Below, in pieces: positions 1 through 36,995 of a stretch of DNA of 36,995 nt (position 1 is the stretch's first letter; every line of letters begins with the position of its first letter). Origin of the DNA: Planctomycetota bacterium (GTDB lineage Bacteria > Planctomycetota > Phycisphaerae > SM23-33); assembly GCA_012729725.1 (NCBI GenBank), contig JAAYCO010000076.1, positions 1 to 36,995 of the forward strand, given 5' to 3'. A model generated the notes under the pieces. It was given only the letters and a program-made list of their open reading frames with translations. It was not told the origin of the DNA and ran no database searches. The translations under genes were made by a program, and so were the position numbers.

Positions 1-47
1 AGCCCTGGGATCCCAGACCGTCGAATCCATTAAGCCCTGAAAGGGCG
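1..47 (-). repeat. Truncated inverted copy of hairpin-type dispersed repeat
   Basis: The 16-base string aagccctgaaagggcg at 32-47 is the exact reverse complement of 784-799. It folds as a 5-bp hairpin (gccct/agggc, 3-base loop). Outside it, on the minus strand, the sequence leads into ggatcccagggc, resembling ggcatccccagggc at 817-830 beyond the right-hand copy. This is therefore probably the start of a second, oppositely oriented copy of the repeat at 781-890, cut by the window edge. Confidence 0.55.
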
Positions 48-54
48 AAATATG

Positions 55-78
55 GACCATTGGGGAGACCATTGGGGA
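55..78. repeat. 12-bp tandem duplication
   Basis: The string gaccattgggga occurs twice back to back at 55-66 and 67-78. It lies between the outer (32-47) and inner (74-87) inverted-repeat arms of the repeat-rich leader region and overlaps the inner arm. Confidence 0.7.
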
Positions 79-183
79 CACCATACATGTTTCGCTCGGA
101 ATCCGTTGCCCCCCGGCTTGAATAGAGATGTGTTATAACGCGGAGCGATGTTGCTTATCCTGGCATAAATGTTCACATACCCA

Positions 184-212
184 TGGACTGCCCACGGACG
201 GCGCGGTATAAT
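184..212 (+). promoter_or_regulatory. Candidate sigma70-type promoter in repeat region
   Basis: A perfect TATAAT -10 box at 207-212 sits 17 bases after tggact at 184-189, which matches TTGACA at 4 of 6. The -10 box lies in the small palindrome cggtataataccg. Initiation would fall near 219, about 30 bases before a Shine-Dalgarno-like tgaggga (236-242) and an ATG at 250. The boxes are seen; their activity is inferred. Confidence 0.4.
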
Positions 213-249
213 ACCGGTCCAAAGTCCGAATCTTCTGAGGGAAGTGACC

Positions 250-765
250 ATGGCCGACGAGAAAAGGCAGGGCGGCACGAGCAACATTTGCCACCGCAGC
301 CGCGTATCCCTGTTGGATATGCATAATCAGGCTCAATCTCTCTCATGCACGCCGAGGCCGGGGCTTCACGCAGTTTACAAGGCTCCTGCCGCACATCACA
401 AGATGGAGTTGCAGTTGTGCGGAGCGGTACAGAGGCCCCGCCCCGGCGATCGCGGGCACAGCGCCGACGCGATGGGGCCAAAAAACGACACCAAAATTGC
501 AAGTCGCTGCACAATCACGACTTATGCGCGACACCAAATGGAGCAAGCCCACCTCCAGGCCCAACGGCGCCAGATGGTGTTGCCTGAGGTTACGAAGGCT
601 GGGAATCGTCCCCCCCATAGCGTGAGCGGTAGCGAACGGCAATGGCCACAGGACGACACCAAATTTGCAAGTGATTATGGGATAAGTGTTTACGCGCGAC
701 ACCAAATGGAGCAGCCTTGCAGTAAGGATTCCACGACACAAGAACCTGTATGGTGTCCCCGATAG
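250..765 (+). CDS. Doubtful open reading frame over the tandem repeat (171 aa)
   Basis: An ATG at 250 follows a purine-rich tgaggga and a good promoter match, and the frame stays open to 765. The start (MADEKRQGG) looks like a real N-terminus. The rest is Cys-, His-, Pro- and Gln-rich low-quality sequence with no family I recognise. It contains the same segment twice, about 56 residues apart: DTK(I/F)AS then YARHQMEQ, at about residues 81-98 and 137-154. Because the DNA repeat period is 168, a multiple of three, any frame would show this repetition, so it is not evidence of coding. Frames on the minus strand are also open here. Possibilities are a short gene of unknown function, a 5-prime gene remnant fused to repeats, or non-coding DNA. 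I favour non-coding or remnant. Confidence 0.2.
   Translation: MADEKRQGGTSNICHRSRVSLLDMHNQAQSLSCTPRPGLHAVYKAPAAHHKMELQLCGAVQRPRPGDRGHSADAMGPKNDTKIASRCTITTYARHQMEQAHLQAQRRQMVLPEVTKAGNRPPHSVSGSERQWPQDDTKFASDYGISVYARHQMEQPCSKDSTTQEPVWCPR
390..716. repeat. Degenerate tandem repeat, 168-bp period, GACACCA boxes
   Basis: Segments cgacaccaaaattgcaag (486-503) and cgacaccaaatttgcaag (654-671) match except for one base. The strings gcgcgacaccaaatggagca at 526-545 and 694-713 are identical. The spacing is 168 bp in both cases. A weaker third copy of the second box is at 391-408 (cacatcacaagatggag). The heptamer GACACCA appears at 77-83, 487-493, 530-536, 655-661 and 698-704, and inverted at 751-757. 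That is far more than expected by chance in under 1 kb. No coding explanation is evident. Confidence 0.65.
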
Positions 766-780
766 TCAAGGGCGGATCTA

Positions 781-890
781 TCACGCCCTTTCAGGGCTTG
801 AAGGCTGGGTGAGAACGGCATCCCCAGGGCGTTGCCCCGGGCTGTCATATCGTGCGCCTTCGGTGCTCCTGGGCACGTTAGCGCCCGAGC
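781..890 (+). repeat. Three-hairpin dispersed repeat (REP-like)
   Basis: Three palindromes lie in a row. The first is gccct/agggc at 785-797 with a 3-base loop. The second is cccagggc/gccccggg at 823-841 with a 3-base loop and one mismatch. The third is gcgcc/ggtgc at 854-866 with a 3-base loop. From general experience, strings of this kind (ccctttcagggctt, ccagggcgttgcc, gcgccttcggtgct) recur between genes in planctomycete-like genomes; I have not checked this. A truncated inverted copy lies at 1-47. No REP-associated (RAYT) transposase is present in the window. Confidence 0.6.
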
Positions 891-915
891 CGGCTGCTAC
901 TGCCTGCGCCTAAGG

Positions 916-944
916 TTGATGCTTCAGGGAAAGCATTCTAAAAT
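916..944 (+). promoter_or_regulatory. Promoter of the HAD hydrolase gene
   Basis: TTGATG at 916-921, a 17-base spacer and TAAAAT at 939-944 (5/6 match). Initiation would be near 951, giving a leader of about 35 bases before the ATG at 986, with an AGGA Shine-Dalgarno at 975-978. Confidence 0.5.
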
Positions 945-985
945 CCGCCCTTCATCCTTTGAGGCTATTACATCAGGATCTGATT

Positions 986-1672
986 ATGAATTGCTCAACC
1001 GGAATAACCGGCGTGATATTTGATATGGACGGCGTGCTGTGCGACTCGGAACGCTTCATCTGCGAGGCGGCGATCGAGATGTTCAAACGCAGGCATGGTG
1101 TGCAGGTGAGGGCGGAGGATTTTCTGCCTTTTGTCGGCAGCGGAGAGAACAGATACCTCGGCGGCGTGGCAGAGAAATACGGCGTGCAGATCAAGCTGCC
1201 GGAAGACAAGGTCTTCACGTACGAGCTTTATCTTGAGGTCATCCGCAATCGCCTTAAGGCACTGCCGGGCGTGAGCGAGTTCATATTGAAATGCCGCGCC
1301 AAAGGCATAAAGCTGGCGGTGGCGTCGGCTGCGGATACGATGAAGGTCAACGGCAACCTGGCCGAGATCGGCCTGCCGCACGAGACGTTCGACGCGGTTG
1401 TCACCGGCAGCGACGTTTCCAGGCACAAGCCGGACCCGCAATGCTTCCTGATGGCTGCCAAGAAAATCGGCATATGCCCCGCCAACTGCCTTGTCATCGA
1501 AGACGCCAACAACGGATGCAAGGCGGCGAAGGCGGCAGGGGCCATGTGCCTGGGCATAACAAGCAGTTTCGATTCCGAACAACTCGCTGCCTCGGGTGCG
1601 GACTGGACCGCAAGCGATCTGGCCCATCTGCCGGGCGATCTGGAGGCGATTCTGGCGGTGGGGGCGAAATAG
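986..1672 (+). CDS. HAD-superfamily phosphatase / beta-phosphoglucomutase-like hydrolase
   Basis: A 228-residue cytoplasmic HAD subfamily IA hydrolase. All four HAD motifs are visible. Motif I is DMDGVLCDSE at 13-22, with nucleophile D13 and acid/base D15. Motif II is Ser114 in VASAAD. Motif III is Lys148 in HKPDP. Motif IV is IEDANNG with E172 and D173. The helical cap lies between motifs I and II, as in phosphoglycolate phosphatase and beta-phosphoglucomutase. The substrate is probably a small phosphorylated sugar or acid and cannot be named from sequence. The ATG at 986 is chosen over an in-frame TTG at 959 because AGGA lies 7 bases upstream and the DxDGV motif then falls at the usual distance from the N-terminus. 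The gene stands alone behind its own promoter. A 6-bp hairpin at 1662-1678 overlaps the stop codon but has no T-run. Confidence 0.9.
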   Translation: MNCSTGITGVIFDMDGVLCDSERFICEAAIEMFKRRHGVQVRAEDFLPFVGSGENRYLGGVAEKYGVQIKLPEDKVFTYELYLEVIRNRLKALPGVSEFILKCRAKGIKLAVASAADTMKVNGNLAEIGLPHETFDAVVTGSDVSRHKPDPQCFLMAAKKIGICPANCLVIEDANNGCKAAKAAGAMCLGITSSFDSEQLAASGADWTASDLAHLPGDLEAILAVGAK

Positions 1673-1752
1673 TCGCCCGGAATGCGTCTTGTCGAATCTG
1701 GAATTTTGCGGTAATCTAGATACTTGAAACGCCAGAGGAGGCAGGGCATTTC

Positions 1753-2337
1753 GTGAATTGCAGTAGTGACATCCCGACAGGGAGGGTGGTTGTTCTGTCT
1801 TCGGACGCCCTTGCCGGCGCCGATTCATGGAGCGACCTCGGCCCTGTCGCCTGCTGCGTTCGCGTGTCCAGCGCCTATGAAGCAGTAGCGGAACTGCTGG
1901 CAGGGCCTGTGTCGGCCCTTGTTGCCGATCTTCGCCTGCTTGGCCCGCGTCACCTTCGCCTGCTGGACATCGCACGATCCAACCATGTTCGGATTTTCGG
2001 CGTTGGCGCAATCCCGCCGGGCCTGACCGTGGAAGACCTCAACGGCGTGCTGCTGGTCAGCAGGGCGGCGCTGCCGGCGGCACTGGCGGGCGTGGTCAAG
2101 CCGGCTGTGCAAGCCCCCGCGCCGTCCCAGCCCGAGCCGCCCGCGCCCCAGCCCCAGGAGCCTCAACCCAAACCCCAGGCCGGGCCGGCAAAGCCCGCAG
2201 CCGTTCCCGCACACCGGCGGCCCCTTGAGCCCAAACCCCAACCCGCTGGGCAGCAACAAGACCAGTACGCTTCTGAAAACACGCGGAATCTGCTGTCCGC
2301 GGATGAGCTGGCCGCCCTTTTGGGGGATGAGCAGTGA
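1753..2337 (+). CDS. Receiver-like protein with Pro-rich linker and C-terminal FliM-like peptide
   Basis: 194 residues; GTG start preceded by GAGGAGG (about 1735-1741). Residues 8-115 look like a response-regulator fold: alternating strands and helices, VADL with Asp59 at the usual phospho-acceptor strand, then IFGVG and LLVS strands. The N-terminal acidic pair and the conserved Lys are not evident, so it may be a pseudoreceiver. Residues about 118-170 are a Pro/Gln/Ala-rich linker. The last residues are LLSADELAALLGDEQ (180-194). This resembles the CheY-binding N-terminal peptide of FliM (consensus near ILSQxEIDALL), but here it is C-terminal. The stop overlaps the GTG of the diguanylate cyclase gene by 4 bases, so the two are translationally coupled. 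A weak promoter match lies at 1689-1717. No flagellar gene is present. The function is not known; an adaptor controlling the cyclase is my inference. Confidence 0.75.
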   Translation: MNCSSDIPTGRVVVLSSDALAGADSWSDLGPVACCVRVSSAYEAVAELLAGPVSALVADLRLLGPRHLRLLDIARSNHVRIFGVGAIPPGLTVEDLNGVLLVSRAALPAALAGVVKPAVQAPAPSQPEPPAPQPQEPQPKPQAGPAKPAAVPAHRRPLEPKPQPAGQQQDQYASENTRNLLSADELAALLGDEQ

Positions 2338-3524
2338 CTGCCGCCGACGTGCTTCTTGTAGCGGGCAAGGACGTGCAACGCGGATTTCTTGACCACGCGC
2401 CCGATGCTCGCATCCGGGCAGTGGCCGACCCGTATGACGCCCTGGGCGAAATGGCCAGGCACAACTGGCCGCTCGTGATGCTCTGGGGGCCTGGACCCGA
2501 TTTCGAAGGCTTTTGTCGCGCAGCCAGAAGACTTCAACCGGCGTCCAAGCTCGTGGGCCTGTGCCGCCCGGATGCAGAGGGGCAGATCTCCGCGCTTAAA
2601 GACTGGCCGCTGGACGATTATCTGCTCTATCCGCTGGACGGGCCGGAACTGGCGAGGATGCTTCCCAAACCCCAGCCCCAGCCGTCGAACGAGATGTCAT
2701 TGTCGGTGGATGACGTCGCAACGCTGATCGAATCAGCCCGGATGCTGCCTTCGCTGGAACTCAAGCTCGAACAACTCGTCCAGCAGCGTCTTGATGAACA
2801 TGCTGCCTGGTTCGATTCGGCTGCGTCGGTCGATCCCTCGGCCGTGCTGGTGACGATGGAATCCGAGCCGCGTAGAAAGCTGTGTCTGTCCCGGCCGATG
2901 CTGGAGACCGAAGCCGCCTTTGCCAGAGACCTTCAGATTGTTGCATCCCGCCTGGAACGTGCAGCCCAGAGATCGTCGGCGCTCCATCGCCTGGCGGTTA
3001 CGGACGACCTTACGGGCGCGTATAACCGCAGGTACTTCTTTCATCTGACCGAGCAGGTGCTCAGACGCGGCGGCAAGCACCGCGTAACGCTGCTGTTGTA
3101 CGACATCGACAATTTCAAGCAGTACAACGACGCCTACGGCCACGCCGTCGGAGATGAGATACTGCGTGAAACGGCGATGTTAATGCGGCGGACAACCCGC
3201 GCTCACGACATAGTGGCCCGGATCGGCGGCGACGAATTTGCGGTGCTGTTCTGGGACGCCCAGCCGAGGCAGGCCGGCAGCAGTCCGCCCGAGAGCGCGA
3301 TTGTGCTGGCGAATCGATTCCGCCAGGCGGTCAGCAGTCACAGATTTCCTTCGCTTGGTCCCGCGGCAGTGGGAACGCTGAGCATTTCCGGCGGGTTGGC
3401 TTCGTATCCCAAGGACGGCAGAACCTGCGCCGATTTGCTTCGCAAGGCGGATGAGGCGCTCGTTGAGGCCAAGCGAAGCGGCAAGAACTCCATCCGCATA
3501 GTGGGCAAGGGACCTATCGCTTGA
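2334..3524 (+). CDS. GGDEF diguanylate cyclase with N-terminal receiver-like domain
   Basis: 396 residues; GTG start overlapping the preceding stop (GTGA). Residues 1-115 form a degenerate receiver-like domain with no clear phospho-acceptor Asp. LSVDDVATLI at 123-132 resembles the C-terminal LSADELAALL of the upstream partner. Residues about 135-225 are helical and probably coiled. The GGDEF domain (about 224-392) has DDLTGAYNRRYF, metal-binding D257 in YDIDNF, the signature GGDEF at 298-302, and an inhibitory I-site RAHD at 289-292, five residues before it. It should therefore make cyclic di-GMP from two GTP and show product inhibition. No transmembrane segment is seen, so it is cytosolic. 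Its 3-prime end overlaps the convergent thermonuclease gene by 11 bases. Confidence 0.92.
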   Translation: MTAADVLLVAGKDVQRGFLDHAPDARIRAVADPYDALGEMARHNWPLVMLWGPGPDFEGFCRAARRLQPASKLVGLCRPDAEGQISALKDWPLDDYLLYPLDGPELARMLPKPQPQPSNEMSLSVDDVATLIESARMLPSLELKLEQLVQQRLDEHAAWFDSAASVDPSAVLVTMESEPRRKLCLSRPMLETEAAFARDLQIVASRLERAAQRSSALHRLAVTDDLTGAYNRRYFFHLTEQVLRRGGKHRVTLLLYDIDNFKQYNDAYGHAVGDEILRETAMLMRRTTRAHDIVARIGGDEFAVLFWDAQPRQAGSSPPESAIVLANRFRQAVSSHRFPSLGPAAVGTLSISGGLASYPKDGRTCADLLRKADEALVEAKRSGKNSIRIVGKGPIA

Positions 3525-4128
3525 GGTAGTCCGGCAGGTCGCTGGTCGAAACGTCTTTCCACAGTCCCACGCCCGCGGCCTTTGCCTGCACGTGCAGCCT
3601 GTGGAATTCGTCCTTGTGCGAATGCTCGAATCTGGGGTCGGCGTATCCATAGCCCTGCTCGATCAGCACCCTGTTGAGCATTCTTCCATCGGGAAGATAG
3701 ACAAACGCAAGCAGTCGGCCGTATTTGTCGCGCGTGTTTCGTTCCAGTTCGATTCGCACCATTTCGTCGGCGACAAGTTTTGTGGTGAATCGGCTGGCCT
3801 GGGGTCCGAAATGCTCAACGGGATGATCGGGTTTGACGGTCTCGGGCGTGTCCACTCCCCACAGGCGAACGGTCGTCGTACTGGAATCGCCATCGGGCGC
3901 CGCCAGAAGAATCGTGTCGCCGTCGACAACGCGAACAACATGGAACGTCTTATTGTGGTAGACGCTCCAATCGCTGCCGCGTCGTTTGCCGAAGACGCCG
4001 CCCTTGTCGAGGGTCGCCAGAATGGCGGCTGCGGCAATCGCCATCAGAAGCAGGACGGCTTTTCTGGCGATATAGCGGCTTCGCCGCGCTGAAGCGGACA
4101 TGCGCATGTTAGTGGCGCGCCTGGCCAT
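3514..4128 (-). CDS. Membrane-anchored thermonuclease (SNase-like)
   Basis: 204 residues of the staphylococcal nuclease family, which cleaves single- or double-stranded DNA and RNA using calcium. A hydrophobic segment at about 22-40 after a basic N-terminus (RRSRYIARK) indicates a signal anchor or signal peptide, so the domain acts outside the cytoplasm. The catalytic set of S. aureus nuclease is present: D71 in VVDGDT, R88 in RLWGVDTPE with D93 and E96, and R138 in DKYGRLLAFVY. The C-terminal part (LNRVLIEQGYGYADPRF) is also typical. The start is uncertain: in-frame ATGs exist at residues 1, 8 and 10, and no strong Shine-Dalgarno decides between them. It lies 12 bases downstream of lysC and is probably cotranscribed with it. 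Confidence 0.9.
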   Translation of the reverse strand: MARRATNMRMSASARRSRYIARKAVLLLMAIAAAAILATLDKGGVFGKRRGSDWSVYHNKTFHVVRVVDGDTILLAAPDGDSSTTTVRLWGVDTPETVKPDHPVEHFGPQASRFTTKLVADEMVRIELERNTRDKYGRLLAFVYLPDGRMLNRVLIEQGYGYADPRFEHSHKDEFHRLHVQAKAAGVGLWKDVSTSDLPDYLKR

Positions 4129-4140
4129 GGCTATCGCCGG

Positions 4141-5367
4141 CTACTTGCCGGCGCTCTTTTTGCCGCCGAGGTTGAACGCGTCATGCACAAGTCGAAGCGC
4201 TTCCTTGCCTTTCTCGCGGTCGATGAAGCACGAGATCTTGATCTCGCTGGTGGTGATCTTGTGAATGTTGATCTTGGCCTCGGCAAGCGCCGAGAACATT
4301 CTCTCGGCGACTCCGGTGTGAACTCTCATTCCGACGCCGACGATGCTGACCTTGGCCAGGTGGTCTTCGTAAACCACTTGGCATCCGATCTTTTTCGAGA
4401 GGCCTTCGACAACCTTCTTTGCGTCATTCAGTTCGCCCAGGTCAACGGTGAAGGAGATGTTAGCGGTTCTATCGTCGGCGATCGTCTGGACGATATCGTC
4501 GATCACGACCTTGGCCTTAGCAAGCGTGTGGAATATCTCGGCCGCGATGCCCGGGCGATTGCTGACTCCGCGAAGCGTAACGCCGGCAAGTTTATCTTTA
4601 AGGGCGGCGCCGCTGACGACAATGCGTTCCATGTCCTGCGATTCAGCCACGATCATGGTTCCTTTTCTGTTGTTATTGCTGTTGCGAACGTGAATAGCGA
4701 CGTTGTACTTCTTGGCGAACTCCACAGCCCTGTTGTGCAGGACGTTTGCGCCCAGGCTGGCCAGTTCGAGCATTTCCTCGTAGCTGATGCTGTTGATCTT
4801 GCGAGCGTTGGGCACGATGCGCGGGTCGCTGGTGAAGATGCCGTCGACGTCGGTGAAGTTTTCGCACTCGGCGCCAAGCGCGGCCGCTATCGCGACGAGG
4901 GTTACGTTGCTTCCGCCTCTGCCAAGCGTTGTAATCGCGCCGTCGCTGGTGACGCCCTGGAAGCCGGCAACCACGACGATCCTGCCCTGATCCAACTGCT
5001 CGTTGATGCGTTTGACGTTGATCGACTTGATTCTGGCTTTTGTATGAACGTCGTCGGTCAGCATGCCGATCTGGGCGGCAGTGAAGCTGATGGCGTTGAC
5101 TCCCATGTTCTCCAGCGCCATCGCCATAAGAGAGATGCTGACCTGTTCGCCGGTCGCCAGCAGTTGGTCAAGCTCGCGCTTGGGCGGATCCTTGGACACC
5201 TGGTTGGCCAGGTCCACAAGGTGGTCGGTGCTGTCGCCCATGGCCGAGACCACCATGACGACCTGCTTGCCCTTCTTATGGGCGGCGATGGCCCGCGCCG
5301 CGGCTGCACGAATCTTATCGGCAGTGGCGAGGCTGGAGCCACCGAACTTCATGACGACAATGCTCAT
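4141..5367 (-). CDS. lysC: Aspartate kinase (monofunctional)
   Basis: 408 residues. It phosphorylates L-aspartate to 4-phosphoaspartate, the first step towards lysine, threonine, methionine and diaminopimelate. KFGGSS at 7-12 is the signature ATP/aspartate loop, E74 sits in ATGEQ, and FTDVDGIFTSDPRIV follows at 171-185. Two C-terminal ACT domains (about 265-335 and 345-405) indicate feedback control, usually by lysine and/or threonine. One oddity is the segment TLGRGGSN (147-154): most characterised aspartokinases have Asp where N154 stands. The start ATG follows CAGGAGC at 8 bases. I see no lysine riboswitch in the 257-bp gap upstream. The thermonuclease gene follows 12 bases downstream on the same strand. 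Confidence 0.95.
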   Translation of the reverse strand: MSIVVMKFGGSSLATADKIRAAAARAIAAHKKGKQVVMVVSAMGDSTDHLVDLANQVSKDPPKRELDQLLATGEQVSISLMAMALENMGVNAISFTAAQIGMLTDDVHTKARIKSINVKRINEQLDQGRIVVVAGFQGVTSDGAITTLGRGGSNVTLVAIAAALGAECENFTDVDGIFTSDPRIVPNARKINSISYEEMLELASLGANVLHNRAVEFAKKYNVAIHVRNSNNNRKGTMIVAESQDMERIVVSGAALKDKLAGVTLRGVSNRPGIAAEIFHTLAKAKVVIDDIVQTIADDRTANISFTVDLGELNDAKKVVEGLSKKIGCQVVYEDHLAKVSIVGVGMRVHTGVAERMFSALAEAKINIHKITTSEIKISCFIDREKGKEALRLVHDAFNLGGKKSAGK

Positions 5368-5534
5368 GAGGCAAAGCTCCTGTACGTAATGCCCGGCGGC
5401 CTAACGGGTCAGGATAGATCAAACCAGTCGGGGGGCCGCGCGAGGCGGACTGATAGGATACCAGCGAAGGTGAAAAAGTCCATTGGATTTAGGTATTCGG
5501 GCTCGCGGCCGGGCGCGTTTTTTCTATCACACTA

Positions 5535-5561
5535 TTGTCATGGAGCCCCGGCGGTTATACT
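5535..5561 (+). promoter_or_regulatory. Candidate promoter of the fhs operon
   Basis: TTGTCA at 5535-5540 and TATACT at 5556-5561 are both 5/6 matches, but the spacer is only 15 bases. It lies in the 257-bp gap between divergent lysC and the first membrane-protein gene. That gap shows no other gene, and I recognise no riboswitch in it. Confidence 0.35.
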
Positions 5562-5624
5562 ACCTGTCCATTCGGCCTGGGCCGATGGTTTGATGAGGAT
5601 CCGGTGGCGAAGGAAAACAACACC

Positions 5625-6086
5625 ATGTTCAAGACGCTGCTGGCCGCGGCGCTGGCCTGGCTGATACCAGGCGCGGGGCACGTGTTTATCGGCAGCCGCG
5701 TCAAAGGCGCAATCATATTCGTGGTCATCGCGGCCACGTTCTGGTCGGGCATTCTTATGGGCGGCGTAATGACAGTTGACCGTCAGGCAGAGCCCATGTG
5801 GTTTGTCGCCGAGATGTTGACCGGCGGCCACGGATTGACCGCGTGGCGATGGCAGCAGTCAGTCATGAAGAAAATTGACAAGGACATCGGTCCCGTCACA
5901 TCCGCCCAGCAGTACCGCGACCTGCGAGACGAGCAACTGGCCCGACGCGGCCTGGCGCTTGTGTCTCCTGTAGAGGTGATAGCCCGGGCGTACAGCGGGG
6001 TGGCGGGCATGCTGAATCTGCTTTGCATATTCGACGTGGTGATGCTGGTCATGATGCGCACCAGGCAAAAGGTGGTCAGGCGATGA
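5625..6086 (+). CDS. Small membrane protein with AWLIPGAGH motif
   Basis: 153 residues; ATG with AGGA about 10 bases upstream. An in-frame GTG at 5604 is a less likely start. The N-terminus LAWLIPGAGHVFIGSRVKGAIIFVVIAATFWSG is written here only as a description of residues about 9-40: a Pro-Gly re-entrant turn followed by a transmembrane helix. This is the pattern of TM2-like small membrane proteins. The middle is soluble and charged (about 75-120). A second helix lies at about 128-145, followed by a basic tail (RTRQKVVRR). Its stop overlaps the next start (ATGA). The function is unknown. Cotranscription with the next membrane protein and fhs is likely. Confidence 0.75.
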   Translation: MFKTLLAAALAWLIPGAGHVFIGSRVKGAIIFVVIAATFWSGILMGGVMTVDRQAEPMWFVAEMLTGGHGLTAWRWQQSVMKKIDKDIGPVTSAQQYRDLRDEQLARRGLALVSPVEVIARAYSGVAGMLNLLCIFDVVMLVMMRTRQKVVRR

Positions 6087-6301
6087 TCGACCTTCTGAAA
6101 TACCCAATGACCCTGCCGCCTTATGGTCAGCTATGGCTGCTGCTGCCGCTGCTGGCGGCAGTGGCGGTTGTCTATAAGACTGTTCGAGCCGAAGATGTTC
6201 GAAGGATATGGTTGGAGTCGCTGCTGCTGTTCGCATACATGCTGGGCGGACTGGTGGTTCTTGGCGCCATACTCTGGGCGGTCATCAGCTTCTGGCCCTG
6301 A
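6083..6301 (+). CDS. Small two-helix membrane protein (72 aa)
   Basis: Begins at the ATGA overlap with the preceding gene and ends 14 bases before fhs. It has two predicted transmembrane helices at about 15-32 ([15 protein letters not shown]) and 47-69 ([19 protein letters not shown]), joined by a charged loop ([12 protein letters not shown]). I recognise no family. The tight coupling to the upstream membrane protein suggests the two products work together, for example as a small membrane complex. Confidence 0.7.
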
Positions 6302-6315
6302 AACGAGGAGAGAGT

Positions 6316-8066
<1,751 letters not shown>

Positions 8067-8070
<4 letters not shown>

Positions 8071-8918
8071 ATTCCGCTTGAGGCATAGGCCCTTGCAGGA
8101 TCCACCTTGGCCAGCACGGCAAGCGTCACCTTGCTTGCGCCTGCCTTGAGCAGGGTTCGTGATGCCTCGTCGGCTGTCGCGCCGGTGGTTGTTACATCAT
8201 CCACCAGCACAATGCTTGCGCCGGCGATTGTTGATTTCCCGCGGACTGCAAACGCGCCTTTGACGTTGGTCAGCCGGCGCGTTCGAGGCAGGCGCGCCTG
8301 CTGCGCCGTGTGGCGAATGCGAACAAGCTCATGTCCCAGTGGAAGCTTCAGGCCGGCGGCGATCGACGCCGAAAGTCGCCTTGCAAGATCCTCTCCGCGG
8401 CTCAGCCGCCGCCGCCAGTGCATCGGCGCGGGCATGATCAAATCGAAAAACTCGTTGGGCAGCCTTGCCGCAATCGCCTCTGTTAGCATAGCCGCCAGGC
8501 GATCAAGCATCCGTTCCTGCCTGTAGAACTTGCACGCCCTGATGAGCGCTCCAAGCGGGCCTGCGTAGGGCCCAAGCCTGACAACCTGTTCGAAGCACGG
8601 CAGCGGCTGGGGGCATGAAACACATCCGTCCATTCTGGCGGGAACCATCTCGCCCAGCGTGCTGCCGCACCGCGGACACCACGGCTTGGAAACCTCCCCA
8701 AGCAGCCTGGTCCAGCATTCAGGGCACAGTTGATCGCCCGCCTCGCACCGGCTTTCACAGATGGCGCAAACGCTGGGCAATAGCAGGTCCACGACGTGCA
8801 GAGCGCATGTCCTGCCTATCCTGCCGGCCGCCCTGGCCGCCGATGCTATGGCGCTGACGCGAATCGCAGCTTCTCCCTGTTGATGAAGTAGTGGCACGTG
8901 ATGATTCTGGTCTGCCAC
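8067..8918 (-). CDS. comF: ComF-family amidophosphoribosyltransferase-like protein
   Basis: Up to 283 residues. The N-terminal part is a cysteine-rich zinc ribbon with CAIC (51-54), CPEC (65-68), CPRC (81-84) and Cys99/Cys102. The C-terminal part is a type I phosphoribosyltransferase domain with the PRPP-binding signature [13 protein letters not shown] (about 236-248). ComF proteins support DNA uptake in naturally competent bacteria, but many homologues have no proved role. The start is uncertain. The GTG at 8918 lies 73 bases inside the upstream HEAT-repeat gene. A GTG at 8792 would give 241 residues, nearer the family size. Cotranscription with the upstream gene is likely. The stop shares bases with the fhs stop. 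Confidence 0.85.
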
Positions 8919-10837
8919 AAGCGAAGACCATGCGACGCCCAGTCATCGATTTGTGGCAGGTCCGGCACGCAGGCCGCGAGAATCTCGTGTGTCGAGGCGT
9001 TATGAAGCAGCCACGTCACGTCATTCGGCGTGCTCTGGGCGTCGCCAAGAATCCAGTCCAGCGCCCACATATCGCCGGCAAGGCAAAGCGATGTGACCAC
9101 ACGACGAACCGGAAAGGCCCCCTGTGTGAGCAGTTCGCGAACCGCCTGGCCTTTGCTGCCGTCAAGGATGTGCAAGGCGCAGGTCAGGGTGTGATAGTCC
9201 CTCAAGCCGGGCCTGATGCCGATTTCGCCGCCGGTCAGCCGATTCTGTATCCGCTCAATCGCTCTTGTTGAATCGCGCCGCCCCGATATGGCGATCAGCA
9301 TTGCGCCTGCGTGACGCGCCTCTGGCGAATAAACCCTCGGCGCCGGGCCAGATGCGCTCGCTCGCGGATTCTGGGCCGGCGGCAGCAGGCTCATGCCCAG
9401 ATCAAGCGCTTCGCTTTGCCCTGAGATGCCGATGTGCCAGGCGACGTAATCGGCGGATAGCGAAGTTCCCCGCTGCAGGGCCGCGTGGACTGCCCAGGCC
9501 GATGATCGTCTGTCGGTGGAATTCACAACCAGGTCATCGCCCACTTGCACGGGTTTAATGAATGTGCCGGTCGGCTCGGCCAGCCAGTAAGCAACGGCTG
9601 CTGCTGCACTGACCAGCGACATCTGAACCCTGTGCTGTCGTGGCGGATCATTCAGCGACCATGACCTCAGCAGATCCAGACACGCCTGGCGCGTTGGAGC
9701 GCCGGGCGGCTGGGGAATGCGGATCTGTTTTCCCAACAGCCTCAAGGCGGGCACAAACACCAGCGAGTGATCGGGAGGGGAGAGGGTTTGGCAGATGTCA
9801 TACACCTCGCGCAGAACAGGCAAAGACAAATCCTCTGCAGCCTGCATGGCGGCAATGACATGCGATTGCAGCAGATCCTCCTGCGGATTGACCGCCTGCC
9901 TCAACACCTGGCGGATAGTCAGTTCCGCCTGCCGAAGCCCAAGCTTTCCCGCTGCCGACAGCGCGGACGGTGGCGGCAGGGCCTCATTGCGGCGCGCGTC
10001 GGCAAGAACCCCAAGAACAAGATCGCCTGCCTGCTCGTCGCCGCACAGAAGCAGCGTGTTGATGCTCCTGTCGAAACCGTCAATGTCGCCTGCCCGCCAT
10101 TGTCGCCATGCCTCAGAGGCCGCGTGCTTGCCTGCCGATGGCCAGTGCAGAAGCATCAACGCATGCAGGCATGCGCTGCGAGCGGGGGGGTTCTCCTCGT
10201 GTTGAAGCATGGCCGCCAGCGCGAGTATGGATTCTTTGTTCCCGCCAAGCCCCGCCGACAAAGCCGCCTCCGCGCGAACGTCGGCGTTTGTGTCGTTAAG
10301 CAGTGCGTTCAAGGTGGCGCTGTCCCCAAGCCTTGCCGCAAGCAGCGCCGCCGACTTGCGAACCTGCACCCCGCCGTCGGTCGCCGCTGCCATGAGGGCG
10401 AGCCGCACGTATTTATTGTCCCTGCCGCCTCGAACGATGTCATGAACGAAAAGCCGACGAGATGCGCCGGCGGCGGGGGAGGAGGTGTTCAGCGCCACCC
10501 AGTGCATGCGATCCAGGATTGCAGTGTCGTCGCCGGGATCGTACTGATTAATCGCCCGAAGTATGGCCGCCGCCCCAGCGAACCGCAGATCATTATCATC
10601 ATGGTGCAGGGCATGCTTGAGAGCGTCAACAACCTGCCGGCGCCGCGCCGCCAGTTCGCAGCCTTCGTCAATTGCCGCCGCACGCACGCTTGCATCCGCG
10701 CTCGCAAGCTTGTTGAGCAACATGCGAGCCTGGATGTGAGGAAGCATCGCTAACGCCGCCAGCATCCCAACCACACATGCCAACGCGGCAATAGACACCC
10801 GCAGCCGCCAGGAATGCTGTTTTCGCTTGACGCACAT
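8846..10837 (-). CDS. Anchored HEAT-repeat protein
   Basis: 663 residues. A single hydrophobic helix at about 14-33 follows a basic start (CVKRKQHSWRLR), so the protein is probably anchored in the inner membrane with its body outside the cytoplasm. Most of the rest is helical pairs typical of HEAT or armadillo repeats, for example VRAAAIDEGCELAARR, VRKSAALLAARLGD and VRAEAALSAGLGG in about the first 200 residues. Such repeats form a protein-binding solenoid. No catalytic motif is seen. It lies between the hypF-like gene (96-bp gap) and comF (overlap) on the same strand. The partner and role are unknown. Confidence 0.75.
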   Translation of the reverse strand: MCVKRKQHSWRLRVSIAALACVVGMLAALAMLPHIQARMLLNKLASADASVRAAAIDEGCELAARRRQVVDALKHALHHDDNDLRFAGAAAILRAINQYDPGDDTAILDRMHWVALNTSSPAAGASRRLFVHDIVRGGRDNKYVRLALMAAATDGGVQVRKSAALLAARLGDSATLNALLNDTNADVRAEAALSAGLGGNKESILALAAMLQHEENPPARSACLHALMLLHWPSAGKHAASEAWRQWRAGDIDGFDRSINTLLLCGDEQAGDLVLGVLADARRNEALPPPSALSAAGKLGLRQAELTIRQVLRQAVNPQEDLLQSHVIAAMQAAEDLSLPVLREVYDICQTLSPPDHSLVFVPALRLLGKQIRIPQPPGAPTRQACLDLLRSWSLNDPPRQHRVQMSLVSAAAAVAYWLAEPTGTFIKPVQVGDDLVVNSTDRRSSAWAVHAALQRGTSLSADYVAWHIGISGQSEALDLGMSLLPPAQNPRASASGPAPRVYSPEARHAGAMLIAISGRRDSTRAIERIQNRLTGGEIGIRPGLRDYHTLTCALHILDGSKGQAVRELLTQGAFPVRRVVTSLCLAGDMWALDWILGDAQSTPNDVTWLLHNASTHEILAACVPDLPQIDDWASHGLRLWQTRIITCHYFINREKLRFASAP

Positions 10838-10933
10838 GTGTGACAGTCTACTAAAGACCGGCCCGTCAAAGAAGTCTGCACATGCCGGCGAAAGACGCCA
10901 ACTGGTCGCGGGCGGGTTCTGTGAATCGCCGGC

Positions 10934-13351
10934 TCATCTGCCCGCTCTCGATGCGGCCACCACCGCCTGCCCGACGGCGACCCCGCCGTCGCCGCAGGGC
11001 ACAACCTTGTGCAGCAGGACGTTGAGGTTTTGTTCGCGGAGCTCCTGCGTCAATTTCCAGGCCAGATACACGTTCGTGAAGCTGCCTCCGCTGATGACGA
11101 CGGTATTGATGCCGGTGGAATGGCAGGCTTTGATTGCCGCTTCCGCCAGGAAACGCGCAACGGTATTGTGGAATTTCGCAGCCACGTGCGACGGGGAGAC
11201 GGCGCTGGCAAGATCGCCTACGATCGCTTCCATCATGGGCCGCGGGTCCATCACGAACGGCCGCTCGTTTGAGATGCTGTAGCTATAGACGTCGCGGACG
11301 CCGTCGGCGGCTATGGCTTGAAGCTTGAGCATCGCCTCGTCCGGATAGGTGTTGGCCACGGCCAGGCCGCAGAGCCACGCTGCCGCGTCAAACAGCCTGC
11401 CCAACGCGCTGGACATCATGCAGTGCGAACCAAGCTCCAGCATTTCCATTGCACCGGTGAGGCTTGTGGCCGCGATTTTCAGCGGGCGAGCCCTGATGTG
11501 ATCGATGCACGGCGGTCCAAACGATTCATGCAGAATGCCGACGGCGGATCGCCAGATTTCGCGCATGGCTGCCATGCCGCCGGGCAAGGTTGTGTACCGC
11601 AGGTGGCCCAGCCGCTCGAAGCCGCAGGAATCAACGCGCAGGATCTCTGCGCCCCATTGATGCCCGTCGTCGCCTTTGCCGCCGTTGTCACAGACAATCG
11701 CCACTGCCGGGCCGGCGTCTGCGTTGTCGGCAAGGCACGATACCGCATGTGCGTGGTGGTGCTGCACCCGCACAAGCGATGCGCCCGACCTGCCAACCAC
11801 CTCGCCCCTCCACCTTCGCATCGCGTATTCGGTGGACAGGTAGTCGCCGTCCAGGTCGGCTGCGACTATCCGCGGAATCTGCTCGAAGAAGTCCTCGGTT
11901 CTTCGCACGGTGGATATGAAATGCCTGTACGTTCTACCGTCGCGCAGGTCTCCGATGTGCTCGCCAAGAATGGCGTTCTTGTTGTGCAACAGGCAGAGTG
12001 CGTTGTCGGCCTCGGCGCCGACGGCCAAAACTATCGGATGCTCTGGCGCGAGCCACGGAATCTCCAGCATGGCCGGCGTTGTTCCGAGCCCGCCGCGAAT
12101 GATGGACGGATGCTGATTCTTAAGCACGGTCACAACCGCCGGTTCCATCGGCCGCTCTATCGGCAGATCATGCGTCAAAACGGCGTCCGCAACGGGGCCA
12201 AGTATCACCAGCGCCGATTCGTCATCCGTCGCCAGAGGTTCGTCGCTGTAGTTGCCCGGAGTGATGACAAGCGGCGGCGGCCAGGCTGCTGTTGATCCGC
12301 TCTTCACTTCTGCAAGACTGTCAAACAGCAGCACGTGCAGTGGCGACGCCGGCAGCATAACCCCTATGGCCGCAAGGCTTTCAGCCACGGGCGTAGCCAG
12401 TCGCACGCATCTGCCCGCCGGACGCGACAGGACGATGTGGCTGTAGAGGCTTCGTTGATTCATCGACCCGCCGAGAATCGGCAGGCGGGGCATTGTCTGC
12501 GTTGTGGCCATGATGACGATCGGCCTGTAACGCGACTGGCAGGCGGCCGCTTCTTCCGATGTGAAGTTGCAGATTCTCCTTGCTGCTGCCATATCCCGAA
12601 CCATGACGGTGAAGGGCTTGAAATCACGCCTCTTTCTGCGCCTCAGCCGGCGGACGGCGTAATCGTCGTCTGCTCGGCAGGCAAGGTAATAACCGCCTGT
12701 CGCCTTGATAGCGACTATTCGTCCGGAAGCCAGCAGCCTTGCCGCCTCGCCCAGCGCGTTGGATGTGCTGATGTCGGCGCCGCCACCATCGATCAGGCGC
12801 AGCTTCGGTCCGCATCGGCTGCACGAAATGGTTTCCTGCCCGAAGCGGCGCGAAGCGGGGTTTGTGTATTCCTTCCTGCACTCGCCGCACATGGTGAAGC
12901 CGGACATGGCCGTATCCATGCGAGAGGCCGAGATGCGGCGCATCAGGGCATATCTCGGCCCGCACTGGTTGCAGGAGATGAACGGGTAATTGTGCCGCCT
13001 GTTGGCCGGATCGTGCAGTTCCGCGACGCAATCGGCGCAGATTCCGACATCAACAAGCTCCGCCGATGCATTGCCATTCTGAAGCATGCGGAAGATGCCT
13101 GATTCTTCCTGAAGCGGTATGTCCCATTGCAGCGTCCCGGCGCCTGTGGAGTCTATCTCGTCCTGCAATCGAAGCAGCAGAGAATTGATGGCCTGTTGTG
13201 CTCCCTGAACCTCGATGATTACCTGTCTCCACTCGCAGCGGACCCATCCTTCAAGATGCAGTTCCTGCGCAAGACGGCACACCAGCGGCCGGATGTCGGA
13301 CTCCGAGCCGAATTCCGAGATAACCAATCGTTTTCTGAGATTCCTCGCCAT
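10934..13351 (-). CDS. hypF: HypF-like carbamoyltransferase with degenerate acylphosphatase domain
   Basis: 805 residues with full HypF architecture. Residues 8-90 are acylphosphatase-like. Zinc fingers carry four CxxC pairs (105/108, 127/130, 155/158, 177/180). A YrdC-type domain (about 200-390) contains AIKATGGYYLACRAD and RRRKRRDFKPF. The C-terminal Kae1-like domain has HHHAH at about 530, GGSFTN and CGDGGVAVGQ. HypF converts carbamoyl phosphate and ATP to carbamoyl adenylate and transfers the group to HypE for the cyanide ligands of [NiFe] hydrogenase. Here the VQGVGFR phosphate loop is replaced by GSESDIR and the catalytic Asn by Cys39. The C-terminal FDGTGxG segment reads CDNGGKG. No hydrogenase or other hyp gene is in the window. 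The ATG at 13351, with GGGAGGG upstream, is chosen over a GTG at 13387. Confidence 0.88.
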   Translation of the reverse strand: MARNLRKRLVISEFGSESDIRPLVCRLAQELHLEGWVRCEWRQVIIEVQGAQQAINSLLLRLQDEIDSTGAGTLQWDIPLQEESGIFRMLQNGNASAELVDVGICADCVAELHDPANRRHNYPFISCNQCGPRYALMRRISASRMDTAMSGFTMCGECRKEYTNPASRRFGQETISCSRCGPKLRLIDGGGADISTSNALGEAARLLASGRIVAIKATGGYYLACRADDDYAVRRLRRRKRRDFKPFTVMVRDMAAARRICNFTSEEAAACQSRYRPIVIMATTQTMPRLPILGGSMNQRSLYSHIVLSRPAGRCVRLATPVAESLAAIGVMLPASPLHVLLFDSLAEVKSGSTAAWPPPLVITPGNYSDEPLATDDESALVILGPVADAVLTHDLPIERPMEPAVVTVLKNQHPSIIRGGLGTTPAMLEIPWLAPEHPIVLAVGAEADNALCLLHNKNAILGEHIGDLRDGRTYRHFISTVRRTEDFFEQIPRIVAADLDGDYLSTEYAMRRWRGEVVGRSGASLVRVQHHHAHAVSCLADNADAGPAVAIVCDNGGKGDDGHQWGAEILRVDSCGFERLGHLRYTTLPGGMAAMREIWRSAVGILHESFGPPCIDHIRARPLKIAATSLTGAMEMLELGSHCMMSSALGRLFDAAAWLCGLAVANTYPDEAMLKLQAIAADGVRDVYSYSISNERPFVMDPRPMMEAIVGDLASAVSPSHVAAKFHNTVARFLAEAAIKACHSTGINTVVISGGSFTNVYLAWKLTQELREQNLNVLLHKVVPCGDGGVAVGQAVVAASRAGR

Positions 13352-13410
13352 TTGGATGCATCCCTCCCACGGTCGCCAGGTCGGCACGACTCGGTCCCCG
13401 TCAGCTTGAC

Positions 13411-13440
13411 ATTATAAAAAAACGCGGAAAGCCGATTCAA
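13411..13440 (-). promoter_or_regulatory. Promoter of the hypF-like/HEAT/comF operon
   Basis: On the minus strand, TTGAAT (13440-13435), an 18-base spacer and a perfect TATAAT (13416-13411). Initiation would be near 13404, about 50 bases before the ATG at 13351. Confidence 0.5.
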
Positions 13441-13484
13441 TAGCAGTTAGAATGCCGCCCGTAGAGCGGAACGAGGAGAACCAC

Positions 13485-14252
13485 ATGACCGACAGGCTCG
13501 AATGTCTCAAGCAGTTTGCCCTGACGCCCTCAGCGGGCAAAAGGCTCATCGCCCGTGCGATGCTCAAGCACCCCGCCGTAATGCCGGTTCTGCATAAGGG
13601 AACGCTGGTTATTGTCGCCGGCACCACTAACGGCTATGTCGCGGAGGAGGTTCTCAAGTCGCTGGGGCAGTTGGAGGGCTTTTCGCGACGTGGATTCCGC
13701 CGCGGCGTTGTTCTTGGGCCTGGAAAAGACGAAGCCAACCCGCTTTTCCCCGGCGACGTGGTTATTGTGGACGGCGTATGGCAAAAGGGTAAGCAGATAT
13801 TTGACGTGGCCCAGAAGCTCGAGTGCGGCGACGTTATTCTTAAGGGCGCCAACGCCTTTGAGCTTGAGACCGGCAGGTGCGCCGTATTGATCGGCCATCC
13901 TCAGGCAGGCACAGCCTCGGCCGCGATCGCAGCCGCTGCCGGCAGGAGAGTCGCTCTGATATGCCCAGTGGGTTTGGAGAAGCGCGTTTCCATGGGCATC
14001 GACGACATTGCCGAGCTTCTCAACAGCTCGGTTGCACAGGGGCCTCGAATGCTGGCACTGCCGGCCCGGGCTTTCTGTGAGTTGGACGCAATATCGCTTC
14101 TTAGCGGGGCGTCGGCTGAGCTTGCCGCCGGCGGCGGGATCATGGGCGCTGAAGGCAGCAGTTGGATAGCCGTTTTCGGCGGTATCGAGCAGGTGGAATC
14201 CGCCCAGAGGCAAATCGAACAGGTGATGGCCGAACCTCCATGCCAGGCATGA
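13485..14252 (+). CDS. Conserved-looking protein of unknown function
   Basis: 255 residues; ATG with GAGGAGAA 5 bases upstream. The sequence looks like a compact soluble alpha/beta enzyme. Glycine-rich turns appear in order: LVIVAGTTNGYVAEEV (about 45-60), VVLGPGKDEAN (about 84-94), GDVVIVDGVWQKG (about 99-111), VILKGANAFE (about 125-134), VLIGHPQAGT (about 145-154) and AAGGGIMGAEGSSW (about 220-233). Alternating strands and helices suggest a Rossmann-like core that binds a nucleotide or sugar phosphate. I do not recognise the family and no catalytic residue can be named. There are no membrane segments. It is divergent from the hypF-like operon and followed by a palindromic repeat, so it is probably transcribed alone. 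Confidence 0.8.
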   Translation: MTDRLECLKQFALTPSAGKRLIARAMLKHPAVMPVLHKGTLVIVAGTTNGYVAEEVLKSLGQLEGFSRRGFRRGVVLGPGKDEANPLFPGDVVIVDGVWQKGKQIFDVAQKLECGDVILKGANAFELETGRCAVLIGHPQAGTASAAIAAAAGRRVALICPVGLEKRVSMGIDDIAELLNSSVAQGPRMLALPARAFCELDAISLLSGASAELAAGGGIMGAEGSSWIAVFGGIEQVESAQRQIEQVMAEPPCQA

Positions 14253-14299
14253 TTCGTAATCACATGTAGAATGGCATATCAACCAGCTTATCGCTAAAG

Positions 14300-14382
14300 C
14301 CCCGCATGGCAATGCGGGGACCTGACTTCAGTCGCGGAGCGACACCACGCAGTTGCATTTGTCTTTTGTGCGCATCACACCC
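14300..14382 (+). repeat. REP/BIME-like palindromic repeat, copy A
   Basis: The 20-mer ccccgcatggcaatgcgggg (14300-14319) is a perfect 8-bp stem with a GGCA loop. After a 12-base spacer comes a small hairpin tcgcggagcga (14332-14342), then a gttgcatttgt-type tail ending near cacaccc. The same order recurs in copies B, C and D downstream of the next gene. Confidence 0.75.
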
Positions 14383-14430
14383 ACTCTCTCTCACTCATGA
14401 TGCTTGCATTCCGTCGGCATCTGACGCCTC

Positions 14431-14459
14431 TTTTCGGTCTGGCAGCACATTGTTAAGAT
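14431..14459 (+). promoter_or_regulatory. Weak promoter placing transcription start at the CPCC start codon
   Basis: TAAGAT at 14454-14459 (4/6) ends seven bases before the ATG at 14466. A poor -35 (TTTTCG, 14431-14436) sits 17 bases upstream. There is no Shine-Dalgarno before the ATG, so a leaderless transcript would fit. Confidence 0.3.
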
Positions 14460-14465
14460 GTTCCC

Positions 14466-15185
14466 ATGACTCTTCCGGACCCATACATAGTGGGGCATGT
14501 GGCGGCCATCGGCGCCACGATTGCCTTGGTATGCATTTCTTTGTTGCTGGTGTTAAGGAAGGCGATTGGATCCCCACCAGACGCTCTAAGAAAATGGGCG
14601 GATCGAGAGTCACTGACGCTGATTGAAGCGCGGCGGAGAGCATTCTTCCGTGGCCCGTTTATCTGGAGGCCATCGTTTCTCCAGCGGGTGTATCGAATCA
14701 GCGCAAAGTGCGAAGATGGACGCACTCTGCATGGCTATGCGGGAGTTGGCGGTTTTTTTACGGTTGGTGACAAGGTGTCGGTGGAGTGGGATCGGGAATA
14801 TTACGACTTCCCCTGTCCCTGCTGCGGTTATCTTGTGTTCGATCAACTCCCTGGCAGCAGTGACGTATGCCCCATCTGCTTTTGGGAAGATGACGTCGAA
14901 CAACTGGCGTTTCCGGATTTGAAGAATCGATCAAATATTCCGAGCCTTCGGGAAGCACAGCAGAACTTCACCAGGATCGGCGCTGTCGAAACGCGATTCA
15001 GAGAGTGTGTCTGCCAGCCGGCGGAGGCATACATTCGTGATGTTGATTGGCGTCCTTTCGATCCCTCCGTGGATCCGCACCTGAGCTGGTCAAAACAAGA
15101 GGATCATGAGCGATGGAAGCAAGTCACCGACACCAGTGAAGTGTGCTTGTACTACTGGCGGCCTGACTATTGGTTGCACGATTAG
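14466..15185 (+). CDS. Cysteine-rich CPCC-domain protein with N-terminal membrane anchor
   Basis: 239 residues. A single hydrophobic helix at about 8-30 (VAAIGATIALVCISLLLVL) is followed by a charged region. From about residue 117 the protein matches the CPCC cysteine-rich family: FPCPCCGYLVFD, then VCPICFWEDD about 20 residues later, then REAQQNFTRIG and DWRPFDPS, all hallmarks of that family. Four cysteines in two CxxC units suggest a zinc knuckle. The family's biochemical role is not established. Base composition appears lower in GC than that of neighbouring genes. The gene stands alone between palindromic repeats, one copy before and four after, which suggests an accessory cassette. No toxin-like partner lies next to it. 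Confidence 0.8.
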   Translation: MTLPDPYIVGHVAAIGATIALVCISLLLVLRKAIGSPPDALRKWADRESLTLIEARRRAFFRGPFIWRPSFLQRVYRISAKCEDGRTLHGYAGVGGFFTVGDKVSVEWDREYYDFPCPCCGYLVFDQLPGSSDVCPICFWEDDVEQLAFPDLKNRSNIPSLREAQQNFTRIGAVETRFRECVCQPAEAYIRDVDWRPFDPSVDPHLSWSKQEDHERWKQVTDTSEVCLYYWRPDYWLHD

Positions 15186-15198
15186 AACCATTCTGAAA

Positions 15199-15370
15199 GG
15201 CCCCCCGGATTAGTCTCGCAGCGAAACCGCGCCGTTGTATTTGTTCTTCGAATATCACCCATGAACCGAAATCGAGCCCATCGCCCGGAGCCCGCATGGC
15301 AATGCGGGGACCTGACTCCACGTCGCGGAGCGACACATCGCCGTTGCATTTGTTTTTGTTCTGCGATAGT
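15199..15370 (+). repeat. REP/BIME-like repeats B-prime and B (direct pair)
   Basis: B-prime (15199-15260) has a decayed main hairpin, the small hairpin tcgcagcga (15216-15224) and the tail gccgttgtatttgttcttcg. B has the main hairpin at 15291-15309 (one base shorter than copy A), the small hairpin tcgcggagcga at 15323-15333 and a ccgttgcatttgtttttgtt tail. Both read in the plus direction. Confidence 0.75.
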
Positions 15371-15554
15371 CCCGACGCGTACCAAAACAGCAAACGGCGA
15401 GGATTCGCTGCGCGATGGTTGTTAGATCCCCGCATTGCCATGCGGGGCTTTAGCGTCGCGCTGATTTCGGTTCAGGGTGTGATTCGAAGAACAAATACAA
15501 CGGCGAGGATTCGCTGCGCGATGTCTTGTTAGGTCCCCGCATTGCCATGCGGGG
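15361..15554 (-). repeat. REP/BIME-like repeats C and D (inverted pair)
   Basis: Main hairpins ccccgcattgccatgcgggg at 15428-15447 and 15535-15554 are the reverse complement of copy A. Each is followed, on the minus strand, by tcgcgcagcgaatcctcgcc and the ccgtttg/ccgttgtatttg tail. The two are 107 bp apart. They face copies B-prime and B. A 23-bp perfect inverted repeat links 15231-15253 with 15482-15504. Confidence 0.75.
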
Positions 15555-15615
15555 CTTTACGCGTTGTGCTGGTTGCGAGCCGTGGATGTAATGCGAAGGA
15601 AAACCAGGCGCAACC

Positions 15616-16485
15616 TCAGCTCTGGGCCCTTGGCAGCGGCCGGTCGGTGCGAATGCCAACAACAGCAATATCAAGCTTGTCGGCAAGCTCAAGCGTCGCA
15701 GTCTTGTCCACGATCATCGTCTTGCCGGCCTCGATCGCCAGGCATGAGCATCGGGAATTTTTCAGGTTCCTGATGGTGCTTGGGCCTATGGTCGGAACAT
15801 CAAATCTCATGTCCTGCTTGGGGCGCGCGACCTTGATGAGCGTCCATCCGCCAACGCGGCACAGCCGACCGGCGCGGCGAATCATGGCGTCAGTGCCTTC
15901 AATCGCCTCAACGGCGACTATGTCGTTTTCGTGAACGGCAATGGCCTGGCCGATATCAAGATCAGCGGAGGCCCGGGCGATACGCCAGCCGAACTCGACG
16001 TCCGACCACAGATTGCCCTTGATAGGCTTGCGCGTCATCAGACCTTCATCCGCCAGATGCTCGTCGCAATATTTGACGCATGACACCAGTTCAATTCCTT
16101 CCTGTTTAAGTTCGTCGGCCACCGCCAGCAGAATGGCGTTGTCTCGCCGGTCGTTCCGCACGCGCACGAAGAACAGCTTGGCGGTTCTTAAGTCGGGCAC
16201 GTAACGCAGAAACCTGAAAGGACTGTAAATTTCCTTCTTGCTGACAGACCCTATCATCACCGCCTGCTTGACGCCGTGACGGTGAAACAGCCTGATCCAC
16301 GAGCCGATCCGCGCAAGCCCGCACCAGGCGAACTCATCCGACATCGCCACAAGACGTTCGGACGCCAAACCCTTAAGACCCGCGACAACCAGGCGCCTGC
16401 CCGCCTTGCGCATGCCCGACGCCACGAGGAAGGGCGGCCGGCCTGCGCCGGCGATAATGCCCAGCGGCGGGGCGAGACTCGTCAT
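15616..16485 (-). CDS. lpxI: UDP-2,3-diacylglucosamine pyrophosphatase LpxI
   Basis: 289 residues of the LpxI (formerly DUF1009) family. It cleaves UDP-2,3-diacylglucosamine to lipid X and UMP in lipid A synthesis, replacing LpxH in many diderms. Family features are visible: LGIIAGAGRPPFLVA at the N-terminus; VKQAVMIGSVSK (about 72-83); a central RDNAILLAVADELKQEGIELV; and the C-terminal domain with DIGQAIAVHENDIVAVEAIEGTDAMI, KVARPKQDMRFDVPTIG and LAIEAGKTMIVDK. It starts at an ATGA overlap with the lpxD stop, so the two consecutive lipid A genes are translationally coupled. Confidence 0.93.
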   Translation of the reverse strand: MTSLAPPLGIIAGAGRPPFLVASGMRKAGRRLVVAGLKGLASERLVAMSDEFAWCGLARIGSWIRLFHRHGVKQAVMIGSVSKKEIYSPFRFLRYVPDLRTAKLFFVRVRNDRRDNAILLAVADELKQEGIELVSCVKYCDEHLADEGLMTRKPIKGNLWSDVEFGWRIARASADLDIGQAIAVHENDIVAVEAIEGTDAMIRRAGRLCRVGGWTLIKVARPKQDMRFDVPTIGPSTIRNLKNSRCSCLAIEAGKTMIVDKTATLELADKLDIAVVGIRTDRPLPRAQS

Positions 16486-17555
16486 TTCTCACCTTTCTCG
16501 CGCGACGACTGCAGTTGATCAAGGGCGGCGCGAAGTTCTTTGATCTGCTCTTGAAGCTTGCGAATCTCGTCGCGCATTTTCGGCAGCCGGGACGACGTCA
16601 TCCAGACTCGCCGCACGTGCGCCAACGGCATGGCCGGCGAGCCGCCCAATTCCTGGTTGCCTTCCACGCTGCCGACAATGCCCGCCTGGGCGCTGACCCT
16701 GACAAAGTCGCCAATAGATATATGCCCACACGCTCCGCTCTGCCCGCCAAAGACGCAGTAGTCGCCAACCGTCGTCGATCCGGCAATGCCCGATTGTGCA
16801 ACCATCAGGCAGTGCTTGCCAAGCTTCGTGCCATGTCCGATCGCAATCAGGTTTGAAAACTTGGTTCCTTCCCCGATTACCGTTGGGCCCATGGTCGCGC
16901 GATCGATGGCGCAGCCGGCGCCAATTTCCACGTCGTCGTGCAGCTCGACCCACCCAGCCTGCGGAATTTTCTCGTGCTTGCCCTTGTGCGTGGCGAAGCC
17001 GAACCCGTCGTGGCCGATCGAGGCCCCGGCGTGAACGGTAACGCGATTGCCCAGAATCGTTCCGTCATAGAGGGTTGCGTTGGGGTATACGATGCAGTCT
17101 TCGCCGATTCGACAATGAGGCCCGACGTACACCCCCGGATAGATGACGGTTCTGGCGCCGATGACGGCATTGACCGACACTGTCGCCAGGGCCGCGATCT
17201 TCACCCCCTCGGCCAGCTTGGCGCTTGGATGCACCACTGCCCGCGGGTCCACGCCGTTGAACTCCGGCTGGCGAAAGCCTTTAAGGATGACCATCGCCTG
17301 GCGGAAGGCGAAGTAGGAATCCTTGCAGCGGATGAGCGTCGGCCCGGAGGGGTCCGCCGAATAGTCCAGCGGCACTATCACCGCGGCAGCGCGAGAGGCA
17401 GGGACCTGCTTGACGTAACGCGCGTTGCTGAGGAATGAAACCTCGTCGGCGCCCGCGGATTCAAGCGAGGCTACGCCCTTGACGATGCAGTCGCCATTTC
17501 CTGAAAGCTCGCCCTCGAGCATCTGCGCCAGTTGAGAAAGTCTGATCTTTGTCAT
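16482..17555 (-). CDS. lpxD: UDP-3-O-acylglucosamine N-acyltransferase LpxD
   Basis: 357 residues. It adds the second (N-linked) hydroxyacyl chain to UDP-3-O-acylglucosamine in lipid A synthesis, using acyl-ACP. The N-terminal uridine-binding domain (about 1-100) includes SGNGDCIVKGVASLESAGADEVSFLSN. A left-handed beta-helix of hexapeptide repeats covers about 105-305, with GASIGHDGFGFA and IAIGHGTKLGKHC as family landmarks. The C-terminus (about 320-350) is a helical coiled coil typical of the trimer. The ATG at 17555 is chosen over a TTG at 17579: it begins MTKIRLSQLA, as in homologues, and has GGAGA upstream. A GATAAT element 9 bases before the ATG may also place transcription initiation close to the start codon. 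Confidence 0.95.
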   Translation of the reverse strand: MTKIRLSQLAQMLEGELSGNGDCIVKGVASLESAGADEVSFLSNARYVKQVPASRAAAVIVPLDYSADPSGPTLIRCKDSYFAFRQAMVILKGFRQPEFNGVDPRAVVHPSAKLAEGVKIAALATVSVNAVIGARTVIYPGVYVGPHCRIGEDCIVYPNATLYDGTILGNRVTVHAGASIGHDGFGFATHKGKHEKIPQAGWVELHDDVEIGAGCAIDRATMGPTVIGEGTKFSNLIAIGHGTKLGKHCLMVAQSGIAGSTTVGDYCVFGGQSGACGHISIGDFVRVSAQAGIVGSVEGNQELGGSPAMPLAHVRRVWMTSSRLPKMRDEIRKLQEQIKELRAALDQLQSSREKGEK

Positions 17556-17653
17556 TGGGTTGCGATTATCTCCAGCCAAACAGCGTAGGATTCCACAAGC
17601 TTTGCGTCAAGCAAAACGCCTTGCCCGTCTGCCAGAGGCGGCTGGGCTAACGT

Positions 17654-17684
17654 TTATTGGACCGGTATGCCGATATGCCAATAA
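17654..17684. promoter_or_regulatory. Imperfect palindrome between lpxD and lipoprotein gene
   Basis: TTATTGG (17654-17660) and CCAATAA (17678-17684) flank ggtatgcc/gatatgcc half-repeats. The palindrome lies in the 184-bp gap between divergent genes, where an operator could act on both. No regulator gene is nearby. Confidence 0.3.
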
Positions 17685-17739
17685 GGGTCCGTACGCCCAC
17701 TTATGTTCAAAACGTGGGCTGGCCCGACGGAGCATACGC

Positions 17740-18624
17740 ATGAAGTTCACCTTGGTGGTATCGCTTGTTGTTGCTGCATTGGCTGTCGGATGCACGCCTA
17801 CTGGCGGCATGCTTGCCCGTCAGGGGCTCGAGTACCGTCTGCATTCGGTGCGTGACGAGTACTTCGAATACCAGCCACTGGACCTTGTGCTTGTCATCCA
17901 GAATTCTCCCGACAGGGAGCGTGCGCTGCCTGTCGCCGATGAAGGCGGCAAGGTGTTGATCCGAAAGTGCCTGGATAACGACCCCGTTGGCTGGGAATTC
18001 CGTCCGGTAACCATCAGCGGCGCCCCGCAGGCGCTGGCGGCTGGGCAGACGCTTTATGCAAGGCTTGGCGACCCGACAGGGCACGTGCGCCTGCCGGGCG
18101 TAGGACAGTGGATCGTGAGTTATGATTTTCACGAGGCCGACGCCCCCAAAGCGCCGCCTGTAGTCTCAACGCGGGGGCTGTATCTGCGAGCGGTCAAGCA
18201 GCCGCTGGTCATCCCGGTTTCAACGCCACAGGTTGTGCAGGAGCTTCTGACGGAGCTATCTGCCTCGCCGCCAAGGATTTTCGTCAGCAACTTTCCAGCC
18301 TGGACGGAAATGGTGGTAACCCCGACAATGCAGGCCATCGAGGCGCAGGGCGATGCAGCCGTCGATGCGCTCCTGGCGAATCTGGAGCATTACGCCCTCC
18401 AGCCGCTGATCATACAAATGCTCGCCGACATGCGAGCCGAGCGAGCGACGCCATATCTCGAGGCGCTGCTGCTCAAACGCGGCCAGGGTTTGCAGGTTGA
18501 GCGGCTGATAATCACCGCGCTGGGGCGCATCACCCGCAACCCGGAAGTGTTCAATATCTACAGTCGCTGGCCTCATGAAGAGGCGAGGAAGCAAGCCGCC
18601 GAAGTCTTCGACTCACGACGATAG
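17740..18624 (+). CDS. Predicted lipoprotein of unknown function
   Basis: 294 residues; the ATG at 17740 has a GGAG about 7 bases upstream. The N-terminus MKFTLVVSLVVAALAVGC is a lipoprotein signal peptide with the lipidated Cys at 18, so the protein should be attached to an envelope membrane. Residues about 25-180 are strand-rich, with EYQPLDLVLVIQNSP and a Gly/Pro-rich VRLPGVGQWIVSYDF that suggest an immunoglobulin-like fold. Residues about 200-290 are helical and HEAT-like (GDAAVDALLANLEHYALQPLIIQML, RATPYLEALLLKRGQG are descriptive landmarks). I do not recognise a named family. The 3-prime end overlaps convergent ispG by 12 bases. Confidence 0.75.
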   Translation: MKFTLVVSLVVAALAVGCTPTGGMLARQGLEYRLHSVRDEYFEYQPLDLVLVIQNSPDRERALPVADEGGKVLIRKCLDNDPVGWEFRPVTISGAPQALAAGQTLYARLGDPTGHVRLPGVGQWIVSYDFHEADAPKAPPVVSTRGLYLRAVKQPLVIPVSTPQVVQELLTELSASPPRIFVSNFPAWTEMVVTPTMQAIEAQGDAAVDALLANLEHYALQPLIIQMLADMRAERATPYLEALLLKRGQGLQVERLIITALGRITRNPEVFNIYSRWPHEEARKQAAEVFDSRR

Positions 18625-19713
18625 CTCGGCGTCGAGACTGCGCACCTCGTCAACAACCGCGGCTATCATTGCATCCGCGGCAACGGTGCGAATCTTTTTG
18701 CCCCGGCGGTAGACGATGGCCTTGCCCTTGCCGGCGCAGAGGGCCACATCCGCCGATTGCGCTTCGCCTGGCCCGTTGACAACGCACCCCATGATGGCGA
18801 CCGTTATGTGCTTGCGCACGTTCGCCAGTTGCAGCCGGACCTGTTCGACCACGGGGGCAACGTCGGTTTGCAGCCGGCCGCACGTAGGGCAGGCGATAAG
18901 CTCGATGCCGTGCCTGTTTCGCAGACGCAGGCTCGCCAGCAACTCATCCGCAGCCAGCACCTCCTGCACCGGGTCGCCGGCGAATGAAATTCTTACGGTG
19001 TCTCCGATGCCTTCGCTCAGAAGCGCGCCCAGCGCCGCAGCCGATCGGATGGCCCCGGTTTGTACAGTGCCGGCGTGGGTGACGCCCAGGTGCAGCGGGT
19101 AATTCCAACGATCAGCCAGCCGGCGGTACACGGCCACGCAGGTGAACGCATCATGGCTCTTTGCGGAAAGCACGAGGTTGGCGAATCCTTCCTCCTCGAA
19201 GACACTGAGGTATTCCGCCAGCTTGACCTCCATCAGTTCGTCGAGCGGCAGGTTCAGGTCGGCCTTCATCTTCTCGCCGTCAACGCGTTCGACCACGGAA
19301 CCTTCATTCACGCCCACTCGAATGGCGACATTTGCGGAAGCGGCAGCGCGAATGACCTGGCGCACCTGCTTGCGGTCGCTGATGTTGCCTGGGTTAAGCC
19401 GGATCTTGGCGACCCCGGCGTCTATGGACTCGATAGCCCTGTCGAAATGGAAATGCACGTCGGCGGCGATAGGCACGGGCGAGCGCGAGACGATCTTCTT
19501 CAAAGCGGCAGTGTCTTTGGCGGTCGGCACGGCGACTCGCACAAGTTGTGCCCCAGCCTCGGCCAGGGCGTCAATTTGAGCCAGTGTGGCGTCAACGTCC
19601 CAGGTGGGGGTGTTGGTCATGCTTTGTATCGAAACAGGCGCATCGCCGCCGATGGCCAATTTGCCGGCCATCACTTCCCTGGTGCGCCGGCGAGTTATCT
19701 CGGGTAACCTCAT
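18613..19713 (-). CDS. ispG: 4-hydroxy-3-methylbut-2-enyl diphosphate synthase
   Basis: 366 residues. This is an [4Fe-4S] enzyme of the MEP isoprenoid pathway that converts methylerythritol cyclodiphosphate to HMBPP. A TIM-barrel domain covers the first 250 residues: PVSIQSMTNTPTWDVDATLAQI near the start, ADVHFHFDRAIES, and KIRLNPGNI. Cluster ligands lie in the C-terminal domain: ACPTCGR provides two cysteines and MGCVVNGPGEA the third, with the conserved Glu. This is the short bacterial form without the extra central insertion of chlamydial or plant enzymes. It is divergent from ettA across 115 bp and has no strong Shine-Dalgarno. Confidence 0.96.
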   Translation of the reverse strand: MRLPEITRRRTREVMAGKLAIGGDAPVSIQSMTNTPTWDVDATLAQIDALAEAGAQLVRVAVPTAKDTAALKKIVSRSPVPIAADVHFHFDRAIESIDAGVAKIRLNPGNISDRKQVRQVIRAAASANVAIRVGVNEGSVVERVDGEKMKADLNLPLDELMEVKLAEYLSVFEEEGFANLVLSAKSHDAFTCVAVYRRLADRWNYPLHLGVTHAGTVQTGAIRSAAALGALLSEGIGDTVRISFAGDPVQEVLAADELLASLRLRNRHGIELIACPTCGRLQTDVAPVVEQVRLQLANVRKHITVAIMGCVVNGPGEAQSADVALCAGKGKAIVYRRGKKIRTVAADAMIAAVVDEVRSLDAELSS

Positions 19714-19828
19714 GTGGATTCCATTTCTTGAAGAACCTCAAGGACAATCTTCTATTTTCACGATCTTCCGGGTAAAACCAACGGAATAAACTGCATCGAA
19801 ACCAACAACACTTGTACGAAAGAACAAC

Positions 19829-21496
19829 ATGCCCCCGCAATTTGTTTTTGAAATGAAAGATGTGTCAAAGCGCTACGACGACAGGCTTGTCCTCGATCGC
19901 ATCAGTCTGTCATTCTTCTACGGCGCGAAGATCGGCATTGTCGGCGCCAATGGATCGGGCAAAAGCACGCTGCTTCGCATAATGGCCGGCATTGACAAGG
20001 ACTTCCACGGCGAAACGCAACTGGTCAAGGGCATGCGCGTGGGCTATGTCGCCCAGGAGCCGCACCTGCACCTGGACAAGACGGTGCGCGAGAACCTGAA
20101 CATGGCGGTCAAGCCCGTGCATGATCTTGTTGACCAGTTCAACGAGATTGCCGATCGCATGTCATCCGCCGACGGCGATGAGATGGACCGGCTGCTGGCC
20201 CAGATGGGCGAGCTTCAGGAGAAGATCGACGCCTGCGATGGATGGGAAATAGACAGGCTCATCGACATTGCCTCCGATGCGCTGGTTCTGCCGCCCGACG
20301 ACATGCCCGTCAAACTGCTCTCCGGCGGCGAACGTCGAAGGGTTGCGCTGTGCATGGCCCTGCTGGAAAAGCCCGACCTGCTGCTGCTTGACGAGCCGAC
20401 GAACCATCTCGACGCCGAGACGGTTCAGTGGCTCGAACAGGCCCTTCGGGACTATCACGGAACCGTGATTATCGTCACGCACGACCGCTATTTCCTCGAC
20501 AACATAACGAAGTGGATTCTCGAAATAGACAACGCCCGCGGGCTGCCGTTTGAAGGCAACTATTCAAGCTGGCTGGCGCAGAAGGCAGAGCTTCTTCGCC
20601 TGATGGAGAAAAAAGAGACCCAGCGCCAGCGCACTCTCACCCGCGAACTGGAATGGATCAACACATCCGCAAAGGGCCGCAACCAGAAGAACCAGGCGAG
20701 AATCAATCGTTACGAGCAGCTTGCTTCGACGGGTGGAATCGACGCCGCCGGCGAGACTGTCATCCAGATCGCACCCGGGCCCAGGCTGGGCGAGAAGGTG
20801 CTTAACGCCTCGGGCCTGTGCAAGAGCTACGGCGATCTGCCGCTGCTCAAGGATTGCAGCTTCGATCTGCCTCGCGGCGGCATCGTCGGCGTGATAGGCC
20901 CAAACGGCATTGGCAAGACCACGCTGTTTCGCATCATCGCCGGCCAGGAGAAGCCCGACGCTGGAAAGCTTGACCTTGGGCCGTCGGTTGTGGTCAGCCA
21001 CGTAGATCAGCATCGTGACGCGCTGGATGATTCCAAGACGATCTTCGACGAGATCACCGGCGGAAGGGACAAGATAGAACTAGGCTCGGCATCGGTGCCT
21101 GCAAGGGCTTACGTGGCCAGGTTCAACTTCAGGGGCGCGCTGCAGCAGAAGCGAGTGGGCGAGTGCTCCGGCGGCGAACGCAACCGCATTCACCTGGCCA
21201 AGCTGCTCAAACGCGGCGGCAACCTGATATTGCTGGACGAGCCGACAAACGACCTCGATGTCGACACGATGCGCGTGCTTGAGCAGGCGCTGATCGACTT
21301 TCCCGGCTGCGCCATGGTCATCAGCCATGACCGGTTCTTCCTCGACAGAATATGCACCCATCTGCTCGTATTTGAGGGTGCCGGCAAGACCCGATGGTTC
21401 CAGGGCAACTTCCAGGCATATGAAGAGGCCCTCGCTGCCGAGGGTACGCAGGTCGGCCAGCGACGCGCAAAGTACCGCCGGGTTTCGTTGCGGTAA
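19829..21496 (+). CDS. ettA: Energy-dependent translational throttle ABC-F ATPase
   Basis: 555 residues, the same length as E. coli EttA. ABC-F proteins bind the ribosomal E site and adjust translation to energy supply. There are two ATPase cassettes without membrane domains. The first has Walker A GANGSGKST (39-47), signature LSGGERRR at 164-171 and Walker B LLLLDEPTNHLD. The second has Walker A GPNGIGKTT (about 357-365) and signature CSGGERNR (446-453). The linker has the EttA pattern ELEWINTSAKGRNQKNQARINRYEQL (described, about 273-298). SRAYVGRFNF-like ARAYVARFNFRGA and the C-terminal KYRRVS match EttA rather than Uup or Rli types. Only a weak purine stretch precedes the ATG. Confidence 0.93.
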   Translation: MPPQFVFEMKDVSKRYDDRLVLDRISLSFFYGAKIGIVGANGSGKSTLLRIMAGIDKDFHGETQLVKGMRVGYVAQEPHLHLDKTVRENLNMAVKPVHDLVDQFNEIADRMSSADGDEMDRLLAQMGELQEKIDACDGWEIDRLIDIASDALVLPPDDMPVKLLSGGERRRVALCMALLEKPDLLLLDEPTNHLDAETVQWLEQALRDYHGTVIIVTHDRYFLDNITKWILEIDNARGLPFEGNYSSWLAQKAELLRLMEKKETQRQRTLTRELEWINTSAKGRNQKNQARINRYEQLASTGGIDAAGETVIQIAPGPRLGEKVLNASGLCKSYGDLPLLKDCSFDLPRGGIVGVIGPNGIGKTTLFRIIAGQEKPDAGKLDLGPSVVVSHVDQHRDALDDSKTIFDEITGGRDKIELGSASVPARAYVARFNFRGALQQKRVGECSGGERNRIHLAKLLKRGGNLILLDEPTNDLDVDTMRVLEQALIDFPGCAMVISHDRFFLDRICTHLLVFEGAGKTRWFQGNFQAYEEALAAEGTQVGQRRAKYRRVSLR

Positions 21497-21506
21497 GCGG
21501 GGCGTA

Positions 21507-21534
21507 TTGCGTTTTGGTCGCAATGTCCTAGAAT
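21507..21534 (+). promoter_or_regulatory. Candidate promoter of hisDCB
   Basis: TTGCGT at 21507-21512, a 16-base spacer and TAGAAT at 21529-21534 (5/6). The start of transcription would be near 21541, leaving a leader of only about 4 bases before the ATG at 21545. Confidence 0.4.
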
Positions 21535-21544
21535 AGCGGATGTT

Positions 21545-22852
21545 ATGAGCATCAGCATACTCAAACTCGCCTCGCCTAAGGATGCGGCAACCTTCGACGG
21601 CCTCATTGCCAGGCTTCGGCAGGGCGGCCTCGTTTCGGCAAGCAACGGCCAGACGGACGTTCCCGCCGTTGTGCAAGGCATTATTGACGACGTGCGCGAG
21701 CGGCAGGACAAGGCGCTGCTCGACCTCACACGGCGATTCGACGGGGTCGAGTGCTCGTCAATAGCGGTGGAACCCGAAAGAATCGCGGCAGCGTTGGCGC
21801 AGGCCGACGCTGGTTTTCTTGGGCTCATCCGCCGGGCGATAGGCAACATACGGGAGTATCAGCAGTCCATTCTGACACCAGACCCCAAGGTGCTGGTCCG
21901 CGGCGGCCGGCGGCTTGGCCTGCGTTACATCCCTGTGGACCGCGTTGGCGTTTACGTTCCCGGTGGAAGGGCGTTTTATCCGTCCACCGTGCTTATGACC
22001 GTCGTGCCCGCGCAGGTGGCTGGGGTGAAGGAAATCGCCCTCGCCAGCCCGCCGACGAGCAACGGCGACGTTCATCCGCTTGTGCTGGCGCTGGCCGGCG
22101 AGCTGGGCATCAAAGAGGTCTACCGTGCAGGCGGGGCGCAGGCAATCGCAGCCATGGCGCTGGGAACGCCTTCCATCCGCCGGGTCGACAAGGTGGTCGG
22201 TCCTGGAAACGCATTCGTCGCTGAGGCGAAGCGTCAGCTTTTCGGCGCCGTAGGGATAGACAGCATCGCCGGCCCGTCGGAGGTGCTGATTGTGGCGGAT
22301 GATTCCGCCAGGGCTGAATATGTAGCCGCGGACATGCTTGCGCAGGCGGAGCATGATCCCGGCTCGGCGGTGCTGGTGACGACGTCGGGCGAACTGGCGG
22401 CGAAGGTGGCTACGGAGCTTGAGTCGCAGTTGCGGTCGCTGTCGCGCAGGGAGGCGATTGCATCGTCGCTTGCCTCGTATTCCTGCATCGCGATAGCGCC
22501 CGATCCGGACGCCGCAGCCGAGGCGGCTAATCGCGTGGCGGCAGAGCATTTGCAGATCGTCACCAGAGACAACCAGGCCATGCTCAAGAAGATTCGCCAT
22601 GCGGGGGCGATATTCCTTGGCGGCGCGACCCCGGTTCCGCTGGGCGATTACTACGCCGGGCCGTCGCACGTGCTGCCGACGGGCTCGACGGCGAGATTCT
22701 TCTCTGCCCTGAGCTGCAACGACTTCCGCAAGGCGTCGAGCCTGATCGAATACGACGAACAGTCGCTCGCGCAGGACGCCGCCGACGTTATTGATTTCGC
22801 ATCCCGCGAGGGTTTGACCGCCCACGCAAGAGCGGTGGAGATAAGAAAGTAG
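21545..22852 (+). CDS. hisD: Histidinol dehydrogenase
   Basis: 435 residues. It catalyses the last two oxidations of histidine synthesis, histidinol to histidine, using NAD and a zinc ion. Family landmarks are present: YIPVDRVGVYVPGGRAFYPSTVLMTVVPAQVAGV (about 137-170); GGAQAIAAMALGTPSIRRVDKVVGPGNAFVAEAKR (about 197-230); GPSEVLIVAD; AEHDPGSAVLVT with zinc-ligand Gln/His; and the C-terminal AGPSHVLPTGSTARFFSALS with the conserved His. It is first in the hisD-hisC-hisB operon. The other his genes are not in this window. Confidence 0.96.
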   Translation: MSISILKLASPKDAATFDGLIARLRQGGLVSASNGQTDVPAVVQGIIDDVRERQDKALLDLTRRFDGVECSSIAVEPERIAAALAQADAGFLGLIRRAIGNIREYQQSILTPDPKVLVRGGRRLGLRYIPVDRVGVYVPGGRAFYPSTVLMTVVPAQVAGVKEIALASPPTSNGDVHPLVLALAGELGIKEVYRAGGAQAIAAMALGTPSIRRVDKVVGPGNAFVAEAKRQLFGAVGIDSIAGPSEVLIVADDSARAEYVAADMLAQAEHDPGSAVLVTTSGELAAKVATELESQLRSLSRREAIASSLASYSCIAIAPDPDAAAEAANRVAAEHLQIVTRDNQAMLKKIRHAGAIFLGGATPVPLGDYYAGPSHVLPTGSTARFFSALSCNDFRKASSLIEYDEQSLAQDAADVIDFASREGLTAHARAVEIRK

Positions 22853-22876
22853 CATTACGTGATCGACGAAGAATTC

Positions 22877-23923
22877 ATGTTCAGAGAGAATATCCGCGCC
22901 ATGCCGCCGTACGTTCCCGGCGAGCAGCCGGCGGCGGGTTCCCAAGTTATCAAGCTAAATACGAATGAAAATCCGTATCCTCCTTCGCCGGCGGTGGCGC
23001 AGGCGCTGAGGTCGTTTGACATCTCCAGTCTGCGGCTCTACAGCGACCCGTTCAGCAAGGCGTTTCGCAAGGCGGCGGCGGATGTGCTTGACGTGCCCGA
23101 GGATTGGATTCTGGCGGGCAACGGCAGCGACGACCTGCTGGCCATGATTGTGCTGGCGTGTCTTGCGCCGGGCAGAAAGGTGGTCTATCCTTCGCCGACG
23201 TACGTTCTGTACCGCACGCTGGCGCAAATGCAGGACTGCGACATCGTCGAGGTTCCGTTCGACGACGACTACAACCTGCCCGTCGGCGAGCTTATTTCCG
23301 CCGGCGGCGCAGTCACGTTCGTCGCGCGGCCCAACAGCCCGTCGGGCACGGCCTGGCCGCTGGAGCAGATCGAACAGCTCGCCCGCGGAACACGAGGCCT
23401 GCTGGTTGTCGATGAGGCGTATGTTGACTTCGCCCAGGACAGCGCGATCGATCTCGTTCGCCAGCTTGCAAACGTGGTGGTGCTGCGGACGCTTTCAAAG
23501 GGCTATTCGCTTGCCGGACTCAGGCTGGGGTTTGCGGTTGGCAATCCCGACGTGCTGGGCATGCTTAACAAGGTCAAGGACAGCTATCCGGTGGATTCGC
23601 TTGCGAACTGCCTCGGGACAGCAGCCATGCGCGATCAGGCTTACAAGAATGCCAACGCAAAGAAGGTTTGCCAAAGCAGGCAGCGACTTGTTGAAAGCCT
23701 AACAGAGCGGGGATTTGCCGTTTATCCGTCGGAGTCCAATTTCGTCCTGGCCCGGCCCGGCGACGGCAACGCACAGGGGCTGTATCAAGGCCTCAAGGAT
23801 CGCGGCATACTGGTCCGATACTTTAAAGAGCCCCGGCTTGATGACAAGCTGCGGATTACCGTCGGCACGCCTCAACAGAATGAGGCGCTAATGAACGCGA
23901 TCGGCGAAATCGTCCGAAGATAA
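22877..23923 (+). CDS. hisC: Histidinol-phosphate aminotransferase
   Basis: 348 residues from the ATG at 22877. A GTG at 22859 would add six residues. The ATG is preferred because homologues begin close to MFRENIRxMPPYVPGEQP. This PLP fold-type I aminotransferase converts imidazole acetol phosphate and glutamate to histidinol phosphate. Visible features are KLNTNENPYPPSP near the N-terminus; GNGSDDLLAMI for cofactor phosphate contact; FVARPNSPSGTAW; VVDEAYVDFA; and the PLP lysine K208 in RTLSKGYSLAGLRLGF. C-terminal Arg in KLRITVGTPQQN binds the substrate. It lies 24 bases after hisD and 9 before hisB. Confidence 0.95.
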   Translation: MFRENIRAMPPYVPGEQPAAGSQVIKLNTNENPYPPSPAVAQALRSFDISSLRLYSDPFSKAFRKAAADVLDVPEDWILAGNGSDDLLAMIVLACLAPGRKVVYPSPTYVLYRTLAQMQDCDIVEVPFDDDYNLPVGELISAGGAVTFVARPNSPSGTAWPLEQIEQLARGTRGLLVVDEAYVDFAQDSAIDLVRQLANVVVLRTLSKGYSLAGLRLGFAVGNPDVLGMLNKVKDSYPVDSLANCLGTAAMRDQAYKNANAKKVCQSRQRLVESLTERGFAVYPSESNFVLARPGDGNAQGLYQGLKDRGILVRYFKEPRLDDKLRITVGTPQQNEALMNAIGEIVRR

Positions 23924-23932
23924 GGTGAGCAA

Positions 23933-24523
23933 ATGGCCCGTACTGCAAGCATCAGCCGCACGACCCGCGAAACGCAGATTGAACTGACGCTGAATCTTGA
24001 CGGTTCGGGCAAGGTCGAGGCGAACACGGGCGTTGGTTTTCTTGATCACATGCTTGATCATCTCGGCAAGCACAGCATGTGCGATCTGAGCGTTCGTGCC
24101 AAGGGCGACTTGCACGTGGACGACCATCACACGGTTGAGGACGTGGCGATCTGTCTTGGCGAGGCTCTTGCCAAGGCCCTGGGCGACAAGGCGGGCATTG
24201 TGCGGTACGGGTGGTCCAGCATACCGATGGACGAGGCCCTTGCCGACGTGGCGATTGACATTTCCGGCAGGCCCGCGACGGTGTTCAACGTGGCGTTTGG
24301 CGGCCAGAAGATCGGCGCGTTCGACGTTCAGCTTGTCGAGGAATTCATCCGCCGTCTGGCAGCCGTGGCGGGCATGAACCTGCACGTGAACGTTCCGTAC
24401 GGCTCCAACGATCATCACATCGCCGAGGCGATATTCAAGTCATTGGCCCACGCGTTGCGGCAGGCAAAGACGATCGATCCAGCCAGGGGGGGGCAGGTGC
24501 CAAGCACAAAGGGCGTTCTTTAG
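23933..24523 (+). CDS. hisB: Imidazoleglycerol-phosphate dehydratase (monofunctional HisB)
   Basis: 196 residues, the usual length of the single-domain enzyme without the HisN-type phosphatase. It dehydrates imidazole glycerol phosphate to imidazole acetol phosphate, the substrate of HisC. Manganese-binding His/Glu motifs are intact: FLDHMLDHLGKH, HVDDHHTVEDVAICLG and YGSNDHHIAEAIFKSLAHAL. AAGGTGAG precedes the ATG. It is the last gene of the his operon, ending 17 bases before the end of convergent kdsB with no clear terminator between. Confidence 0.96.
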   Translation: MARTASISRTTRETQIELTLNLDGSGKVEANTGVGFLDHMLDHLGKHSMCDLSVRAKGDLHVDDHHTVEDVAICLGEALAKALGDKAGIVRYGWSSIPMDEALADVAIDISGRPATVFNVAFGGQKIGAFDVQLVEEFIRRLAAVAGMNLHVNVPYGSNDHHIAEAIFKSLAHALRQAKTIDPARGGQVPSTKGVL

Positions 24524-24539
24524 AAACGTCTGGGGCGGC

Positions 24540-25274
24540 CTATCGCGAGGGCGCGACGCGCTTGGCGAACTCTTCGTATTCCTGCGGGGTGTCGATTCTC
24601 GCGCCGCGATAGTCGGTCACGCCCACGATTATCTTGTAGCCGTGCTCGATGGCTCGAAGCTGCTCAAGCTTCTCGGCCTCCTCGGCGGGGGTTGAATCGA
24701 GCTTGGCGAAGAGTTTGATGAACCCGACGTGATAGGCGTAAATGCCGTGGTGCAGATAGTGCTGCACCGGCTGGTTGTGGTCGCGGTCGAACGGAATGCA
24801 CGCCCTGGAGAAGTACATGGCCGTGCCGTCTTTGGCGAAGACGACCTTGGTCATGTTGGGAAGTTCAGCCTCCGCCGGGGTTATCTTCGTGCAGAGCGTT
24901 GCGATGTGCCAGTGGCCCGAAGAGAGAAGTTCAACGCATCTGTCCACGCACCGGCCGGGCATTTCGGGCTCGTCGGCCTGAACGTTAACGACGATATCCG
25001 TATCGTCCAGGGCCAGTATTTTCGCCGCCTGGGCGATTCTGTCTGTGCCTGTTCGGCAGTCGGACCCTGTAAGCACTGCCTTTGCGCCAAACTCGCCGGC
25101 TGCGTTGATGATCCGCTGGTCGTCGGTGGCGATGACAACCTCGTCCACCAGTTTGGCGGTGGAAATGGATTCCACAACGTGGCGGATGAGCGGCTTGCCC
25201 GTCTTAGACAGCAGGGCCTTTCCCGGCAGGCGGGTTGAACCGTACCTTGCTGGAACTATGGCAATAATGCTCAT
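24540..25274 (-). CDS. kdsB: 3-deoxy-manno-octulosonate cytidylyltransferase
   Basis: 244 residues. It activates Kdo with CTP to CMP-Kdo for the lipopolysaccharide inner core. Nucleotide-binding N-terminus IIAIVPARYGSTRLPGKAL (3-21), VVIATDDQRI, GSDCRTGTDRIA (about 70-81), VNVQADEPEMPG (magnesium site; homologues have VNxQGDEP, so Gly is replaced by Ala here) and HHGIYAYHVGFI are all in order. AGGAGA lies upstream of the ATG. With lpxD and lpxI in the window it supports a Kdo-containing lipid A outer membrane. It is downstream of efp on the same strand with a 39-base gap. Confidence 0.95.
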   Translation of the reverse strand: MSIIAIVPARYGSTRLPGKALLSKTGKPLIRHVVESISTAKLVDEVVIATDDQRIINAAGEFGAKAVLTGSDCRTGTDRIAQAAKILALDDTDIVVNVQADEPEMPGRCVDRCVELLSSGHWHIATLCTKITPAEAELPNMTKVVFAKDGTAMYFSRACIPFDRDHNQPVQHYLHHGIYAYHVGFIKLFAKLDSTPAEEAEKLEQLRAIEHGYKIIVGVTDYRGARIDTPQEYEEFAKRVAPSR

Positions 25275-25313
25275 GTTGCCGTCTCTCCTGGGCGGGCGGA
25301 TGCCGGCGATTCG

Positions 25314-25871
25314 TCAGGCTCTGCTGAGGTATTCACCCGTTCTGGTGTCAACCTTGATCTTGGTGCCGTTTTCGACGAATGGGGGAACCTTCGTTTTGTG
25401 TCCGCCTTCGCACACTGCCTCTTTAAGCTGGTTGGTGGCGGTTGCGCCCTTTAGTTGCGGCGGAGTGTCTGTGACAACCAGTTCGACCGTGTTTGGAAGT
25501 TCCACAAGCGTGGGCGTGCCGTCGACCAGGGCGACCTGCACCTGGAGGTTGGGCGTCAGGAAGGCGGCGTCGTTGCCCAGCAGTTCCTGCGGCAGTTCAA
25601 CCTGGTCGTAGGATTGCGGGTCCATGAACACATGCACGTTGCCGCTGGAGTAGAGGTATTCCATGCCCTTGTGTTCCATCATGACCTGCTCGAAGCCTTC
25701 GTCGGTGCGATAGCGGTCTTCGATAAGCTGTCCGGTCTTGATGTTCTTGAGCTTGATCACCTGGTAGCTGCGCCAATTGCCTTTTGCAACCTTCTGGTTA
25801 TCAACGCAGACCCAAACGCCGTCTTTGACGCTGACTGCCATGCCGCGGCGGAGGTCGATTGCCTTTATCAT
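25314..25871 (-). CDS. efp: Elongation factor P with atypical modification loop
   Basis: 185 residues, the standard EF-P length, with the KOW-like N-terminal domain (about 1-62) and two OB domains. The C-terminal family signature PPFVENGTKIKVDTRTGEYL is present. EF-P rescues ribosomes stalled at proline runs. The beta-hairpin tip that carries Lys34 (KPGKG in E. coli) here reads KVAKGNWRSY. Aligned from the following KLKN strand, Asn32 falls at the modified position, and the loop is one residue shorter. Two ATGs (25874, 25871) follow GGAGAA. The second is chosen because the first leaves almost no spacing. A promoter lies at 25909-25936. Confidence 0.93.
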   Translation of the reverse strand: MIKAIDLRRGMAVSVKDGVWVCVDNQKVAKGNWRSYQVIKLKNIKTGQLIEDRYRTDEGFEQVMMEHKGMEYLYSSGNVHVFMDPQSYDQVELPQELLGNDAAFLTPNLQVQVALVDGTPTLVELPNTVELVVTDTPPQLKGATATNQLKEAVCEGGHKTKVPPFVENGTKIKVDTRTGEYLSRA

Positions 25872-25908
25872 CATTTCTCCAATTCATGACTTCAAATAGG
25901 AAGAGGGA

Positions 25909-25936
25909 ATTCTAGCAGCATCGCCATGCCATGCAA
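25909..25936 (-). promoter_or_regulatory. Promoter of efp
   Basis: On the minus strand, TTGCAT (25936-25931), a 16-base spacer and TAGAAT (25914-25909). The leader would be about 30 bases to the chosen ATG. Both boxes resemble those before hisD. Confidence 0.5.
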
Positions 25937-25974
25937 GTGTTTTACGCCGCGTGTGGCCTGGCGAACAAAATCGC

Positions 25975-26002
25975 TTGCAAAACCCTACCAAGGTAGTACG
26001 AT
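25975..26002 (+). promoter_or_regulatory. Promoter of tRNA-Ala
   Basis: TTGCAA at 25975-25980, a 16-base spacer and TACGAT at 25997-26002. Initiation near 26009 leaves a 5-prime leader of about 30 bases before the tRNA, to be removed by RNase P. Confidence 0.45.
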
Positions 26003-26038
26003 TATCTCTCTGACGACGTAGCATGAAAAGTGCATAGC

Positions 26039-26111
26039 GGGGACGTAGCTCAGTTGGGAGAGCGGCTGGTTCGCAATCAGCAGGTCAGGGGTTCGACCCC
26101 CCTCGTCTCCA
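26039..26111 (+). tRNA. tRNA-Ala, anticodon CGC
   Basis: A 73-base cloverleaf without encoded CCA. The acceptor stem GGGGACG pairs with CGTCTCC and contains the G3-U70 pair that identifies alanine tRNA. The D arm is GCTC/GAGC. The anticodon arm is GCTGG/TCAGC with loop TTCGCAA, anticodon CGC at 26072-26074, reading GCG. The T arm is AGGGG/CCCCT with loop TTCGACC. The discriminator is A at 26111. Confidence 0.96.
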
Positions 26112-26144
26112 TGAAAAGAGCCCGCGAAAGCGGGCTCTTTTCAT
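26111..26144 (+). terminator. Intrinsic terminator of tRNA-Ala
   Basis: A perfect 15-bp stem (26111-26125 with 26130-26144) and a GAAA tetraloop (26126-26129). The GC-rich core is gcccgc/gcgggc with an A-run and T-run at its base. The stem begins on the discriminator base of the tRNA itself. Confidence 0.85.
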
Positions 26145-26372
26145 AGAGCAGTTGAACAGGTGAACAGTTGATCAGTAGAAAAACACAAGACTCTCCCGCT
26201 CGCCCATCCAGCGATTAAGCCCAATCGGCTCAACTGCGGTCTCCTGCTCTCCTGCTCTACTTTCTGTCTTTTCTTCTCGCCCGCGAGAGGTGGTTTGTTT
26301 TCATAGAGCCGGCTTCGCCGCCCAAGGCAGTTGAAGGCTTGACTTTGCGATATCGTAGGCTATACTTTAATC
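26112..26372. other. Gene-free spacer between tRNA-Ala and hicA
   Basis: After the terminator there is no gene. The stretch has short repetitive strings (gttgaacaggtgaacagttg at 26151-26170; ctcctgctctcctgctctac at 26241-26260). It also holds a decayed direct copy of the terminator flank: 26121-26149 compared with 26280-26309, sharing cccgcga and the exact 12-mer ttttcatagagc. It ends in the hicA promoter. The layout suggests a past insertion or duplication behind the tRNA. Confidence 0.6.
26339..26366 (+). promoter_or_regulatory. Strong promoter of hicAB with leaderless start
   Basis: TTGACT (5/6) at 26339-26344, a 16-base spacer and TATACT (5/6) at 26361-26366. Seven bases separate the -10 end from the hicA ATG at 26373, so transcription should begin at or next to the A of the start codon. 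No Shine-Dalgarno is present, in agreement with this. Confidence 0.6.
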
Positions 26373-26558
26373 ATGGCAAGCGAGATGCGATATTCTGAAG
26401 TCAAGAAGATGTTGGAGGCCAAAGGCTATCGCTTGGATCATGTAACAGGTTCGCACCACGTTTTCAAAAAGCCCGGAGCGCGTACGTTTCCGATCCCAGT
26501 CCACAACGGCAAGGTCGGCCCGGCTTACGTAAGAGTGATAAAGAAACTGGAGCCATAG
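26373..26558 (+). CDS. hicA: HicA mRNA interferase toxin
   Basis: 61 residues, the usual size of HicA, a small double-stranded-RNA-binding-fold ribonuclease that cleaves mRNA and is neutralised by HicB. The hallmark is SEVKKMLEAKGYRLDHVTGSHHVFKK, described at residues 8-33, with the catalytic His28 in GSHHVF. The C-terminus is VRVIKKLE, as in the family. The start codon coincides with the predicted transcription start. The antitoxin gene begins one base after its stop. Confidence 0.92.
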   Translation: MASEMRYSEVKKMLEAKGYRLDHVTGSHHVFKKPGARTFPIPVHNGKVGPAYVRVIKKLEP

Positions 26559-26559
26559 G

Positions 26560-26943
26560 ATGCCGCACAAGAGCATAATAAACCGATACGGCAAGAAGAA
26601 TGTCGAGACCGCCCAGCGTCTTATCGACGCGTATGACATCGTTATGCGCCTGGAAGAGGGCGAATGGGTCGGCCATGCGTTGGAGTATCCAGAAGCCATC
26701 GGCGTCGGCAAAACCGTCCAGCAGTGCATGGATGAAACGCGCAAGTCGCTGTTGATCGGCGTGGCCTCAATGCTCCAGGACGGCCTGACCCCACCCATAC
26801 CGGCCCGGCAGGGTGTGAGGTCCGAACAGGTCAATCTTCGGCTGACGCCAGAGGAAAAGGCCGTGCTCGAATCCCGCAGCCGCACAAAGGGCTTCCGTGG
26901 CATCGCCGATTACGTCCGCTCGTCCGCCCTCGAGAAAGCGTAA
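26560..26943 (+). CDS. hicB: HicB antitoxin
   Basis: 127 residues. The N-terminal part (about 25-80) is the HicB partial RNase H-like fold: IVMRLEEGEWVGHALEYPEAIGVGKTVQQCMDETRKSL. The C-terminal part (about 90-127, NLRLTPEEKAVLESRSRTKGFRGIADYVRSSAL) looks like a ribbon-helix-helix or similar DNA-binding segment, so the complex probably represses its own promoter. It lies immediately after hicA. The toxin-first order is typical of this family. Confidence 0.9.
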   Translation: MPHKSIINRYGKKNVETAQRLIDAYDIVMRLEEGEWVGHALEYPEAIGVGKTVQQCMDETRKSLLIGVASMLQDGLTPPIPARQGVRSEQVNLRLTPEEKAVLESRSRTKGFRGIADYVRSSALEKA

Positions 26944-26986
26944 CGGCTGGGCCAAACTACCGTCAGAAGAGCTCGCAAAATCGGCC

Positions 26987-27718
26987 TCATCCCATGTGCC
27001 AGCCGCCGTCGACGCGAAGGTTCTGGCCTGTGATGTAGTCGTGCGAAGCAAGAAATAGCACTGCCTCGGCGATGCCTTCGGGCGTGCCTTCGCGGTGCAG
27101 GGGAATCTGTTCCAGAACGCGGCGGCGAAGGTCTTCATCAACGCCGTCCTGCCACATCGCCACGCCGGGCGCGACGGAATTCACTCTGATTCCAATTCCG
27201 GCCAGCGACTTCGCAGCCGACTTCGTCAGGGCGATCAGGGCCGCTTTCGATGCGCAATAGGCAGGGTATCCGGCGAATGCCTTCTCGGCAGCGATGTCGG
27301 TTATGTTGATGATGGCGCCGCCGCTGGTCATCAGTGGAACAGCGTGCCGTATGCACAGGGCAGGGGCACGAGCGTTGAGAATCATCATGGCGTCCCATTG
27401 ATCCGCCGTCAGCGTCTCAAGCGGCGTGCGTTCATATACGCCGGCGTTATTCACCAGGATATCCAGCCGCCGTGCAACCTTGCCCGCCTGCGTAAACAGT
27501 CGGTCAATGGCGGCCGGGTCAGCCAGATCGGCCTGGATATCCCAGGCGTCAACTCCCGCGGCCCGAATTTGTGCGGCAACCTCGGCAGCTTCCTTCGGCG
27601 AATGCCCGTGATGCACCACAACGTTGCACCCGGCCTGTCCAAGCGCGATGGCTATTGCGCGCCCGAGGCGTTTGGCGGCGCCCGTGACCAGGGCGGATTT
27701 TCCCTTCAGATTCATCAT
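26987..27718 (-). CDS. Pteridine-reductase-like short-chain dehydrogenase (FolM/PTR1 type)
   Basis: 243 residues with the SDR Rossmann fold. The cofactor loop is TGAAKRLG, which has the TGxxxRxG form of pteridine reductases rather than TGxxxGxG. NNAG follows, and the catalytic YCASK. Thirteen residues before the Tyr, where most SDRs have Ser, the sequence is NITDIAAEK with Asp. This is also seen in PTR1 and E. coli FolM (FTDY). The C-terminus GQNLRVDGGWH is typical. By family, the likely reaction is NADPH reduction of a dihydropterin or dihydrofolate. An ordinary oxidoreductase remains possible. It lies 22 bases downstream of mgtE on the same strand. Confidence 0.85.
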   Translation of the reverse strand: MMNLKGKSALVTGAAKRLGRAIAIALGQAGCNVVVHHGHSPKEAAEVAAQIRAAGVDAWDIQADLADPAAIDRLFTQAGKVARRLDILVNNAGVYERTPLETLTADQWDAMMILNARAPALCIRHAVPLMTSGGAIINITDIAAEKAFAGYPAYCASKAALIALTKSAAKSLAGIGIRVNSVAPGVAMWQDGVDEDLRRRVLEQIPLHREGTPEGIAEAVLFLASHDYITGQNLRVDGGWHMG

Positions 27719-27740
27719 GGAATTCTAGTGGCGGCTGCGA

Positions 27741-29138
27741 TTACGCGCCGAGCATCCTGCTGGCGATCATGAAGTAGATCAGCAATCCCGTAATGTCAAC
27801 CAGTGTCGTAATCGCCGGGCTGGCGACAATTGCGGGATCAAGTTTGAAGGAAGACACGACCATTGGCAGCATCGACCCGATTATGGTCGAGCAGACCACT
27901 TGTATCGCCATTGCGGTTGCGATGGCTGCCGCGACTTGAAACCATTCAAGCCCGTCGGGCAGCGCGGAGCCCTGGAGAATAATGACCACCGATACGATAA
28001 TGCCCGTCAGCACCCACAAGGCAAGGCTGAGCATCACGCTGACGCGCAGCTCTTTGCCCAGAACCCGCAGGACATCTCGCGGATGCAGTTCTCCCATGGC
28101 CAGGCCGCGCACGACAAGCGTTGCCGACTGGGTTCCGACGTTTCCGCCCGTGCCCGCGAACATTGGCAGGAAGAACGCCAGCACCATAAGCGCCGCAAGC
28201 GTATCGCCGAAGTTGTGCATGATGGTGCCGGTGATGAATCCCATGACGGCCAGGCCCATCAGCCAGGGCGCCCTTCGGCGGAAGTGCGACCAGGGGCTGG
28301 ACTTGAGGTATTCGCCGGTCTGGTGGCTGCCGCCGATGGCCATGAACTTCTCGAAGTCTTCGGTCTGTTCCTGGCGAATGATGTCGGCTGCGTCGTCATA
28401 GGTGACTATGCCGACGAGCACGTTGCCGTCATCGACAACCGGTATCGCCAGCAAGTCGTACTTTTCGATCTTGCGGGCGACCGACTCCTGGTCTTCGCTC
28501 ACGCGCGCGCTGACGACGTCTCCGTGCATGATGTCGCGCACGGTCTGGTGGGGGCGGGCGAGAATGAGCTTCTTCAAAGACACCAGTCCAAGCAGCCGGT
28601 GCTGATTGTCCACCACGTAGATGTAGTAGATGGTGGCCTTGCTTGGCGCTTGAATTCGCACCTTCTCCGTGGCCTGGGCGACTGTCAGATCGGGCGTCAG
28701 GACCGCGTAATCGGTGTTCATGACCGACCCGGCGGTGCCTTCCTCGTAGGAAACCAGCCGGCGGATATCTTCGCGTTCGGCCCGTGCGACCAGCGGGAGT
28801 ATCTCCTCGCGCACCTTTTCGTCGAGGCGTTGAACGAGGTCCGCGCGATCGTCGGGTTCCATTTCCTCCAGCAGCCGGGCCATGTCGCCGCGGTTCTGGC
28901 CCGTGGCCAGTTCCACCTGCTGATCGAGATCGAAGTTGGAGAACACCTCCGCCCGGGCGGGGGTGGGCAGAAGCAGCAGGATTCGCCAGATCTCGTCGGT
29001 TTCGAGGCCGCTGAGCAACTCCGCGGCGGTTCCGGGATGGCTTTCGACCACAAAGGAGCGCAGAGTGTCCATCTGCCCCGCTTGCAGAAGCTCGCGGAGT
29101 TCCGGAACCAGCAGTGTCTGCCTCATGGTCATGATCAA
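27741..29138 (-). CDS. mgtE: Magnesium transporter MgtE
   Basis: 465 residues. A cytosolic N domain of paired helices (about 1-135: LLSGLETDEIWRILLLLP, LLEEMEPDDRADLVQRL) is followed by two CBS domains (about 140-265), then a membrane domain (about 285-465) with five helices. That domain contains the conserved FLPMFAGTGGNVGTQSATLVVRGLAMGEL region lining the magnesium pore. The N and CBS domains close the channel when cytosolic magnesium is high. A promoter is seen upstream. The pteridine-reductase-like gene follows 22 bases downstream. Confidence 0.95.
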   Translation of the reverse strand: MIMTMRQTLLVPELRELLQAGQMDTLRSFVVESHPGTAAELLSGLETDEIWRILLLLPTPARAEVFSNFDLDQQVELATGQNRGDMARLLEEMEPDDRADLVQRLDEKVREEILPLVARAEREDIRRLVSYEEGTAGSVMNTDYAVLTPDLTVAQATEKVRIQAPSKATIYYIYVVDNQHRLLGLVSLKKLILARPHQTVRDIMHGDVVSARVSEDQESVARKIEKYDLLAIPVVDDGNVLVGIVTYDDAADIIRQEQTEDFEKFMAIGGSHQTGEYLKSSPWSHFRRRAPWLMGLAVMGFITGTIMHNFGDTLAALMVLAFFLPMFAGTGGNVGTQSATLVVRGLAMGELHPRDVLRVLGKELRVSVMLSLALWVLTGIIVSVVIILQGSALPDGLEWFQVAAAIATAMAIQVVCSTIIGSMLPMVVSSFKLDPAIVASPAITTLVDITGLLIYFMIASRMLGA

Positions 29139-29175
29139 GTCCCGAATAGCAGGCGCGGCGAATCAGATTACGCGA

Positions 29176-29204
29176 TTGTAAAGCACCGAATGTCGGGGGC
29201 CAAC
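29176..29204 (-). promoter_or_regulatory. Promoter of mgtE
   Basis: On the minus strand, TTGGCC (29204-29199), a 17-base spacer and TACAAT (29181-29176). The leader is about 30 bases. Confidence 0.45.
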
Positions 29205-29315
29205 AGGAATGCAGTGACGGCAACGGAATTTCGAGAATAACAGCGAGGCCCGTCATCAGGCGCCGCGTTCGCCCCGCGCTACAATTGTGCTGTAAACCAT
29301 ACGCAGGAGCTATGC

Positions 29316-31427
29316 ATGAAGGTTTGGCCAGGGGAGCCTTATCCGCTTGGGGCTACTTTTGACGGCAGCGGCACAAATTTCTCGGTCTTTTCAGAGGCGG
29401 CCCAGAGAGTGCAACTGTGCCTCTTTGATGAAGATGGAAACCAGGAATGCATCAGCCTGCCGGAAGTCACCGGGCACTGCTGGCACGGCTACCTGCCGCA
29501 GGTGATCCCCGGTCAGCGGTACGGCTATCGCGTCTTTGGGCCGTGGGATCCCGCGCGGGGGATTCGGTGCTGCCCGTCCAAGCTGCTGCTGGATCCTTAC
29601 GCCAAGGCCATAGATGGGGATATCAAGTGGGACGACTCGCTGTTCCCCAACCGCCCCGACATGGCGCCCGATGCGCTGGATGACAGGGATACCGCCAAAT
29701 TCATGCCAAAGTGTGTCGTAATAAATCCATTTTTTGATTGGAGCAAAGACCGGCCGCCCCGAACCCCGCTGCACGAGACGACGATTTACGAGGCCCATGT
29801 CAAGGGTCTGACGATGCTGATGTCGAAAATACCGCCGGAACTTCGCGGCACCTATGCCGGACTCAGCGAGCCGGCGATTCTGGATCACCTGGCGATGCTG
29901 GGCGTGACCGCCATCGAGCTGCTGCCCGTGCATCAGTTCGTGCATGACAGGGCGCTGGTGGAGAATTCGCTGCGAAACTACTGGGGCTACAACTCGATAG
30001 GCTATTTCGCGCCGCACAACGAGTACAGCTCGACCGGGCAGGCGGGCCAGCAGGTGCAGGAATTCAAGCAAATGGTGCTTCGGATGCACGAGGCGGGAAT
30101 AGAGGTGATCCTGGACGTGGTCTACAACCACACCGCCGAGGGCAACCATTACGGGCCGGTGCTCTCGATGAAGGGGCTGGACAACTTCTCATACTACCGG
30201 CTTAACGCCGACGACATGCGATACTACATGGACTACACCGGCACCGGCAACACCCTCAACATGCGCCATCCGCACGTGCTTCAACTGGTCATGGACTCGC
30301 TGCGCTACTGGGTGACGGAGATGCACGTGGACGGTTTTCGTTTCGACCTGGCTGCAACGCTCGCCCGCACGCTGCACGACGTGGACAAGCTCTCGACCTT
30401 TTTCGACATCATCCAGCAGGACCCAATCATCAGTCAGGTCAAGCTGATCGCCGAGCCGTGGGACGTAGGCATGGGCGGGTACCAGGTTGGCAATTTCCCC
30501 CCCCAGTGGTCGGAATGGAACGGCATGTACCGCGACAGCGTGCGCGACTACTGGCGAGGGGCTGACAGGACGCTGGGCGAGCTGGCCAACCGCTTCACCG
30601 GAAGCAGCGACCTGTACGAGAACACGCGCCGTCGGCCCCACGCCAGCGTGAACTTCATCACGTGCCACGACGGGTTCACGCTGCGCGACCTGGTGTCGTA
30701 CAACCATAAGCACAACGAGGCCAACAAGGAGGATAACCGCGACGGCAGCGACGACAACAGGTCGTGGAACTGCGGAACAGAGGGGCCTACAGATGATCCG
30801 CAAGTGTGCGAACTGAGATCGCGCCAGCAGCGGAACTTCCTGGCGACGCTGATTTTCTCGCAGGGTGTGCCGATGATCTGCTCGGGTGACGAGATCGGCA
30901 AGACCCAGGGCGGCAACAACAACGCATACTGCCAGGACAACCCCATTTCGTGGTTGGACTGGGACAATGCCGACGAGGATCTGCTGGAGTTTGTCGCCTG
31001 TCTCGTGCAGCTTCGCAAGGAACATCCCGTTTTTCGCAAGTGGAAATGGTTTGAGGGCGGCCGGGGCTGGGGCAGGCACCAAAAGGACATTGGCTGGTAC
31101 CGGCCCGACGGCGTTGAAATGTCTCAAAAGGATTGGGAAACCGGTCATTTCAAGTCGCTCCAGTTGTTCCTCTCGGGCGTGCTCAAGGTGGTGGATCAGC
31201 GAGGACAGGAGGTCACGGATGATGATTTCCTCGTGCTTTTCAACGCTTCCGACGGGGTGCGGGAATTCAAACTGGTGTCGTTCCCCCTGATCCGCGAATG
31301 GCGCGTCGAGATCAGCACTGCCGCGCCCAAACCCTGCGACGACGATGAGGTTTACAAACCCGGCCAGGTCGTTCCTTTGCCGTCCCGCAGCCTGATGGTG
31401 CTCAAGAATGTCCGGCAGCAACAATAA
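29316..31427 (+). CDS. glgX: Glycogen debranching enzyme GlgX/TreX (GH13)
   Basis: 703 residues. It hydrolyses alpha-1,6 branches of glycogen. A CBM48-type N-terminal domain (about 1-130, [20 protein letters not shown]) is followed by the GH13 barrel. Conserved regions: I, DVVYNHT (about 266-272); II, VDGFRFD with nucleophile D344; III, LIAEPWD with acid/base E380; IV, CHD with D452. [11 protein letters not shown] is a typical isoamylase/GlgX landmark. The ATG at 29316 has CAGGAG 6-7 bases upstream; another ATG four bases earlier is out of frame. A TACAAT at 29280-29285 may be the -10 of the operon. It overlaps treY by 20 bases, which with treZ fits the treX-treY-treZ arrangement. Confidence 0.95.
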
Positions 31428-34062
31428 GCCCGCGCCGGCAGTCGCCACCTACCGCCTTCAGATGACGGCGGAGTTTGGATTTGACGCCGCTGCCGGCATT
31501 GCCAACTACCTCGCCGGGCTGGGCGTGAGCCACTTGTACTGTTCTCCATATCTTCAGGCTGCCTCAGGCAGCACGCACGGATATGACGTGACGGACCCGA
31601 CTCGTGTGAACCAGGACCTGGGCGGCGCCGAAGCCCACGGCAGGATGACGGATGCGATTGCGGCGGCGGGTCTGGGGCAGATGCTGGATATTGTTCCCAA
31701 TCACCTTTCCACGGCTGGCGGGAACAAGGCGTGGCGCGATGTTCTCAGGCACGGCAAGGCGTCCAAGTTCGCCCACTTCTTCGACATCGACTGGCGGCGG
31801 CCCGGCATGGCTGACAAGGTGCTTCTGCCTGTGCTGGGCGCGCCTTACGGGCAGGCGCTTGCCGATGGTCAACTGCAAGCCGCCAGGACCGACGACGGTT
31901 TCGAATTGAACTATTTCGATAACGCGTTTCCCATATCGCCCCAGTCTCTTGGTCCTCTTGTGTCGCAGGCTGCGGTTGACGCCGGCGACGAGGTGCTGGC
32001 CTTCCTGGGCGACACCTTGAGCTCTCTTGGGGCTTTGAACATGCAGGCGGGGCGGCTCTACCGCGACGAGCGGGTGATTCTGGCGCTGCTTGGCCGACAC
32101 CTGGGGCACAATCCGGCTTCCGCAAAGGCGTTGGATGCGCGCCTCGGGGCGCTGACAAACAATACAGGTGACATGCACGAGACGCTTCAACGCCAGCACT
32201 ATCGCCTTGCGTGGTGGCGGCTGGCCTCCAGCGAGATCAACTACAGGCGGTTCTTCGCCATCAATTCGCTGGCCGGTGTGCGCATCGAAGATCAAGATGT
32301 GTTTCGCTACATGCACGACCTTGTGCTGTTCTGGGTTAACAGGGGAACGATCACCGGCCTGCGGGTGGATCACATCGACGGCCTGCTGGACCCGTTCGAT
32401 TACCTGCGCAAATTGCGGGCGGCGGCGGGCGAGGCAACGTGGATCGTGGTCGAGAAGATCCTCATGCCACAGGAACGGCTGACGCGGACCTGGCCTGTGC
32501 AGGGCACGACTGGATACGACTTCATGAACGTCGCCGGCGGCCTGTACGTTAACGGCGAGGCCGAAGAGGAATTCACCGATTTCTACGCGGAATTCACCGG
32601 ATTGAGCCAGCAATGGGATGAGGTTCTGCGCGACAACAAACGCCGGATAATCGACCGGGAATTCCAATCCGAAGCAGGCAGGCTCATCGACATGGCCGTG
32701 CGGATCGCGGCCGGACGAATCGAGTACAGAGACTGCCCCCGCGAATCAATCGCCCGGGCGCTGCTGGAAGTGATTGCGTGCTTTGGCGTCTATCGCACAT
32801 ACGCCAGGCCCAACTACCGCCAGATCGCCCCCAGCGACATCGACTGGATAAACCAGGCTATCGCCAAGGCCCGGGCAAACGCGCCGGACCTCGACGAGAG
32901 GGCCCTGAAGTTTCTCCAAGGTCTTCTGGTGATGAACATTCAAGGCGAGGCGGAGGTTGAGTTCCTCCTGCGGTTCCAGCAGCTCACCGGCCCCGCGACG
33001 GCCAAGGGCATGGAAGACACCAGCTACTACTGCTACAACCGCCTGCTGTCGCTTAACGAGGTCGGCGGCGACCCCGCCGCGTTCGGCGTAACGCCTCGGC
33101 AATTCCACGACTGGTGCAGCTACATCCAGCAGGCTTGGCCGATGACCATGCTGGCGACTTCCACCCACGACACCAAGCGCGGCGAAGACACCAGGCTCAG
33201 AATATCGATGCTCAGCGAGATGCCCCAGCGGTGGTTCGACGCGGTTCGCCGGTGGTCTGGGATGAATGAAAGCCGCCGTCGCGGCGATGCGCCATCAAGG
33301 AACGACGAGTACATGATATACCAGACCCTCGTCGGGGCCTGGCCGATCGATGCACAACGGTTGAAGGACTATATCGTCAAGGCCTGCCGCGAGGCCAAGA
33401 CGAACACGTCATGGAACGATCCTGATGAGGCGTACGAGCAGGCAGCGTGCAGCTTCGCAGCCGGCCTGCTGGATGACGCAGCGTTTGTGAAGGATCTTGA
33501 GGCGTTTCTTGCCCCGCTGGTCTTGCCGGCGAGGGTTTCGTCGCTTTCGCAGACGTTGATCAAGTGCATCGCGCCTGGAGTGCCGGACATATATCAGGGC
33601 AGCGAACTGTGGAACCACAGCCTGGTCGATCCCGACAACCGCCGGCCAGTGGATTACGATTTGAGGCGCAAGCTCGTCAAGGAGCTTGAGCTGCTTTCCC
33701 CGGCGCAGACGCTGGAGAAGATGGATGCCGGCCTGCCAAAGATGGCGGTGATTCACACGGCCCTTGCACTTCGACAACGAAAGGCAGGCTCATTCGGCCC
33801 GAATGCCGGTTACGAGCCCCTGCAAGCGAGCGGCAGCCGGTCTGGTCACGTTGTGGCGTTTGTTCGTGGCGGTGATGTAATCGCCGTTGCGCCCCGGCTG
33901 GTGTTCATGATGGCCAATGACTGGGGTGACACTGTTCTTCCCTTGCCGCAAGGCCGGTGGAAGAACGAATTCACCCAGATCGCATACCACCAGGACGTGG
34001 CCCTTGCCGATCTGCTGCGAGGTTTTCCCGTGGCGCTTCTGGTCAGAGAGGAACTGCAATGA
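31408..34062 (+). CDS. treY: Malto-oligosyltrehalose synthase
   Basis: 884 residues. It rearranges the reducing-end alpha-1,4 bond of malto-oligosaccharides to the alpha,alpha-1,1 bond, giving maltooligosyl trehalose. It begins [39 protein letters not shown], the diagnostic TreY start (residues about 13-51). GH13 residues: region I D94 in MLDIVPNH, nucleophile D321 in [10 protein letters not shown]349 in VVEKIL, and D588 in [11 protein letters not shown], the last two also TreY-specific. The large helical insertion between regions III and IV is expected for the family. The start lies within the last codons of glgX and the stop overlaps treZ by 4 bases (ATGA), so all three are translationally coupled. 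Confidence 0.96.
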
Positions 34063-35810
34063 GCAAATTCCAGGTTTGGGCGCCGGTGGCAAAGCGTGTT
34101 CAGGTCGAGCTCAAGGGCCGGCGGCACGAGATGGCGGCCGGGAGCGACGGTTGGTGGAACCTCGATGTGGCAGATGCGGCGGCGGGCGACGATTACAGCT
34201 TCGTGCTCGATTCAGGCAGGCCGCTGAGCGACCCGAGATCAAGATGGCAGCCCAGAGGTCCCGAGGGCCCGTCGAGAATCGTGGACTTCTCGCAGTTTTC
34301 GTGGAGGTGTCCGCGATTTGTGCCGCCGCCCCTGGAATCAGCGATAATATATGAATTGCACGTGGGCACTTTTACGCCGCGGGGTACTTTCGAATCGGCG
34401 ATAGAGAAGCTTGGGCATCTTGTTGATCTTGGCGTAACTCACGTGGAACTGCTTCCGCTGGGCCAGTTTTCGGGCTCGCGCGGATGGGGGTATGACGGGG
34501 TAGACATATATGCTCCACATCACGCCTACGGCGGGCCCAATGGGCTCAACAGATTCGTGGACGCCTGCCACGAACACGGCCTGGCGGTTGTGATCGACGT
34601 GGTCTACAACCATTTCGGGCCTGAAGGCTGCTATCTGAAGGAATTCGGCCCGTATTTCACCGACCGCTACAAGACGCCCTGGGGCGAGGCGGTCAACTTT
34701 GACGGCCCGGACAGCGGGCCGGTGCGCAAATACGTAATCGACAACGCGATCATGTGGCTGCGCGACTACCGAGCGGACGCCCTGCGCGTTGACGGCGTTC
34801 ATGCGATCATGGACGCTTCGGCGGTTCACATTCTTCAGGAGCTATGCACGGCTGTGCATGATTTGAACGGGTGTCTGGGCAGGCGGCTGGCGGTAATCGG
34901 TGAAAGCGACCTGAACGATCCCCGCGTCATTCTCGCGCCGGAGCTTGGCGGGTACGGGTTTGACGCTCAATGGACTGACGACTTTCACCACGCGGTGCAC
35001 TCGCTTGTGACCGGTGAAAGGGACGGCTATTACGGCGATTTTGGCTCTCTGGCGGACCTTGCCAAGAGCTTTGGCAACGCGTTCGTGTACGACGGTAGGT
35101 TCAGCAAGGTGCGCCGCCGAAATCACGGCCGGCGTCCGCCGGAGCATCTTGACGGCGACAAGTTCGTGGTCTGCCTTCAGAATCACGACCAGGTTGGCAA
35201 CCGTATCGACGGCACGCGAGTTGGGCATATCGCCTCCGACCGGCGGCAGATGATAGGGGCGGCAATGGTGCTAGTCTCGCCGTTCATCCCGATGCTGTTT
35301 GAGGGTGAAGAGTGGGGCGCGTCGGCGGTTTTTCAGTACTTCACCGACTATCAGTCTCGTGAGCTTGCAGAGGCGGTTCGCCAGGGGCGTCGCAGGGAGT
35401 TCGCGGACTTCGGCTGGGATCCTCAGAAGGTGCCCGATCCGCAGGCGGATGAGACCTTTGAAAGATCAAAGCTCGACTGGGACGAGCTTGCCCAACAGCC
35501 CCACGCGGCCATGCTTGAATGGTACCGCCGGCTGATTTGGCTTCGAAAGACAATGCCCAGCCTGTGCAATCACCATCGCGGCCATGTTCGGGTGGATTAC
35601 GACGAATCGCAACGCTGGATTGTTGTGAACAGGTGCTGCGTCGCGCTGGCGTGCAATCTGTCCGACCAGCGGCAGTCCGTCCCGCTGCGTGGCGGGGGCG
35701 GGCGAATCATCCTCAGCATGGACCAGGAAGCGAGCATATCGGGGGCGGCGATTCTGATGCCTCCGGACTGTGCAGCGCTGGTTGCAGTGGGAGAATGCAA
35801 ATGCAGATGA
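34059..35810 (+). CDS. treZ: Malto-oligosyltrehalose trehalohydrolase
   Basis: 583 residues. It releases trehalose from maltooligosyl trehalose. An N-terminal immunoglobulin-like domain (FQVWAPVAKRVQVELKG) precedes the barrel. IIYELHVGTFTPRGTF and GYDGVDIYAPHHAYGGPNGLNRFVD are TreZ landmarks. GH13 residues: D180 (region I, VIDVVYNHFG), nucleophile D245 (LRVDGVHAI), E282 (VIGESD) and D377 (LQNHDQVGNR). GEEW near 35310 is also characteristic of TreZ. The ATG at 34059 sits in the ATGA overlap with treY, with AGAGAGGA upstream. Its end overlaps the next GH13 gene by 10 bases. Confidence 0.95.
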   Translation: MSKFQVWAPVAKRVQVELKGRRHEMAAGSDGWWNLDVADAAAGDDYSFVLDSGRPLSDPRSRWQPRGPEGPSRIVDFSQFSWRCPRFVPPPLESAIIYELHVGTFTPRGTFESAIEKLGHLVDLGVTHVELLPLGQFSGSRGWGYDGVDIYAPHHAYGGPNGLNRFVDACHEHGLAVVIDVVYNHFGPEGCYLKEFGPYFTDRYKTPWGEAVNFDGPDSGPVRKYVIDNAIMWLRDYRADALRVDGVHAIMDASAVHILQELCTAVHDLNGCLGRRLAVIGESDLNDPRVILAPELGGYGFDAQWTDDFHHAVHSLVTGERDGYYGDFGSLADLAKSFGNAFVYDGRFSKVRRRNHGRRPPEHLDGDKFVVCLQNHDQVGNRIDGTRVGHIASDRRQMIGAAMVLVSPFIPMLFEGEEWGASAVFQYFTDYQSRELAEAVRQGRRREFADFGWDPQKVPDPQADETFERSKLDWDELAQQPHAAMLEWYRRLIWLRKTMPSLCNHHRGHVRVDYDESQRWIVVNRCCVALACNLSDQRQSVPLRGGGGRIILSMDQEASISGAAILMPPDCAALVAVGECKCR

Positions 35811-36995
35811 CGGTGGTCGAGGCAGTCGAAAGCGCCTTGCCGGGCGCTTTTGATTACGGCGACGGACTGGTTACGTTCGCGCTATACGCTCCCGGCAAGC
35901 AGTCCGTCGAGCTTATCGTCGCGCCGCATGGCCAGAGCGTCGAGATTCATCAGATGGACGACCGGGGCGGAGGCTTCTGGGTGACGCCCATGAACCTGCC
36001 CAAGGGCAAGTGCGAGTATCGATTCCGCCTTGATCACGAGACGGTGATTGCCGACCCGTACGCGCAGGAAATCCGGCGCGTCCGGGATGACGACGTTCCG
36101 TGGGCTGTTGTCGATGCCGGCAGGGGCATCTACATGTGGCGCAACGAGGATTGGCGCAGGCCCAACTTCAGGGATCTGATAGTCTATGAACTGCACGTGG
36201 GCGATTTTTCGCCCGAGGGCAATTTCGCCGGCGTGCGAAAGCGGCTGGATTATCTGAGGGATCTGGGCGTAAACGCTATCGAATTCATGCCGCTCTATGA
36301 GTCCTCGCCGGATGACTACTGGGGCTACAAGCCGACATATTTCATGGCCGTGCGCAGCTCTTACGGCTCGCTGATGGATATGATCGAGCTGGTGGACGAG
36401 TGCCACGCAAGAGAGATCGGCGTGGTGATGGACATGGTGCTGGCCCACACGGGCGACGATCATCCCTTCAACGCCATGTATCCCTACAAGCAAAGCCCGT
36501 GGTACGGCAAGGGGCTTGGCGAGCCCAACCAGTTCGGCCTGCCCATGCTGGATTTCAGCAAGGACGCCACGAACTCGTTCGTCCGAGACGTTCAGGCTTA
36601 CTGGATGCACGTGGCCCATGTGGACGGATTCAGATACGACTACCTCGCCGGCATCGGCGCCGCCGACGGCCAAAAGGGCCTGCCGTACCTGATGCGAACC
36701 GCAAGGGAGATCAGGCCCGAGTCTTACCTGATCGGCGAATGCATTCCGGAGGATCCCGAACTGGTCAACAACAGCGGCCTGGGCGGCGTGTGGCACACCC
36801 GCAGCCGGCTTGCAATGTCGGCGCTCCTGGCCGAGACGCAATTCCAGCCGTATGACTGGAACGACTTCGACAAGTGCATCCACGCCTTTGACCCGGCGAC
36901 GCAGGACTACGACCAGGCCTCGTTCATGGTCAACTACATCGAGTGCCACGACGACGAGCGAATCATCAAGCTTCTGCTCGAACGCGGGTTCGACT
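35801..36995 (+). CDS. GH13 alpha-glucan-acting enzyme (partial, runs off window)
   Basis: 398 complete codons are visible; the 3-prime end is beyond the window. An N-terminal CBM48-like domain (about 20-110: VTFALYAPGKQSVELIV, GKCEYRFRLDHETVIADPYA) leads into a GH13 barrel with LIVYELHVGDFSPEGNFAGV. Region I is DMVLAHT (D211, unusual Leu-Ala for the common YN), region II is VDGFRYD (nucleophile D280), region III is IGECIPED (acid E313), and region IV is ECHDDE (D384). It resembles branching-enzyme or alpha-amylase families of the CBM48 group, but I cannot assign GlgB with confidence. The gene starts inside the last codons of treZ and must be cotranscribed with glgX-treY-treZ. A role in making or trimming the glucan substrate is likely. 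Confidence 0.85.
   Translation, partial: MQMTVVEAVESALPGAFDYGDGLVTFALYAPGKQSVELIVAPHGQSVEIHQMDDRGGGFWVTPMNLPKGKCEYRFRLDHETVIADPYAQEIRRVRDDDVPWAVVDAGRGIYMWRNEDWRRPNFRDLIVYELHVGDFSPEGNFAGVRKRLDYLRDLGVNAIEFMPLYESSPDDYWGYKPTYFMAVRSSYGSLMDMIELVDECHAREIGVVMDMVLAHTGDDHPFNAMYPYKQSPWYGKGLGEPNQFGLPMLDFSKDATNSFVRDVQAYWMHVAHVDGFRYDYLAGIGAADGQKGLPYLMRTAREIRPESYLIGECIPEDPELVNNSGLGGVWHTRSRLAMSALLAETQFQPYDWNDFDKCIHAFDPATQDYDQASFMVNYIECHDDERIIKLLLERGFD

Follow-up and report, generated by a model that had tools for sequence, protein, structure and literature searches.

A possible two-protein signalling module of Phycisphaerae in which a pseudo-receiver adaptor may present a receiver-docking helix to a coupled diguanylate cyclase

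What does a small protein with a FliM-like peptide at its end do when its gene overlaps that of a diguanylate cyclase? The question is raised by a gene pair in the window analysed here, a stretch of 36,995 nucleotides that makes up one entire contig. The genome to which it belongs measures 3.2 Mb, is 96.6% complete and has Phycisphaerae and other Planctomycetota as its named relatives. To our knowledge, the known receiver-docking peptides of the FliM/CheZ type belong either to the flagellar switch (FliM, FliY) or to CheZ, and we know of almost no experimental work on signalling in Phycisphaerae. The original prediction, made from the DNA letters, held that the genes of the small protein (ORF1) and the cyclase (ORF2) overlap by four bases, and this was borne out by the GTGA that joins them (Table 1). 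From the sequence, ORF1 is predicted to be translationally coupled to ORF2; among the class-wide loci, a four-base overlap is possible in 30 of 62 readable pairs and a one-base overlap in 4/62. Four neighbours in the window, named by reading their translations, are also listed in Table 1, and none of them looks akin to the ORF1/ORF2 pair.

Table 1. Features of the ORF1/ORF2 locus and its neighbours (positions in the window)
Feature	Position	Strand	Basis
Neighbour, HAD-type phosphatase	959..1672		translation read by eye
Shine-Dalgarno-like AGAGGAGG, 11 bases 5' of the ORF1 GTG start	1734..1741	+	read directly
ORF1, small adaptor-like protein, 194 aa, GTG start	1753..2337	+	ORF reading, homologue searches
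ORF1 residues 8-115, receiver fold without helix α4 (predicted pseudo-receiver)	1774..2097	+	AlphaFold2, Foldseek, VIA
ORF1 residues 116-179, Pro-rich low-confidence linker	2098..2289	+	pLDDT 53-79 by block, alignment A1
ORF1 residues 181-190, LSADELAALL, conserved FliM-type C-terminal helix	2293..2322	+	model, homologue conservation
GTGA four-base stop/start overlap of ORF1 and ORF2	2334..2337	+	read in sequence
ORF2, diguanylate cyclase (predicted), 396 aa, GTG start	2334..3524	+	Pfam GGDEF E 1.4e-39, 31-row alignment A2
ORF2 residues 1-112, predicted pseudo-receiver	2334..2669	+	full β-α receiver order in model
ORF2 residues 120-190, GAF-like region (two helices, three strands)	2691..2903	+	model secondary structure
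ORF2 residues 123-132, LSVDDVATLI	2700..2729	+	
ORF2 residues 191-222, long signalling helix into GGDEF	2904..2999	+	model
ORF2 residues 221-385, GGDEF domain (GGDEF motif 3225-3239)	2994..3488	+	Pfam, alignment A2
ORF2 residues 289-292, RxxD I-site	within GGDEF domain	+	invariant columns in A2
Neighbour, thermonuclease-like protein	3514..4128	-	translation read by eye
Neighbour, aspartate kinase	4141..5367	-	translation read by eye
Neighbour, formate-tetrahydrofolate ligase	6208..8070		translation read by eye

ORF1 was modelled with AlphaFold2 from an alignment with 29 homologues. Residues 31-110 had pLDDT values mostly of 86-97, and the model showed the alternating β-α, flavodoxin-like order of a receiver with helix α4 absent. 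The folded part matched the PmrA receiver in Foldseek (E 3e-4) and the KdpE receiver in VIA (Z 12.2, rmsd 3.1, 107 aligned), and the structural matches from the two programs were the PmrA, KdpE and DivK receivers with Z about 12, which agrees with the receiver-like nature first proposed for the small protein. Neither Pfam, run also member by member, nor NCBIfam gave a family for ORF1. The linker that follows the fold is very variable in length among the homologues in alignment A1. Both proteins were mapped on a CheY reference sequence (D12/D13, D57, Y106 and K109); nine receivers of the same genome, aligned to it as a control, had kept the acidic pair, the Asp and the Lys throughout. None of 28 mapped ORF1 rows had Asp at the D12 position and the acidic pair was absent, with Asp at the D57 position in 19/28 and Lys at the K109 position in 1/28. 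The D57 and K109 positions were replaced in 31/31 ORF2 rows, and a Tyr at the Y106 position was kept in 26/31. The set of residues that marks a phosphorylatable receiver (acidic pair, D57 and K109) was found in neither protein, and by these alignments neither receiver is predicted to be phosphorylatable in the usual way. The two pseudo-receivers showed a weak profile relation to each other, with a probability of 76 and an E of 2e-5 for one comparison.

The ORF2 model (31 rows, mean pLDDT 88.7) contained a complete receiver fold at residues 6-109 and the GAF-like region at 125-185. The closest whole-chain structural relatives were PleD, WspR and DgcR, whole-length matches that uphold the predicted receiver-like N-terminus. 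The C-terminal domain matched PF00990 (E 1.4e-39) and TIGR00254 (E 5e-43), and with GGDEF and RxxD invariant across alignment A2, ORF2 is a predicted diguanylate cyclase. GGDEF was the sole Pfam match, and no Pfam or NCBIfam family was found for the N-terminal half; residues 120-190 were called GAF-like by our own judgement of the model, a Pfam GAF match being absent. As in PleD, WspR and DgcR, a receiver-like domain feeds GGDEF, but the ORF2 receiver is predicted to be unphosphorylatable, a GAF-like region lies between the two domains, and an adaptor gene is coupled to that of the cyclase.

The cyclase does hold LSVDDVATLI between its receiver-like and GGDEF domains, as had been predicted, and in the model this sequence forms the helix (125-134) with which the GAF-like region opens, N-capped by Ser. 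The further claim that the two proteins have a motif in common failed, since the loose pattern was present in 10/31 cyclases and in 9/62 partners class-wide, and the strict pattern in 1/31. In the complete genome G341, the GAF-like region is wholly absent from the cyclase. We take LSVDDVATLI to be a capped helix of the ordinary kind.

We then consider how far the pair extends. ORF1 homologues were present in 27/35 genomes of the host's family and the N-terminal half of ORF2 in 33/60 relatives. ORF1 adjoins ORF2 wherever the contig permits, the pairs of G016, G024 and G034 being cut by or divided between contig ends. A wider ORF1 profile matched 114/397 Phycisphaerae genomes at E<=0.001; 40 of the matches outside the family were read, and the weakest of the 114 were not all among them. 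This class-wide profile contained the motif, and therefore weak matches may be biased to motif bearers; within the host's family, where detection was independent of the motif, resolved ORF1 copies numbered 18 intact versus 6 lost or degenerate. A search of the phylum gave matches beyond the class in G145, G326 and G345, the last two of which were on reading ordinary response regulators. A partner with a GGDEF-type motif was found in 62/69 loci. Of the other seven, three belong to genus g11 and have a pseudo-receiver that stands alone, and in two (G047 and G038) the pseudo-receiver partner has a degenerate GGDEF; one locus is situated at the end of a contig, and G447 lacks a partner. The pair is kept together across families of the class Phycisphaerae, usually overlapping or adjacent; its separation in other genomes had been named as a ground against the original prediction. 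No che or flagellar genes were found as conserved neighbours of the pair, which lies among housekeeping genes. HIT, dgt, thymidylate-synthase-like and glycosyltransferase genes (names from reading translations) are neighbours in a subset of loci and were read as ancestral synteny.

The small protein ends as predicted, with LSADELAALL after a Pro-rich tether: its C-terminal end is ...NLLSADELAALLGDEQ, preceded by a Pro-rich stretch, and the sequence of the C-terminal helix is LLSADELAALLGDEQ, of which residues 183-189 were modelled as helical (block pLDDT 84). Lack of conservation in homologues was the other ground named against the prediction, and the C-terminal motif L[ST]xxE[LI]xxLL was kept in 61/69 loci read in the class. 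Position 1 was Leu in 55/61 matches, position 2 was Ser or Thr in all 61 as the search pattern required, and position 6 was Leu or Ile. Glu stood at position 5 in 61/61 although the pattern admitted E, D and Q, and Leu at position 9 in 61/61 although four residues were admitted there; position 10 was Leu in 55/61. The Glu and the first Leu of LL are thus invariant across the matches, and the linker diverges freely. The strict form, L[ST]xxE[LIV]xxLL within the last 25 aa, occurred in 24 of 2,270 distinct ORFs of 100 or more aa from the loci collected in the analysis, and all 24 belong to the ORF1 family (21 in alignment A1 and three later identified as further members), compared with a chance expectation of 0.0025 among 29 from shuffled tails. 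The motif of the ORF1 family is far beyond chance. On the tree, motif loss took four changes among 60 scored rows versus 9.4 with shuffled labels. In L253 and L254 (family f4), an unusual acidic end (DLSEDEWSADDEDEL...) replaces the motif and the cyclase is intact. The last residue of the motif sits 1-27 residues from the stop, a position that would suit a localisation or proteolysis tag, the pair then being ordinary, translationally coupled regulators that dock no receiver; we consider this very improbable, however, as the FliM-type spacing is conserved across divergent proteins (12-42% identity to that of the window).

The published FliM motif is LSQxEIDxLL, and in Caulobacter FliM the Asp after Ile/Leu is important (PMC5677366). 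An LSQxEIDxLL-like sequence is present in ORF1, with the spacing L-S/T-x-x-E-hydrophobic-x-x-L-L of the N-terminal EIDALL peptide of FliM and FliY (PMC5677366, PMC9126983), and it varies at the Asp position, Asp following the position-6 Ile/Leu in only 17/61 motif matches. The ORF1 motif differs from that of FliM/FliY in being C-terminal, in usually having Leu for Ile, in its unconserved next Asp and in the lack of a C-ring domain: neither FliM middle nor FliMN_C, nor any Pfam family, was found in ORF1. In a search of the PDB with a profile of 20 tails, residues 2-17 of FliM were the second-best match with an E of 0.14, and therefore the resemblance rests on pattern and not on significance; the matches also took in unrelated helices. 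Leucines combined with a capping box make a generic helix, and the tail could promote activation or dimerisation by contacting the GGDEF or GAF-like part directly; it would then resemble FliM by convergence, both being capped amphipathic helices with an S/T-x-x-E box and LL. SiaC-SiaD, in which a cyclase is activated by a small partner that is encoded with it, is a precedent (PMC8457831), although ORF1 differs in having a receiver fold and a tethered helix. We regard direct activation as improbable, given that the peptide is kept where GGDEF is missing or degenerate and that G341, without the GAF-like region, has the most FliM-like peptide (ISQDELDALL).

A layout without a described counterpart had been claimed, and this needs correction. 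CheZ consists of a folded domain, a linker (169-199) and a C-terminal CheY-binding helix (199-214) (PMC7750401), and CheZ and FliM occupy the same face of CheY (PMC3774744). ORF1 likewise has a folded domain, a flexible linker and a C-terminal helix, which in CheZ holds CheY, but its folded domain is a predicted pseudo-receiver instead of a four-helix bundle and its partner is a cyclase; the four-helix bundle with the catalytic Gln was not found in ORF1, for which a receiver fold is predicted, and there was no CheZ Pfam match. The Cle proteins of Caulobacter, whose receiver binds the FliM peptide when c-di-GMP is bound (PMC5677366), resemble the module in their receiver folds, the FliM peptide type and the link to c-di-GMP. 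However, the Cle receiver binds the peptide, whereas in ORF1 the pseudo-receiver protein carries it. Each element is known singly and the combination is new; no description of the pair was found in a search mainly of open-access literature, and the pair appears undescribed. We tentatively favour, as a possibility somewhat short of probable, the reading that a pseudo-receiver adaptor presents a receiver-docking helix to its coupled cyclase in a two-protein signalling module of Phycisphaerae.

Natural variants take the module apart. In genus g11 (L149-L151), GGDEF is lost, and the motif-bearing ORF1 and the pseudo-receiver are kept with the same overlap under purifying selection (dN/dS about 0.2-0.4, with synonymous sites near saturation in 2/3 comparisons). 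In G047 (L234) and G038 (L259), GGDEF is degenerate and the motif is kept. Loss or degeneration of GGDEF was apparently separate in these three lineages, with the adaptor retained. In the clade of L038, L042, L045 and L046, and in L033, the motif is lost and the adaptor core and cyclase are kept. Thus the peptide and the cyclase can each be kept without the other, which leaves two pseudo-receivers as the common core. Since the adaptor core and the cyclase can persist when the peptide is lost, the peptide resembles an accessory that serves one more partner.

The helix might, on the other hand, dock in trans on the pseudo-receiver of its own partner cyclase, forming a closed two-protein switch with no third receiver. 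Its strict co-occurrence with the partner and the joint survival of peptide and pseudo-receiver where GGDEF is truncated or degenerate are consistent with this, as is the partner Tyr at the CheY Y106 position described above, which was missing in 4/8 peptide-less versus 1/20 peptide-bearing rows (nominal Fisher p 0.015). With kinship allowed for on the class-wide tree, however, the co-variation came down to only four independent pairs (sign test p 1). The persistence of adaptor core and cyclase without the peptide argues against a closed switch. It is further weakened because two families (f5 and f20) keep the tail while their partner lacks the equivalent of the CheY switch Tyr, and we think docking on the partner unlikely.

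A third receiver could be the CheY of flagellar chemotaxis, with ORF1 as an adaptor between it and c-di-GMP, or as a decoy or second CheY-P site competing with FliM. In the host's family, the intact motif was found in 17/25 genomes with flagellar C-ring/export matches versus 1/7 without (Fisher p 0.027, ignoring kinship). The FliM of this family is divergent, so that Pfam FliM barely detects it or does not, and its N-terminal CheY-binding peptide is degenerate (MTQENVQRLLQAL in the host's own FliM), where other Phycisphaerae have MADVLDQNEVDALLAAV. Yet no CheA match was found in 8/18 intact-motif genomes of the family, and no flagellar export/C-ring match in two motif-bearing genomes, G007 and G047, the latter lying outside the family and having been searched for FliM and FHIPEP; the housekeeping neighbours of the pair also speak against a chemotaxis role. 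Flagellar chemotaxis CheY is therefore not the general target of the tail, although it is a possible one, and the decoy reading seems to us rather improbable. The host genome encodes 33 receiver domains above the Pfam cut-off, all candidate targets. As a separate observation, the loci read for FliM are G000:C49 (L142, L144), L138, L139 and L172-L190, and the host genome (G000) has two FlhA/FHIPEP genes on different contigs (G000:C194:6220-8154 and G000:C225:23773-25728). Close to the latter lie FliI/FliP-like genes and one for a small SpoA protein, and we read the two genes as marking a pair of export systems, flagellar or type III-like.

Returning to a helix presented by the adaptor to its coupled cyclase, we infer a mechanism in which the two pseudo-receivers associate, the tail docks an activated receiver and the cyclase is controlled. 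The pairing of the ORF1 and ORF2 pseudo-receivers would replace the phosphorylation-driven receiver dimers of PleD and WspR, and the tethered helix would dock on the α4-β5-α5 face of an activated receiver elsewhere in the cell, either CheY or another response regulator. The state of the docked receiver would then alter the cyclase dimer and change c-di-GMP synthesis; where a lineage has lost GGDEF or its activity, the complex might still act as a scaffold or sink for the docked receiver. A wider and more doubtful proposal is that of an undescribed class-wide hub, in which the FliM/CheZ-type helix on the pseudo-receiver adaptor would link activated response regulators, not necessarily those of chemotaxis, to c-di-GMP synthesis; in several lineages the hub would persist after its cyclase is gone, serving as a scaffold that binds receivers. 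If true, a docking peptide on a cyclase-coupled pseudo-receiver adaptor would open a new path by which phosphorelay output reaches c-di-GMP, one found widely in the class, and the natural variants, with the peptide lost, the cyclase dead or the cyclase truncated, make the module testable.
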